From positions 16,833-80,832 of the forward strand of contig DVNT01000007.1 in assembly GCA_018714185.1 (NCBI GenBank): 64,000 nucleotides of DNA, given 5' to 3'. This DNA is from Candidatus Aphodousia gallistercoris. Its GTDB lineage: Bacteria; Pseudomonadota; Gammaproteobacteria; Burkholderiales; Burkholderiaceae_F. Below, piece after piece: positions 1 to 64,000 of this stretch (position 1 is its first letter; every line of letters begins with the position of its first letter). The notes under the pieces are model-generated. The model saw only the letters and a program-made list of their open reading frames with translations. It did not search any database and was not told the origin of the DNA. Position numbers and translations under genes: made by a program.

Positions 1-2148
1 AAGGGTTCCCTTTTCCATCGCCATCACGCAGTTGGCTTTTTTCTCCCAATGCGGCTCCGAATAGCTTTTCCGGATTAAGTGCCTGCCGGCCTTTTCAATC
101 CACAACGGATCTATGTCGGCCACCGTTCGGGCAAAAAGCCGCGAGGTCTCCACCAATTCTGCCGCCATGATCCAACGGCCGCATTTTTTCACGCGGGGCG
201 AGCCGGGCCAAATGAAAAACTTAATGCCGCGCGCCCCTAAAAACGGCGCCGACTTCGGCTCGGCATCCGGCATCTTGTAGCCCACGTTGCCAAGTAAGCC
301 GGTCAGCAGCGCATAATGAATCTGCTCATATCCGGCCTCTTGCGTATTTAACTGCCAACCAAGCTCCGAACTCATTTGCTTGAGCTGTCGGTAGACGTCT
401 TTCCATTCGCGAAGCCGCCGGGGGCTTAAGAACTTGCGCTTGAACTCTTCGGTTAACTTGCGGTTGCTTTCTTTATTAGCCGTCGCCGTTTCCACATAGC
501 GCCACAACTTTAAAAACGTCAGGAAATCGCTTTTGTCGTCGGCCATGGCCCGATGGACATTGTCGGCAGCCTCCTGCCGATCAATCGGCCTTTCACGCGG
601 ATCTTGCACCGACAGGGCGCTCGCAATGATCAATACTTCAGAAAGCGAACGGTTTTCCTGTGCTGCCAAAAGCATACGAGCGACTTTCGGATCCACGGGC
701 AATTTGGCAAGCGCTTTGCCCACGCTTGTTAAGTGCTCTTTATCATCGAGCGCATTGAGTTCGCGCAGCAAACCGATGCCGTCGGCTATGGCCCGATTCG
801 GCGGCGCTTGGACAAAAGGAAACTTGCGCACATCGCCAAGCTTTAAAGCCTTCATCCGCAAAATAGCGGCAGCCAAATTCGTGCGCATGATTTCGGGATC
901 CGTAAATGCCGAGCGGCGGTCGAAATCCTCTTGGCTATACAGGCGAATGCAAATACCGTTGGCTACGCGGCCGCAGCGGCCGGCCCTTTGGTTAGCCGAG
1001 GCTTGGCTGACGGGCTCGATTTGCAGCTGGTCGACCTTGTTTCGGTACGAGTAGCGCTTAACACGCGCCAGCCCCGAATCCACCACATAATGGATACCGG
1101 GTACCGTAATTGAAGTTTCTGCCACATTGGTTGCCAAAACGATGCGACGATTCTCCGAAGGCTTGAAAACCCGCTCCTGCTCCGCGGCGGAAAGCCGGGC
1201 ATACAGGGGCAAAATATCCGTCGAGGGCGGCATGCTGTAGCGCAGGGCTTCGGCGGCTTCCCGAATTTCGCGCTCGCCGGGCAAGAAGACCAAAATGTCA
1301 CCGCTGCCTTCCCGCATCAATTCGTCGCAGGCATCGGTAATGGATCCCATTAAGCTTTTGTCATCGGTTTCATCATCGTCTTCGATCGGCCGGTAGCGGA
1401 CTTCGACCGGGTAAGTACGGCCGGAGATCGTCATGATCGGAGCCGGATGGCCGGCCTCGTCGGCAAAATGCTTCGCAAAGCGTTCCGTGTCAATCGTAGC
1501 CGAAGTCACGATCACTTTAAGGTCTGCTCGCTTTTTCAAAAGCGCCTTAAGATAGCCTAAAAGAAAATCAATATTGATGCTTCTTTCATGGGCTTCATCA
1601 ATGATGATCGTATCGTAGGCTCGCAGCAAGGGATCGGACTGCGTCTCGGCTAGCAAGATCCCGTCGGTCATGAGCTTAATCTTGGCGCTTGAGAGCGTTT
1701 TGTCGGTAAAGCGCACCTTAAAGCCTACCAACTCCCCCAGCTCAGTCTTTGTTTCTTCGGCCAAGCGTTTGGCAATGGAGCTGGCGGCAATGCGCCGAGG
1801 CTGAGTGTGGGCAATCATGCCTTTGCGGCCGCGACCGGCCAAAAGACACAATTTCGGCAATTGCGTGGTTTTCCCCGAACCGGTCTCACCGCACAGAATC
1901 AGCACCCGGTGGCGCCTAATGGCCGCAATAATGTCATCGGCTCGCTCCGAGACCGGCAAGCCGGGCACTGGCGACAAGTCGGGGCGATACGCCTTAACGG
2001 AGTTTTTCGTCTGATCAGGCGCTTCCTGCGAAGGCGCTGCTGCGGACTTCGGAGCCTGAGAGGGGGTCTTGGGTTTGGCCTCTTCTTGCGTTTTCACCAA
2101 CCCGGCACGACGCAAGGCTTGCAATTGATCACGAAAATTTCCCGCCAT
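1..2148 (-). CDS. hrpA: ATP-dependent RNA helicase HrpA, N-terminal part (runs off the left edge)
   Basis: Minus-strand reading from ATG at 2148 gives MAGNFRDQLQALRRAGL... with Walker A GETGSGKTTQLPK and DEAH box IIIDEAHERS; open to the window edge. Confidence 0.85.
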   Translation of the reverse strand, partial: MAGNFRDQLQALRRAGLVKTQEEAKPKTPSQAPKSAAAPSQEAPDQTKNSVKAYRPDLSPVPGLPVSERADDIIAAIRRHRVLILCGETGSGKTTQLPKLCLLAGRGRKGMIAHTQPRRIAASSIAKRLAEETKTELGELVGFKVRFTDKTLSSAKIKLMTDGILLAETQSDPLLRAYDTIIIDEAHERSINIDFLLGYLKALLKKRADLKVIVTSATIDTERFAKHFADEAGHPAPIMTISGRTYPVEVRYRPIEDDDETDDKSLMGSITDACDELMREGSGDILVFLPGEREIREAAEALRYSMPPSTDILPLYARLSAAEQERVFKPSENRRIVLATNVAETSITVPGIHYVVDSGLARVKRYSYRNKVDQLQIEPVSQASANQRAGRCGRVANGICIRLYSQEDFDRRSAFTDPEIMRTNLAAAILRMKALKLGDVRKFPFVQAPPNRAIADGIGLLRELNALDDKEHLTSVGKALAKLPVDPKVARMLLAAQENRSLSEVLIIASALSVQDPRERPIDRQEAADNVHRAMADDKSDFLTFLKLWRYVETATANKESNRKLTEEFKRKFLSPRRLREWKDVYRQLKQMSSELGWQLNTQEAGYEQIHYALLTGLLGNVGYKMPDAEPKSAPFLGARGIKFFIWPGSPRVKKCGRWIMAAELVETSRLFARTVADIDPLWIEKAGRHLIRKSYSEPHWEKKANCVMAMEKGTL

Positions 2149-2241
2149 ATTGTCAAAAATCTATTTCAATCAAAAGAAAAAGAAAAGCGAACCACGTACA
2201 ATGCAGAAGTTCACAACGTATTTCGATTGGGAGATCTGCTC

Positions 2242-2514
2242 ATGACTCGCATGGTTCATTGCGTCAAACTCGGGAAAGAAGCCGAAGGGCTTGAATACGC
2301 CCCCTTGCCCGGTCCCTTGGGTAAGAAAGTTTACGACAACATCTCCAAGCAGGCTTGGGATGATTGGATTAAGCTACAGACGATGATGGTCAATGAATAC
2401 CAATTCAATCTGGCTGACGCCAAAGTCCGCAAGCACTTGCTCGAACAGATGCAAAAGTACCTCTTCGGAGACGGCGTGGAAAACGTTCCCAATTACACGC
2501 CTCCGAAAGACTAA
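2242..2514 (+). CDS. yggX: Fe(2+)-trafficking protein YggX
   Basis: MTRMVHCVKLGKEAEGLEYAPLPGPLGKKVYDNISKQAWDDW..., typical YggX length and motifs. Confidence 0.9.
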   Translation: MTRMVHCVKLGKEAEGLEYAPLPGPLGKKVYDNISKQAWDDWIKLQTMMVNEYQFNLADAKVRKHLLEQMQKYLFGDGVENVPNYTPPKD

Positions 2515-2539
2515 AGGAACGCGTCTTTTACGCATTACC

Positions 2540-2572
2540 CAGCCGCAGGCCTTGCGCCCGCGGCTTTTTTTA
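2540..2572 (+). terminator. Rho-independent terminator after yggX
   Basis: AGCCGC...GCGGCT stem followed by a T run. Confidence 0.7.
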
Positions 2573-3226
2573 CGCAAGCATCGTTTTCACGCCCTCTTGC
2601 GTGCCGAGTAATAAAACGTCGGCTCCGCGACGGGCAAATAACCCGACGGTCACCACGCCCACAATTTGGTTAAGCTTTTCTTCCCAAGCGCGGGCGTCGG
2701 CCAACTGCCAGCCGTGCACGTCCAAAATTTTATTGCCGTTATCGGTGGTGAAATCGCGCAGCACGGGATGGCCGCCCAGTTTTTCGATTTCTCGGCTAAC
2801 GGCCCGAACAGCCATCGGAATCACCTCAATCGGCAACGGGAAAGCGCCGAGCACTTGCACCTTCTTGGACTCGTCAGCGATGCAGACAAACGTATCCGAG
2901 ACCATGGCCACGATTTTTTCCCTGGTCAAAGCGCCTCCGCCCCCCTTAATCATGCAAAACTGAGGGTCGATCTCGTCGGCTCCGTCCACATACACGCTGA
3001 TGCGGTCAACCTCGTTTAAGTCCAACACGCGAAAGCCGTAGTCTTGAAGCTTTTTCGTCGAGCGGACGCTGCTCGAGACACAGGCAGGCACTTCGATGCC
3101 GCTTTCTTTGAGCGCGTCAATAAAGCAGTCTACCGTAGAGCCGGTGCCCACCCCTAAAATCTCGCCGGGCTTAACATAGGCCAAAGCCGCCTGTCCGACC
3201 AAACGTTTCAGTTCTTTTTGATCCAT
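2570..3226 (-). CDS. rpiA: Ribose-5-phosphate isomerase A
   Basis: [36 protein letters not shown] motifs. Confidence 0.95.
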
Positions 3227-3333
3227 ATTTCCGTCCAGAAAAACTTATTCAAATCCGGCTAGCGATCCTCAAATATCGATTGAGTCGTTACCGGTTTTCG
3301 CCCTCGTCATCGACATCGGGTTATTCTTTTTTA

Positions 3334-3957
3334 TTATTGAGCCGCACTAACGGCTTCTTTCATCCCGTCAATCAGCTTTTGGCTTTTTTCACTACGTAAG
3401 CCGTAGAGCCTGGCACTAAAAACCGAGATCATTTCCTGCACATCGTTTGCCAGGTCCTCTTCAAAGAAGGCTTCTTCCCCTTTATTGAGGATCACCACCT
3501 CAACGCCTTTCATTTCGCAAACGGAGAAAATCAGCTCGGCACCGAAACGCAGGAGACGGTCTTTATGCGTAATAACCAAGCGTTCAATTTTACCGTTAAG
3601 GAGTTTTTCGAGTAAAGCCTGCAGGCCTTTTTTCCGAGCATCGATCCCGCTGCCGACATCGCTGATGAGTTCGTAAGACCAACCTTGCGCACAACAGTAC
3701 ATTTCCAAAACGGTTTTCTCTCTTTCAAGAGCCTTTTTCTGATCCGCCCTTAAAACTCGAGTATAGGCTAAGGTGATTCGCTCGGGTTTGGGAGTGACTT
3801 TTCGGGCCAGTCCCATGATTTGCTCGGACGAATATCTTCTTTGACCGCCCTTTGTGCGCTGGGGAACCAACTTTCCTTCCGCTTCCCAACGCCTGAGAGT
3901 CGAAATGGAAACGCCTAATTCAACAGCCGCCTTTCCGATGCTATAAAATCGATTCAT
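3334..3957 (-). CDS. IS607-family TnpA-like serine recombinase (MerR-type HTH plus resolvase domain), predicted catalytically inactive
   Basis: N-terminal MerR-like HTH (SIGKAAVELGVSISTLRRWEAEGKL) followed by AYTRVLRADQKKAL and THKDRLLRFG; Ser of YxRVS replaced by Leu (codon TTA). Confidence 0.8.
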   Translation of the reverse strand: MNRFYSIGKAAVELGVSISTLRRWEAEGKLVPQRTKGGQRRYSSEQIMGLARKVTPKPERITLAYTRVLRADQKKALEREKTVLEMYCCAQGWSYELISDVGSGIDARKKGLQALLEKLLNGKIERLVITHKDRLLRFGAELIFSVCEMKGVEVVILNKGEEAFFEEDLANDVQEMISVFSARLYGLRSEKSQKLIDGMKEAVSAAQ

Positions 3958-4136
3958 ATGGATAATATTAGTTGGCTTTGAATAGGTTCATTATACCGAT
4001 ATTAAGATCCAAGACTAAACGAGTGGCATGGCAGCGTTTCTTGATACGTTCTGAGACCTATTAGGGGGTTTGGCAGCTGCTACTTTATAATGCCCGATGA
4101 CGGCAGCGCGGTGTTCCTGCCCGTCGTACTGATTCA

Positions 4137-6512
4137 TTGGCTTCAGACAAAGTGGAAAAGTCTTCTCCCATCTTCGCGGTTGAAACCTTCAAAAGCCTCG
4201 GCGACAAAAGTTTCCGAGGCCAGGCCATGTTGGGCGTGGCGATGACTTGGATCATGCTGATCTGCGTGATCGTGGCGCTGCTCTTTGTAGGCAATTTAAT
4301 CCGAGTGCAAGACGAGAAGAATCAACTCGTGCAGCTGCACCAGACAACCGAATTGTGGGCCGAGTCTTTTAATATCCGACTCTCGGCCGACATCGAAAGG
4401 CTCTCGCAGCTCTCAAGCAACGTCGATCGCAACCTGCCCCTGAAAGACAACCTGCTCGGGCTCAGCCGAAAAGTGCGCTCTGTCATTCAAGGACGACACG
4501 AGATACTGGAAGTCAACATTGTCGATGCCGATAAGCTTGTTCGCGCCTCCATTGCCTCGCCCGGTCCGTTCGGCGACATTACGCTCAATCCCGGCTCCCT
4601 GTACGACCGCGAAGAAACCTATGAAGCAATCGAGCGCAGCATACGAACCGGCGCCGCCTCTTTCTCACGGCCGTACTCTCAACCCTTGGCCGGCTCGCCT
4701 TTTGTGGACTTGGTGATCAATATCCGCATTCACTCGCAGCCGCTTTTAGTGATTTCGCGCCTGTCGCTGTGGGAGCTTGTGCGGACCTCCACGTCGAAAG
4801 GACCGGCAAGCGACTTTCGCGTGAGCCTGCTCTATAACGGACAACCGATTGTTATCGACACCACCGACTCGCATCGGGAGTCGATCAAATACAACGTGCA
4901 TTTGGCACCCCTACCGGCCAATTTTGCCCTGCAGGTAAGTAGCTATGCCCAAGGGCTCATCACCCAAAACACCCTTTTCTGGGTCATCAGCGCCCTCGGC
5001 GTTTTTTTGATCGTGGCCTTGCTCGGACTCATTCGCTTTAATTGGCGGCAAAACAATACGGAAACGGCCTTGCGCGCGGAAACCGCTTTGAGAAAAACCA
5101 TCGCCGATAGCCAGCTCTCCGGCTTGCAAGTTACCGACCGCAGCGGACGCATCATTTATGCCAACAAAACATTTGCCGATATCATGGCGCTTAAAAACCC
5201 CGATGACCTGATCGGGCAAATGCCGCCTTACTCCTACTGGCCGCAAGGCGAAGCCGGCTTTCGGCTTAGCGAATTGCTCGAAGCGATCATGCACGGTCAA
5301 ATTCATACGGCAAGCTATGAGTTCCAACCGGTTAAGCCCGACGGCAGTACGTTTTACGCTTTCTTGCGCATCTCGCCGATGAATACGGTCGACGGCAAAC
5401 AGCTCGGCTGGCTTTGGACACTCACGGATATTTCCGAAATTCGGCGAGCCCAAGAGCGCGTCACGGCCGCCCACGAACGCTTTACCTTGGTGTTGGAGTC
5501 CATGCAAGATGCCATCAGCGTGGTCGACACTCAAAGCGATCTGCTGCTTTTTTCCAACACGGCCTACGACCGCCTCTTCGGGGAAAACAGCAAGGGGCAC
5601 CTGTACGCCCATACCCAATTTGCCCAAAATCCGACAGCGAACACGGCCGACGTTTACTTTGAAGACCTTGAACTGTGGTTCGAGGTGCACGAGCGGATCA
5701 TTACCTGGACGGACCGAACCGATGTCCGGCTGCAAATCCTCTCGGATATTACGGAGCGGCGCAAGAACGAAATGCTGCTTGTCGAACAACAGGCCCGTTC
5801 GGAATTAAATTCCCGTTTGGTGACGATGGGCGAAATGGCAAGCTCGCTTGCCCACGAATTGAATCAGCCGCTTGCGGCTATCTCCAACTATGCTTTTGTG
5901 GTCGCAAGCCTGATGAAAAAAGCGGGCGTTCCCGAAGACCACGAAATGTTCTACTCGATTAACCGGATTGAGTCGCAAGCCGAGCGTGCCGCCGGCATCA
6001 TCCGCCGCATCCGCTCGTTTACTCGCCGCAGCGAACCGAAGATGGAGCTGATTGGCATTGATCATTTGCTCAACGAAGTCAAAGAACTCGCAACCATTCA
6101 GGCCCGCCGCTATAACGCCAAAGTCTCCTACTTCATCGCCCCTGACGTGCAGACGGTTTGGTGCGATGAAATCATGATTGAGCAAGTGTTGCTGAACTTG
6201 ATTAAAAACGGCATTGAAGCCAGCGCCAACATCGAAGGGCGCAAACCGGAAGTCTCTTTGACGATCTATCAAAACACCTTGCACCACGTTGTCTTCGAAG
6301 TCGCCGATAACGGCACGGGCATTCCCGATGAAAACAAGGAGCACCTGTTTGACCCGTTTTTCACCACCAAGAGTGCCGGAATGGGCATGGGCTTGAATAT
6401 TTGCAGAACCATCGTGGAGCTGCATCACGGACGACTCACCATTTCCGACAATATCGGACAAGGAACAATTTTTACCCTGACACTTCCCGCCCAAGATGAA
6501 AAATCAGGTTAA
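4137..6512 (+). CDS. Membrane PAS-containing sensor histidine kinase (FixL/DctB-like)
   Basis: N-terminal TM and extracytoplasmic region, PAS-like regions, H-box [17 protein letters not shown], ATPase G boxes [25 protein letters not shown] start in the ORF track. Confidence 0.85.
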
Positions 6513-6564
6513 AATGAAATTTTGGTTTTAAATCATTTTTGGCCTTCAGTGCCCGTTTAAAGTT

Positions 6565-7215
6565 ATGTCTTTTCCTGCCTTTAATTTTGACAATATCCGC
6601 AAAGAGCCTTTGGGAACGGTCTACGTTGTCGACGATGATGCCGATGTCCGTGATTCGATGCGCCGTCTGCTGGAGTCGCAAGACTACCGGGTAGAAGCCT
6701 TTGAAAGCGGCGAATCGTTTATTGCCAAATACGATCCGAACGCTATTGCCGTTTTATTGCTGGACCAAAGAATGCCCGGTATGCCGGGCACTGAAGTACA
6801 GGACCATTTAATTGCCCGCAAAGCGACCATTCCGATTGTCTTTCTCACTGGGCACGGGGATGTGCCGATGGCTGTGAACGCCTTGAAAAAGGGCGCGGCC
6901 GATTTTCTGCAAAAACCCGTGAAGATTGAAATCCTGTTGCCGTTGATTGCCAAGCTGCTTAACGAAGCCCGGGAAAACCGCGTACAAAGCGAACGGCAGT
7001 CGCTCAATGAGGCAATGCTTTCCAAATTAACGCCGCGCGAGCAGCAGGTGCTCGAGCGTATTGTGGCCGGACGCCTGAATAAGCAAATCGCCGACGATTT
7101 GGGCATTTCGATTAAGACGGTCGAAGCCCACCGTGCCTCCATCATGGATAAAACCAACTCCGGCACCGTGGCCGATTTGATGCGCGTTGTGCTCGGCGCG
7201 AGCCAAAACCACTAA
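6565..7215 (+). CDS. FixJ-type response regulator with LuxR HTH
   Basis: VYVVDDDADVRDSMRRLL receiver, LTPREQQVLERIVAGRLNKQIADDLGISIKTVEAHR HTH; directly downstream of the kinase. Confidence 0.9.
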   Translation: MSFPAFNFDNIRKEPLGTVYVVDDDADVRDSMRRLLESQDYRVEAFESGESFIAKYDPNAIAVLLLDQRMPGMPGTEVQDHLIARKATIPIVFLTGHGDVPMAVNALKKGAADFLQKPVKIEILLPLIAKLLNEARENRVQSERQSLNEAMLSKLTPREQQVLERIVAGRLNKQIADDLGISIKTVEAHRASIMDKTNSGTVADLMRVVLGASQNH

Positions 7216-7377
7216 AATTTTCGGCAAAAAATAGGGCCTGCAGCCTGCCTGCGGGCTCTTTTGTTATTTTTCTGCAGCAGCGCTCGCCACAGCGGCAGCG
7301 CAGCCGTCGACAAACGACTTTTAACCCAAAGGAGTACGCGCCTGCCCCGGTCTGTGCCGGCAAAGACGCCAATAGTT

Positions 7378-8229
7378 ATGACAGCTCAAATCATCGATGG
7401 CAAAACCATTGCCGCACAAATCCGGCAAAGAACCAAAGAAGCGGCGCAAACCCTGTGCCGCGCCCCGCGTTTGGATGTCATCATGGTCGGCGACAATCCG
7501 GCCAGTGCCGTTTATGTCAGAAACAAAATGAAAGCGTGTCGCGAAGTCGGCATCACGGCCGTAGACCATAAATTGCCGGCTTCTTGCTCGGAAGAAACCC
7601 TGCTTGAGACGATCCGCTCGCTTAACTCCGACCCGATGGTTGACGGCATTCTCGTGCAGCTTCCCCTGCCCGAACAGATTAAATCCGGACCGATTCTGGA
7701 AAACATCGACCCCTCAAAAGACGTGGACGGGTTCCACATCTACAACACGGGCAAGCTCGTGACAACGGGCGGCGGCTTTAAGCCGTGCACGCCGGCCGGC
7801 ATCATTGAGTTGCTCAAGGCCATCGGCTATTCGCTTGAGGGCAAGCACGCGGTGATTCTCGGTCGCTCCAACATTGTCGGCAAGCCCCTGTCGATGCTCA
7901 TGCTTCAGGAAAATGCCACGGTAACGATCACCCACAGCCACACACCGGACTTGAAGCGTTACACGCTCGACGCGGACGTGCTCGTAGCCGCTATCGGCAA
8001 AGCCAAATTTGTGAAAGCCGACATGGTCAAAGAAGGAGCAGTGGTCATTGATGTAGGAACCAACCGAGACGAAAACGGGAAACTGTGCGGCGACGTGGAT
8101 ACGGAAAACGTCAAGGAAAAAGCGGCGTGGATTACCCCGGTGCCGGGCGGAGTTGGCCCGATGACGATTGCCATGCTGCTGCACAACACCCTGGTATCGG
8201 CTCAAAAGCGCCAAGGCTTGGCGCAGTAA
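7378..8229 (+). CDS. folD: Bifunctional methylene-THF dehydrogenase/cyclohydrolase
   Basis: MTAQIIDGKTIAAQIR..., VGDNPASAVYVRNK, GRSNIVGKPLSMLM, PVPGGVGPMTIAMLL. Confidence 0.95.
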   Translation: MTAQIIDGKTIAAQIRQRTKEAAQTLCRAPRLDVIMVGDNPASAVYVRNKMKACREVGITAVDHKLPASCSEETLLETIRSLNSDPMVDGILVQLPLPEQIKSGPILENIDPSKDVDGFHIYNTGKLVTTGGGFKPCTPAGIIELLKAIGYSLEGKHAVILGRSNIVGKPLSMLMLQENATVTITHSHTPDLKRYTLDADVLVAAIGKAKFVKADMVKEGAVVIDVGTNRDENGKLCGDVDTENVKEKAAWITPVPGGVGPMTIAMLLHNTLVSAQKRQGLAQ

Positions 8230-8236
8230 AGCTTGC

Positions 8237-8740
8237 TTACGGCAACTCCTCTGCCAAGCGCAAGACCTCCTGAACCGTATCAAACGAGAAGCCGCGAGCC
8301 AGCAAATACCGTATTTGCTTGGCTCGTTCTTTGGGGGTGTCGGCCGGAGAAGAAAAGCGCCGCCGCCACAATGCCAATGCGCGCTCGGCTTCGTTTTCTT
8401 TAAAGGGCTCAAGCGCTTCGGCTATGGCTTCGGCCGGCACGCCCTGCTGCCTTAATTCATATTCCAAACGGGCGTTGCCGAATCGGCCGCTTCGCGTCCT
8501 CACACGGGATTCGGCATAGCGGGTCTCCGACAGCAAATTTTTCTCCTGCAACTCATCGAGCACGCGCTCGAGCTCACCGGGATCGTCTTGCGGTAGCAGG
8601 TAGCGCCGCAGCTTACTGCGCAGCTCGGCGCGGGAATACTCTCGTCGGGCCAAGTACTGCACGGCCCGGGCTTTAAGGGAAAGCGGGCGCTTTTTCCCGC
8701 AAGGGCTTAAGGCGCCTGCGGCTGTCTCTAGCGTATCCAT
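8237..8740 (-). CDS. recX: Regulatory protein RecX
   Basis: Length and ALxYLARREYSRAELRSKL / YELRQQGV motifs; adjacent to recA. Confidence 0.85.
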   Translation of the reverse strand: MDTLETAAGALSPCGKKRPLSLKARAVQYLARREYSRAELRSKLRRYLLPQDDPGELERVLDELQEKNLLSETRYAESRVRTRSGRFGNARLEYELRQQGVPAEAIAEALEPFKENEAERALALWRRRFSSPADTPKERAKQIRYLLARGFSFDTVQEVLRLAEELP

Positions 8741-8795
8741 TGAAAAATAAGCTTAAGAATAAGGAAGGGACCGGCACAAGCCAGTCCCGCAAAGA

Positions 8796-9881
8796 TTACA
8801 CCAACGGTGCGGTTTCGCCGGGCTCGGCAGCGGCAACCGGTACCTTCTTAGCCTTTAAGCCTTTGAGCTCCCGAATTTTATTTTCCAGCTCTTCCATCAC
8901 TTCGGGATTGGCTTTAAGGTACTCGCGTGCGTTATCGCGCCCTTGGCCGATTTTTTGTCCTTGGTAGCTGTACCAAGCTCCGGATTTGCCCATCAAGTCC
9001 AAATCGACCGCCATATCGATGACCTCCCCTTCATGGGAAATGCCGTCACCGTAGAGGATGTCAAATTGCGCGGTCTTAAACGGAGGCGCCACTTTGTTCT
9101 TGACCACTTTGACCTTCGTGTCCGAACCGATCACCTCGTCGCCTTTTTTGATGGCGCCGATGCGACGAATATCCAGACGGACCGAGCTGTAGAACTTCAA
9201 TGCGTTGCCGCCCGTTGTGGTTTCGGGATTGCCGTAGCTAACGCCGATCTTCATGCGGATCTGGTTAATGAAGACCACCAATGTATTGGTCCGCTTAATC
9301 GAGGAGGTCAGTTTGCGCAAGGCCTGGCTCATTAATCGTGCCTGTAAACCCGGCAGGGCTTCGCCCATCTCGCCTTCGATTTCAGCCTGAGGCGTCAAAG
9401 CGGCAACCGAGTCAATGACCACCATGTCAACCGACCCGGAGCGAACCAGCGCGTCACAGATCTCCAACGCCTGCTCACCGGTATCGGGCTGCGAAATCAA
9501 CAACTCGCCCAAGTTGACGCCCAAGCGCTGTGCGTACTGAATATCCAAGGCGTGCTCGGCGTCGATATAGGCGCAGGTGCCGCCGGTTTTTTGCATTTGA
9601 GCGACCACATGCAAGGCCAACGTCGTTTTACCGGAGGACTCGGGACCGTAAATTTCCACGATACGACCGCGCGGCAGCCCGCCGACGCCCAAAGCCAAAT
9701 CCAGTCCCAAGGAACCGGTTGAAACGACATCGATATCTTCGCTCATGCCCTTGTCACCCATGCGCATGATCGAACCCTTGCCGAATTGCTTTTCAATTTG
9801 AGCCAAAGCCGCGCTCAATGCCTTTTTGCGTTCTTCGCCTTCGACGCGTTCCACTCGGGGCAATGTCTTTTTCTCAGCCAT
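8796..9881 (-). CDS. recA: Recombinase RecA
   Basis: [54 protein letters not shown]. Confidence 0.98.
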
Positions 9882-10239
9882 TGTCGATTCCTCTGCTTAA
9901 AAATCAATGTTCAACGTTAATAAAATTTTCTATTTACATCAAAAAATTCTATTAACTTCAATAGATCGTCCTATTTTCAGTGTTTCTAGGATTACCGATG
10001 GTTCAATTATGAATTAAAGAAGATCATTTGTCGAGACTTTATTTAGTCTTTTATATTATCGTTTACCCTAACTTATGTATCAAAAAATGATTCTATTCTA
10101 AGTATCGTGAGAGCAAACACCGGAAAGAAATCTGGCCCACGGTTTCTGAAAAAATTTGACATCGTCGGATTTTTAATGCAAAATGCAGCCTTCGGTTGGG
10201 GACACGTTGCCGGTTGGCTAGTCCGAAAGCATAACGAAC

Positions 10240-10315
10240 GGGTCGTTAGCTCAGTCGGTAGAGCAGCGGACTTTTAATCCGTTGGTCGAGAGTTCGAGTC
10301 TCTCACGACCCACCA
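10240..10315 (+). tRNA. tRNA-Lys(TTT)
   Basis: 76-nt cloverleaf, anticodon loop CTTTTAA, encoded CCA. Confidence 0.95.
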
Positions 10316-10338
10316 CCGACTATAATTGATTGAGGTTT

Positions 10339-10414
10339 GGGTGCGTAGCTCAGTTGGTAGAGCAGCGGACTCTTAATCCGTCGGTCCAGAGTTCGAGTCT
10401 CTGCGCACCCACCA
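10339..10414 (+). tRNA. tRNA-Lys(CTT)
   Basis: 76-nt cloverleaf, anticodon loop CTCTTAA, encoded CCA. Confidence 0.95.
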
Positions 10415-10436
10415 CTCCTCAAAGCAATACAGATAT

Positions 10437-10512
10437 GGGTGCGTAGCTCAGTTGGTAGAGCAGCGGACTCTTAATCCGTCGGTCCAGAGTTCGAGTCTCT
10501 GCGCACCCACCA
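10437..10512 (+). tRNA. tRNA-Lys(CTT), identical second copy
   Basis: Sequence identical to 10339..10414. Confidence 0.95.
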
Positions 10513-10525
10513 TATCTTTGAAGAA

Positions 10526-10552
10526 GGCTGATCGTTTGATCGGCTTTTTTTG
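10526..10552 (+). terminator. Terminator after the tRNA-Lys cluster
   Basis: GGCTGATC-GTTT-GATCGGC followed by T7. Confidence 0.75.
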
Positions 10553-10639
10553 TATATATCCGTAACAAAACTTCAAAATATCGGTCGAGCGAGCGCACAA
10601 ATCTTTTTTCAGAAACTAAAATACTAAACACGCAGTATT

Positions 10640-11188
10640 TTGCGCATTACAATCATTCCCCCGGTAGTAACAGAAGTGAATACAACAAAGATTTTTCTCC
10701 CCGATGTCGAAGCCACGGAGCGTTTCGGAGGCTGCCTGGCCGCCGCCGTGCAAGCCGAGTCGGCCGATATTGCCGAATGCGGCTTGAACGTGCGCCTGGA
10801 GGGAAACCTCGGCGCCGGGAAAACCGCTACGGCCCGCGCCTTCTTGCGCGCTCTCGGCGTTAGCGGCCGCATCAAAAGCCCGACCTTTACCTTGCTCGAA
10901 ACCTACCCGCTTGCCAACGGCTTGGAGGCCTTTCACTTCGATTTTTACCGCTTTGAGAGCCCGGAGGAGTTCCTGGATGCCGGGTTCCGCGAAAATTTTG
11001 CGCCCAAACACATTACGCTGGTTGAGTGGAGCGAAAAAGCGCTGCCTTGTCTTCCGCCGGATGATCTCACGCTTACGCTTACCGTGCATGACGACGGGCG
11101 CGATTTAGAGATCGCTCCCCACTCCCCCCTTGGACAGAAGGTTTTTGACGAGGTGCTTCGCGCATGGAATTCTCACGCAGACAGATAA
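10640..11188 (+). CDS. tsaE: tRNA threonylcarbamoyladenosine biosynthesis ATPase TsaE
   Basis: RLEGNLGAGKTATARAFLRALGVSGRIKSPTFTLLETY; start codon uncertain. Confidence 0.88.
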   Translation: MRITIIPPVVTEVNTTKIFLPDVEATERFGGCLAAAVQAESADIAECGLNVRLEGNLGAGKTATARAFLRALGVSGRIKSPTFTLLETYPLANGLEAFHFDFYRFESPEEFLDAGFRENFAPKHITLVEWSEKALPCLPPDDLTLTLTVHDDGRDLEIAPHSPLGQKVFDEVLRAWNSHADR

Positions 11189-12519
11189 TTAAGACCACGA
11201 CGGGGGCTTTGGCGCTAAGCATTTTGCCGGTCTCGGTAAGTCGCGCCGCGCAAATGGTCGACGTGCGCATGTGGCCGGCGCCCGAATATACCCGCGTTAC
11301 GCTCGAGCACGATGAGCCGATCAAATTTAAGTACTTTTTGGTCCGCTCCCCGATGCCCTACCGCTTGGTTGTGGACATTGAGGGGCTTACCCTGACCGAA
11401 AGACTGCAGAAAATGATCTCATCGGTCTCGCCGAAAGACCCCTATATCCAGTCGGTGCGTATCGGCCAGTACAACCCCGATGTCGTGCGCTTGGTCATGG
11501 ATCTCAAAAAAGAGGTCCGTCCGGAGGTTTTCTCTTTAAAACCGGTAGCCAACTACAAGTATCGACTGATCTTCGATATCTACCCGATCGAAGAAAGCAC
11601 GGATGCCATCGCCGACGTCATTGCCAGCCTGGACAAAAAGGATGAGCCTGCGCAGGACCCTGTCAAGCAGCTGATTGCCCAAAATAAGCCCTCTTCTGCG
11701 GACAAAGACCCAAAGGCTGCGGCTCAGACGCCTGCCCAGTCCACGGCGCCCAAAGCCGACGACGGCAAAAAGCAGGCCGCGGTCAAACCGAAGCCAGCCG
11801 CCAAACCGGCCAGCAAGAAAAAAGACATCGTTGTCGTGGTCGATGCCGGCCACGGCGGCGAAGATCCGGGGGCGGTCGGCAAGAATAAGACCTACGAAAA
11901 GCACATTACGCTCTCGATTGCCAAGCGCTTGGAAAAGCTGATCAAAAAAGAGCCCGGAATGAAGGTGGTCATGACCCGCAAGTCCGATCACTTTGTGAGC
12001 CTGAGCCAGCGCGTGATGATTGCCCAAAAAGCCAAGGCGCATCTTTTCGTGAGTATCCACGCCGACGCTTGGACCAAGCCTTCGGCCAAAGGCACCTCGG
12101 TCTACGCCTTGTCCGAGCGAGGCGCCACCAGTTCAGCAGCCCGTTGGCTCGCTAAAAACCAAAACGAAGCCGACTTGATCGGCGGGGCCAATTTCCAAGA
12201 TGTTGACCGTCGATTGCAATCGATTCTCGTTGATATGACAACTTCTTGGAAAATTGACTACAGCCTTCAGTGGGGGCACACGGTGCTGCAGTACCTGGCC
12301 AAAGTCAATACGCTGCACCGCCGCCAGGTCGAACAGGCCGGCTTTTTGGTGCTGAAGTCGCCCGGCGTGCCTTCCATTTTGGTTGAAACGGCCTTTATCA
12401 GCAATCCTCAAGAGGAAAAAAAGCTGCGCACGGCCGCCTACCAACAAAAAGTGGCCGAGGCGATTTTAAAAGGCATTAAAACCCAAGTGAAAAAGAATGA
12501 TTCCATCATGCAAACCTAG
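11164..12519 (+). CDS. amiC: N-acetylmuramoyl-L-alanine amidase with AMIN domain and Tat-like signal
   Basis: SRRQIIKTTTGALALS signal, AMIN region, VVDAGHGGEDPGAVG, VSIHAD, LVETAFISNPQEE. Confidence 0.88.
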   Translation: MEFSRRQIIKTTTGALALSILPVSVSRAAQMVDVRMWPAPEYTRVTLEHDEPIKFKYFLVRSPMPYRLVVDIEGLTLTERLQKMISSVSPKDPYIQSVRIGQYNPDVVRLVMDLKKEVRPEVFSLKPVANYKYRLIFDIYPIEESTDAIADVIASLDKKDEPAQDPVKQLIAQNKPSSADKDPKAAAQTPAQSTAPKADDGKKQAAVKPKPAAKPASKKKDIVVVVDAGHGGEDPGAVGKNKTYEKHITLSIAKRLEKLIKKEPGMKVVMTRKSDHFVSLSQRVMIAQKAKAHLFVSIHADAWTKPSAKGTSVYALSERGATSSAARWLAKNQNEADLIGGANFQDVDRRLQSILVDMTTSWKIDYSLQWGHTVLQYLAKVNTLHRRQVEQAGFLVLKSPGVPSILVETAFISNPQEEKKLRTAAYQQKVAEAILKGIKTQVKKNDSIMQT

Positions 12520-12594
12520 CCGCTCAAAATCGGCTTCGCTGCTTTTTCGCTAAAATAAGGTGCAACATTCCATTTACATTAGGACATTGCAATC

Positions 12595-13659
12595 ATGGCT
12601 CTTGTCTCCTTACGCCAATTATTGGACCACGCCGCCGAAAACGGCTACGGCGTGCCTGCTTTTAACGTCAATAACCTTGAACAGGTCCAAGCCATCATGT
12701 CGGCTGCCCGGGATGTCGGGGCGCCGGTGATCATGCAAGCCTCGGCGGGCGCTCGCCGTTATGCCGGCGAAATCTTTTTGCGCAACTTGATTGAGGCCGC
12801 CGTGGAAAGCTACCCGGATGTGCCGGTGTGCATGCACCAAGACCACGGACAAAGCCCGGCTGTATGCCAAGGCGCCATGCGCATGGGCTTTACCTCGGTG
12901 ATGATGGACGGTTCGCTGCAGTCCGATGGCAAGACCATTTCCTCTTATGAATACAACGTGGATGTGACTCGCCGCGTTGTCGAAATGGCCCACGGCGTCG
13001 GCGTAAGCGTGGAAGGCGAACTCGGCTGCCTGGGTTCGCTTGAAACCATGAAGGGCGACAAGGAAGACGGCCACGGCACGGACTCCACCATGACGCGCGA
13101 ACAGCTGCTTACCGATCCCGATCAAGCCGCCGACTTTGTGCAAAAGACGCAACTCGACGCCCTGGCCATTGCCATCGGAACCAGCCACGGCGCGTACAAA
13201 TTCTCGCGCAAGCCCACGGGCGACATCCTCTCGATTGAACGCGTCAAGGAAATCCACCGCCGCTTGCCCAACACGCACTTGGTGATGCACGGCTCGTCCT
13301 CCGTACCGCAGGAATATTTAGCCGAAATCCGCGAGTTCGGCGGTCAGATGCGTGAAACGTACGGCGTACCGGTCGAAGAAATTCAAGAAGCGATCAAGCA
13401 CGGCGTTCGCAAAGTCAATATCGACACGGATATCCGTTTGGCGATGACCGCTGCCGTTCGCCGCTACCTCGTAGAAAATCCGAGCAAGTTTGACCCGCGC
13501 GAATACCTCAAAGCCGCTCGCAAGGCGGCCTATGAGCTTTGCAAGAAGCGCTACATTGAGTTCGGCTGCGAAGGCCAAGGCGCCCGCATTAAACCCGTCG
13601 ATCTCTTTACGATGGCTTCCCGCTACGCTAGCGGCGAATTAAAGCAAAACGTCCTTTAA
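12595..13659 (+). CDS. fba: Class II fructose-bisphosphate aldolase
   Basis: [45 protein letters not shown]. Confidence 0.95.
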
Positions 13660-13710
13660 TTTTTCATACTTATCCGAGGGAGACGAGGTGAGCGTCTCCC
13701 TTTTTCATCC

Positions 13711-14106
13711 ATGAGCGAAACAAAAAACGCAAAAGATCTCAAAGGCAAGACCGGCCTGCATCGCCTCATCAATGCCTGCGGCTATTCGCGCGACGGCTTT
13801 TTGGCCGCCTACCGGCATGAAGAAGCTTTTCGGCAGGAATTCTGGCTTGTCATTGCGGCCCTGGTGATCGCCGTGCTTTTGCCCATATCAGTCTTGCAAG
13901 CGGGCATATTGGTGGCCTGCCACCTGTTCTTGCTAACCGTCGAAATTCTCAACTCGGCCATTGAGGCGACGGTCGATCGCATCGGCACGGAAATTCATCC
14001 GCTTTCCAAGCGCGCGAAGGACATGGGCAGTTGCGCCGTTGCCTTGGCCGGAGCCATCTGCCTGATTGCTTGGATCTGCATTCTCTGGGATCTGCTCTTC
14101 GCTTAG
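13711..14106 (+). CDS. dgkA: Diacylglycerol kinase
   Basis: AYRHEEAFRQE, VEILNSAIEATVDRIG. Confidence 0.9.
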   Translation: MSETKNAKDLKGKTGLHRLINACGYSRDGFLAAYRHEEAFRQEFWLVIAALVIAVLLPISVLQAGILVACHLFLLTVEILNSAIEATVDRIGTEIHPLSKRAKDMGSCAVALAGAICLIAWICILWDLLFA

Positions 14107-14212
14107 CGAAAAACAAATTTTTCGGTCATGGGCCGGAAAAAACCGTTAAAATGACTCTGTTTAATGTGGCTGCCGGCACTGTGCCGGCAGGCTTTTTCTA
14201 GGGATTTCGGTT

Positions 14213-15100
14213 ATGCCTATTCTTGATACCTCGTTGCATTCCCTCAAACGCATTTACCGCGGCAAGGTGCGCGACAGCTACGCCGTAGGCGACGATAAGC
14301 TTTTGATCGTTGCCACGGACCGTATTTCGGCTTTTGATGTCATTCTCGATGACCCGATTCCTCTGAAGGGGAAGGTCCTGCAAGCCTTGACCGATTTTTG
14401 GTTTGAAAAGCTCGACGGCATCGTCCCGAATCATTTGACCGGAATTGACCCGAGCACGGTCGTAGCCCCCGATGAAGTCGAACAAGTAAAGGGCCGTTCC
14501 GTGGTTGCCATGCGGCTTAAACCGATTCCTATCGAGTGCGTCGTTCGCGGCTATATTATCGGCGGCGGTTGGAAAGACTATCAAGCAACGGGCAAAGTCT
14601 GCGGAGTAGAATTGCCGGCCGGACTCAAGCAGGCCCAAAAGCTCCCCGAACCGATCTTTACCCCGGCAGCCAAAGCCGAGGTCGGCACCCATGACGAAAA
14701 CATTTCCTTTGAAAAGGCCTGCGAATTGGTAGGCGAGGACATTGCCCGCCAAATCCGCGATTACTCGCTTGCCTTATACCGGCGTGCCGCTGAATACGCC
14801 TTAACGAAGGGCATTATCATTGCCGATACGAAATTTGAATTCGGCTTGGATGAAAACGGCACGGTGCGTCTGATGGACGAAGTGCTCACGCCGGACTCTT
14901 CGCGTTTTTGGCCTGCCGATCAATATAACGAAGGAATGTCGCCTCCGTCTTTTGACAAGCAGTTTATCCGCGACTGGCTGGAAACCCAACCTTGGGACAA
15001 GAAAGCCCCCGCTCCGCGCGTTCCGGCTGAAATCATTGAAAAGACCTCGGAAAAATATCGCGAAGCGCTCAAACGCTTGGCCGACCGTGATGTCGAATAA
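14213..15100 (+). CDS. purC: Phosphoribosylaminoimidazole-succinocarboxamide synthase
   Basis: [45 protein letters not shown]. Confidence 0.95.
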
Positions 15101-15190
15101 TTCGCACTTGAAGTGCTAGCGGCGGGCGCGAAAAGGCTTTCTTTTCGCGCCTGTGTTGTTATTTGATAACGTTTATTTGAGTATTCTGAA

Positions 15191-15685
15191 ATGCAAAATT
15201 CCCCTCTTGTCGGTGTTGTTATGGGTTCCAGTTCGGACTGGGATGTCATGAAAAACGCGTGCGATATCCTCAAAGAATTCGGCGTTCCCTTTGAAGCACA
15301 AGTGGTCTCGGCGCACCGCATGCCCGATGAAATGTTTCGCTATGCCGAATCGGCGCAGGAGCGCGGCTTAAAAGTGATTATCGCCGGCGCGGGCGGTGCC
15401 GCCCACTTGCCCGGCATGCTGGCCGCTAAAACGGTTGTCCCGGTTTTGGGCGTTCCCATTCCTTCGCGCTATCTGCGCGGGGAAGATTCCCTGCTATCGA
15501 TTGTTCAAATGCCCAAAGGCGTTCCGGTGGCCACTTTTGCGATCGGCGAAGCCGGTGCGGGTAACGCCGCGCTCTTTGCGGTTGAAATGCTCGCGGCAGC
15601 CGGCTCCGAGGAAATGAAAACAAAAATCCAAGCTTTCCGAAAAGCCCAAAACGAAAAAGCCAAAAACATGGCTCTTCCTCTGTAA
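15191..15685 (+). CDS. purE: N5-CAIR mutase
   Basis: [33 protein letters not shown]. Confidence 0.95.
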
Positions 15686-15698
15686 CCGGATAGAAAAT

Positions 15699-16868
15699 AT
15701 GAAAGACAAATTGCCTTTAAATCCGGGCAGCACGCTCGGCATGATGGGGGGTGGCCAGCTCGGCCGGATGTTCGCCATTGAAGCGGCCTACATGGGCTAT
15801 CACGTTACGGTACTGGAGCCCGGTGCCGGCTCTCCGGCCGCTGAAGTGTCTTTAAAGCACATCGCCCAACCTTATTTGAGCGAAAACGGCCTGCGCGAGC
15901 TCGCCCAAACCACCTCGGCGGTGAGCACCGAATTTGAAAATGTTCCGGCTAAGGCGCTTGATGCCCTTGCACAAGAAGAGTTTGTTGCCCCTCCGGGCTC
16001 GGCGGTAGCGATTGCCCAAGATCGCAATGAAGAAAAACATTTCATTGAAACGGTCGCGAAAGTTCCGGTGGCGCCGCACTTTCCGATTCACTGCGCCGGC
16101 GACATCGAAAAGGCTCCCGAAACGCTCTTTCCGGGCATTTTAAAGACCGCTCGCTTGGGCTATGACGGCAAGGGCCAGGTGCTTGTTGATTCGCGCGAAG
16201 AGCTCCACAAGGCCTTTGTCGAACTCAAGGAAGTCGATTGCATCTTGGAAAAACGTTTGGCGCTGCGCCAAGAAGTTTCCGTCATCGTAGCGCGCGGCTT
16301 TGACGGGCAAACAGCGACCTTCCCGCTTTGCGAGAATACGCACCGCCACGGCATTTTAGCCGTTACGGTCATGCCGGCTCGCGTGCCTGAGGAGACTAGC
16401 CAAAAAACACGGCAATTTGCAACGCAAATTGTCGACGCGCTGCACTACGTCGGTGTATTATGCGTGGAATTTTTCGTGCTCGAAAACGGCGACGTGGTCG
16501 CCAATGAAATGGCTCCCCGTCCGCACAACTCCGGGCACGCTACCATTGATGCTTGCTGGAGCAACCAGTTCGAGCAGCAGCTGCGCTGCATGACCGGGCA
16601 ACCCTTGGCCGATACGACGCAACACTCGCCGGCGGTGATGCTTAACCTTTTGGGCGATCTTTGGTTTGATGCCGAGGATAATCCGAAAGTCCCGGATTGG
16701 AGTAAAGTCCTTGCCGTGCCCGGAGCAAAACTGCATTTGTACGGCAAAGCACAAGCCCGTCATGCCCGCAAGATGGGCCATGTGACTTGCCTTGGCCGAA
16801 CGCTTGAAGAAGCCCTCGAAAGGGCCCGGGATGTGGCCCGCATTTTAGGATTACCGGAGCCGAAATAA
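15699..16868 (+). CDS. purK: N5-CAIR synthetase
   Basis: LGMMGGGQLGRMFAIEA, KTARLGYDGKGQ, NEMAPRPHNSGH. Confidence 0.95.
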   Translation: MKDKLPLNPGSTLGMMGGGQLGRMFAIEAAYMGYHVTVLEPGAGSPAAEVSLKHIAQPYLSENGLRELAQTTSAVSTEFENVPAKALDALAQEEFVAPPGSAVAIAQDRNEEKHFIETVAKVPVAPHFPIHCAGDIEKAPETLFPGILKTARLGYDGKGQVLVDSREELHKAFVELKEVDCILEKRLALRQEVSVIVARGFDGQTATFPLCENTHRHGILAVTVMPARVPEETSQKTRQFATQIVDALHYVGVLCVEFFVLENGDVVANEMAPRPHNSGHATIDACWSNQFEQQLRCMTGQPLADTTQHSPAVMLNLLGDLWFDAEDNPKVPDWSKVLAVPGAKLHLYGKAQARHARKMGHVTCLGRTLEEALERARDVARILGLPEPK

Positions 16869-16870
16869 AG

Positions 16871-17854
16871 ATGATTCCTCCTGTTGATGAACGCGCCATC
16901 CGCGCTGCCGTGGATGTGCTCGAATGTTCCGGCCTTGTCGCCATGCCGACAGAGACCGTTTATGGCTTAGCCGGCAATGCCGACGATGAAAAAGCGGTCA
17001 AAAAAATTTTTGAAGCCAAAAAGCGTCCGACAACGCACCCCCTAATCGTGCATATCACGGGGGAAGAGGCGCTCGATCACTGGGCAGTCAATATTCCGCA
17101 AAGCGCCTATGTATTGGCGCGGCTTTTTTGGCCGGGCCCATTGACCATGATTCTGGAAAAAGCCGACCATGTCGGCGACTGGATTACGGGCGGGCAAAAC
17201 ACGGTGGGTTTACGCTGCCCGTCACACCCCTGGGCCAAGGCGCTTATTAAAGCGTTTGCAGGCAAGCACCATCGCGGCATTGCTGCCCCCTCGGCCAATA
17301 CCTTCGGCCGTATTTCGCCCACCTGCGCACAGCACGTTCGCGATGACCTCGGCGAAAAGCCCAAAGGTAAAGTGGACCTGATTTTGGACGGCGGCGACTG
17401 CGATGTGGGCGTTGAGTCCACCATCATCAATTTGACGGGCGAGCACCCCGAAATTCTGCGCCACGGTGCTATTACCCGGCATATGCTCGAAGAAGCGCTC
17501 GGCTGCCCGGTCCCGGACGGCGGCAAAGATTCGCCGCGCGTTTCGGGCTCACTCAAGAGCCACTATGCTCCGGTGACCAAGGTCGTTTTGGTAGACGATT
17601 TGGTCGGTGCGTTGCCGCAATTTCAAGATAAAAAATTGGCTGTGATGGCACCCGCACAAAAGCTGCAAAAAACGCCTGCCAATGTTATTAAGTGGTTTGC
17701 TGCCGAAGCCGATCCGGCCCAATACATGCATGCGCTTTATGCACGATTGCATGAGCTCGATGCCGCTAAAGCCGATCTGATTGTGATTGAACGTCCTGCC
17801 CAAGGCGATCGCTGGGATGCCGTTCAAGACCGCTTGACCCGCGCGGCGGCTTAG
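16871..17854 (+). CDS. tsaC: L-threonylcarbamoyladenylate synthase (Sua5/YrdC/YwlC)
   Basis: GLVAMPTETVYGLAGNA, KKRPTTHPLIVHI, PSANTFGRISPT. Confidence 0.92.
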   Translation: MIPPVDERAIRAAVDVLECSGLVAMPTETVYGLAGNADDEKAVKKIFEAKKRPTTHPLIVHITGEEALDHWAVNIPQSAYVLARLFWPGPLTMILEKADHVGDWITGGQNTVGLRCPSHPWAKALIKAFAGKHHRGIAAPSANTFGRISPTCAQHVRDDLGEKPKGKVDLILDGGDCDVGVESTIINLTGEHPEILRHGAITRHMLEEALGCPVPDGGKDSPRVSGSLKSHYAPVTKVVLVDDLVGALPQFQDKKLAVMAPAQKLQKTPANVIKWFAAEADPAQYMHALYARLHELDAAKADLIVIERPAQGDRWDAVQDRLTRAAA

Positions 17855-17860
17855 TACGCT

Positions 17861-18613
17861 ATGGCTGAAGATTTAATCCGTCTGTCCAAGCGAATCAGCC
17901 AGTCGGGTCTCGCCTCCCGGCGAGAGGCCGACGAGTGGATTGCCAAAGGCTGGGTCATGGTCGATGACCACATCGCCCAATTGGGCGAAAAGGTAACGCC
18001 TGCCCAGCGCATCCGCATTTCCTCGAAAGCCAAGGCCGAGCAAAACGAGCGCGTGACGATTTTGCTCAATAAGCCGGTAGGCTACGTAAGCGGCCAAGCC
18101 GAAGACGGCTACTTGCCCGCCAAGGTCCTGATTACCCCGGAAAACCATTGGGCAAAAGATCCCTCCGGGATTCGCTATAGCCGCCGTCAACTCGAGCACT
18201 TGGTGCCGGCTGGACGCTTGGATATCGATTCGGTCGGCCTTTTGGTGCTCACCCAAGACGGCCGTGTTGCCAAGGCCATCATCGGCGAAAACAGCACTGT
18301 AGAAAAAGAATACATCGTACGCGTAGCCAACGCCGACGGCTCACCCGCCTCTTTAAGCCCGCAGGGTCTCGCACTACTCAATCACGGCCTCTCGCTCGAT
18401 GACAAGCCCCTGATGCCGGCTCAAGTCGAGTGGCTGAACGAAAGCGAGCTGCGCTTTGTCTTGCAAGAAGGCAAAAAGCGGCAAATCCGCCGCATGTGCG
18501 AAGCCGTAGGGCTAAAGGTACTGCGCTTAAAGCGTGTTCGCGTAGGCCGCGTTGTTCTGGGCGCCTTACCCGTCGGCTCTTGGCGCTATCTCTCGCCTGA
18601 TGAACACTTCTAA
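17861..18613 (+). CDS. RsuA/RluB/RluF-family pseudouridine synthase
   Basis: S4 domain (LASRREADEWI), NKPVGYVSG, AGRLDIDSVGLLVLTQDG, GKKRQIRRM. Confidence 0.88.
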   Translation: MAEDLIRLSKRISQSGLASRREADEWIAKGWVMVDDHIAQLGEKVTPAQRIRISSKAKAEQNERVTILLNKPVGYVSGQAEDGYLPAKVLITPENHWAKDPSGIRYSRRQLEHLVPAGRLDIDSVGLLVLTQDGRVAKAIIGENSTVEKEYIVRVANADGSPASLSPQGLALLNHGLSLDDKPLMPAQVEWLNESELRFVLQEGKKRQIRRMCEAVGLKVLRLKRVRVGRVVLGALPVGSWRYLSPDEHF

Positions 18614-18621
18614 TAACGCAA

Positions 18622-19497
18622 ATGGCGCCATCAACCTCCGCCCAGTGGCTTTTAATTTTTGTCACATTGCTTTGGGGCTCAACCTTTCTGACGTTGCAGA
18701 CGTCGTTGCAATGGGCCGATCCGTTGGTGGTTGTGTGCCTGCGCTTTTGCTTGGCCACCCTGATTCTTTTGGCCTTGTTGCGGGGACGGATCCGGCAGAT
18801 CAGCCTCTATGAATGGAAGGCCGGCTTTTGCGTGGGCCTTTGCATTTTCGGCGTCTACACCTTGCAAACCATTGGCCTGGGCAGCATCGCAAGCAGCACA
18901 TCCGCCTTTTTAACGGACCTTTACATCGGCTTTGTGCCCTTGCTGCAGTGGCTTTTTCTGAAACAAACACCTTCTATGAGCGTGGTGATAACCACCTTTA
19001 TGGCTTTTTGCGGCATGGGCTTTTTCGCCAATCCCTTTGCGATGGATTTTTCCGGGCAAATCGGCGAGTGGGTCACCGTCTTGAGCGCCCTGATTTGTGC
19101 CGTAGAAATATTAACCGTGAGTCATTTTGCGCCGGGCTGCAGACCGCTTTACTTAAGTTTCACTCAGATGGTGTCGGTGGCCGTCTTGGCGATCTTGGCG
19201 CTGTGTTTGCATGAACCGGTTCGGCCGACGCAGTGGACGCTCGGGCTCGGTGCCTGCGTAACGGCACTTGCGGCCATCGTTGCTTTTGTGCAATTCGGCA
19301 TCGGTTGGGCCTTAAAATATATCTCGGCGATACGAGCGACACTCATCTATGCTCTTGAGCCCGTTTTTGCGGGTATCATCGGCTGGTGCGCCGGCGAACG
19401 TCTAGGACTGAACGAGTGGATTGGGGCGGCTTTAATCATCGCCGCAGTCCTGTTGAGTGCTTTTCGGCCGAAAAAGGCGCGATCGAAACGGAGTTAA
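18622..19497 (+). CDS. EamA/DMT-family transporter
   Basis: Ten hydrophobic helices, LLWGSTFL, YISAIRATLIYALEPVFAGIIGW. Confidence 0.85.
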   Translation: MAPSTSAQWLLIFVTLLWGSTFLTLQTSLQWADPLVVVCLRFCLATLILLALLRGRIRQISLYEWKAGFCVGLCIFGVYTLQTIGLGSIASSTSAFLTDLYIGFVPLLQWLFLKQTPSMSVVITTFMAFCGMGFFANPFAMDFSGQIGEWVTVLSALICAVEILTVSHFAPGCRPLYLSFTQMVSVAVLAILALCLHEPVRPTQWTLGLGACVTALAAIVAFVQFGIGWALKYISAIRATLIYALEPVFAGIIGWCAGERLGLNEWIGAALIIAAVLLSAFRPKKARSKRS

Positions 19498-19502
19498 CTA
19501 AT

Positions 19503-20306
19503 ATGCCAGCATTGCCATCCATCGGTTTTTTTGATTCAGGCTGGGGCGGCCTTTCCATTATGAAAGCGGCACGGCATGAGCTGCCTCAAGAAAATTTCTG
19601 CTACGTAGCCGATTGCGGCAATGCCCCTTACGGCGATAGAACGCACGAGTTTATTGTCAATCGTGCCGTTAAAATCACCGATTTTCTACTTAGAGAACAG
19701 CACGTGAAAGCCGTCGTCATCTCTTGCAACACCGCAACGGCCGAGGCGGCCGAAGTCCTGCGTGCCCGCTACCCTGAAGCCGTCATTGTGGGCGTGGAGC
19801 CGGCCGTAAAGCCCGCCTGCGAACTTTCTAAAACAAAAAAAATCGGCGTCATCGCGACCACCCGTACGATCAACTCAAAGCGCTACCGGGATTTGCTTAC
19901 CCGCTATGCCGCCCAATGCCGCGTCTTCTCTCAAGGATGCCCGGGGCTGATGGAATGCGTAGAAAGCGGTCAATTTCACAGCCCGTATACGGTTAGCCTA
20001 TTAAAGAAATATCTTCAACCGATGAAAGCGCAAGGCATTGATGCGCTCGTTTTGGGCTGCACCCATTACCCGTTTCTATCGGAAGCTATTGAGGAATTGA
20101 TGGGACCAGAAGTCATGCTCTTGGAACCCGGCGCCGCCGTGGCCCGACACCTCAAAGGGTGCTTAAAGGACAAGGGACTGTTAAACCCGCAAGAAAGCCC
20201 CGACGGTCGCGATAGCTTTTACGTGAGCGGTTTATCGGCTCAAAAAACCCTTGTGGCGCAACGCCTTTACAGCTCGGCTCGATGTTTTTTTGAGTTAACC
20301 GTTTAG
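19503..20306 (+). CDS. murI: Glutamate racemase
   Basis: GFFDSGWGGLSI, YVADCGNAPYGDR, SCNTATA, LGCTHYPFL. Confidence 0.92.
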   Translation: MPALPSIGFFDSGWGGLSIMKAARHELPQENFCYVADCGNAPYGDRTHEFIVNRAVKITDFLLREQHVKAVVISCNTATAEAAEVLRARYPEAVIVGVEPAVKPACELSKTKKIGVIATTRTINSKRYRDLLTRYAAQCRVFSQGCPGLMECVESGQFHSPYTVSLLKKYLQPMKAQGIDALVLGCTHYPFLSEAIEELMGPEVMLLEPGAAVARHLKGCLKDKGLLNPQESPDGRDSFYVSGLSAQKTLVAQRLYSSARCFFELTV

Positions 20307-20319
20307 ACTAAGGGCCCGC

Positions 20320-20742
20320 CTACGCCTTTTCTTCTTTCAGGTACGGCAGCATCTTTTGCCGCAACGCGGCAGGAATCGGGGTGGACTTGCGATTGTCCGG
20401 ATCAATGCAAACCATGGTTTCGGTCGTGGTTACGTGCAGCTCTTGGCCCTTGTAGAACTCAATGCGGACCGTAAACGAGCTCGTTCCGATGTGGCTTAAC
20501 CACAAACGCATCTCCCCTTTGTCGCCGATATGAAACGGCTTCATAAAATCGGAGTGAATGGAAACGACCGGAATCAAGACCTCAGCCTGCGACATATTCT
20601 CCCAAGGCAGTCCCAGTCCCTCGCGGAACCAGTCCTCCACCAGACCGTTGAACATGACATAAAAATTGGGATGAAAAACAATGCCCGCCGGGTCGCAGTG
20701 GGCAAAACGAATTAAGCAGGGCTTGACGAAAATTTCCGGCAT
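20320..20742 (-). CDS. Hotdog-fold acyl-CoA thioesterase (4HBT-like)
   Basis: RFAHCDPAGIVFHPNFYVMFNGLVEDWFREGLG; active-site Asp context as in 4-hydroxybenzoyl-CoA thioesterases. Confidence 0.8.
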   Translation of the reverse strand: MPEIFVKPCLIRFAHCDPAGIVFHPNFYVMFNGLVEDWFREGLGLPWENMSQAEVLIPVVSIHSDFMKPFHIGDKGEMRLWLSHIGTSSFTVRIEFYKGQELHVTTTETMVCIDPDNRKSTPIPAALRQKMLPYLKEEKA

Positions 20743-20743
20743 A

Positions 20744-21349
20744 TCAAAAACTCTCAACTAAAACGGCACGCACGGGGCTGGCCTCCAAGCCGCGGATCTT
20801 CAATGGAAGGGCAATGAGCTCGTAAAGCCCTTCGCCGACGGCGGCCAAATCGAGATTTTCCAGAATTAACATGCCGGCGTCAACTGCCCGCCTGTGCGAG
20901 GGCAACGCTTCAGAATCGGCCGCATCAATGCTTGGCGTATCGATTCCGATCAGCCGGACATGGCGCTGATTCAGGTAGTCAACGCTTTCGGCTGACAAAT
21001 AGGGAAATTGCTCGGGCCAGCTTGTCCCCAGACGAAAGCCCGTCTTCAGTAGTAGCCGCTCGGCGACAATGGGCTTGCCTTGCAGCGCCTGTGGGGTAAT
21101 TTCCCCAGCGACGGAAAGCGCCAAAACCTGAGCCGACCCCAGCAAACGATTCAGCGACAAGTCGGCCACCTCGCCCGCAGCATGCAAATGAGCCGGGGCA
21201 TCAACATGCGCCCCTAAGTGCGGGCTCATGCTAAAAGCGCTCACCAAGGCCGGCGCTTCGGATACGCGCTTGATGCGCAAAGGCGCATCGCCGGGATAAA
21301 CCGGCGAATCTTGGGTAACCAGAGGCGAGATGTCAAAAATTCGCATCAA
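20744..21349 (-). CDS. Cyclase-family protein, kynurenine formamidase-like (KynB)
   Basis: DISPLVTQDSPVYPGD, SMSPHLGAHVDAPAHLHAAG, IGIDTPSIDAADSEALPSHRR. Confidence 0.8.
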   Translation of the reverse strand: MMRIFDISPLVTQDSPVYPGDAPLRIKRVSEAPALVSAFSMSPHLGAHVDAPAHLHAAGEVADLSLNRLLGSAQVLALSVAGEITPQALQGKPIVAERLLLKTGFRLGTSWPEQFPYLSAESVDYLNQRHVRLIGIDTPSIDAADSEALPSHRRAVDAGMLILENLDLAAVGEGLYELIALPLKIRGLEASPVRAVLVESF

Positions 21350-22422
21350 ATCTGTCGCGGATCCAAACTCGCGTCTTTTTCCTGCTTGAGCTTTTCGGTG
21401 ATTTCCCGTGCCAATTCAATCATGGTTAAGGGGGCACTGCCCTCGGCCTTGTTGTTGGTAATCACGTAGCTGACTTGGCCGGATTTTTGAGCAATATCCA
21501 CCAAGTGCACAAGGCCTGCGCGCGTAGCCGGATCCGGATGCACAATGCGGTTAAAGGGAGCGTAGGTCATCTTGGCAACACCGTGGCGTTGGATCGGATT
21601 TAAAGACCAGCGCACGATCAGCGGCCCTTTCATCTTCCAGTCTTCGCCTTCGGCCTCCGGATCTTCGAAAAAGCGAAGCGCGGCCGTCTGCCGGATAACA
21701 TCGGGCATCGAGGGATGCACGCCGACCACCAAACGCACGCCGGTCGGGCGCAACGCATTCAAAAGCCGTTTGGTATAAATCGAAAGGGTGCGCACTTCCA
21801 CACCGTAAATCGGTCGCTCACCTTCCACCTCCTTGGGCAGATCGGCAAAAAATTGCGCGATTTTATCAATGTAGCTGTAGCACTCGGCTTGCGTGGGCAA
21901 CAGCGGACGGGGAATCGGAGACAACTGAAACACCAGCGGGCCGGCATTTTCCCCCAAACCGTTAACCACCGGATAAACGAACTCATGCATTGCGCAATGC
22001 AAGTCCAAAAACTCTTGGTTTATGGCACGGAAGCGCCCCTTGGAGTCACGCTTGACGGCATCGGTTACATTCTGAGGCGCTTTAATCAAAAAGCGAAACT
22101 TCTCGTCGACCTGTGCGGCCATGGCGGCATAAGCCATTTCATTGAGCGTACCGAAAAACGACCAATCAATCCCAACGGCCCTCAGCACTGGATGCTTACA
22201 GTACGCAGCCAAGCCACGGCGCGTCAAATCCTCCACCCCGCTTGTTTCGCCCCACACAATGCCCTTCCAACCGGGGAAATTCCAACTGGCGCAACCCAAA
22301 TAGATGGAGGAAGGAAGAAGCCGCCCCAAACGCAACACTTCTGCGCTCGGCGTTACGGGTGTAATAGGAGAAGAAGTGACATCATCGAAGCTGTACGGAT
22401 CCGTCGTAAATTGATCAAACAT
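21346..22422 (-). CDS. DUF72 domain protein
   Basis: YLGCASWNFPGWKGIVW..., FRFLIKAPQNVTDA, DUF72-like pattern. Confidence 0.8.
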   Translation of the reverse strand: MFDQFTTDPYSFDDVTSSPITPVTPSAEVLRLGRLLPSSIYLGCASWNFPGWKGIVWGETSGVEDLTRRGLAAYCKHPVLRAVGIDWSFFGTLNEMAYAAMAAQVDEKFRFLIKAPQNVTDAVKRDSKGRFRAINQEFLDLHCAMHEFVYPVVNGLGENAGPLVFQLSPIPRPLLPTQAECYSYIDKIAQFFADLPKEVEGERPIYGVEVRTLSIYTKRLLNALRPTGVRLVVGVHPSMPDVIRQTAALRFFEDPEAEGEDWKMKGPLIVRWSLNPIQRHGVAKMTYAPFNRIVHPDPATRAGLVHLVDIAQKSGQVSYVITNNKAEGSAPLTMIELAREITEKLKQEKDASLDPRQI

Positions 22423-22654
22423 AATCTAACCCAATCTTCCAAAAGGAAAAAACACATAACTGCTTGAAACTTCGGCGATTCATTCTAGAGCACAATAAGG
22501 ACTTTGTGTGGTAGACAAGTGGGTATTTTTACTCAGAATTTTTTAAATCCGACCTTTCGGAGACGAATATATCGAACGAAGCGCCGACTCTATTGTATTG
22601 ATTTTTAAGAGAAAGGGGAAAGGCGTTTGCCCTCCCCCGAAAGAAAATGATTTG

Positions 22655-23272
22655 TTACGAATTTGCCGCCGGCTTCGCTGCAGGCCGTTCGGGCGCTGCG
22701 CCGCGAGGTCCTCTCGGGCCGCGATCGAGCAAACTGCCGGTTGCGACCAACTCATTGAAGTCAGCCATTTGATCCTTATCGAGCGCCTTCTCTAAATTGG
22801 CAAGGGCGGCTACGTAAGCATCAAAGGCTTGCAGATGGCTGTGCATGAATTGGCTTCGCGCTTGCAAGTATTCTTGCTGCGACATCGGAGTGTCCCCGCG
22901 TTGGACGCGCCAGTGTTCATGACGGCACTTGGCCAAATCGGCGTAGGCCTGCACCATCGCATCCCACGCTTTTTGCTGGGCGGGCTTTATCTGCAGTACC
23001 GAACCGACATCGCGCATGAAGTCTCGCGCCTGCACTTCATCCATGCCGAAAGTTCTCGCACCGTGGCGATACAGGTGGCGATTGTGCCAATCGTGGCGCG
23101 GGCCATCCCAACGGTGGTGGTACCTCGGGCCATCGCCCGGACCGAAGTCCGGACCGTAGCCGGGACCGGAACCATAGCAAGGGCCGGGACCGCCGTGCCA
23201 GGCAAACACCGTCAGCGGAATCAAAGCCGAACCGAGCAGGGCGGCCGCTATCATGGTTTTCTTCGTTGTCAT
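22655..23272 (-). CDS. Spy/CpxP LTXXQ-like periplasmic protein with Gly/Pro/His/Tyr-rich segment
   Basis: Signal peptide MTTKKTMIAAALLGSALIPLTVFA, low-complexity HGGPGPCYGSGPGYGPDFGPGDGPRYHHRWDG, helical C-terminal half. Confidence 0.65.
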   Translation of the reverse strand: MTTKKTMIAAALLGSALIPLTVFAWHGGPGPCYGSGPGYGPDFGPGDGPRYHHRWDGPRHDWHNRHLYRHGARTFGMDEVQARDFMRDVGSVLQIKPAQQKAWDAMVQAYADLAKCRHEHWRVQRGDTPMSQQEYLQARSQFMHSHLQAFDAYVAALANLEKALDKDQMADFNELVATGSLLDRGPRGPRGAAPERPAAKPAANS

Positions 23273-23451
23273 CGTGATCTCTCCCATCGAGCTAATGAGT
23301 TTGTCGTTGGCTTCAGTATACGATGAGAACCCTGTCCAAAACCTTTAAGATCTGTGTGCATTTGTTATGGCTTTGCGGCGGCTGCTAACGGCCCGATGAT
23401 GGCTATCCGCCGCTGACGGCAACCCGCCGGGCCTGCCGCCTGTTTCATTAA

Positions 23452-24879
<1,428 letters not shown>

Positions 24880-24896
24880 CCGCCAGGCCTTTCTCA

Positions 24897-24931
24897 ACGC
24901 CCCGAGGACGGTTCCTTCGGGGCGTTTTCTT
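24897..24931 (+). terminator. purB terminator
   Basis: ACGCCCCGAGGA...TCCTTCGGGGCGT hairpin followed by TTTCTTTTT. Confidence 0.8.
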
Positions 24932-24980
24932 TTTGCGCCCGAAGCGGCCATCATCTCTATGAAATTTATAGCATGAATGA

Positions 24981-25140
24981 CATGAACTACCGCGCACTCA
25001 CGTAAGCGGTTTCTTGGGAACGCGTTCCCAATTTTAGCCATTGACGAACATCGGCACTGGCGTGCAGATTTCGAACAACGGCGGGCGTGTCCACTAAGAC
25101 GCCCCCATCGAGTTCGAGTAGCTTTCTCAGCCACTCATCC
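24981..25140 (-). ncRNA. Candidate omega-RNA (reRNA) scaffold overlapping the tnpB 3' end and right end
   Basis: Hairpins GAGTGGCT-GAGAA-AGCTACTC and TTGGGAA-CGCG-TTCCCAA plus terminal ACCGC..GCGGT; compensatory changes in the solo copies. Confidence 0.6.
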
Positions 25141-26354
25141 CCGAGTTCTTTTCGACCTATATTGGCCGCGGCATTGATATCGGCGTTGATCAACTGACCT
25201 TGGGCCGAACGATACAGCCCTCGCTTGATTCGCTTACCGGAAAACACGATTTCAGATCGCGATGACCTTTTATCAACGCTCGGGATCTCATCAAAATCCA
25301 AGGCACTGGCTTTGGACGTGTAACTTTCCTCTCGAACCGTCACCTTAATACCATAGTCTTGCGCCTTATAGCGAATCATCTCCACGAATTTCCCATGAGG
25401 TAACATCACGAAATTCTGATTGTTTCGCTTACCGATATTGACACCTTGTTTCCATTCTTTATTCAGACCAATGACAATGCGCCCCAGATCATGAGCCAAG
25501 CAGAAGTTGACGACCAGGCGGCTTGCCTTGTGTAGTTGATCGTGAAGTCTCCAATAACGCTTTGTGCTTTTGATGCGAATGTGCGAGTGATGCCCCTTGC
25601 TTCGAAGTTCTGCGACTTGTTTGTTGTGGTGTTGGTTGATGCTTTTTAACACTTTGCCCTTGATCAAAAACGGTCTTACCCCGGGTTTGGTCGATACGAA
25701 AGTTGCAAAATTGTCGATGCCCAAATCACAAAACAACGCCTCATTGCAATCCATGCAAACACTCGTCGATAAATTGTCCGCTTCCTCCTTTTTGACCCGA
25801 TAGGTCAATTCCACGATAAACGTATTGCCCATGGGAACAATTCTCAAGTCGCCAGCGACCGCCTCAGTCGCTTTGGCATTGAATGCCTGGTCTTTGCAGC
25901 ATAAAACCGGCATCGGTGAAAAAACAATGTCCTCGCCTGCCGTGATCGTCAGTCGATGATTTCGAATTTGGTAGCCGTTGCGACCGACATAAAATGTTCG
26001 ATACTTTTTCTTGTAGCCCGGCAATTGAGGGCGACCTTGAAACTTTTCCGGATGTTTGTGATACTCAGCCGTCGCCTTGGCAAAAGCCTTGAATTGTTTG
26101 GCAATCACTTGCCCTTGTCTTTGAGCAGAAGCGGCCGAAGGCATCGCCCGATAATCACCAAGATAATGAAGCTTAAGTGCGTCATCGAGCCCTTTTCGGC
26201 TCAGAACCGGTTGCTTGTCAAAGTAACGCTGACGCAACAAATACACGGCGCAGTTGCCGAGCTTGCGCGACAACGAGCAAAGCTTGTGGCAAGCTTGCCA
26301 ATTCCCATCACTTTTTCGAATGACGTGTCGTTCGACTCTTTGAACCATACGCAA
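24987..26354 (-). CDS. tnpB: TnpB-family RNA-guided nuclease (IS605 OrfB)
   Basis: RuvC-I CDLGIDNFATF, IVIGLNKEWKQGVNIGKRNNQNFVMLPHGKFVEMIRYKAQDYGIKVTVREESYTSKAS, RuvC-III NADINAAANIG; TTG start in the track, ATG alternative at 26348. Confidence 0.88.
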   Translation of the reverse strand: MRMVQRVERHVIRKSDGNWQACHKLCSLSRKLGNCAVYLLRQRYFDKQPVLSRKGLDDALKLHYLGDYRAMPSAASAQRQGQVIAKQFKAFAKATAEYHKHPEKFQGRPQLPGYKKKYRTFYVGRNGYQIRNHRLTITAGEDIVFSPMPVLCCKDQAFNAKATEAVAGDLRIVPMGNTFIVELTYRVKKEEADNLSTSVCMDCNEALFCDLGIDNFATFVSTKPGVRPFLIKGKVLKSINQHHNKQVAELRSKGHHSHIRIKSTKRYWRLHDQLHKASRLVVNFCLAHDLGRIVIGLNKEWKQGVNIGKRNNQNFVMLPHGKFVEMIRYKAQDYGIKVTVREESYTSKASALDFDEIPSVDKRSSRSEIVFSGKRIKRGLYRSAQGQLINADINAAANIGRKELGDEWLRKLLELDGGVLVDTPAVVRNLHASADVRQWLKLGTRSQETAYVSAR

Positions 26355-26359
26355 TTTTC

Positions 26360-26581
26360 AACCGGTGCCCATAGGGTCTACAATCTCAAGGCTCACTTGA
26401 TCTTTGTCGTAGCTTATCGCCGAAAGGCTATTAGTTCAAGGATTGAGAGAAATTTTTTCGGAAGTTTGTCAACGTCATGAAGTGTCGCTTTGGAACTAAA
26501 AGTTACTGCGTGATCTCTGTGGGTGACGGAGCAACAACAGCAATCATTGAACAGTACATCAAGGGTCAACAACCGAACTAA
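26360..26581 (+). pseudogene. tnpA: IS200-type Y1 transposase tnpA remnant (frameshifted, internally deleted)
   Basis: N-terminal HRVYNLKAHLIFVVAYRRKAISS and, in another frame, IFSEVCQRHEVSLWN; C-terminal KSYCVISVGDGATTAIIEQYIKGQQPN*; HUH segment missing. Confidence 0.8.
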
Positions 26582-26697
26582 CGTTCGATCGACCGCTATC
26601 CATCCCCGCGCTCACGCACGGGGAATTTCGCGGTATTTGTTAAAATAGGCAAATTGACAACGCCTTGAAGGCGTTTGGTTTTTCAGAGGTTTTTAGC

Positions 26698-29370
26698 ATG
26701 GCTTCGGCAACGACTTACCGTAAAAATTACACCGCTCCCACCCACTGGGTGGACAAAGTTGATCTGATTTTCGATCTTCATCCGCAAAGAACGCGGGTTC
26801 GCAGTACGCTCACCGTCCGCCCGAACGAGAACCGTCCCAATGACGACTTTTTGCTCAACGGCCGCGACCTTGAACTAATCAGCATTACGGTCAACAACCA
26901 TGAGCTCGCCCGCACCGAGTACGCCATCCTGGACTCGGGAGACTTGCTGCTGCACGGCATTTCCGAGCCCTCTACGATCAAAATCGAAAATGTCATCAAT
27001 CCGACAGCCAACACCTCGCTGCTCGGCTTGTACGTCTCCAACAACAACTTCATGACCCAGTGCGAAGCCGAGGGTTTTCGTCGCATTACCTATTACCCGG
27101 ACCGGCTCGATGTCATGGCTAAATTTACGGTGCGTATCAATGCACCGAAATCGGTCTGCCCGGTGCTGCTCTCAAACGGCAACCTCGTTGAAGAAGGCGA
27201 AATAGACAACAACTGGCACTACACGCGCTGGGAAGATCCTTTCAAGAAACCGGCCTACCTGTTTGCCTTGGTTGCCGGCGATCTCAAGTGCCGCGAAGAG
27301 CGCTTTACGCTCAAAAACGGTAAGAAGGCGCTTTTGCAAATCTGGGTGGAGCCTCGCAATTTGGATAAAACCGAATTTGCCTTGGAAAGCCTGAAAAAGG
27401 CGATTGCTTGGGATGAAAAGCGCTTCGGCCTGGAGTTGGACTTGGAACGGTTCATGATCGTTGCCACCGATGACTTTACGATGGGAGCCATGGAAAACAA
27501 GGGGCTCAACATTTTCAATTCACGCTGCATTCTGGCCACGCCGGCGGTTGCCACCGACAAGGACTTTGCCCGCATTGAAAGCGTGATTGCCCACGAGTAC
27601 CTGCACAATTGGACCGGCAACCGCGTCACTTGCCGCGACTGGTTCCAGCTCACGCTCAAAGAGGGCTTGACCGTATTCCGCGAACAAGAGTTCGCCGCCG
27701 ACATGCTCGGCGACCCGACGGCCCGCGCCGTCAAGCGCATCGAAGATGTCCGCTACCTGCGCGATCGCCAGTTTGCCGAAGATGCCGGTCCGATGGCCCA
27801 CCCGATTCGCCCCGAGTCATACCAGGAAATTAACAATTTCTACACGACCACCGTCTATGAAAAAGGGGCTGAAGTCATCCGTATGATGCAAACGCTTCTG
27901 GGCAAAGAGGGTTTTCGCCGGGGGCTCGATCAGTACATTCGCCTGCACGACGGCAGCGCCGCCACGTGCGACGACTTTCTCGATGCCATGGCCAAAGCCA
28001 ACATGCGCGACCTTTCTCAATTTGAGCGCTGGTACTCGCAAGCGGGTACGCCGCATGTGCTGGTCGAAACGCACTGGAACCCGCGCGCCGGCTCCTATAC
28101 CGTCACGCTCACACAGTCTTGCGCGGCCACGCCCGGGCAGCCGAAGAAAGAGCCTTTCTTCATCCCCTTTGATATTGCACTTATCAACGCCAAAGGCAAT
28201 CCGATTCCCCTGCAGCTGCAGGCTGAAACGGCTGCCAAGGGAACATCCCGCGTGCTCGAATTGACCGAGACACAACAAAGTTGGACCTTTATCAACATCC
28301 GCGAAAAACCGGTTCCGTCCTTGGCTCGCAATTTCTCGGCACCGATCATCGTCGATTACGACTACACGCCCGACGAGCTGGTCTTCTTAAGCCAGCACGA
28401 CAATGATCCCTTTAACCGAGCCGAAGCCATGGAAAAGCTTTCCATGCTCTGCATTGATGAAATGGTGGCCGATTTCGAACACGGCACCCGGATGGTTATC
28501 AATCCGCACTATCGCAATGCCTTTGAGGCCATGCTCACCGATAAGACGCTCTCGCCCGCTTTTAAGGCGGCAGCACTGACCTTGCCGAGCGAGTCGCGGG
28601 TGGCCGAAACGCAGCCGATGATTAATCCGGCTGCCATTCGTGCTGCGATCCGTGCGCTACGGGAGCAGCTCGGGCGGCAATTTTCTCACGTCATTATGCG
28701 CGTTTTCGATGACAATGCCCCCAACCCGCAATACTCGCCCAACCCGGTCGATGCCGGCAAGCGCGCCATGCGTGCGTTCTGCGTGGAGTTGCTTTTGGCC
28801 GGCGGCAATGCCAAATCGCTTCTGCGGGCGCGCCAGCTTTTTGAAACGAGCAAGAATCTGACCGAACGGCTCGATGCGCTGCGCATCATTGTCAATAGTG
28901 CCTCCCCGGCCAAGTACGCCCTTTTGCAAGCGGCTGAAGCCGAGTGGCGCAACGAACCGCTTTTGATCAACAAGTGGTTTACGCTGCAAGCCACGGCCAC
29001 CGTCCCGATGGACGACTGCCCGGTTGTTGACGTGGTGAAAAACCTCATCGAGCGCTATCCGGGCTACAACACCAATAACCCGAATAACGTCTATTCGCTC
29101 GTGCTCGCCTTCTGCCAAAACAATTTGGCAGAATTCCACCGCCCGGACGGCTACGGGTACCGCTTGTGGCTCGATGAGGTCTTAAAGCTTGACCGCATTA
29201 ATCCTCAAGTCTCCAGCCGCTTGGCTCGTTGTTTGGATAATTGGCGCCGCTACATGCCGGAGTGCTCCAGGCTGATGTTTAGCGTTTTAAGTTACGTGCA
29301 GTCGCAGCCGCATCTCTCGCCGGATTTGCGCGAGGTGATCAATAAATCGCTAAACAACGCAACGCATTAA
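26698..29370 (+). CDS. pepN: Aminopeptidase N
   Basis: [42 protein letters not shown] zinc-peptidase motifs. Confidence 0.95.
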
Positions 29371-29389
29371 TTTAAAAAGGATTGAAATC

Positions 29390-30382
29390 ATGCCGAAGAC
29401 ATTAGCCTTATACCTTCATGAAATGGAAACGGTTCACCACGTGGATCCCCGCTTGACCGGTTTAATCAACCACTTGGCTGAAACGTGCAAGGAAATCAGC
29501 TTCAAGGTGAGCCAAGGCGCCTTAGCCGGCGTTCTGGGCTCGGCCGGCAGCGAAAACGTCCAAGGCGAAACCCAAAAGAAGCTCGACATCATTTCCAACG
29601 AAATCATGTGCCGGGCCTGCACCGAAAGCGGCTTTGTCAGCGCCGTGGCCAGTGAGGAAATGGACCATGCCTTGCAAGTGCCTGAAAACTGCGAGGTCGG
29701 TCCTTATCTGGTGCTTTTTGATCCCTTGGACGGCTCGAGCAATATTGATATCAATGTGTCCATCGGCACGATCTTTTCCGTTTTACCGGCCGGAGAGCCG
29801 CACCGCGGAGTTGAAGATGCCGAATTCTTGCAATCCGGTCGCCACCAGCTAGCCGCCGGCTACGTCATTTACGGCCCTCAAACCCAGTTGGTGATGACCT
29901 TGGGCTTCGGCGTCATGGTCTTTACGCTGGATTTGTCAACGGGCAATTTCTACCAAACCGCCGAAAACGTGACGATTAGCGAAAGCACGAAAGAGTTTGC
30001 CATTAACTGCTCGAATATGCGGCATTGGGAAGCGCCCGTACAGCGCTACATTATGGAATTGCTTGCTGGGACCACCGGTGTCAGAGGCAAAGACTTCAAT
30101 ATGCGCTGGGTGGCTGCCATGGTCGCCGAAGTACACCGCATTTTGAGCCGCGGCGGTATTTTCATGTACCCGCGTGACAACCGCGATCCGAACAAGCCCG
30201 GCAAATTGCGCCTGATGTACGAAGCCAATCCGATGAGCTGGCTCATTGAACAAGCCCACGGGCGGGCCACCAACGGCTATCAGAACATTTTGGATATTGA
30301 ACCTACGGCATTGCATCAGCGTGTTGCCGTATTCCTCGGGGCCAAAGAAGAAGTCGATCTGGTGACCTCCTATCACGGCTAA
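29390..30382 (+). CDS. fbp: Class I fructose-1,6-bisphosphatase
   Basis: [46 protein letters not shown]. Confidence 0.95.
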
Positions 30383-30393
30383 GCGAGGCGCTT

Positions 30394-30588
30394 ATGGACT
30401 GGCTTGACCTGTTGGCCGAATGGATACTGTTTCCGCTTATAGTGGTCTACGGTTTCGTCAGTTGGGCCAAAGACAATCCGGGCAAGTCTTTGCTTGAGGG
30501 CTTTGGCAAAGAGGATGAAAAAAAGAAAAAGACTCCGGCCGAAGCCTCGGAAAAGAAGCCACCCACTGACAAAACCGATGCCCGATAG
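30394..30588 (+). CDS. Small membrane-anchored protein of unknown function
   Basis: 64-aa ORF close behind fbp: hydrophobic N-terminus plus Lys/Glu-rich tail. Confidence 0.45.
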
Positions 30589-30749
30589 TCCGTGCCGGCA
30601 TGACGCCGGCCGGTCTTTCGCGCCCCCGCATCGTGGCAAAAACTATCAGAACATTAAAAAATTCCGATTGTTTTTTCTACCCTCAGTTCTTATACTCGTT
30701 AGCAACGTCGGAGTCCTGTCGGAGGCCGGCGTGCAGGAGAGAACAAAAT

Positions 30750-32798
30750 ATGTCAAAACACGAATCTTTAGACGTCCGTGTTGCGATCGATGAAGATAAC
30801 CCCGCGTTGGTTCGCAATGAAGCGCTTTGCGTTAATTGCTCCATGTGCCGTCAGGTTTGCGAGGATTACATCGGAGTGCACGGGCACTACCAGCTCGAAA
30901 AAACCGGCGACCGTGCCATTTGCGTGCATTGCGGCCAGTGCATCAATGTTTGCCCGACCGGTAGCCTGTTTGCCCGACCGGAATACCCGGATGTTCAAAA
31001 GGCAATCGACGATCCGCAAGCTATTGTTGTCTTTTCGACTTCACCGGCCGTGCGCGTTGCCTTGGCGGAAGCGTTCGGGGAAGAAGCCGGCGGCTTCAAC
31101 GAAGGCAAGATGGTCGGCTTGTTGCGTGCTCTCGGAGCCGATTATGTTCTCGATACCAATTTCAGCGCTGACTTGACCATTATGGAAGAGGCCAGCGAGC
31201 TTGTTGAACGCTTGACCAAGCACACCGGCCCCTTGCCGCAATTTACGAGCTGCTGCCCGGCTTGGGTGAAATATGCCGAAACTTTCCACCCGGAAATGCT
31301 GGCCAATATTTCGACGGCCAAAAGCCCGATCGGCATGCAAGGCCCTACGGTAAAGACCTACTTTGCCAAACAGCAATCCTTGGACGCGAGAAAGATCGTT
31401 CATGTTGCCGTCACGCCCTGTACGGCGAAAAAATTTGAAATTCGCCGCGAAGAGCTTGCCGGCGCAGCCAAGTTTTACGGCATTGAAGGTATGCGCGATA
31501 CCGACTATGTCATTACGACGACCGAACTCGCCCAGTGGGCCCAAGAAAAGGGCCTTGCCTTTGACAGCATCCAAGATAGCTCCTTTGACCGTCTCATGGG
31601 TGAAGGCTCCGGCGCCGGCGTCATCTTCGGCAACACCGGCGGCGTGATGGAAGCGGCCTTGCGCACGGCCTACTACTTGGTCACCGGCCAAAGAGCACCC
31701 GAATCATTTTACGATCTTGAACCGGTTCGCGGTCTCACGGACACAAAGGAAGCAAGCGTTCAGATCGGCGATCTCACCTTAAAGGTCGCTGTTGTTTACG
31801 GTACGGCCAATGCCGGCCGCCTGATCGAACAGATCCAAAAGGGTGAAAAGCAATACCACTTCGTTGAGGTCATGACGTGCCCGGGCGGCTGCATCAGCGG
31901 CGGCGGCCAACCCAAGCTCAACTGGGGACAAGAAGACAGCACGCGCCAGTTGCGCATTGACGCGCTTTACAAACGCGACAGCGCCATGAGCACTGAACAC
32001 CGTACCAGCTACGAAAACGAAGAAATTAAAGCACTGTACAAAACCTTTTACGGAAAACCGCTTTCCGAATTGGCGGAAAGCCTTTTACACACCCACTACT
32101 TGGACCGTAGCGGGGATTTAGGAGAAAAGAAGATGAAATATCGCTGCAAAGTTTGTGGCTACATCCATGAATGCGAAGGCCCCTTGCCTGCCGACTACAT
32201 TTGCCCGATCTGCAAAAAGGGCGCCGAATTCTTTGAACCGGTTGAAGAAGCCTCCGGCAAAGACGGCAAGTTGGCCGGCACGAAGACTGAAAAGAATTTG
32301 ATGACCGCCTTCGCCGGTGAATCGCAAGCTCGCAACAAGTACACCTACTTTGCTGAAGTAGCCAAGCGCGAAGGATACGAACAAATCGCGGCTATCTTCT
32401 TGCAAACTGCTCGCAACGAGCAAGAACACGCCCGCTTGTGGTGTGATGCCCTCGGCTGGATCGGTGATACGGCGGCCAACTTGGGCGCTGCCGCTGACGG
32501 CGAAAACTATGAATGGACCGACATGTACGACGGCTTTGCCAAGGACGCTGATGCCGAAGGCTTCACGGAATTGGCTGCCAAGTTCCGCGCCGTGGCCGCC
32601 ATTGAAAAGGCTCACGAAGAACGCTATCGCAAGCTTTTGAACAATGTTCAAATGAAGCAAGTGTTCGAAAAAGCCGGCCAAGCCATGTGGGAATGCCGCA
32701 TCTGCGGTCACTTGGTCATGGGCGTTAAGGCTCCGGAAGTGTGCCCGGTTTGCGGCTACGCTCAGAGCTACTTTGAAGTGCGTGCTGAAAACTACTAA
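30750..32798 (+). CDS. [FeFe] hydrogenase fused to rubredoxin-rubrerythrin-rubredoxin modules
   Basis: 2[4Fe-4S] ferredoxin module ([25 protein letters not shown]); H-cluster motifs [33 protein letters not shown]; then [28 protein letters not shown], diiron [10 protein letters not shown] / ARNEQEHA / EKAHEERY, and [26 protein letters not shown]-type RBS before ATG 30750. Confidence 0.93.
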
Positions 32799-32825
32799 TT
32801 CGGCATTAAACGCCTAACCATCAAG

Positions 32826-32863
32826 GAAACGGGAGAGTTCATAACGACGCTCCCGTTTTCTTT
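32826..32863 (+). terminator. Terminator after the hydrogenase fusion gene
   Basis: AACGGGAG...CTCCCGTT followed by a T-rich tract. Confidence 0.75.
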
Positions 32864-32912
32864 TTGCCGCCTTTGAAGCACAAGCGGGCTTACGTTCGCC
32901 CGATCTCTTGCA

Positions 32913-33380
32913 CTAGCGATCCCGGTTCTGCTTTAGCAAATCACGGATTTCCCTTAACAGAATAACCTCTTCGGGGGTGGGAGCGGCTTTCTTTTCGGCT
33001 TGTGCCTTTTTAAAGATCGCACTGTCGGCGGCCAATCGCACTCGATTGACAAGCCGAACGAGGCAAAAGACGACAAAAGCCATCAAAAGGAAGTGAAAGA
33101 CAGCCGTAATAAAAGCACCGTATCCGATCACGGCCGCGCCGGCTTTCGTTAGGGCGTCGTAAGTCATCGGCCCGGCATATCCCTCGGGCAGGGATAAAAC
33201 AAAAAAGAAATTGGAAAAGTCTTGTGATCCGACAACAACCCCCAAAATGGGATTGATCACATCTTTTACCAATGACGTGACGATGGAAGTAAAGGCAGCG
33301 CCGACGATTACGCCCACCGCCATGTCGATCACGTTGCCGCGACTGATAAATGTTTGGAAATCGGAAAGAAATTTTTTCAT
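32913..33380 (-). CDS. mscL: Large-conductance mechanosensitive channel
   Basis: FISRGNVIDMAVGVIVGAAFTSIVTSLVKDVINPILG. Confidence 0.95.
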   Translation of the reverse strand: MKKFLSDFQTFISRGNVIDMAVGVIVGAAFTSIVTSLVKDVINPILGVVVGSQDFSNFFFVLSLPEGYAGPMTYDALTKAGAAVIGYGAFITAVFHFLLMAFVVFCLVRLVNRVRLAADSAIFKKAQAEKKAAPTPEEVILLREIRDLLKQNRDR

Positions 33381-33658
33381 ATTTTTTCGCCGCCGCTTTC
33401 CGGCTTTGTTGCCGGCCAGCGGGCGCCGCCTCCTTGTACGGGCAATTGCATAAAAGCAACCGCCAAACCTCAAAGCATGCCGCCGCCCGAGCCGACCTTC
33501 TGGCTTCCTTCGGCGGCACTTCCTTGGAAAAGGACGATGGGCTCGATCCTTCTCAATTTTTGCCATTATACGTGCCGGCCGCATAAAAACCGATCCGCCT
33601 CAAGGCTTAATAATTTGTTTTTCTGCTACTTTTCATTAGAATAGACACCCTACTTCAT

Positions 33659-33732
33659 GCGGATGTAGCTCAATGGTAGAGCAGAGGCTTCCCAAGCCTA
33701 TGACGAGGGTTCGATTCCCTTCATCCGCTCCA
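33659..33732 (+). tRNA. tRNA-Gly(CCC)
   Basis: 74-nt cloverleaf, anticodon loop TTCCCAA, encoded CCA. Confidence 0.93.
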
Positions 33733-33771
33733 TCTCAACCATTCGAATGCGGACTCTGGGTCCGTTTTTTT

Positions 33772-34494
33772 ATGACCGAAAAGAAAGTACTGTCCCCTGA
33801 AGAAATCGAAATTCTGAAAAAGAAGCATATCCGCAGTTTTACGCTTCGCCGAGGCCATATCAGCCAAGCCCAAAAGCGCGCTCTTGACGAGCTCCTGCCC
33901 CGTTATGCCGTCCAGTACAACACTGAACTTTTTGATCGCAAAGCCGCCTTCGGCCGCGAAGCGCCCTTCGTTTTAGAAATCGGCTGCGGCATGGGCGAAA
34001 CGACGGCAAGCATTGCCGAGCAGCACCCCGAAGTGGATTTCTTAGGCTGTGAAGTCTTTTCTGCCGGCGTCGGCGCCTTAGCTAAGCGGCTCGATGAAAT
34101 GCACCTTGACAACGTCCGCATTATCCAGCACGATGCTGTTGAAGTGGTCAAGGATATGATTGCCCCGGACAGCTTGGACGGCGTACATATCTTTTTCCCG
34201 GATCCGTGGCGCAAGGCCAGGCACCATAAACGCCGCTTGGTCGCTCAACCGTTCATTCATGAATTAGCTGCCCGTATCCGCCCGGGCGGCTATATCCACT
34301 GCGCAACCGACTGGGAAAATTACGCCGAACAGATGCTTGAAGTACTAAGCGGCGAACCGCTTTTGAAAAACCTGCACGACGGCTTTTCCCCTGTGATGGC
34401 CAACCCTATTACAGAACGCCCCATGACAAAGTTCCATGCCAGAGGCGAGCGACTCGGGCACGGAGTCTGGGATTTAATTTTTATCCGACTCTGA
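33772..34494 (+). CDS. trmB: tRNA (guanine-N7)-methyltransferase
   Basis: [51 protein letters not shown]. Confidence 0.93.
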
Positions 34495-34506
34495 TAAGAG
34501 CTGCCT

Positions 34507-35361
34507 ATGATTGACCTCCTCTATCAAATTAAAGCGTTCATTCTCGGTATTGTTGAAGGATTGACCGAATTTTTGCCGATCTCTTCAACCGGGCACCTCA
34601 TCATCGCCGGAGACCTACTGAATTTCTCCGGTCCGGAGGTCAACACATTCAGCATCGCTATTCAAGCCGGCGCCATCTGTGCCGTATGCTGGTTTTACCG
34701 CGAAAGGCTTTATCGGATCCTGACCGGTTTTACAACGGAGAAACAGCAACGACAGTTGGTTATCAATCTTTTCGTGGCGTTTTTGCCGGCGGCTGTGCTG
34801 GGCGTCATTTTTGCCGATTTGATCGAGGAGCTGCTCTTTAATCCGGTCACTGTCGCAGCAGCCTTGGTCATCGGCGGCTTCATCATCTTTTGGGTTGAAA
34901 ACTGGCAAGCCAAGCAAAGCACTGCCTGCCGCACTTCCACCATGGACGACATGACGGCTAAAACCGCCTTTTTAGTGGGCTGCATGCAGTGCATTGCCAT
35001 GATTCCGGGCACCAGCCGTTCGGGGGCAACCATCATTGGCGGCTTAGTTTTAGGGCTGTCTCGCAAAGCCGCTACCGAATTTTCATTTTTCTTAGCGATT
35101 CCGACCATTTTCGGGGCAACCGTTTATTCGCTCAGCAAAGTGTTCCTGCGCATTTCGCAAGAACAAACGTTTGTTTGGACAACCAATATGACAGTCGGCT
35201 TTGCAGTCGGTTTTATCGTCTCTTTCGTGAGCGCCTTGATTGTTGTGAAATGGTTGCTGCGCTACGTGGCGAGCAACGACTTTAAGCCTTTCGGCTGGTA
35301 TCGCATTGTCTTTGGATTCGTTATCCTTGTGACGCATTACACCGGCTTGGTACAGTGGTGA
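34507..35361 (+). CDS. uppP: Undecaprenyl-diphosphatase
   Basis: GIVEGLTEFLPISSTGHLI, MIPGTSRSGATI. Confidence 0.95.
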   Translation: MIDLLYQIKAFILGIVEGLTEFLPISSTGHLIIAGDLLNFSGPEVNTFSIAIQAGAICAVCWFYRERLYRILTGFTTEKQQRQLVINLFVAFLPAAVLGVIFADLIEELLFNPVTVAAALVIGGFIIFWVENWQAKQSTACRTSTMDDMTAKTAFLVGCMQCIAMIPGTSRSGATIIGGLVLGLSRKAATEFSFFLAIPTIFGATVYSLSKVFLRISQEQTFVWTTNMTVGFAVGFIVSFVSALIVVKWLLRYVASNDFKPFGWYRIVFGFVILVTHYTGLVQW

Positions 35362-35427
35362 TAAGTATTCTATTTCCGATTGTTTCGCCCCAAAGTACGC
35401 TCTTGCACAACGTGATAAAATAGGCTT

Positions 35428-35608
35428 GTTCCTGGTAAGCGATAAGTTGCTTTAAGATTCCTTGTTCCAATGCTTATGCACTTAGGTTGCTGGACTTGGG
35501 GCCGGTGGTGGGAGGCACGTGATGCTTCCCCGAAGCCCGCTTCAGAGGCGACCACCCTTGAATCTTCGGACTCAGGATGCAAGGCAACACTTACTGGGAA
35601 CTTTTTTT
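35428..35608 (+). ncRNA. ssrS: Probable 6S RNA
   Basis: About 180-nt rod-like RNA: terminal pairing GTTCCtgGTAAG / CTTACtgGGAAC, internal GTTGC/GCAAC and CCTTG/CAAGG pairing, 3' U7 tract, -10-like TAAAAT just upstream; lies before an EVE-domain gene. Confidence 0.7.
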
Positions 35609-35630
35609 ATCCCTCTGCACCCAAAACATC

Positions 35631-36098
35631 ATGACAAAACACTTTTGGCTCATGAAATCAGAACCGACGGAGTGTTCCGTGCAGAGTGTTCTGAAGATGC
35701 CGCAACAGACAGTCCCCTGGTTCGGAATTCGCAATTATCAAGCGAGAAATTTCATGCGTGACGTCATGAAGCCGGGAGATGCGGTCCTTTTTTATCATTC
35801 ATCCTGCCCGCATCCCGGGATTGCCGGCTTGGCAACCGTGGTCTCCGAGGCCAAACCCGATGCCACGCAATTTGATCCTACCGATCCTTATTACGATCCG
35901 AAATCGACACCGGAAAATCCTCGTTGGGTTTGCGTAGACGTCCGTGTTGACCGGGAAATCCCGCTTATTGCGCTCTCGGAGCTGCGTGCCCACCCGGAAT
36001 TGTCTCAAATGCGGATTTTGCAAAAAGGTAACCGCCTTTCAATTACCGAAGTAAGCGAAAGCGAATACCGCTTCATACTGGAAAATTTGATCCGCTAA
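35631..36098 (+). CDS. EVE domain-containing protein
   Basis: MTKHFWLMKSEP..., VPWFGIRNYQARNFMRDVMKPGDAVLFYHSSCPHPGIAGLATV. Confidence 0.92.
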   Translation: MTKHFWLMKSEPTECSVQSVLKMPQQTVPWFGIRNYQARNFMRDVMKPGDAVLFYHSSCPHPGIAGLATVVSEAKPDATQFDPTDPYYDPKSTPENPRWVCVDVRVDREIPLIALSELRAHPELSQMRILQKGNRLSITEVSESEYRFILENLIR

Positions 36099-36193
36099 AG
36101 TTGCCAATCCAATTTTTTCTAAAAAATATTGCATTTCAGAAAAAAGTTCGGCATAATTCTGCTTCTCGCAAATCGCGAGACAAAAAATGGGAA

Positions 36194-36269
36194 GCCGGTT
36201 TAGCTCAGTTGGTAGAGCAGCGCATTCGTAATGCGAAGGTCGGGAGTTCAAGTCTTCTAACCGGCACCA
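36194..36269 (+). tRNA. tRNA-Thr(CGT)
   Basis: 76-nt cloverleaf, anticodon loop TTCGTAA, encoded CCA. Confidence 0.95.
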
Positions 36270-36388
36270 TCTCTTCGAACACGTCCTTTGAGGCGTGTTT
36301 TTTATTTCTCCTTATAGTTTCCCCTGCCCTGCAAGACGAAATAACCTTTCTGTGTTACCCTTCGTTTTTTGCGTTAGCAATTTTTAAC

Positions 36389-36660
36389 AGATGCCGCGAA
36401 ATCCCCTATGCGAAAGCGTGGGGATGGATAGCAGCTATTATTGCTATTGCAAGACTTTCCGAATCCTTGCAATCTTTCTTTTTTCGGAAAAACAAACTCG
36501 GGAATGAGCCGCTCAGAGAGTGGCTCGGACTCGATGGGGGCGTCTTAGTGGACACGCCCGCTGTTGTACGGCATCGGCATGCACGTGCAGATGCCCGACA
36601 ACGGCTAGAAATGGGGGTACGCTCCCATGAAACCGCGTTCGACAGAGCGCGGTAGTTCAT
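36389..36660 (+). mobile_element. Solo mini-element (about 272 bp) derived from the IS605-type element: left end, tnpB 3' fragment and right end
   Basis: AGATGCCGCGAAATCCCC..GGGGATGGATAGC left end after TTTTTAAC; LDGGVLVDTPAVVR coding fragment as in tnpB; right end ACCGCG..CGCGGTAGTTCAT. Confidence 0.85.
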
Positions 36661-36705
36661 GTCGAGACTTTATGGCTATAGGCCTTAAAACAACGCAGGA
36701 CCAGT

Positions 36706-37755
36706 ATGATTGATCTCAGCCACATTTCTCAACGTTTTACCTCGCCCGACGGCAAATCGGTAGATGCAGTCAAGGATGTTTCCCTGCATGTCAATGAGGG
36801 CGAAATTTTCGGCATCATTGGACGTTCCGGTGCCGGCAAATCGACTTTGGTTCGAACCATTAATTTCTTAACCCAGCCAACTGAAGGCACCGTGACGGTG
36901 AACGGACAGTGCCTGAATAATCTCTCGGCGGAAGATCTCAGAACCATGCGTACCAAAATCGGCATGATCTTCCAGCAATTTAATTTGCTCAGCTCCCGAA
37001 CGGTTTTCGATAACATTGCCTTTCCGTTAGAGCTGCATCATGTCGCGCCGGCTGAAATTGAAAAAAAAGTTAACCGTCTGATCGAGCTCGTCGGTTTGAC
37101 CGAGCACAAGAACAAGTACCCTCGGCAACTCTCGGGCGGGCAAAAGCAGCGTGTCGGCATTGCCCGAGCTTTAGCCAATGATCCCATTGTGCTGCTTTCC
37201 GATGAAGCGACCAGTGCCCTGGATCCTGAAACTACCCGATCGACGCTGGAACTTTTGCAGCGCATTAATCAACAGTTGGGCGTTACGATCGTGCTGATTA
37301 CCCACGAAATGGAGGTCGTCAAGCAAATTTGCGACCGCGTTGTCGTCATGGATAAGGGCGAAGTCGTGGAAAGCGGCACCGTCTTGGAAGTCTTTCGCCA
37401 CCCGAAGCATCCGACAACCCGAGCCATGCTCGCTGACGTTGTCATGCACGACATGCCCGAGAGAATTTATGCGACGGTACGCGAGCGCATAGCCCAAGCC
37501 CAAGCAAGGGGGCACATGGCCAAACTGCTTCACTTAACGTTCGTGGGATCGGAAGTCACCTTGCCCGTGCTTTCAATCATGACCCGCCGCTTTTGCATCG
37601 ATTTCAATATCCTTCAGGGACAGGTGGAGGAGTTGAAAGGGACAAGTTTCGGCATGTTAACGATTCTTGCCGAAAGCCCTGATGAAGAAAACTATATGGC
37701 TGCCACGCAATTTCTCAGTGAAAACCAGGTCGATATTGAGGAGGTTCCGCTATGA
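36706..37755 (+). CDS. metN: Methionine ABC transporter ATP-binding protein
   Basis: GRSGAGKSTLVRTINFL, LSGGQKQRVGIARALANDP, C-terminal NIL-like domain. Confidence 0.92.
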   Translation: MIDLSHISQRFTSPDGKSVDAVKDVSLHVNEGEIFGIIGRSGAGKSTLVRTINFLTQPTEGTVTVNGQCLNNLSAEDLRTMRTKIGMIFQQFNLLSSRTVFDNIAFPLELHHVAPAEIEKKVNRLIELVGLTEHKNKYPRQLSGGQKQRVGIARALANDPIVLLSDEATSALDPETTRSTLELLQRINQQLGVTIVLITHEMEVVKQICDRVVVMDKGEVVESGTVLEVFRHPKHPTTRAMLADVVMHDMPERIYATVRERIAQAQARGHMAKLLHLTFVGSEVTLPVLSIMTRRFCIDFNILQGQVEELKGTSFGMLTILAESPDEENYMAATQFLSENQVDIEEVPL

Positions 37756-38405
37756 CCCCGGAAATGATTTCCCTTTTGGGCGAAGGCTTTGTCGAAACGG
37801 TCATCATGGTGGTCGGCAGCGGCATCATCGGTAGTATTTTAGGGATACCGCTCGGCGTCCTTTTGCACGTTACGGATAAGGGCGGGCTGATGCCGAAATT
37901 GGCCACCAATGCCGTTGTGGGCGTCATTGTTAATGCCGTGCGCTCGACCCCGTTTATCATTTTGCTTGTTGCCATTTATCCGCTGACGCGCTTGATCGTC
38001 GGCACCACGATCGGTACGGCAGCGACCTTAGTACCCCTGGTGATTTCCGTTGCGCCTTTTATCGCCCGCTTGGTTGAAACGAGCCTGCGCGAAGTCGACC
38101 GCGGCCTCATCGAAGCCGCCCAGTCCATGGGAGCAACCAATATGCAGATCATCACCAAGGTACTGATCCCCGAAGCGATGCCCGGTATTGTCGCCGGCGT
38201 CACAATCGCCATCGTTACGCTTGTCGGATACTCCGCTATGGCAGGAGCCATCGGCGGAGGCGGTTTGGGAGATATCGGCATTCGCTACGGCCACAACCGC
38301 TACATGCCTGAGGTCATGTGGACCGTGGTATTGATTCTGGTCGTTTTCGTACAGGTGATTCAAAGTTTTGGCGACTGGTGCGTCAGAAAAGTGTCAAAAC
38401 GATAA
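37752..38405 (+). CDS. metI: Methionine ABC transporter permease
   Basis: 217-aa permease, VNAVRSTPFIILLVAIYPLTRLIVGTTIG, AMAGAIGGGGLGDIGIRYG. Confidence 0.93.
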   Translation: MTPEMISLLGEGFVETVIMVVGSGIIGSILGIPLGVLLHVTDKGGLMPKLATNAVVGVIVNAVRSTPFIILLVAIYPLTRLIVGTTIGTAATLVPLVISVAPFIARLVETSLREVDRGLIEAAQSMGATNMQIITKVLIPEAMPGIVAGVTIAIVTLVGYSAMAGAIGGGGLGDIGIRYGHNRYMPEVMWTVVLILVVFVQVIQSFGDWCVRKVSKR

Positions 38406-38430
38406 ACAGACAAAAATTGATCGCCTACGG

Positions 38431-38466
38431 GGCGAAGGTCGGCTGAAGCGGACCTTCGCCTTTTTT
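38431..38466 (+). terminator. Terminator after metNI
   Basis: GGCGAAGGTC-ggctgaagcg-GACCTTCGCC followed by T6. Confidence 0.85.
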
Positions 38467-38469
38467 ATC

Positions 38470-39018
38470 CTATTGGGGCTTTTTCTCGGAAGCAGCTTCT
38501 GCCGCCGGCTTTTCAGAGGCCGGCAGGGGCTCTTTTTCGAGCAAGTTCGTCAAATGATCCTCCACCTCGCCAACGCTGGCAGACAAAGAATTGATCGTCT
38601 CTTGCGTGCTGTCATCGAGAGCCTTTTCTAGCGTACCGATTTTGGCAATGAGTGCCGAGTGCCGGGCTGCCGATTGGTTTTGCAGATCCAGAAGCTGCTT
38701 TTGCATCTCGGACTTTAATTCCGTAAAGCGCGAACGTTCCGCTTTTTGCGCCAAGTCACGAGCTTCCTGCAGTTGCTTATTCACGCGGCGCAACTCCATT
38801 GACAGGGCCGCCTGCTGCACAAAACCGTAGACCAGACAAATTAAAATCATCAGTCCGGGGCCAAGCAGCAAAATCAGTCCCAAAGGTGCCTGAATCTGCG
38901 TATACAGCAAATTCACGCTCACATCGGCCATCACCCCTTCCCAATTAACGACGAGAAAGATCGAGCAAAGCACGAAAAGTAAAAGCACAAAAACCGAACG
39001 CAAATGCATTTCAAACAT
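38470..39018 (-). CDS. Membrane protein with two TM segments and a coiled-coil tail (LapA-like)
   Basis: Hydrophobic FVLLLFVLCSIFLVVNW and GLILLLGPGLMILICLVYGF, then coiled coil. Confidence 0.5.
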   Translation of the reverse strand: MFEMHLRSVFVLLLFVLCSIFLVVNWEGVMADVSVNLLYTQIQAPLGLILLLGPGLMILICLVYGFVQQAALSMELRRVNKQLQEARDLAQKAERSRFTELKSEMQKQLLDLQNQSAARHSALIAKIGTLEKALDDSTQETINSLSASVGEVEDHLTNLLEKEPLPASEKPAAEAASEKKPQ

Positions 39019-39156
39019 CCTTGCAGAGCAATTTTCCTAGCAACACTCTAACAGACATTGGCGACGATGGTGAAGCTCGGACAAGAGAATTTACCTTTTG
39101 TCCGAATCTCGGCTAAGATGAAGTCCCAGTGAGTCAGACTGTCTTAAGGAGTTTTT

Positions 39157-39807
39157 ATGCGCCAAGATCCCCGCTTTCCCCATCTTCATATCGTTGACCA
39201 CCCGCTCGTGCAACACAAGCTCAGTTTCATGAGAGATAAGAATACGACCACGCGAGATTTCCGCGATCTGCTGCGCGAAATTGCCCTCTTAATGGGCTAT
39301 GAAATCACGCGCGATCTTGAACTGACGTATCGAGAAATTGAAACGCCTTTGTGCAAGTACAGTGCCCCGTTCCTTGCCAACAAAAAACCGGTGGTGGTGC
39401 CCGTGCTCAGAGCCGGCCTCGGCATGGCCGACGGCTTACTTGAATTGATGCCCTCGGCCCGGGTCGGCCATATCGGCATGTACCGCGATGAAAATAAGCG
39501 CCCGGTGGAATACTTGGTGAAATTGCCCCCGCATTTGCAGGACCGCCGTTTCTTTGTCGTCGACCCGATGTTGGCGACGGGCTATTCGGCCGCCCACGCC
39601 GTTGACGTTTTGAAAAAGCGCGGCGTCAAAGCCGAACAGATTGCTTTTATGGCTTTGGTGTGCGCTCCGGAAGGCGTTCAAACGTTCCAAGAGTTGCATC
39701 CGGACATTGAAGTGTATACCGCCAGCCTCGATGACCACCTCAATGAAGCAGCCTACATTGTGCCCGGACTGGGCGACGCCGGCGATCGAATTTTCGGAAC
39801 AAAATAG
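39157..39807 (+). CDS. upp: Uracil phosphoribosyltransferase
   Basis: [64 protein letters not shown]. Confidence 0.97.
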
Positions 39808-39846
39808 CCGATTATTCTCAAAAAAATTCTGAAACCATAAAAATTG

Positions 39847-39909
39847 GGGTTAACCCTTATAAACGCATAACATTTGCCACTTTATTAAGCAACATATAAG
39901 GGTTAACCC
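39847..39909. promoter_or_regulatory. Paired palindromic operator candidate (GGGTTAACCC x2, mirror-oriented)
   Basis: GGGTTAACCCTTATA at 39847 and TATAAGGGTTAACCC ending at 39909; 53-bp spacing between palindromes. Confidence 0.6.
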
Positions 39910-40105
39910 TTTATTGTTTCGTTTTTTTCCTTAAGATAATCTGAAAAAACCGTAAAACTTATGACATAACGCAAATCTTTTTTCTTAGAAAGGAGCAAGA
40001 TACGCTCTGTCGAAGCAGTGCATTTGCTCTGTGTCGAATTGTGTTGTTAAAAAGTACTTGGACCGTACTTTAAGGACTTAACTTCTTATAAGGTTAAACA
40101 CCATT

Positions 40106-40903
40106 ATGTCGTCTTCGATGTACAACTCTGATCAAGAAAAGTATTCCAATGTCCCGAGCGGCGAAGAAATCATCGCCGGCGTGGAATTGCGCAATGCTAA
40201 ACGCAAGAGCAGATGGCCTGCAATCTGTGACGTGGCTCAATCCGTCACGGGTCTTTTGTTGGGCATCTTCTTGTTCTGCCACATGGCCTTTACGTCCTCC
40301 ATTCAATTGGGCAAGGATGTGTTCTGGAACTTGTGCGCCTTCTCCGGCGGCTATCCGATCAACGGCCAAGAAAACCTCTGGATGCACGTCGTTCTCGTCG
40401 GCATCATCACGTTGTTGGTCATCATCCATGCTTTGATGGCTTTGCGTCGTTTCCCGACGAGCTATCGCATGTTCCATAACATCAAGAGCCAATATCAATT
40501 CATCGCTCACCGCGATACGACGTTGTGGATCGTTCAAATTGTGACGGCCGTCATTTTGACCGGCATGGTTTTCCCGCACGTCACCCCGATGTTGCTCGAC
40601 CCGGCTAGCATTGGCCCGAACCTTTCTTCCGTTCACACCTATCACAACGGTTTGGTTTGGACGTTCATCTTCTTGTGCGCCACGGAATTGCACGGCATGA
40701 TCGGTTTGTACCGCTTGGCCGTTAAGTGGGACGTTTGCTCCGGCAACCGCGAAGCCTTGCGCAAGGTGATGTACTGCGTCGTCGTTCTCATGATCGCTTG
40801 CGGTTCTATGACGATGTGGACGTACTACAGCAACGGTAAGGCTTTGGTTGAAAGCGGTGAACCGATTGTCAAGTACGAACCGGTTAACAACTGGTGGAAG
40901 TAA
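40106..40903 (+). CDS. Fumarate reductase/succinate dehydrogenase-like diheme cytochrome b
   Basis: LLLGIFLFCHMAFTSSIQLG, LWMHVVLVGIITLLVIIHALMALR, HTYHNGLVWTFIFLCATELHGMIGLYRLAVKW; Wolinella-type FrdC pattern. Confidence 0.85.
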   Translation: MSSSMYNSDQEKYSNVPSGEEIIAGVELRNAKRKSRWPAICDVAQSVTGLLLGIFLFCHMAFTSSIQLGKDVFWNLCAFSGGYPINGQENLWMHVVLVGIITLLVIIHALMALRRFPTSYRMFHNIKSQYQFIAHRDTTLWIVQIVTAVILTGMVFPHVTPMLLDPASIGPNLSSVHTYHNGLVWTFIFLCATELHGMIGLYRLAVKWDVCSGNREALRKVMYCVVVLMIACGSMTMWTYYSNGKALVESGEPIVKYEPVNNWWK

Positions 40904-40925
40904 TCAGTTTCGCTGATTGACTGGA

Positions 40926-40957
40926 AAACGCGGCTCTCAAACGGCCGCGTTTTTTAT
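40926..40957 (+). terminator. Terminator after the cytochrome b gene
   Basis: AACGCGGC...GGCCGCGTT followed by T6. Confidence 0.8.
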
Positions 40958-41014
40958 TATTTAAAAATTCGTTAGAATCGAAGAAAGGCCGCACTTAACT
41001 CGGCCTCTTTAACA

Positions 41015-41200
41015 GATGCCGCGGAACTCCCCGTGCGAAAGCGCGGTGATGGATAGCGGCCGGTCGCAAGGCTTGCCAAAATCCTTGCAATCGTTTTTTT
41101 TCGGAAAAACGAACTCGGGTATGAGCCGCTCAGAGAGTGGCTCGAACTCGATGGGGGTACGCTCCCATGAAACCGCGTTCGACAGAGCGCGGTAGTCCAT
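41015..41200 (+). mobile_element. Second solo mini-element (about 186 bp) of the IS605-type family
   Basis: AGATGCCGCGGAACTCCCCGTGCGAAAGCGCGG left end after TTTAAC; GAGCCGCTcagagAGTGGCTC; right end ACCGCG..CGCGGTAGTCCAT. Confidence 0.85.
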
Positions 41201-41286
41201 TCAAGTCATTCCGTTACCGTGACATAGAAAAGGAGTAGCACCGCCTTGGCGAGAATCCTCGCAAAAGCACGGCGCTAATAAACACA

Positions 41287-41634
41287 ATGAAACACTTTAC
41301 TGTCGCCGCAATCGCTGCCTCCGCCTTACTGTTGGGCGGCTGCATGGCCAACTCCGTTAAGTCGAGCGGAGAAAATGTCGTCATTGTTCAATCTCTGCCC
41401 AGTCAGTTTCAATGCACATTCAAGGGAGAAGTTGCCGGCTCACAAGGCAACTGGCTCACCGGAGGTTGGACGTCTAACCAAAATCTGGCGATCGGAGCCC
41501 GCAATGATCTGAGAAATGAAGCCGGCAAGCTCGGCGCCAATGTCGTCGTCATCGTGGAAACGCTCAACAACACCAACGAAGACAACGAACTGGAAAACAT
41601 CACCCATATCGGGCGCGCCTACCTTTGCCGATAA
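41287..41634 (+). CDS. DUF4156-like lipoprotein
   Basis: Lipobox LLLGGCMAN; ARNDLRNEAGKLGANVVVI; THIGRAYLCR. Confidence 0.7.
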   Translation: MKHFTVAAIAASALLLGGCMANSVKSSGENVVIVQSLPSQFQCTFKGEVAGSQGNWLTGGWTSNQNLAIGARNDLRNEAGKLGANVVVIVETLNNTNEDNELENITHIGRAYLCR

Positions 41635-41687
41635 AACGCAAAGAGACTTCCAAGAATTCAAAGCCGGAAGGCGGACCGGAGGCCTCC

Positions 41688-42347
41688 TTAAATGGTGATT
41701 CCCCGCTCTCTGGCCCATAGGGCGGCTTGGGTACGGGAAGAAAATCCCATCTTCTTGAGAATATGCTTGACATGAACCTTGACGGTTCCAAGCTGAATGG
41801 AGAGATATTCTCCGGTCTCTTGGTTGCTCATGCCGATGGAAAGGCACTTCAAAACATCCCTTTCGCGCATCGTGAGCATCGTTAAATCACGATCAACCTC
41901 ACCGGTGTCATCCCTAAAGGCTCGAGCCAGCGCAGCCATCAAGCGGTTGCTGACAACCACCTGCCCGCAGGCAACGCGTTTGATCTGAGATAAAAGTTCA
42001 GGGACTTCAATGAGCTTGGAGAGATAGCCCTCGGCTTGCAAGTGCACCGTCGTCATAAGCTCTTCGCTATCGTCTCGATCGGTCAGCATAATCACCCGTG
42101 CGGGCTTATCGATGTTTTTTGCATACCGCAACAGCTCCGTGGCTACATCTTTTTTCATATGCATGTCCACGATCACCAAGCCGGGCTGCAATCTTTCGAT
42201 ATAAAACATGCCCAGATGTTTGTCACCGGTTTCGGCAATATTGCCAAAACAGTCATCTTCATGAATCAAACGAGCCAACGATTCTCGAAAAAGCGGAGAA
42301 GCGTCAACAATAACGACGTTAATCGGATGCTCACTGGCAGAGGCCAT
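41688..42347 (-). CDS. Orphan NarL/LuxR-type response regulator
   Basis: Receiver with VIVDMHMKK; LTMRERDVLKCLSIGMSNQETGEYLSIQLGTVKVHVKHILKKMGF HTH; no adjacent kinase. Confidence 0.85.
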   Translation of the reverse strand: MASASEHPINVVIVDASPLFRESLARLIHEDDCFGNIAETGDKHLGMFYIERLQPGLVIVDMHMKKDVATELLRYAKNIDKPARVIMLTDRDDSEELMTTVHLQAEGYLSKLIEVPELLSQIKRVACGQVVVSNRLMAALARAFRDDTGEVDRDLTMLTMRERDVLKCLSIGMSNQETGEYLSIQLGTVKVHVKHILKKMGFSSRTQAALWARERGITI

Positions 42348-42411
42348 CTTGACTCCCCTAAAGCGGGAGAATGCCTGCTCCCGCTTTTTATTTTTATACG
42401 CCTAATCGGCT

Positions 42412-43680
42412 TTATTTATCATCGTAGTGGCTAACGGCAGCCCATAAAATATCCGTGCCTTGCATAAAGTCTTCAATCTTCATGGCTTCATGAGGATTGT
42501 GAGAACCTAACTGGTTGGCAACGAAAATCATGGCTACTTTCACGCCGTTATTGCCCAGCACGGCTGAATCGTGACCGGCGCCGGAAGCCAAGCGCAAGAA
42601 GGGGATTCCTTCGGCTGCAGCGCTCTCTTCGAGCGTCTTGCTTAACTGCGGATCGACTCCGGAGGGTGCGGTATACAAGGCTGAATCGAATTCAATCTTC
42701 ACGCCTCGTTCTTCTGCTACTTCTTGGGCATACTTTTGCATAAGCTGGTGGAAACGCTCTGCCGTGTCGGCACTTAGGCTGCGAATATCCACCGAGAACG
42801 TGACCTCACCCGGGATAACGGAAATGGCGGCACTGGAGGCCATTTTCAAAACGCCTGTCGTATAAACCAGGTCTTCGCCATGGACCAGCCATCGGTCCCA
42901 AGCACGATCGATACGCTGCATCAAATCGGTAAAAGCCATCAAAGCGTCGTGCCGGTACTGTTTATCGGTTGCTCCCGAATGGGCGGCTTCGCCGATAATG
43001 CGCACGGCCTTATGGCGCACGTTGCCTCGAATGCCGGTCACGATGCCGGCGCGGGCCTTATCCTGGGCATCCAAGGTCGGCCCCTGCTCAATATGCAGTT
43101 CGACAAAAGCCGCCATGCGGCCGATATCCACCAAGGGCTTGCCTGCGGTCACATCGTCGACTTTTATGCCGCAACCGGCCATGGCCTCGCCGAGGGTGCA
43201 GGAGCCGTCGCGGTGCTTAAGCGCCAAATCCTTTTCGGTGAGTTTGCCCAGCATGCCGAGCGAGCCCATATAGGCTTTACCGAAAAAGGAGCTTTCCTCA
43301 CCCCGCATCATCAAAACCCGATAGTCGCGCTGGGGTTGGAAATTGGTTTGCCGCATCCACCAGGCCACCGTCAACGCCGCCGCAATGCCGGCCAGGCCGT
43401 CGTAATTGCCGCCTTGGGGAACACTATCGGCATGGGAGCCGGAAACAAACGCCGGCAAGGAGCGATCCTTGCCCGGCAATGTCATCCAAACATTGCCCGC
43501 ACGGTCGTGCTCGATTTCCAGCGACAACGATTCACCGATTGCCGTCAAGTACTGCAGTACTTCAGTCTCTTTCGGCGAAAAAGCTTGCCGAGTAACCCCT
43601 TGGACATCTTGAGACATCGCACGCACGTCGTCAAAGATTTTTTGAGCAAACGCTTTAGCTTTTACTTGTATTTCAGACAT
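42412..43680 (-). CDS. M20-family amidohydrolase, AllC/hydantoinase-carbamoylase type
   Basis: SGSHADSVPQGGNYDGLAGIAAAL, RGEESSFFGKAYMGS, FVELHIEQGP, GAGHDSAVL. Confidence 0.88.
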   Translation of the reverse strand: MSEIQVKAKAFAQKIFDDVRAMSQDVQGVTRQAFSPKETEVLQYLTAIGESLSLEIEHDRAGNVWMTLPGKDRSLPAFVSGSHADSVPQGGNYDGLAGIAAALTVAWWMRQTNFQPQRDYRVLMMRGEESSFFGKAYMGSLGMLGKLTEKDLALKHRDGSCTLGEAMAGCGIKVDDVTAGKPLVDIGRMAAFVELHIEQGPTLDAQDKARAGIVTGIRGNVRHKAVRIIGEAAHSGATDKQYRHDALMAFTDLMQRIDRAWDRWLVHGEDLVYTTGVLKMASSAAISVIPGEVTFSVDIRSLSADTAERFHQLMQKYAQEVAEERGVKIEFDSALYTAPSGVDPQLSKTLEESAAAEGIPFLRLASGAGHDSAVLGNNGVKVAMIFVANQLGSHNPHEAMKIEDFMQGTDILWAAVSHYDDK

Positions 43681-43981
43681 GGATTGGCTCCCTCTTCAAC
43701 AATTAGGAAAAACGATAATATTTTAAGAGTTTTTTTATTCATGATTCAAACTGGGAGTATAAAACCCTTCTTTTAAATCAATTACTTAAAAAGAATTTTT
43801 GCAAAGGGAATGCATTTCTTTGAGATGAATCAAACAAGGGGAAAACCTTCACGTTCGAGACAATCAAAGGGTAATCCCTGTTTCGGAAAACGACAAACTA
43901 GTGAATACTTAGCGTAGTAGGAAAAAGAGCCTCGCAGAAGGTGCTATTCCTATGCCTTTCTAACTTTAAAGGGATTGTCTC

Positions 43982-45256
43982 ATGTCTTTGCTTGAATGGT
44001 TGGCAGTTGTCGTAGTGTTGCTTTCGGTGTATGCCTTGGTGAAGCGCTATGAAACTCGCCTAGTGTTGTTTACGGCCGGCTTTTTCCTTTGCTTGGTCTC
44101 TTTGCAACCGTTGGAAGCGTTGAACTCTTTTGCAAAATCCATGACTAACAGCTCGTTGGTGATGGCCATCTGCTCTTCGATGGGTTTTGCGTTCATCGCT
44201 ACGTACACGAAATCGGACCGCTGCTTGGTTCACTATTTGGCCTCCCCGATTCGCGGTTTGGGTATCTTCCTCATCCCGATCTGCACGGCCATTACGTTTG
44301 TTATTAACATCGCTATTCCGTCGGCAGCCGGTTGCGCTGCTGCCGTGGGTTCCACGTTGATCCCGGTGATGTTGCGTGCCGGCATCAAACCCGCCGGCGC
44401 TGCTGCGGCCGTCATGGGCGGTACGATCGGTTCTTACCTCTCCCCGGGCACGTCCCACAACCCGTTCGTTGCCGATATGGCCGGCATCGACGTGATGGAC
44501 TTTATTGCCTATCACGCTCCGTGGTCCTTAATGTGCGGCGCCTTTGTCGTGGTCGGCGTTTTGGTCGTTTGCTTCCTTTTAGGTGACCACAAGGGCGATA
44601 GCGATGCTCAAGCCCACGTCACGCAAAAAGACGACGACTTCAAGCCGAGCGTTATCAAGGCCATCATGCCGGTGGTTCCGATCGCTTTGTTGGTTACCGG
44701 CAACCTCTGGGTTCCCGCCATCAAGATGGGCGTGGCTCAAGCCATGGTCGTCGGTGCTGTCGTTACGCTTTTGGTCTCCATCGCTTTGGATCGCACCAAT
44801 CCGCAAGAATTCTCCAAGCAATTCTTTAACGGTATGGGCAAGGGCTACGCCGATGTGATGGGTATCATCATCGCCGCCGGCGTGTTCGCTGCCGGCCTTC
44901 GTGCTACCGGTTTGATCGACTCGTTCGTTGACGTGCTCAAGCACTCCAACGACATCGCTCGCTGGGGTGGTTCGCTCGGCCCGTGGCTCATGGGTACGAT
45001 CACCGGTTCCGGTGACGCTGCCACGATGGCTTTCAACGAAGCCGTTACGCCGCATGCTCCTGAATTCGGCATGGAAATCAAGTCCTTGGGCGCTTTGGCC
45101 TTCTTGACGGGCGCCTTGGGCCGCACCATGAGCCCGATTGCCGGTGCTATGGTTGTGGTTTCCGGTATTGCTATGGCTAACCCGATCGAAGTCGCCAAGC
45201 GTACGGCTCTGCCGTGCACGGCCGCCACGATCGCTTTGGCGTTGTTCATGGTCTAG
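43982..45256 (+). CDS. DcuC-family anaerobic C4-dicarboxylate transporter-like protein
   Basis: DcuC-like 12-TM pattern, GGTIGSYLSPGTSHNPFVADMAG, GTITGSGDAATMAFNEAVTPHA. Confidence 0.8.
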   Translation: MSLLEWLAVVVVLLSVYALVKRYETRLVLFTAGFFLCLVSLQPLEALNSFAKSMTNSSLVMAICSSMGFAFIATYTKSDRCLVHYLASPIRGLGIFLIPICTAITFVINIAIPSAAGCAAAVGSTLIPVMLRAGIKPAGAAAAVMGGTIGSYLSPGTSHNPFVADMAGIDVMDFIAYHAPWSLMCGAFVVVGVLVVCFLLGDHKGDSDAQAHVTQKDDDFKPSVIKAIMPVVPIALLVTGNLWVPAIKMGVAQAMVVGAVVTLLVSIALDRTNPQEFSKQFFNGMGKGYADVMGIIIAAGVFAAGLRATGLIDSFVDVLKHSNDIARWGGSLGPWLMGTITGSGDAATMAFNEAVTPHAPEFGMEIKSLGALAFLTGALGRTMSPIAGAMVVVSGIAMANPIEVAKRTALPCTAATIALALFMV

Positions 45257-45278
45257 TCAGTAAGTTCTGATATTGATC

Positions 45279-45313
45279 AAAGGGCTGGATCTTAATTGAT
45301 CCGGCCCTTTTTT
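45279..45313 (+). terminator. Terminator after the DcuC-like gene
   Basis: AAAGGGCTGGATC-ttaatt-GATCCGGCCCTTT followed by Ts. Confidence 0.8.
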
Positions 45314-45380
45314 CTAGCGCTAGAATTTTTTTAGGCGGGTGAAAAATCTCGCCTGTTTTTCTGCATTTAGGAGTAATGAA

Positions 45381-46655
45381 ATGGCTCAATGTGCCTACCA
45401 TGATCAACTGATTAGTATCCGTCGTGAACTTCACCAATTCCCGGAAGAAGGATGGACGGAGTTTTGCACGACGGCCTTTATCGTTCAACATTTGCGTGCT
45501 TTGGGTTATGAGGTCCTGATGGGAGAAAAAGTGGTCTCCCGCAAGGATTGCCTCGGTCGCGATCCGAAGCTGGTTGCCCAAGCTATCGAAACGGCAAAGC
45601 AGCGCGGTGTTCCGCAAGCTCTGCTGGATGAAATGCAAGAGCTAACGGGCTGCGTGGCCGTACTTGATACCGGTCGCCCGGGTCCCACGGTGGCCTTGCG
45701 TTTTGATATCGACTGCAACAACGTTCAGGAAAATCCCTCACCCGAACACCGTGCTTCGAAAGAAGGCTGGGCTTCCAAGCGCCCGAACTTGATGCATGCC
45801 TGCGGACATGACTCTCATATTTCTTTGGGTTTGGCCATCGCCCGCTGGGCTATGGAGCATAAGGACGAGCTCAAGGGCAAACTCAAGATTGTCTTCCAGC
45901 CGGCCGAAGAAGGCGTGCGCGGCGCCGCTGCCGTTGCCGCTAGCGGCATTGTTGACGACTGCGATTACTTCCTCTCAAGCCACATCGCCATGATGGCCAA
46001 GTCCGGCGAGATCATCACCTCCCCGGTAGGCTTCTTGTGCACGACCAAGTTTGATATTACCTTCAAGGGCCGTCCGGCCCATGCCGGCATTGAACCGAAC
46101 GCTGGCCGCAACGCACTGGCAGCAGCCTGCCACGCCGTGACGCAATTGCTCGGCATTCCGCGCCATGGCTCAGGCATGACCCGTGTCAATGTGGGCCGTT
46201 TGGTTGCCGGCGAAGGCCGTAACGTCATCCCGGTAAATGCCAAACTCGTCATGGAAGTGCGTGGCGAAACGAGCGAAATCAACAGCTACATGGTCGAACA
46301 AACCCAAAACATCATTGAAGGGGTTTCCAAGAGCTTTGGCGTTGACCACCACATCGAAAAGATGGGCGAAGCCGTGGACCTCTTTAACGATAAAGAAATG
46401 GTCGACATGCTCGATGATGTCTGCTCAAAGACCGAAGGCGTGAAAAAGACGTTGCATGAAGTCAACTTCGGCGGTTCTGAAGACGCCACGATTTTGGCTC
46501 GTCGCGTTCAGGCTCACGGCGGCAAGGCGGCTTACTTCGTCTTGGGCTCCGACCGTACGGGCGGCCACCATACTTCCGACTTTGATATTGATGAATCCTC
46601 GCTTGATATCGGCGTGAACATTTATTCCGAAATGTTAAAACGCCTGATGAAGTAA
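45381..46655 (+). CDS. M20 peptidase/amidohydrolase, AbgA-like (aminobenzoyl-glutamate hydrolase type)
   Basis: IRRELHQFPEEGWTEF, FDIDCNNVQE, MHACGHDSHISLGLAIA, GRPAHAGIEPNAGRNALAA. Confidence 0.82.
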   Translation: MAQCAYHDQLISIRRELHQFPEEGWTEFCTTAFIVQHLRALGYEVLMGEKVVSRKDCLGRDPKLVAQAIETAKQRGVPQALLDEMQELTGCVAVLDTGRPGPTVALRFDIDCNNVQENPSPEHRASKEGWASKRPNLMHACGHDSHISLGLAIARWAMEHKDELKGKLKIVFQPAEEGVRGAAAVAASGIVDDCDYFLSSHIAMMAKSGEIITSPVGFLCTTKFDITFKGRPAHAGIEPNAGRNALAAACHAVTQLLGIPRHGSGMTRVNVGRLVAGEGRNVIPVNAKLVMEVRGETSEINSYMVEQTQNIIEGVSKSFGVDHHIEKMGEAVDLFNDKEMVDMLDDVCSKTEGVKKTLHEVNFGGSEDATILARRVQAHGGKAAYFVLGSDRTGGHHTSDFDIDESSLDIGVNIYSEMLKRLMK

Positions 46656-46678
46656 TCGGTTCATTCGCTTCGATAAGG

Positions 46679-46730
46679 GGTGTTGCAGAATTCGCTCAAC
46701 AAAGCGAGAAGGGCAACACCCTTTTTTTCA
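46679..46730 (+). terminator. Terminator after the AbgA-like gene
   Basis: GGGTGTTGC...GCAACACCC followed by T7, nested TTCGCT/AGCGA(A) hairpin. Confidence 0.8.
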
Positions 46731-46991
46731 TGTAACTGTTGAGCATGAGAGTCCGTACCACGGTCTGGCATGCGCTTTGACGCTGCCGCCGGTTATCCCT
46801 CACAGAGGATGACGTAGACTCGGCCACCGTGCCTTCCGCAGGTTGCAATACGCCCGATCAGGACATCGGGATAACGGCGCCCAAGACAAACCTCTCTTTA
46901 GCGAGTAAAATGAATAGGTTATGTTCAAGCGTTTTCCCCCTTATCGATTTAAAACGCTCCTCTTTTTTTGTATTTTGAAAGGATATCGTTC

Positions 46992-47714
46992 ATGTCAGGA
47001 CACTCCAAGTGGGCCAACATTCAACATCGCAAAGGCCGTCAAGATGCCAAGCGTTCTAATTTGTGGACCAAGCTTGTTCGCGAAATCATGGTTGCCGCCC
47101 GTAACGGCGCCGATCCCGACGGAAATTCCCGTCTGCGCTTAGCCCTTACGAAAGCTCGTGCTGGCAACGTGCCCAAAGATACGATCAAGAACGCCATTTT
47201 GAAGGGCTCCGGCCAACTCGAAGGCGTTAAGTTCGAAGAAGCCCGCTACGAAGGCTATGGTGTGGGCGGCGCTGCGCTGATCATTGATGCCGCGACCGAC
47301 AACAAGACCCGTACCGTGGCCGATGTTCGCCACATCTTAAGCAAGAACGGCGGCAATCTCGGTGCCGAAGGCTCCGTTTCCTTTATGTTCAAGCACTGCG
47401 GGCAATTCCTTTTTGCTCCCGGCACGGCAACCGAAGATGACGTGATGGCCGTCGCTCTTGATGCCGGCGCCGACGACGTGGTTGTTGACGATGAAGGCGG
47501 CATTGAAGTGACGTGCGAACCGAGTGCTTTTGAAGACGTGAACAATGCCTTTGAGAAAGCCGGCATGACGCCCGAATTCGCCGAAATCACCATGAAAGCT
47601 TTGAACGAAACCGAGTTGCAAGGCGAAGATGCCGAACGCATGCAGCGTTTGATTGATGCCTTGGAAGACCTCGATGACGTTCAACAAGTCTATACCACGG
47701 CTGTCTTCAATTAA
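46992..47714 (+). CDS. yebC: YebC/PmpR-family protein
   Basis: [21 protein letters not shown]..., [10 protein letters not shown]-like start and typical YebC length. Confidence 0.95.
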
Positions 47715-47994
47715 GTTTTTTCTCACCTCGGACTGACCCTGACGGCCGGTCCGAGCCTTCCCCAGATCAATACGTTGGCCGCTACAGAGGTAGCTTCAAC
47801 CGAAGATTTCGTTTTCGCTTTAAACTTAAAAGTTGGATTTCGACCCTCGGGTCGATAGGAACCCATTATTTCTTAGAGACAATGTCCCTTTCGGCAATCG
47901 GCCAGACGCGGCGTTGTAATTTTCTGAAATTTGAAAGGAGGCGGCGCTGCCTTCCCTGTGCAAAAAAAAGCAGAAGGTCCCGCGCCGATATTTT

Positions 47995-49272
47995 ATGAAA
48001 CTTCTCGTTATCGGTAGCGGCGGCCGTGAACACGCCTTAGCATGGCGTTTGTCACAAGACGAGCGCGTACAAACCGTATTTGTTGCCCCGGGCAATGCCG
48101 GGACGGCCCTGTGCCCCAAACTTCAGAATTTGGAAGAAAGCGATTTAAACCGCTTGGCTGACTTTGCCCAAAATAACGATATTGACTTTACGGTCGTCGG
48201 CCCGGAGGCCCCCCTGGCTGGCGGCGTTGTCGATCTGTTTCGTTCACGTCATTTACGCATTTTCGGGCCGACTCAAGCTGCTGCCCAGCTCGAGAGCTCA
48301 AAAGACTTTGCCAAAGCATTCATGAAACGGCATAACGTTCCGACAGCCGATTATGAAACCTTTACCGATGCCAAGGCAGCCCATGATTACATCGCGCGAA
48401 AAGGAGCGCCCATTGTCGTTAAGGCTGACGGCCTGGCCGCGGGCAAGGGGGTCATCGTTGCCATGACCGAAGAGCAAGCCCATGCCGCCGTTGATACGAT
48501 GCTCGAGGGCAACACTTTCGGCCAGGCCGGCGCCCGCGTCGTCATTGAAGACTTCCTGCAAGGTGAAGAGGCCAGCTTTATCGTCATGGTTGACGGCACC
48601 CACGTGCTTGCCATGGCCTCGAGCCAAGACCATAAGCGCTTACTCGACCACGACCAAGGCCCGAACACGGGCGGTATGGGCGCCTACTCGCCGGCTCCGG
48701 TCGTAACGCCCGAGATTCATCGCATGGTCATGGAGCAAATCATTGTCCCTACCGTGCGCGGAATGGCTGAAGAAGGACACCCCTTCACCGGCTTCTTGTA
48801 TGCCGGCCTCATGATCAGCTCTCAAGCCGACGGTACACCCACGGTCAAAACGCTTGAATTTAACTGCCGCATGGGCGACCCGGAAACCCAACCCATCATG
48901 AGCCGTCTGCAATCGTCTTTGGTTGATTTGTGCAATGCCGCCATCGACGGCAAACTCGATACGGTACAGGCCCAATGGGATCCCCGCGTTGCTTTGGGAG
49001 TGGTGTGTGCCGCCCGCGGCTATCCGAGCAAGCCCGAAAAAGGCGCCGTGATTTCTTCCTTGCCTCAAGAACGCGAGGACCTTCACGTCTTTCACGCCGG
49101 CACTAAGGTCGTTGCAGGCCAAATGACCGTCAGCGGCGGACGCGTACTTTGCGTCGTCGGCTTGGGCGAGAGCGTGCGTGAAGCCGCCCGCATCGCCTAC
49201 GAGGGCGTACAACAGGTTCACTTCGAAGGCATGCAATACCGCACCGACATCGGGTATCATGCCATCAAGTAA
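47995..49272 (+). CDS. purD: Phosphoribosylamine-glycine ligase
   Basis: MKLLVIGSGGREHALAW, KADGLAAGKGV, NTGGMGAYSPAPVV. Confidence 0.97.
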   Translation: MKLLVIGSGGREHALAWRLSQDERVQTVFVAPGNAGTALCPKLQNLEESDLNRLADFAQNNDIDFTVVGPEAPLAGGVVDLFRSRHLRIFGPTQAAAQLESSKDFAKAFMKRHNVPTADYETFTDAKAAHDYIARKGAPIVVKADGLAAGKGVIVAMTEEQAHAAVDTMLEGNTFGQAGARVVIEDFLQGEEASFIVMVDGTHVLAMASSQDHKRLLDHDQGPNTGGMGAYSPAPVVTPEIHRMVMEQIIVPTVRGMAEEGHPFTGFLYAGLMISSQADGTPTVKTLEFNCRMGDPETQPIMSRLQSSLVDLCNAAIDGKLDTVQAQWDPRVALGVVCAARGYPSKPEKGAVISSLPQEREDLHVFHAGTKVVAGQMTVSGGRVLCVVGLGESVREAARIAYEGVQQVHFEGMQYRTDIGYHAIK

Positions 49273-49295
49273 TTAAGTTTGACCCCTAAACGGCA

Positions 49296-49330
49296 AAACC
49301 GCCCGGCTTCAAACGGGCGGTTTTCTTTCT
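49296..49330 (+). terminator. Terminator after purD
   Basis: AAAACCGCCCG-gcttcaaa-CGGGCGGTTTT. Confidence 0.8.
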
Positions 49331-49331
49331 C

Positions 49332-49949
49332 ATGAGAATCGGATTTTTCGGCGGTACATTCAATCCTGTCCATCAAGGGCACCTTCTGCTAGCCCGCGAG
49401 GCCGTCAAGCAGCTTCATCTGGATCACTTGCAGTGGATACCGGCTAAGCCGTGGCAAAAAACTCAGGACTCGATCCTGCCCGATGAGGATCGAGTCAAAA
49501 TGCTGCAGCTCGCCATTGAAGCGGATCCGAACATGTCTGTGAACACCATGGAGTTGCAGCGGCAAAAGCTATCGTATTCCATCGACACCTTGCGTGAGTT
49601 GCAAAAACGTTATCCGCAAGATGAGCGCTTTTATCTCATTGGAGCAGACCAGTGGGAAAACTTTCACACTTGGAAAGACTGGCAAGCGCTTTTTGATTTG
49701 GCAACTTTCGTGATTTTTGAAAGAGACGGACAGCGCAGCGCCAACGCTCAAGTGCAGGCCTTTCTCAAGGACAAAACGCAGCGGGTGCTTTTTCTAACCA
49801 TGCCGGCGGTACCGGTTTGCTCCACCGAACTGCGCTCCGAAGCCCTGCGCCGGGGACTAAACTCGCCCCTATGCCGCCGATGGATTCCGGAATCCGTTCG
49901 CAACTATATGATTCTTCATCATCTTTTTGCCGCTTGCAAAGACTGCTAA
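49332..49949 (+). CDS. nadD: Nicotinate-nucleotide adenylyltransferase
   Basis: IGFFGGTFNPVHQGHLLLA, LIGADQWENFHTWKDW. Confidence 0.93.
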   Translation: MRIGFFGGTFNPVHQGHLLLAREAVKQLHLDHLQWIPAKPWQKTQDSILPDEDRVKMLQLAIEADPNMSVNTMELQRQKLSYSIDTLRELQKRYPQDERFYLIGADQWENFHTWKDWQALFDLATFVIFERDGQRSANAQVQAFLKDKTQRVLFLTMPAVPVCSTELRSEALRRGLNSPLCRRWIPESVRNYMILHHLFAACKDC

Positions 49950-50007
49950 AATTTTCTTATTATGAGTTCGGCTCATTATTTTTAAGCAACTACGAGAATT
50001 AAAACAT

Positions 50008-50448
50008 ATGGATATTCGAAAACTTCAACGCGTTATTGTCGATGCGCTCGAAGACGTGAAAGCTCAAGACATCGTGGTCTATAACACCAAACATCTCACC
50101 AACGAGTTCGAACGCGTCATTATCGCGAGCGGCTCTTCGAACCGCCAAACCCGCGCGCTCGGCTACAACGTCTGTCAAGAGGTTAAGCAAGCCGGCGGCG
50201 AAGTGCTCGGCATGGAAGGCACCGACACCGGAGAATGGGTTTTGGTTGACTGCGGCGCGGCGATCGTGCACATTTTGCAACCGGCCATGCGCGAGTACTA
50301 CAACTTGGAAGAAATCTGGGGCGGCAAGAAAGTCAATATCAAACTTCACGGCGACAAGGAAGCTTCGCCGGTGACAGATGATGCGGCTTCTGCTACGCGC
50401 CGGCCGAAGGCTGTTCGCGGCAAAATGATCCGCATCATTGAAGACTAA
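50008..50448 (+). CDS. rsfS: Ribosome silencing factor RsfS
   Basis: ALEDVKAQDIVVYNTK, EWVLVDCGAAIVHILQPAMREYYNLEEIWG. Confidence 0.93.
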   Translation: MDIRKLQRVIVDALEDVKAQDIVVYNTKHLTNEFERVIIASGSSNRQTRALGYNVCQEVKQAGGEVLGMEGTDTGEWVLVDCGAAIVHILQPAMREYYNLEEIWGGKKVNIKLHGDKEASPVTDDAASATRRPKAVRGKMIRIIED

Positions 50449-50505
50449 CTGCTTGTGTAACCCTGATCAAAAGCGTGGGCAGGTAAGCCCGCGCTTTAAA
50501 TTTCC

Positions 50506-50973
50506 ATGAAAATTACCGTCATCGCCGTAGGTCTTCGGCAACCGGCCTGGGCTGATTCCGCCATTGAAGACTACTTGAACCGTTTCCCGAAAGATTGGAG
50601 CGTCTCGATCAAAGCCGTCAAACCCGAACTTCGCAGCGGCCAAAGCACTGCCAAAATAATGCAAGCCGAGGCTGAACGGATTTTGGCTGCCGTGCCCGAA
50701 CACAGTTTGATGGTCGTCATGGATGAACACGGCAAAGATCTGACCACGATGGATTTCGCCCAAAAAATCCGCCAATGGCGCGATGCCGGCGAGTCCCTGG
50801 CTTTTATTATCGGGGGAGCTGACGGGCTTGATGCCGCGCTGAAAGCAAAGGCGCGCTTCATGATGCGGCTTTCCTCCATGACCCTGCCGCACGCCATGGC
50901 CCGGGTACTACTGGTTGAGCAAATTTATCGGGCGTTCAGCATCTTAACGAACCATCCTTACCACCGCGCCTGA
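50506..50973 (+). CDS. rlmH: 23S rRNA (pseudouridine1915-N3)-methyltransferase RlmH
   Basis: LAFIIGGADGLD, LSSMTLPHAMARVLLVEQIYRAFSIL, HPYHR. Confidence 0.95.
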   Translation: MKITVIAVGLRQPAWADSAIEDYLNRFPKDWSVSIKAVKPELRSGQSTAKIMQAEAERILAAVPEHSLMVVMDEHGKDLTTMDFAQKIRQWRDAGESLAFIIGGADGLDAALKAKARFMMRLSSMTLPHAMARVLLVEQIYRAFSILTNHPYHRA

Positions 50974-51007
50974 GCGGCGGCGGATAACCTTCGACATTTT
51001 CGATTGT

Positions 51008-51625
51008 ATGACCCCGAAAACTTTTTATCTTGCCTCTAAAAGCCCCCGTCGCAAGCAAATATTGCAGCAGCTCGGCTTTAACCCCATTGTGCTCGCCACC
51101 AATGACCATACGCTTAAGGCTTTCCAAGGCGACGAAGAGCCGATAAAGGGCGAAAGGCCTGAAGAATACGTCTTACGCGTATCCAAAGAAAAAGCCCTTA
51201 TCGCCCTGCAAAAAATCCAAACGCAAGGCCTGGCCCCGTACCCGGTGCTTGCTGCCGATACGACCGTCATCTGCCGCGGGGAGATTTTGGGAAAACCCGT
51301 AAACGAACAGCAAGCGCGTCGCTTCCTGGAAATGATGTCAGGCACCGTGCACGAAGTGCGAACCGCCGTATGGGTCGGTGGCAACGCTCAAACGCTCACC
51401 GCCGCCGTCAGCGTCTCGCACGTGCACTTTAAGCGCCTGACCGAAGAGGAGATCCGGGCCTACGTGAGCACGGCCGAACCCTATGACAAGGCCGGCGGTT
51501 ATGCCGTCCAAGGACTCGCCGCTGCCTTTATCGAACGCATTGAGGGTTCTTATAGCGGAATCATGGGGCTACCCGTTTTTGAAACGGTCCAACTGCTCAA
51601 AAAGTTTGATATCCGCCTTTTTTGA
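51008..51625 (+). CDS. maf: Maf-like nucleotide pyrophosphatase
   Basis: YLASKSPRRKQILQQLG, LAADTTV, EPYDKAGGYAVQG, SYSGIMGLPVFET. Confidence 0.93.
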   Translation: MTPKTFYLASKSPRRKQILQQLGFNPIVLATNDHTLKAFQGDEEPIKGERPEEYVLRVSKEKALIALQKIQTQGLAPYPVLAADTTVICRGEILGKPVNEQQARRFLEMMSGTVHEVRTAVWVGGNAQTLTAAVSVSHVHFKRLTEEEIRAYVSTAEPYDKAGGYAVQGLAAAFIERIEGSYSGIMGLPVFETVQLLKKFDIRLF

Positions 51626-51689
51626 GCATTTTTCCATTAAAAAACAGCGCTTATGCGTTAGAATGAACGAATAACCTGAAGGATTTAAT

Positions 51690-52322
51690 ATGCTTGACGA
51701 TAAAGCCGGACGCTTGTTTCTAGTGACGGCACCCTCGGGGGCCGGCAAGTCTTCGTTGGTGGCTGCCCTGCTTAAGGCCGATCCGTCGGTTCACTTGTCG
51801 ATATCGCATACGACAAGAGCCCCGAGGCCCGGGGAGCAAGACGGACGAGAATACCACTTCGTGTCCATCGAAACGTTTGAATCCATGAAGGAAGATAACG
51901 CTTTCTTGGAATGGGCCTTTGTGCACGGCAACTATTACGGCACTTCAAAGAAGTGGCTGTCCGAGCAGCTCGAACTCGGGCACGATGTCTTGCTAGAAAT
52001 CGATTGGCAGGGTGCGCTGCAGGTCAAGCGTCTTTTCCCGGATGTCGTCGGCATTTTTATCTTGCCGCCTTCGGTAGAAGCTCTTAAGGAAAGGCTCACC
52101 AAAAGGGCTACGGATTCGCCCGAAGTCATTGCGCGGCGCTTGGCCGGTGCCGGTGCGGAAATGGTGCATGCCGGACAGTTTGACTTCGTTATAATAAACG
52201 ACGATTTTCAAAGGGCAACGGGCGATTTGATCGCCATTGTCCGCGCGTCCCGGTTGACTTTTAAAACACAATCGATTCGGGAACGCGAAACATTTAAACA
52301 CCTTGGCATCCCGCTTTTATAA
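51690..52322 (+). CDS. gmk: Guanylate kinase
   Basis: LFLVTAPSGAGKSSLVAAL, SISHTTRAPRPGEQDGREYHF. Confidence 0.97.
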   Translation: MLDDKAGRLFLVTAPSGAGKSSLVAALLKADPSVHLSISHTTRAPRPGEQDGREYHFVSIETFESMKEDNAFLEWAFVHGNYYGTSKKWLSEQLELGHDVLLEIDWQGALQVKRLFPDVVGIFILPPSVEALKERLTKRATDSPEVIARRLAGAGAEMVHAGQFDFVIINDDFQRATGDLIAIVRASRLTFKTQSIRERETFKHLGIPLL

Positions 52323-52358
52323 GCAGAGGCCTTTTTTACGGAAATACTGAGAACACTT

Positions 52359-52562
52359 ATGGCACGTGTAACTGTTGAAGATTGCTTGAAAAAGATCCCC
52401 AATCGTTTCGAATTGGTCTTAGCGGCCGCCCAGCGCGCCCGCCAATTGTCCTCCGGCTCGGTTGCTCGGATTGACGCAAAAGACAAACCGACGGTCATCG
52501 CTTTGCGCGAAATTGCCGCCGGCGTCATCACCAAGGAAGAGATGTTCAAGCGCATTTCTTAA
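52359..52562 (+). CDS. rpoZ: RNA polymerase omega subunit
   Basis: [30 protein letters not shown]. Confidence 0.97.
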
Positions 52563-52641
52563 TAATTAGGCGAAGCTCGAGCCTTTTTACTGCTCAGCTT
52601 CGCTTTTTTATTTTCAGCTATCGCTAGTTTAGAGAGGCAAC

Positions 52642-54918
52642 ATGGTACCGAAATATTTACAGACGGGTTCTAGCGACATTCTCGCCTCGATTCGACATCA
52701 AGTCTTGACCCAAACAGAAAAGAAAAAAGATTTGCCGACGCCGGATGAGCCGGCCGAGCAAGCCACCGAGTTGCCCCTTGTAACCCCGCCGATTAAGCCC
52801 GTCATTGCGACGGCCGCTTCCTTGATCGACAAGTGTGAGACCTACCTTGGCGCGGCCGACATTGAGCGTATCAAAGCGGCTTATCGCTACGCCGATGACG
52901 CGCACCTCGGTCAGTTTCGCAAGTCCGGCGAACCGTACATTACCCACCCGATTGCCGTGGCCAGCATTTTGGCCGAATGGCATTTGGATGCAACAGCGAT
53001 TCAGGCTGGCTTGATGCACGATGTGCTCGAAGATACGGGCCACTCCAAAAATGAATTGGCAAAACTTTTCGGCATTACCACCGCTGAAATCGTCGACGGG
53101 GTCTCAAAGCTCGATAAGCTGAAGTTCTCATCCAATGAAATTGCCCAAGCCGAAAGCTTCAAAAAAATGCTCTTGGCCATGAGCAAAGACGTTCGTGTCA
53201 TCTTGGTCAAACTTGCCGACCGTTTGCACAATTTGCGCACTCTCGGCGTCATGCGGCCGGAAAAGCGGCGCCGCATTGCCAAGGAAACCTTGGATATCTA
53301 TGTCCCGATCGCCCACCACTTAGGTATCAATCACTGCTTCCGCGAGATGCAGGATTTGTGCTTGGAAAACTATTACCCCAGGCGGTATACCGTTCTCTAT
53401 AAAGAGCTGGTGGCTGCCAGGCAAAACCGCAAACCGGCCCTGGAAAAAATTCTCCAAGATACCAAGGATATGTTCGTTCGGGCCAACATCAAGGGGCGGG
53501 TGCTCGGGCGCGAGAAGACCTGTTACGGCATCTATTCACAGATGCGTATCAAGAAGGTGTCCTTTTCGGAAGTGTTTGACCTATACGGCTTCCGGGTCAT
53601 TGTGTCTACGCGCGAGGACTGTTACCGCACGCTAGGCGCCTTGCACCAAATGTATAAGCCGGTGCAAGGACGCTTTAAAGACTTTATCGCCATCCCGAAA
53701 AGCAACGGCTATCAAAGCTTGCACACAACGGTGATCGGTCCGGCCGGCACGCCGGTTGAATTTCAGATCCGTACCGAGCAGATGAATGACATTGCCGAGC
53801 AAGGCATTTTGACTCACTGGCTTAACCGCGGCAGCGAATCGGAAATTCAAACACTGACCCATGCCTGGCTGCAGTCGCTTTTGGACTTGCAGAAAAAATC
53901 CTCGAGCAGCAGCGAGTTTTACGAAAACATCAAGGCCGACCTTTTCCCGGATCGCATTTACGTTTTCACCCCGAAAGGAAAAATTATTTCGCTGCCGCAA
54001 GATTCCACGCCTGTGGACTTTGCCTACCAAATCCACTCGGATGTCGGCAATCATGTTTTAGGGTGCCGCATCAACGGCCAGCAGCGCCATATTGACGTTC
54101 GCCTGCAAAACGGCGACATGGTCGAAATTGTCACGAGCATGACCTCGCATCCGACGCCGCAGTGGCTTGACTTTGTCCGCAGCGGCAAAGCCCGTGCAGA
54201 AATTCGCCAGTACTTGCGCTCGCTCGATTTTGACGAAGCGGTGAAAATCGGACGGCAACTGCTTGAACGGGAGGCGCCCAACGCCCACTTGGTTTGGGAA
54301 GATATCCCTGATAGCGTCTGGAATACCGTCATGGCGGAAACCGATAGCGAATCGCGCGCCTCCTTGTATGCATTAGTCGGCTCGGGCAAGGCAAGCTACA
54401 TCGTGATCCTGCACCGTATCCAGGCTCTCTTGGAGCAACAAGACGAACCGGTCAAACCCTCGGATGCCATTGAGGTCTATGTCAACGGCGAAAAGCAAAC
54501 CGCACAGCTTGCACGGTGCTGCCACCCCGTCCTGGGCGACGAGATTTGCGTCTTTGAGCGTGCTGGTCACGGCTTGACGGTTCACCGGGCAAGCTGCATG
54601 CACGCCCAGCACGCTAAAAACGATAAGGCAGAGCGTTGGGAGGCGGCGACTTGGGGACATAATAACCACCAACACTTCACGGCTCCCGTTGATTTGAAGG
54701 TCGGAGACGTCCGCATGGGCATTTTGCAAGCCACGCAGGCGGTTGCCCGCGAAGGCGCCTCCATCGTCGGGTTAAACATCCCGGATGATCAAAACGAGCC
54801 GCAATTGCAGTTGCTCGTGCAAGTCGACAACCGCATTCAGCTTATTCGCGTCATGCGTGCTTTGAGACAAATTCCCAATATCAAAGACGTGCGAAGAAAA
54901 TTCGAGTCTTCATTTTAG
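52642..54918 (+). CDS. spoT: Bifunctional (p)ppGpp synthetase/hydrolase, RelA/SpoT homolog
   Basis: HD domain GLMHDVLEDT, KLADRLHNLRTL; synthetase DLYGFRVIV, YKDFIAIPKSNGYQSLHTT-like; TGS and ACT regions. Confidence 0.95.
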   Translation: MVPKYLQTGSSDILASIRHQVLTQTEKKKDLPTPDEPAEQATELPLVTPPIKPVIATAASLIDKCETYLGAADIERIKAAYRYADDAHLGQFRKSGEPYITHPIAVASILAEWHLDATAIQAGLMHDVLEDTGHSKNELAKLFGITTAEIVDGVSKLDKLKFSSNEIAQAESFKKMLLAMSKDVRVILVKLADRLHNLRTLGVMRPEKRRRIAKETLDIYVPIAHHLGINHCFREMQDLCLENYYPRRYTVLYKELVAARQNRKPALEKILQDTKDMFVRANIKGRVLGREKTCYGIYSQMRIKKVSFSEVFDLYGFRVIVSTREDCYRTLGALHQMYKPVQGRFKDFIAIPKSNGYQSLHTTVIGPAGTPVEFQIRTEQMNDIAEQGILTHWLNRGSESEIQTLTHAWLQSLLDLQKKSSSSSEFYENIKADLFPDRIYVFTPKGKIISLPQDSTPVDFAYQIHSDVGNHVLGCRINGQQRHIDVRLQNGDMVEIVTSMTSHPTPQWLDFVRSGKARAEIRQYLRSLDFDEAVKIGRQLLEREAPNAHLVWEDIPDSVWNTVMAETDSESRASLYALVGSGKASYIVILHRIQALLEQQDEPVKPSDAIEVYVNGEKQTAQLARCCHPVLGDEICVFERAGHGLTVHRASCMHAQHAKNDKAERWEAATWGHNNHQHFTAPVDLKVGDVRMGILQATQAVAREGASIVGLNIPDDQNEPQLQLLVQVDNRIQLIRVMRALRQIPNIKDVRRKFESSF

Positions 54919-54979
54919 ATAACCGACGGTTTCGGCGGCTTAACCGGCCGCCGAAAGCTTTTATAAGGAACTCATCGTT

Positions 54980-56314
54980 ATGGATCAAAACCGCTCTACT
55001 TGGGGATCTCGTTTGGGCTTTGTGCTCGCCTCGGCCGGCGCCGCCGTCGGCCTCGGTGCCATTTGGAAGTTCCCCTATTTGGTCGGCTCCAACGGGGGTT
55101 CCGTTTTTCTTTTTCCTTTCATCTTCCTGACCTTTACGGTCGGATTGGTGCTTTTGATCGCCGAGCTCTCACTCGGGCGTGCGGGAGCCGGCTGCATCGT
55201 GACCGCCTTTAGGAAATTGGGCGGTAAGGCTTGGGGCCGGGCCGGCTATTTGGGCGTTGTCACGGGCTTTTTTGTCCTGAGCTTTTATTCGGCAATCGGC
55301 GGCTGGACCATCGCCTATTTTGTCAATGCCTGCCTGGGCTCGGGCTTGGTTTCCGACCAAGCACAGCTGGGCGCTTACTTTGCCAATATTTCAGGCGATC
55401 CGGTGTTAGCGATCGGCTACCAGGCGCTCTTTCTGGTGCTTACGGCGTGGGTGGTTGCTTACGGCGTCAGTGCCGGCATTGAGCGGTTATCGAAAATTTT
55501 GATGCCGTTGCTATTTATCCTCATGCTGATTTTGATCATTCGTGCCCTGTTCTTGCCCGGGGCCATGGAAGGCATCAAATACCTCTTTAGCTGGAATCCC
55601 GAGGCATTCACGTTAGATGCCCTGCTCTCGGCCATGGGCTTTACCTTTTTCTCGCTTTGTTTGGGCAGCGGCTGCATGCTCACTTACGGCAGCTACCTGG
55701 ATAGTAAAGTCGATCTCATCAGCTCTTCTTCTTGGATTGCCTTTTTAACGATCCTCAGCTCGCTTCTGGGAGCCTTGATGGTCATGCCGCCCGTCTTTGC
55801 CTTCGGATTGGATCCCACGGCCGGGCCCGGTCTTACCTTCGTGACCATGCCGGCCATTTTCTCGCAGATGCCCTTCGGCAATTTGCTGGCCGTTATTTTT
55901 TACGCCTGCTTGCTTGTAGCGGCTATCACCAGTTCCGTTTCCATGCTGGAAATCGATGTAGCCTTTTTCCAAGACGAATGGAAATGGTCTCGACCGAAAG
56001 CCGTGGTTGTTACAACAATCGGTTTAATGATTGTCGGATCTTTCTCCGCCATGTCATTCGGCCCCTTGGCTGATTACCGCTGGATGAATCGCACCTTCTT
56101 TGACTGGGTGGATTACATTACCTCCAATATTTGCCTGCCGATCGGCGGCTTGATGGTTGCCGTGCTGGCTAGTTGGGTGGCCTGGGCCAAGGTCAAACCC
56201 TACATCTCCGGCGAGGGAATGCAGCGCTCCGAAAAAGCCTTGAAAGTGCTTCGCTGGAGCATTGCCATTTTTGCCCCCATCTTGGTGCTCACCGTGTTAC
56301 TGACCGGGATTTGA
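54980..56314 (+). CDS. Neurotransmitter:sodium symporter (NSS/SLC6) family transporter 1
   Basis: SRLGFVLASAGAAVGLGAIWKFPYLVGSNGGSVFL. Confidence 0.92.
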   Translation: MDQNRSTWGSRLGFVLASAGAAVGLGAIWKFPYLVGSNGGSVFLFPFIFLTFTVGLVLLIAELSLGRAGAGCIVTAFRKLGGKAWGRAGYLGVVTGFFVLSFYSAIGGWTIAYFVNACLGSGLVSDQAQLGAYFANISGDPVLAIGYQALFLVLTAWVVAYGVSAGIERLSKILMPLLFILMLILIIRALFLPGAMEGIKYLFSWNPEAFTLDALLSAMGFTFFSLCLGSGCMLTYGSYLDSKVDLISSSSWIAFLTILSSLLGALMVMPPVFAFGLDPTAGPGLTFVTMPAIFSQMPFGNLLAVIFYACLLVAAITSSVSMLEIDVAFFQDEWKWSRPKAVVVTTIGLMIVGSFSAMSFGPLADYRWMNRTFFDWVDYITSNICLPIGGLMVAVLASWVAWAKVKPYISGEGMQRSEKALKVLRWSIAIFAPILVLTVLLTGI

Positions 56315-56493
56315 CCCAAATCTTAGGGCTTTCCATTAAGTCATTGAGCGGTTAACTTAGGCTTTTTGCATATTGTTGCCACAAAGCTTTTGAGCTACGA
56401 TAAGCAGACTATGCTGTCCTCTTCATAGATCAGGGCTTTTTGGCGGTTTTTCGTCAGACGATATTCAGTTTTTCAGGACTAACAGGGACTTTT

Positions 56494-57822
56494 ATGGCTT
56501 CTCGTGCTTTATGGACTTCAAAATTGGGTTTTATTCTTGCCAGTGCAGGCGCAGCCGTCGGGCTGGGCGCCATCTGGAAGTTTCCCTACATGGCCGGCAC
56601 TAACGGCGGTTCAACGTTCATTATCCCCTACATTCTCTTTTGCTTTACGATCGGCATGTTTTTGCTTTTGGCCGAACTCGTTGTCGGCCGGGCCGGACGA
56701 GCCGCCAGCATCAATAGCATGATCAGAGTCGGCCGATCTCGCTTTTGGGGAATTTTCGGCTTTATCGGTACCTTAACGGGTTTTCTGATTCTGACCTTTT
56801 ATTCAACTATTGGCGGTTGGTGCGTGGCCTATGCGGTCGATGCCGCCACCGGTGGCGGCGTCATTACCGACATGAAGCTGCTCGGCGAATATTTCAATTC
56901 GTTCGTGAGCGATCCCTGGATGAGCATTTTCTACCAGTTGGTGTTCATGCTCATGACCGCCGGCGTTGTGATTTTCGGCGTTCAAAAGGGCATTGAACGG
57001 CTGGCTAAATATTTAATGCCTACGCTCTTTATTTTGATGATTGTATTGATCATTCGCGGCTTGACATTACCCGGAGCGTGGGCCGGCGTCGAATTCATGT
57101 TCAGCTTTGACTGGGACAACTTCAATGCCGACTCCATCTTTAATGCGATGGGCTTTTGCTTTTTCTCCCTATCCGTAGGTGCCGGGACACTCATCGTTTA
57201 TGCTTCTTATCTTTCCGAGGAAACCGATTTACCCCAGTCAACGGCTTGGGTCGCCTTCCTTGGCATTTTAGCGGCCCTTCTAGGCGGTCTCATGGTCATG
57301 CCTCCCGTGTTTGCTTTCGGCCTCGAACCGACGGCCGGCCCGGGCTTAACTTTCGTGACCATGCCGGCTGTCTTCGGCCAAATGCCTTTCGGTCAGCTTT
57401 TTGCCGTTCTCTTTTACATTTGCTTGATCGTCGCAGCCATTACCAGTTCGGTCAGCATCTTTGAAGCGGTTACTGCCGCTTTAGCCGACCTTAAGTTTTC
57501 ACGCCGCAATGCCGTCCCCGTTGCCTTCATTGCCGTCATGTTGATCGGCATATTCTGCACATTGTCTTTCGGTGAACTCGCTGACTTTAAGCTTTTCGGC
57601 AAAACCATTTTTGATTTGCTCGATTATCTCACTAGCAACATCGGCATGCCGCTAACCGCTCTTGGCTTGGCTATTGTCGCGGCTTGGGTCAATTGGCCGG
57701 AAACTCGCCACCAATTAACCACCACCAAGCCCCTCTCGCCATGGATCCTAAACGCCATCCGTTTCGGCATCGGCATTGTCTCGCCGGTGGTTATTGTGAT
57801 CGTGGTTATGCGCAGTCTCTAG
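56494..57822 (+). CDS. Neurotransmitter:sodium symporter (NSS/SLC6) family transporter 2
   Basis: SKLGFILASAGAAVGLGAIWKFPYMAGTNGGSTFI; tandem paralogue of the preceding gene. Confidence 0.92.
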   Translation: MASRALWTSKLGFILASAGAAVGLGAIWKFPYMAGTNGGSTFIIPYILFCFTIGMFLLLAELVVGRAGRAASINSMIRVGRSRFWGIFGFIGTLTGFLILTFYSTIGGWCVAYAVDAATGGGVITDMKLLGEYFNSFVSDPWMSIFYQLVFMLMTAGVVIFGVQKGIERLAKYLMPTLFILMIVLIIRGLTLPGAWAGVEFMFSFDWDNFNADSIFNAMGFCFFSLSVGAGTLIVYASYLSEETDLPQSTAWVAFLGILAALLGGLMVMPPVFAFGLEPTAGPGLTFVTMPAVFGQMPFGQLFAVLFYICLIVAAITSSVSIFEAVTAALADLKFSRRNAVPVAFIAVMLIGIFCTLSFGELADFKLFGKTIFDLLDYLTSNIGMPLTALGLAIVAAWVNWPETRHQLTTTKPLSPWILNAIRFGIGIVSPVVIVIVVMRSL

Positions 57823-58008
57823 TCAATCGGAAAGGACAAAACCGGGCAGAAGCTTTTTATCGAAGTTTCTGCCCTTTTTGCACTGCCTCTACGTAATGAG
57901 GGTACAGAAGAACATGAACGACTCGCGCCATGCGCGAAGCTTAAAACGGGGAAAAAAGAGACAGATACAAAAAATCTCATGCGTCGCAAGACCTCATGAG
58001 ATTAGATG

Positions 58009-58084
58009 TGGCGTCTCCACGGGGATTCGAACCCCGGTACCGACCGTGAAAGGGTCGTGTCCTAGGCCACTAGACGATGGAGAC
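58009..58084 (-). tRNA. tRNA-Glu(TTC)
   Basis: 76-nt cloverleaf on the minus strand, anticodon loop CTTTCAC, encoded CCA. Confidence 0.95.
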
Positions 58085-58094
58085 CTTCTAATTG

Positions 58095-58170
58095 TGGTGG
58101 AGGTAAGCGGATTCGAACCGCTGACCCCTTGCATGCCATGCAAGTGCTCTACCAACTGAGCTATACCCCC
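58095..58170 (-). tRNA. tRNA-Ala(GGC)
   Basis: 76-nt cloverleaf on the minus strand, anticodon loop ATGGCAT, encoded CCA. Confidence 0.93.
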
Positions 58171-58246
58171 GAAAGAGAAGAGGCATTTTATAGACTTTTT
58201 TCCTAAATTGCAAATGCCTTTTTTGCAAAATGCCCTAATATTTTCT

Positions 58247-58786
58247 TTAGCAGTACTTTACTTCTAAAATTTCGATGTGTTGCACGCCGCTCGGGGTGGG
58301 CAGTTTCACCGTGTCACCCTCGTGAGCCTTTAAAAAAGCGCGGGCGATCGGGCTGACCCAGCTCACGTCACCGACACTGGCGTCAGCTTCGTCAATCCCA
58401 ACGATGCGAATCGTATGCTCTTTCCCTTGCTCGTCTTCATAGGTTACCGTTGCGCCGAAGAAAATCTGGTCGGTTGCGGGACGAGTCGACGGATCCACCA
58501 CTTCGGCCGAATCAATTCGTTTACTCAAAAAACGAATGCGTCGATCGATTTCACGCAAGCGGCGCTTGCCGTAAAGGTAATCACCGTTTTCACTTCTGTC
58601 GCCGTTGCTCGCAGCCCACGCAACAATGTTGGCGACCTCGGGCCTCTCTACACGAACGAGATGCTCCCTTTCATCCAACATGCGACGATAGCACTGCGGT
58701 GTCATGTAGTTTTTCGTGCCGTGAGGCAAGGCCGGAAGGCTGACATCCTCATCATCGTCGTCATCGCTAGAGAAATTATTTCCCAT
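58247..58786 (-). CDS. greB: Transcription elongation factor GreB
   Basis: SNGDRSENGDYLYGKRRLREIDRRIRFLSKRID coiled-coil tip; VSWVSPIARAFLKAHEGDTV. Confidence 0.9.
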   Translation of the reverse strand: MGNNFSSDDDDDEDVSLPALPHGTKNYMTPQCYRRMLDEREHLVRVERPEVANIVAWAASNGDRSENGDYLYGKRRLREIDRRIRFLSKRIDSAEVVDPSTRPATDQIFFGATVTYEDEQGKEHTIRIVGIDEADASVGDVSWVSPIARAFLKAHEGDTVKLPTPSGVQHIEILEVKYC

Positions 58787-58948
58787 TTTCTTTTGCCTAT
58801 TTCCAACAAAAGTTACATAAATTACCAAAGCGAATATTTTAGTCTGATATTTTCCTGCAAGTGAAATCCGTTTGCGCTAAAGTGACAATAGTAACAATTC
58901 GGTTTACTACACATTGATATTTACAAACAGGCTTTGGGATTACTCAAT

Positions 58949-59458
58949 ATGAAAAAGCTCGCTCTTATCGCCGCTCTGGCAGCTCTCGGTTTGGCCGGAT
59001 GTGCCAACGACGGTCGCTACTATCGTTCAGACACGTACCAAGCCGGTGCCGTGAACCAAGCCCAGCAGGTGCGCACCGTTGAAATATTGGCCATCGGTCA
59101 AGCAAAGATTGCCGTGGATAACGATACCAATCGCTCGGATGCCAAAACCATCGGTACGCTGTTAGGTGCCATTGCCGGTGCCGCCATCGGCAGCCATAAC
59201 AACCATGATACGAGCTCACGGGTGCTCGGCGGCTTAGCCGGTGCTGCCGTCGGCAATATCGCCGGCGGAGCCGTTGCCGGTGACCATACAAGCTATGTTG
59301 ACGGCGTGCAATTGACATTTCGCTATGACAACAAGATCTACAACTCCGCCCAGGTCGGTCAGCCCTGCGAGTTTAAGACCGGTTTAGCCGTCATGATTTC
59401 GACCTCGCCGACAGAAACCCGCATTCAACCGAATAATCCGTACGGTTGCCCGCGCTAG
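58949..59458 (+). CDS. SlyB-like glycine-zipper outer-membrane lipoprotein
   Basis: Lipobox LGLAGCAND; GTLLGAIAGAAIGSHNNH..LGGLAGAAVGNIAGGAVAG. Confidence 0.85.
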   Translation: MKKLALIAALAALGLAGCANDGRYYRSDTYQAGAVNQAQQVRTVEILAIGQAKIAVDNDTNRSDAKTIGTLLGAIAGAAIGSHNNHDTSSRVLGGLAGAAVGNIAGGAVAGDHTSYVDGVQLTFRYDNKIYNSAQVGQPCEFKTGLAVMISTSPTETRIQPNNPYGCPR

Positions 59459-59482
59459 CGGTCATTTCGTGGGAGTTTTTTT

Positions 59483-59968
59483 ATGAAAAGATTATTGTTA
59501 AGCACTTCGATTTTAGCGGCTCTTGCTTGCGCGCCGGCGGTTCACGCGCAAATGTCTATGGATGAGCAAATCGCTCGAATCTATCAAGCCGAGCAAGAAA
59601 TCAAGGCGCTTGATGCCGCCAAGGAGCAAGAGCGCGAACAGGCCGCCAAGAAAGCCGCCGATGTCCAGCGTCGTGCTCAGCAAGCCAAACAAAAGCAACA
59701 AGCGGCTCAACGGCAAGCACAGCAGCAGCGCCAAGAGAAGCTCCAAGCCTATGAAGATCAAGAAAGAGAAATTAATCTTGAGTTGAAGAAATTAGACTTG
59801 GAACTCAAGCGCGCTCAAGTCGACTATCAGAAAAAGTTGGCACAGTCTCGCTCCGAGCATGCCGATGAGTTTGTACAAGCTGAACTTGAGGAAGCTCGTT
59901 CAAAAGTGCAAACCCTACAGGCTCAAAGTAGCTCGTTACGCCAACAAAAGGCGGCCATGCAGCCCTAG
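59483..59968 (+). CDS. Secreted Gln/Lys-rich coiled-coil protein of unknown function
   Basis: Signal peptide MKRLLLSTSILAALACAPAVHA, long coiled coil. Confidence 0.6.
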   Translation: MKRLLLSTSILAALACAPAVHAQMSMDEQIARIYQAEQEIKALDAAKEQEREQAAKKAADVQRRAQQAKQKQQAAQRQAQQQRQEKLQAYEDQEREINLELKKLDLELKRAQVDYQKKLAQSRSEHADEFVQAELEEARSKVQTLQAQSSSLRQQKAAMQP

Positions 59969-60031
59969 TTGTCAGTTCCTCTCCGATGACCTCATCGGGG
60001 AGGCCTTCCCGCTCGTAAAAAAGGATTCACC

Positions 60032-60598
60032 GTGCGTTCCCTGTTAGTTTCTGCGGCCGTGATGGTCACGACTCTTATCTCGGGCTGCTCGCTCATGCCC
60101 AGCACCGAAACCGTGCCAGTTGAGGAAACGGCCTCCCTCCAAGAGCCGACATTTTCACCCTATCCCTTCGCTCTTAAGCGCAGCATAAATGTACAGCGGG
60201 AACTCAAGATACAATCCGGCGAGCTGGCTTTTTCCGGCCAAGCCGCTTTTTTCGCCGACAACCGTAGCGTACGATTAACGGTTTCGCAAAACGGGCAAAC
60301 GATTTGGAGCATTTACTATAACGGAGAGACCATCCATGAGGAACGCTCCAGTGAGGTACCGTCCCAACTTCAAGCCAAGCAACTTCTGAGAGATTTCGGT
60401 CTTGCCTATTGGCCTGTACAAGCCGTACAAAGCCAACTCAAAACATGGGCCATCCAAACCGGCAGCAACTCACGGCTCGTGACGGATCAAGCCGGCAACC
60501 CCGTCCTGAACGTGACCTACGCCTCGGATCCGGCTAAAGCCGCCGATTCCGGCTTTATTTTGGAAAATTTATCGGCCGGATATCGCCTGAGCTTTTAA
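60032..60598 (+). CDS. DUF3261-like lipoprotein
   Basis: Lipobox LISGCSLM; QRELKIQSGELAFSGQAAFFADNRSVRLTVSQNGQTIWSIYYNG; next to LolA-like and MMPL genes. Confidence 0.55.
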   Translation: MRSLLVSAAVMVTTLISGCSLMPSTETVPVEETASLQEPTFSPYPFALKRSINVQRELKIQSGELAFSGQAAFFADNRSVRLTVSQNGQTIWSIYYNGETIHEERSSEVPSQLQAKQLLRDFGLAYWPVQAVQSQLKTWAIQTGSNSRLVTDQAGNPVLNVTYASDPAKAADSGFILENLSAGYRLSF

Positions 60599-60689
60599 TG
60601 CCGACGCTTCTAATACGCGCTTGTCCTCAGATTAACGATTTCTCGGATCGGCGTATACAATTAGGGGGTATTCTTCGGATTCTTTTCAG

Positions 60690-61304
60690 ATGATCAAAGC
60701 TCTTGCTGCCCTTTTCTATTGCTTAGCCACGCTGCTTACCGGCAGCATGGCCTGGGCTGCCGAGCTCGATGACATCATCAATGCCATTCCGACACAAACC
60801 GTTATTCGCGGGCGCTATATCCAAACGCAAAAACTTGTTCACGTCCCCCATGCCTTTACAACAGAGGGACATTTCATTTTTTGGCGGGATTCTGTTTTTC
60901 TGTGGCGAACGAATGCGCCGATCCGAACAACCACCTTGTACACGGATAAAAGTCTAAAAACGTATTTGCACATCAACGGCAAGCGCATTGAGTCCGTCTC
61001 CAGCTCGGCCACCAGTATAGAAAATCGCATTCTCTGGAGCATCATCTCACGCGACTTAAATGCGCTCGAGTTGGACTTTCAAATCTTGGCTTATGATTTG
61101 CCACAGGGCTGGCAGTTGGACTTTTACCCCAAAACCAACCTGACGCGTAGCATCGTCAAGCATGTCGTTATGCTGGGGCGAACCGGGCCGCGGGAATTGA
61201 TCGTGGAAAATTATTCCGGCGATTTAACGATATTGAAGCTTTTTGATATTTCGTTATCCAATGCTTCATCTTCGCAAGAGGAGGCAGAACTTGCCAATCC
61301 GTAA
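60690..61304 (+). CDS. LolA-like outer-membrane lipoprotein carrier family protein
   Basis: Signal peptide; IRGRYIQTQKL, GHFIFWRDSVFLWRTNAPI, GWQLDFYPKT pattern. Confidence 0.75.
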   Translation: MIKALAALFYCLATLLTGSMAWAAELDDIINAIPTQTVIRGRYIQTQKLVHVPHAFTTEGHFIFWRDSVFLWRTNAPIRTTTLYTDKSLKTYLHINGKRIESVSSSATSIENRILWSIISRDLNALELDFQILAYDLPQGWQLDFYPKTNLTRSIVKHVVMLGRTGPRELIVENYSGDLTILKLFDISLSNASSSQEEAELANP

Positions 61305-63627
61305 GTTATTGCTTCAGTCATTGCAGGTTCTGGCGTCCCTGTGGGCGCTGATCCTCATTTTCTGCCTCTGCATCCAAGGCCATCATTTTCTTAAAAACGG
61401 CCTTGACTATGACCTTGCGCATGTTTATCCCGATTACTGGGTGGATGACGCACGCAACGCTGCTAAAGAAAATCTCTCCGAAATTGCCAATTACCGCACC
61501 ATTGTCATGGTGGGCTTTCCCGCTTCGCAAGCCAGACACTTCGACCGTTTTATCGCCGATATCAAGACTCAATGGCAAGTGCCTGACAATTTGAAGCCGG
61601 TTCAATGGGACACGCTCGATATCAACGAGTATTTTGCTTTTTACCGTCTCATCTCCAATCGCTTGATGAACCTTGTGGATCAGCACACAATCACCAAGCT
61701 TAGCGATGAGGAGCTATTGGCTCGCTCAGTCGAAAGCTTAACCGCTGTCGGCCAGCCCACCTTTATTGCCAAGGCCGATGATCCGTTGGGATTTTTTGCC
61801 CGTTGGGCTCAAAAGCGAATGCCAAAGAGTACCATCTTGCCTCGAGGCGATACCCTGAAGCTCTACGCCGAAGACATGGTTTGGGGCATTTTTATCTTCC
61901 AAGCCCAGGCTGACCGCTCACAATTAAACCCGTACAAGCTCACGCGAAGCATCGAATCGCTACGCGAAATCGTCCGCCAAATGGATCCGCAGGCCCAGGT
62001 TTTAGTCCACGGCCGCCCCTTTGAAAGCGCCGTAGCCGCACAAGAACAAATTTCAGAATTGATTGCTATTTTGTGTTTTCACTTGCTGCTGATCGGTGCT
62101 TTGGTGTGGCTCTGGAGCCGATCCTCAAAAATGGCATGGCTTACCGTGCTCTGCGTGACATCAAGCTACGTCTTCTCACTAGCTGTCATCATTGTGATGT
62201 TTCAAAAGCTCACGCTTTGGACATTGGTTGCCGGCAGTGCCATTACCGGCCTGAATGTGGGATTTGTCGCATTTTATTTATTTGCTCAAAGGCTTTATCC
62301 GCACGAGTCCCCCTTGGATATTCTGGATAGGATTTTAAGCCGCCTGCTTTGGATCCTAGGCATTGCCGTCTTATCTTGCTCGCTACTGTACCTCATACCG
62401 GTTCCGACGATTAAGCAGTTATCGGTCTTTTTCTGCTCCTCGGCAATCAGCGGCGCGGTTACGCTCATACTCTTTTTCCCCTTGCTCACCGATCAACCGC
62501 TTGAGCACACCGACTTTAGCCGAAGAATGGAAATGTATTGTCGCTATTTCCCACGGTTTTCGTTTACCCATTGGCAGACAAAGCCTTCGGACTACACGGC
62601 AAGCCTCACGGTGCTTTTAATCTGTACGCTCATCGGCTTCATTCAAATTCGGTTCGATCAAAGCATTGAAGACTTCATCAGTATTCCCGATAGCGTAACG
62701 ACACAGGAGGCCCATGTCGATAGCTTGCTAACGCTGCCAAGCAATACAAAGTTTTTCCTCATCACAACGCCAACCGTTCAAGAAACCTTAATGGCCGAAG
62801 AGGCGCTGCGGTTAGCTTTTGTGCAGCGTGGACTTACCGATGACGGCATGACAACGACCTGCCTATCAAAGTGGTTTCCCTCCATAGAAAGGCAGCACCA
62901 TATTGAAGCCTTGCGGCATGTTATGTTTGAAAAGGTCCGCCAACCTTTATCAAGCATTTTAGGCTACCCCCTCAAAGAGCCTGATCCCGTACAGCTTGAC
63001 ATAACCTTTGAGCAATGGCTCAATTCACCGACGGCCTCTCCAATTAAATACCTGTGGCTAAATCTTCCGCAGGGCACCGGTTCCATTATCCAAATCGCCG
63101 GAATTGATGATGAGGGTATTGTGAAGCTGCAGGAACTGTCGTATCTGATCGCCGGCGCTTCTTACGTGGATACCATCAAAGATACCAATCAGCTGCTTGA
63201 CCAGTACCGCTACATTTATGTCGGTATCTTTGCTTTGTTTGTTGTGTGTTCGCTCACCATCAGCCTCTTTCACTATGGATTCCGATCTTGGCGCGTTGTT
63301 GTACCGCCTTTAGTCGGCATCGCCTTGGCTATCTCGCTGCTGGCTTGGTTCGGATTGCCTTTTACCGTGTTCGGGGCGCTATCCATGGTGGTAAGTTACG
63401 GCTTTGGCATTGGCCTGTCGCTCATATACTTTGCCACAGAAAATAACGAAACTAAATTTAGCCTGACCACATTTACGTTTTTGGCTATGGCGATTTCCTT
63501 TGGGATTATCGGTTTAAGTGCTACTCCCGCTATTAAACAGTTCGGTCTAACCGGAGCCGTCACCTTGACACTGACCGGTATTTGCCTCCTACTGATTCGT
63601 CCGAAGATGGTTAAACCGGAGCATTGA
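61243..63627 (+). CDS. MMPL/RND-family exporter (start probably downstream of the track start, near 61291)
   Basis: Two repeats of large periplasmic loop plus TM bundle (about 11-12 TM), follows and overlaps the LolA-like gene. Confidence 0.8.
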   Translation: MIFRYPMLHLRKRRQNLPIRKLLLQSLQVLASLWALILIFCLCIQGHHFLKNGLDYDLAHVYPDYWVDDARNAAKENLSEIANYRTIVMVGFPASQARHFDRFIADIKTQWQVPDNLKPVQWDTLDINEYFAFYRLISNRLMNLVDQHTITKLSDEELLARSVESLTAVGQPTFIAKADDPLGFFARWAQKRMPKSTILPRGDTLKLYAEDMVWGIFIFQAQADRSQLNPYKLTRSIESLREIVRQMDPQAQVLVHGRPFESAVAAQEQISELIAILCFHLLLIGALVWLWSRSSKMAWLTVLCVTSSYVFSLAVIIVMFQKLTLWTLVAGSAITGLNVGFVAFYLFAQRLYPHESPLDILDRILSRLLWILGIAVLSCSLLYLIPVPTIKQLSVFFCSSAISGAVTLILFFPLLTDQPLEHTDFSRRMEMYCRYFPRFSFTHWQTKPSDYTASLTVLLICTLIGFIQIRFDQSIEDFISIPDSVTTQEAHVDSLLTLPSNTKFFLITTPTVQETLMAEEALRLAFVQRGLTDDGMTTTCLSKWFPSIERQHHIEALRHVMFEKVRQPLSSILGYPLKEPDPVQLDITFEQWLNSPTASPIKYLWLNLPQGTGSIIQIAGIDDEGIVKLQELSYLIAGASYVDTIKDTNQLLDQYRYIYVGIFALFVVCSLTISLFHYGFRSWRVVVPPLVGIALAISLLAWFGLPFTVFGALSMVVSYGFGIGLSLIYFATENNETKFSLTTFTFLAMAISFGIIGLSATPAIKQFGLTGAVTLTLTGICLLLIRPKMVKPEH

Positions 63628-64000
63628 GACAGAACAAGCCGCGCACATAGTCTTTCTTCACTGAAGAATTGCCCAGAAACGGGCAAGGCTTCAATACCAT
63701 CCAAACGCCAATGCCGGTTCCAACATGGCGATCTTTAGCCGTTGGGCCTATTCAAGCTGCTCGCAGTCGTCAGCCTTTCAACGTCGCCGGCAATGAGAGG
63801 CAGAGTCAAGAAACGGCATAGCCATAGGCCTTGGAATGGAACGTTGTGTATTTCTGCAAGACATGTTTGGTTATTAACGAGGCAGCTTAATAGTTAACAA
63901 AACTCAGCCGCATAACGTACGTGTTTATTCTCGAAAATCTTCCTGATCTTGGAAACGCTTTTGGACATCTTAGCCATGAAGCGATGCGTGCGTTCTTTCA

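What the first reader, a model, noticed from the sequence alone, without database searches (positions are those of the whole stretch)
36389..36660. Solo mini-element keeps covarying hairpins of the TnpB omega-RNA
Seen: compared with the full element (25014-25136, minus strand), the solo copy keeps the same hairpins with compensatory changes. GAGTGGCT-GAGAA-AGCTACTC becomes GAGCCGCT-CAGAG-AGTGGCTC (36506-36526; T-A to C-G, G.T to C-G). TTGGGAA-CGCG-TTCCCAA becomes ATGGGGG-TACG-CTCCCAT (36611-36628; T-A to A-T, A-T to G-C). The encoded peptide changes (DEWLRKLLEL vs NEPLREWLGL), so pairing is better preserved than protein. A third hairpin GGGCGT..ACGCCC is identical. Inference: the elements conserve a structured RNA, giving TnpB extra guide RNAs in trans with guides read from flanking DNA.
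Basis: partly seen in the sequence, partly recalled or inferred. Interest (0 to 1): 0.75.

Follow-up and report, generated by a model that had tools for sequence, protein, structure and literature searches.

The report
Transposase-free mini-transposon carrying TnpB guide-RNA scaffold
A 273-base piece of mobile DNA has lost its protein genes but still carries an intact, base-pair-conserved scaffold for the guide RNA of a nearby RNA-guided nuclease (TnpB), so it may lend that enzyme an extra guide; the RNA shape is well supported by comparison, its use is not.

Summary
The window carries an IS605-type element (24982-26639, minus; intact tnpB, decayed tnpA) and a solo derivative (36388-36660). 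Their right ends share one 164-nt, five-hairpin fold. The two copies differ at 35 positions, yet both keep 54 of 54 pairs, six through double changes (null 41.4±2.1, 0 of 5000). On 51 related loci, mostly from 18 related genomes, 43 of 54 pairs show compensatory change (score 0.374; shuffled 0.152, slid at most 0.084). This is a TnpB omega-RNA scaffold, best read as a transposase-free PATE/MITE that kept it.

The solos form an old lineage in two genera, sharing one deletion junction and spacer; within it, pairing was partly kept while pair types changed. Against a function in all copies: solos in P. excrementihominis are decayed, two solos in this genome lack the RNA core, and no promoter was found. 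Trans-guiding is plausible but untested (about 0.5). The TnpB has a relocated RuvC glutamate and no zinc-finger cysteines.

The parts
36388..36660 (+). Solo (transposase-free) IS605-derived element, 273 nt, directly 3' of TTTAA
   Evidence: Left end and right end match the full element; orthologous intergenic regions of seven same-genus genomes lack it; no target duplication
36383..36387 (+). TTTAA, inferred target/TAM
   Evidence: TTTAA or a close variant precedes most copies; an empty site in G001 has TTTAA at the junction of the G003 solo
36403..36423 (+). Left-end subterminal hairpin
   Evidence: Conserved in all solo and full copies
36430..36496 (+). Solo-specific spacer with an inverted repeat (TTGCAAG..CTTGCAA) and the internal deletion junction near its 3' end
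   Evidence: Shared by solos of G000; its 3' part shared with G002 (0 of 1000 shuffles as good); G002 and P. excrementihominis spacers 80% identical; absent from the full elements fetched
36497..36660 (+). Omega-RNA (reRNA) scaffold, 164 nt, with right end
   Evidence: Model R1 186.3 bits; z -6.9; 54/54 pairs
36506..36526 (+).
36538..36559 (+). Helix 3 region, GGGCGT..ACGCCC
36560..36605 (+).
36611..36628 (+). Helix 5
36632..36653 (+). Right-end terminal hairpin
36661..36676 (+). Inferred 16-nt guide from host flank (GTCGAGACTTTATGGC)
   Evidence: Position by analogy with ISDra2 (PMC8612924); only exact copy in the genome is this one. Inference
24982..26639 (-). Full IS605-type element
24990..26354 (-). 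tnpB, 455 aa
   Evidence: NCBIfam NF040570 guided_TnpB 117 bits, over its cut-off; Pfam Cas12f1-like_TNB and OrfB_IS605
24982..25145 (-). Omega-RNA scaffold of the full element, overlapping the tnpB 3' end
   Evidence: 186.1 bits; z -5.4
26377..26581 (+). Decayed, internally deleted tnpA (Y1), divergent to tnpB
   Evidence: tblastn to tnpA residues 1-27 and 99-126 only
41013..41200 (+). Second solo (type B1), lacking the omega-RNA core (helices 3 and 4)
   Evidence: deletion between ATGGGGG direct repeats

Best explanation
The solo is a non-autonomous derivative (PATE/MITE type) of an IS605 element. An internal deletion removed tnpA and nearly all of tnpB but left both ends and a complete omega-RNA scaffold. 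Shown by comparison: the scaffold is a real, conserved five-hairpin RNA fold that ends exactly at the right end, next to host DNA. Inferred: when transcribed, for example by read-through from upstream genes, the RNA takes its last ~16 nt from the 3' flank as a guide; a resident TnpB loads it in trans and cuts the empty site (TTTAA + flank) left when the solo is excised, so that repair restores the element. The solo would thus be kept by borrowing TnpB, and moved by a Y1 TnpA acting in trans.
For: Fold and covariation. Scaffold position and length match ISDra2 reRNA (about 150 nt, tnpB 3' end plus right end, then 16 nt of flank: PMC8612924). Resident intact tnpB of the guided_TnpB family. Solos A1, A2, G002 and the independently formed G003 solo keep 54, 51, 50 and 51 of 54 pairs, against 48 and 45 in the degraded relics C52 and C26. 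A1 and G002 share spacer and junction, so they descend from one solo; 21 substitutions apart, they keep more pairs than random placement allows (3 of 5000). One helix-2 pair is CG, AU or GU in different solos. A1 versus A2 shows 10 nonsynonymous and 4 synonymous changes, consistent with no protein constraint. Several solos sit co-directionally in or after transcription units: A2 between nrdD and nrdG, G003 at the xth stop codon.
Against: No transcript data. No plus-strand promoter found inside or before the solo, and a terminator-like site lies between the upstream tRNA gene and it. A1 versus A2 alone gives no significant excess of kept pairs in the A1-to-A2 direction (513 of 5000). Type B solos lack the RNA core yet occur at two sites; P. 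excrementihominis solos have z -1.0 and -0.1. The closest tnpB-bearing relatives of the solo scaffold are the relics C52 and C26 (weak support), not the window's own intact TnpB element. Mosaicism with tnpB elements could carry pair changes into solos.
Confidence: 0.5

Rival explanations
1. Ordinary MITE/PATE relic: TnpA in trans needs only the two end hairpins; the omega-RNA part is a passenger inherited from the parent and decays with time.
For: Type B solos lost helices 3 and 4 and are at two sites; P. excrementihominis solos are decayed; A1 versus A2 excess of kept pairs not significant in one direction; no promoter.
Against: A1 keeps 54 of 54 pairs and A1/G002, of common solo descent, keep more pairs than chance, with pair-type changes inside the solo lineage. 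Helices 1 to 4 are not known to be needed for ssDNA transposition.
Confidence: 0.38
2. The element acts as a cis-regulatory RNA leader of the downstream gene (metN here), independent of TnpB.
For: It lies about 45 nt upstream of the metN start and is strongly structured.
Against: Absent from the orthologous intergenic region of seven congeners; other copies sit beside unrelated genes; the structure is the TnpB scaffold.
Confidence: 0.04
3. Solo RNA is captured by TnpB but serves as a decoy or regulator of TnpB rather than as a guide for retention.
For: The scaffold would bind TnpB wherever its 3' end falls; compatible with all sequence data.
Against: Nothing specific; no other target adjacent to the guide was sought beyond near-matches to 16 nt, which are at the level of the control.
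Confidence: 0.06

Closest known systems
ISDra2 TnpB-reRNA (Karvelis et al. 2021, PMC8612924)
   Same: RNA of about 150 nt from the tnpB 3' end and right end; guide from the 3' flank; motif at the left end serves as TAM
   Different: Here a copy has lost tnpB and tnpA but keeps the scaffold; TnpB lacks zinc-finger cysteines and has a relocated RuvC glutamate; TAM inferred as TTTAA
PATEs, palindrome-associated transposable elements (Haloquadratum walsbyi genome paper 2011, PMC3119063)
   Same: No inverted terminal repeats, near-terminal palindromes related to IS605 elements, no target duplication, too short for a transposase, some formed by core deletion
   Different: Retains a full guide-RNA scaffold, a feature not discussed in the passages of that paper that were read
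Trans-acting standalone omega-RNA loci of IscB (reported by Altae-Tran et al. 2021; from memory, paper not read here)
   Same: Guide-RNA scaffolds without a nuclease gene in cis
   Different: TnpB rather than IscB; here the scaffold sits in a recognisable mini-transposon with both ends
Ealt TnpBs and Fanzors (PMC10711439)
   Same: RuvC2 glutamate six residues before the zinc-finger position
   Different: Here the zinc-finger cysteines are absent and RuvC1 reads DLG, not DPG

Membership tests
TnpB (RNA-guided nuclease) | Match to curated guided_TnpB model over cut-off | tested here: met
   NF040570 117 bits, cut-off 100
TnpB (RNA-guided nuclease) | RuvC D-E-D triad | tested here: inconclusive
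   D210 and D392 invariant; canonical E position is G296; E343, six residues before the aligned zinc-finger Cys position, is invariant and fits Ealt of PMC10711439; nuclease activity untested
TnpB (RNA-guided nuclease) | Fold similar to TnpB/Cas12f | tested here: met
   Foldseek hits to AsCas12f, ISFba1 and ISDra2 TnpB, E down to 5e-11, but the model is only pLDDT 69 and TM-scores are below 0.5
Omega-RNA / reRNA | Conserved structured RNA overlapping tnpB 3' end and ending at the right end | tested here: met
Omega-RNA / reRNA | Transcribed, with 3' end in the host flank | not testable with these tools
   No RNA data
Omega-RNA / reRNA | Bound by TnpB and guides cutting next to a TAM | not testable with these tools
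   TAM TTTAA inferred only
PATE / MITE of IS605 type | Both ends of an IS605 element, no transposase gene, no target duplication | tested here: met
PATE / MITE of IS605 type | Mobility shown by occupied and empty sites | tested here: met
   Same-genus genomes lack A1 at the orthologous site; G001 empty site for the G003 solo
PATE / MITE of IS605 type | Cognate Y1 TnpA present in trans | tested here: inconclusive
   Own tnpA decayed; the only Y1 match in the 87%-complete genome lies beside another tnpB-like ORF, with no match to these element ends found there

The most novel reading that the evidence does not exclude
The solos are a long-lived lineage of guide-RNA-only transposons: after one ancient loss of tnpB they spread over two genera, are selected to keep a TnpB-loadable scaffold, and exchange their scaffold 3' half with different TnpB subfamilies, living off the nuclease and transposase of other elements.
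Probability: 0.28. Interest if true: 0.75.

Novelty: new variant of a known kind. Interest (0 to 1): 0.52.

Why it matters
It gives a clean natural test of whether TnpB guide RNAs work in trans: one intact TnpB, solos with an intact scaffold (A1, A2) and solos without (B1, B2) in the same genome. If the solos are used, nuclease-assisted retention can be parasitised, and mini-elements with no genes could direct a nuclease to chosen host sites. The 51-locus alignment also supplies a covariance-supported scaffold for a TnpB clade with a relocated catalytic glutamate and no zinc finger.

Tried and rejected
Rfam: no family matches the element; only tRNAs over threshold, plus sub-threshold 6S and ncS54. 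A first version of that script timed out. A loose regular expression for right ends gave mostly noise. PDB search with one TnpB sequence found nothing; the eight-sequence profile did. Co-direction of solos with neighbouring genes was seen but not counted as evidence of selection: numbers are small, and IS605 insertion is known (own knowledge) to be biased by replication direction. The idea that every double change arose in the solo was rejected after comparison with C52 and C26. A coding role for the solo frame was set aside: it is open in A1 and A2 but the A1/A2 changes are 10 nonsynonymous to 4 synonymous, and the G003 solo has a stop. Literature: no held paper found that describes TnpB scaffolds in PATEs, but the library is limited and several key papers are not in it.

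Full report
WHAT IS THERE. The window is contig C41 of a 1.8-Mb, 87%-complete genome. Named relatives brought in by its TnpB are mostly Parasutterella, Candidatus Aphodousia and Sutterella. At 24982-26639 (minus) lies an IS605-type element: tnpB intact (455 aa, NCBIfam guided_TnpB 117 bits against a cut-off of 100), a divergent tnpA reduced to its two ends, a left-end hairpin and a right-end hairpin. At 36388-36660 (+) lies a 273-nt derivative with the same two ends and the last ~170 nt of the parent. Every hairpin in the finding checks out, with the first one of the full copy at 25116-25136.

THE FOLD. The last 164 nt before the right-end boundary fold alike in both copies: a closing stem with helix 2 inside it, helix 3, a long hairpin (helix 4), helix 5 and the terminal hairpin. 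Single-sequence minimum-energy folds, computed apart, agree. z-scores against dinucleotide shuffles are -5.4 (full) and -8.2 (solo); on the 164-nt form -5.4 and -6.9.

COVARIATION. The two window copies differ at 35 aligned positions; 44 pairs are identical, 4 differ on one side, 6 on both, none is broken. Random placement of the same substitutions leaves 41.4±2.1 pairs, never 54 in 5000 trials. A covariance model from 12 copies found matches in 18 of 200 related genomes. On the 51 aligned matches 91.8% of cells pair, 43 of 54 pairs show a double change, and the covariation score is 0.374, against 0.152±0.006 for shuffles and at most 0.084 when partners are slid. The alignment was fitted to the structure, which inflates such figures somewhat, but hardly on this scale.

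WHAT IT IS. The structured segment overlaps the 3' end of tnpB and stops at the right-end boundary, as the ISDra2 reRNA does (about 150 nt, then ~16 nt of flank as guide; PMC8612924). I read it as the omega-RNA/reRNA scaffold of this TnpB family. The inferred TAM is TTTAA: it or a close variant precedes most copies, and G001, which lacks the G003 insertion, has TTTAA at that junction. Seven same-genus genomes lack A1 in the orthologous tRNA-metN interval.

THE TnpB. D210 and D392 are invariant among relatives; the canonical RuvC-II glutamate is a glycine (G296), while E343, six residues before the aligned zinc-finger cysteine position, is invariant. That is the Ealt placement described in PMC10711439. 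The zinc-finger cysteines are missing. Nuclease activity is therefore likely but unproven. The AlphaFold model is moderate (pLDDT 69) and matches Cas12f and TnpB structures by Foldseek; the C-terminal residues encoded by the scaffold region are mostly low-confidence, in keeping with the RNA rather than the peptide being constrained there (inference).

THE SOLO LINEAGE. Copies with both ends and no usable tnpB: A1 (here), A2 (C38), B1 (window 41013-41200), B2 (C21), C18, G002, G003 and two in P. excrementihominis. A1, A2, B1, B2, G002 and both P. excrementihominis solos share the spacer and the deletion junction (3' part of the A spacers against G002: no shuffle of 1000 as good; G002 and one P. 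excrementihominis spacer 80% identical). That points to one ancient tnpB/tnpA loss and a lineage now in two genera. The G003 solo is an independent deletion that kept tnpA's 3' end. The scaffold is mosaic: one P. excrementihominis solo groups with a tnpB-bearing element of another genus in its RNA (bootstrap 95), while A1/A2/G002 sit near the relics C52 and C26 with weak support (58 or less for the deeper nodes).

HAS THE SOLO BEEN SELECTED TO KEEP THE RNA? For: A1 54/54, A2 51/54, G002 50/54, G003 51/54, against C52 48/54 and C26 45/54. A1 to G002: 50 pairs kept where random placement gives 44.0±1.8 (3 of 5000). The helix-2 pair at alignment columns 14 and 45 is CG, AU or GU in different solos, and the pair at columns 223 and 263 is AU in B1 but GC in B2. 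A1 versus A2 shows 10 nonsynonymous to 4 synonymous changes. Against: A1 to A2 taken alone is not significant (513 of 5000); the P. excrementihominis solos are decayed (z -1.0, -0.1); B1 and B2 lost helices 3 and 4 yet occupy two sites. Four of the six double changes between the window copies also occur in C52 and/or C26, so they predate the solo or came by exchange; of the helix-2 changes particular to solos, UA>CG is one step from the UG of other tnpB elements.

EXPRESSION. No plus-strand sigma-70-like promoter was found in 36200-36760, and a terminator-like site lies at 36277-36300 upstream. A2 lies between nrdD and nrdG, and the G003 solo starts at the xth stop codon, both co-directional, so read-through is possible there. 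The 16-nt flank guide of A1 has one exact match in the genome, its own site, and near-matches at the level of the control.

VERDICT. Real and well-supported guide-RNA scaffold in a gene-less mini-transposon; trans guiding plausible (about 0.5), relic MITE the main rival (0.38). New variant of a known kind.

Noticed in passing
L117 (G002:C3, about 29990-32220): The G002 solo lies directly beside a CRISPR array (repeat GAAACACCTCCACGTATGTGGAGAAAAC).
   Followed up: no
L114 (C38): Solo A2 lies between nrdD (with its glycyl-radical C-terminal piece on a separate 66-codon frame, L114:1882-2079) and nrdG, all in one direction.
   Followed up: partly
window 41013-41200: Second solo in the window, with an internal deletion between ATGGGGG direct repeats that removes helices 3 and 4.
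   Followed up: yes
window 35426-35604: Sub-threshold 6S RNA match (29.4 bits, gathering 46.4).
   Followed up: no
L047 (C48): A different Y1 TnpA gene with a divergent tnpB-like ORF; the only Y1 match in this genome.
   Followed up: partly
L062, L075, L082, L084-L086 (G039) and L088, L089 (G055): Contigs end inside the tnpB 3' end, as expected of multi-copy elements breaking assemblies.
   Followed up: no
L051 (Candidatus Desulfovibrio intestinipullorum): A 63%-identical TnpB element with intact tnpA in a record labelled as another phylum: horizontal transfer or mis-binning.
   Followed up: no
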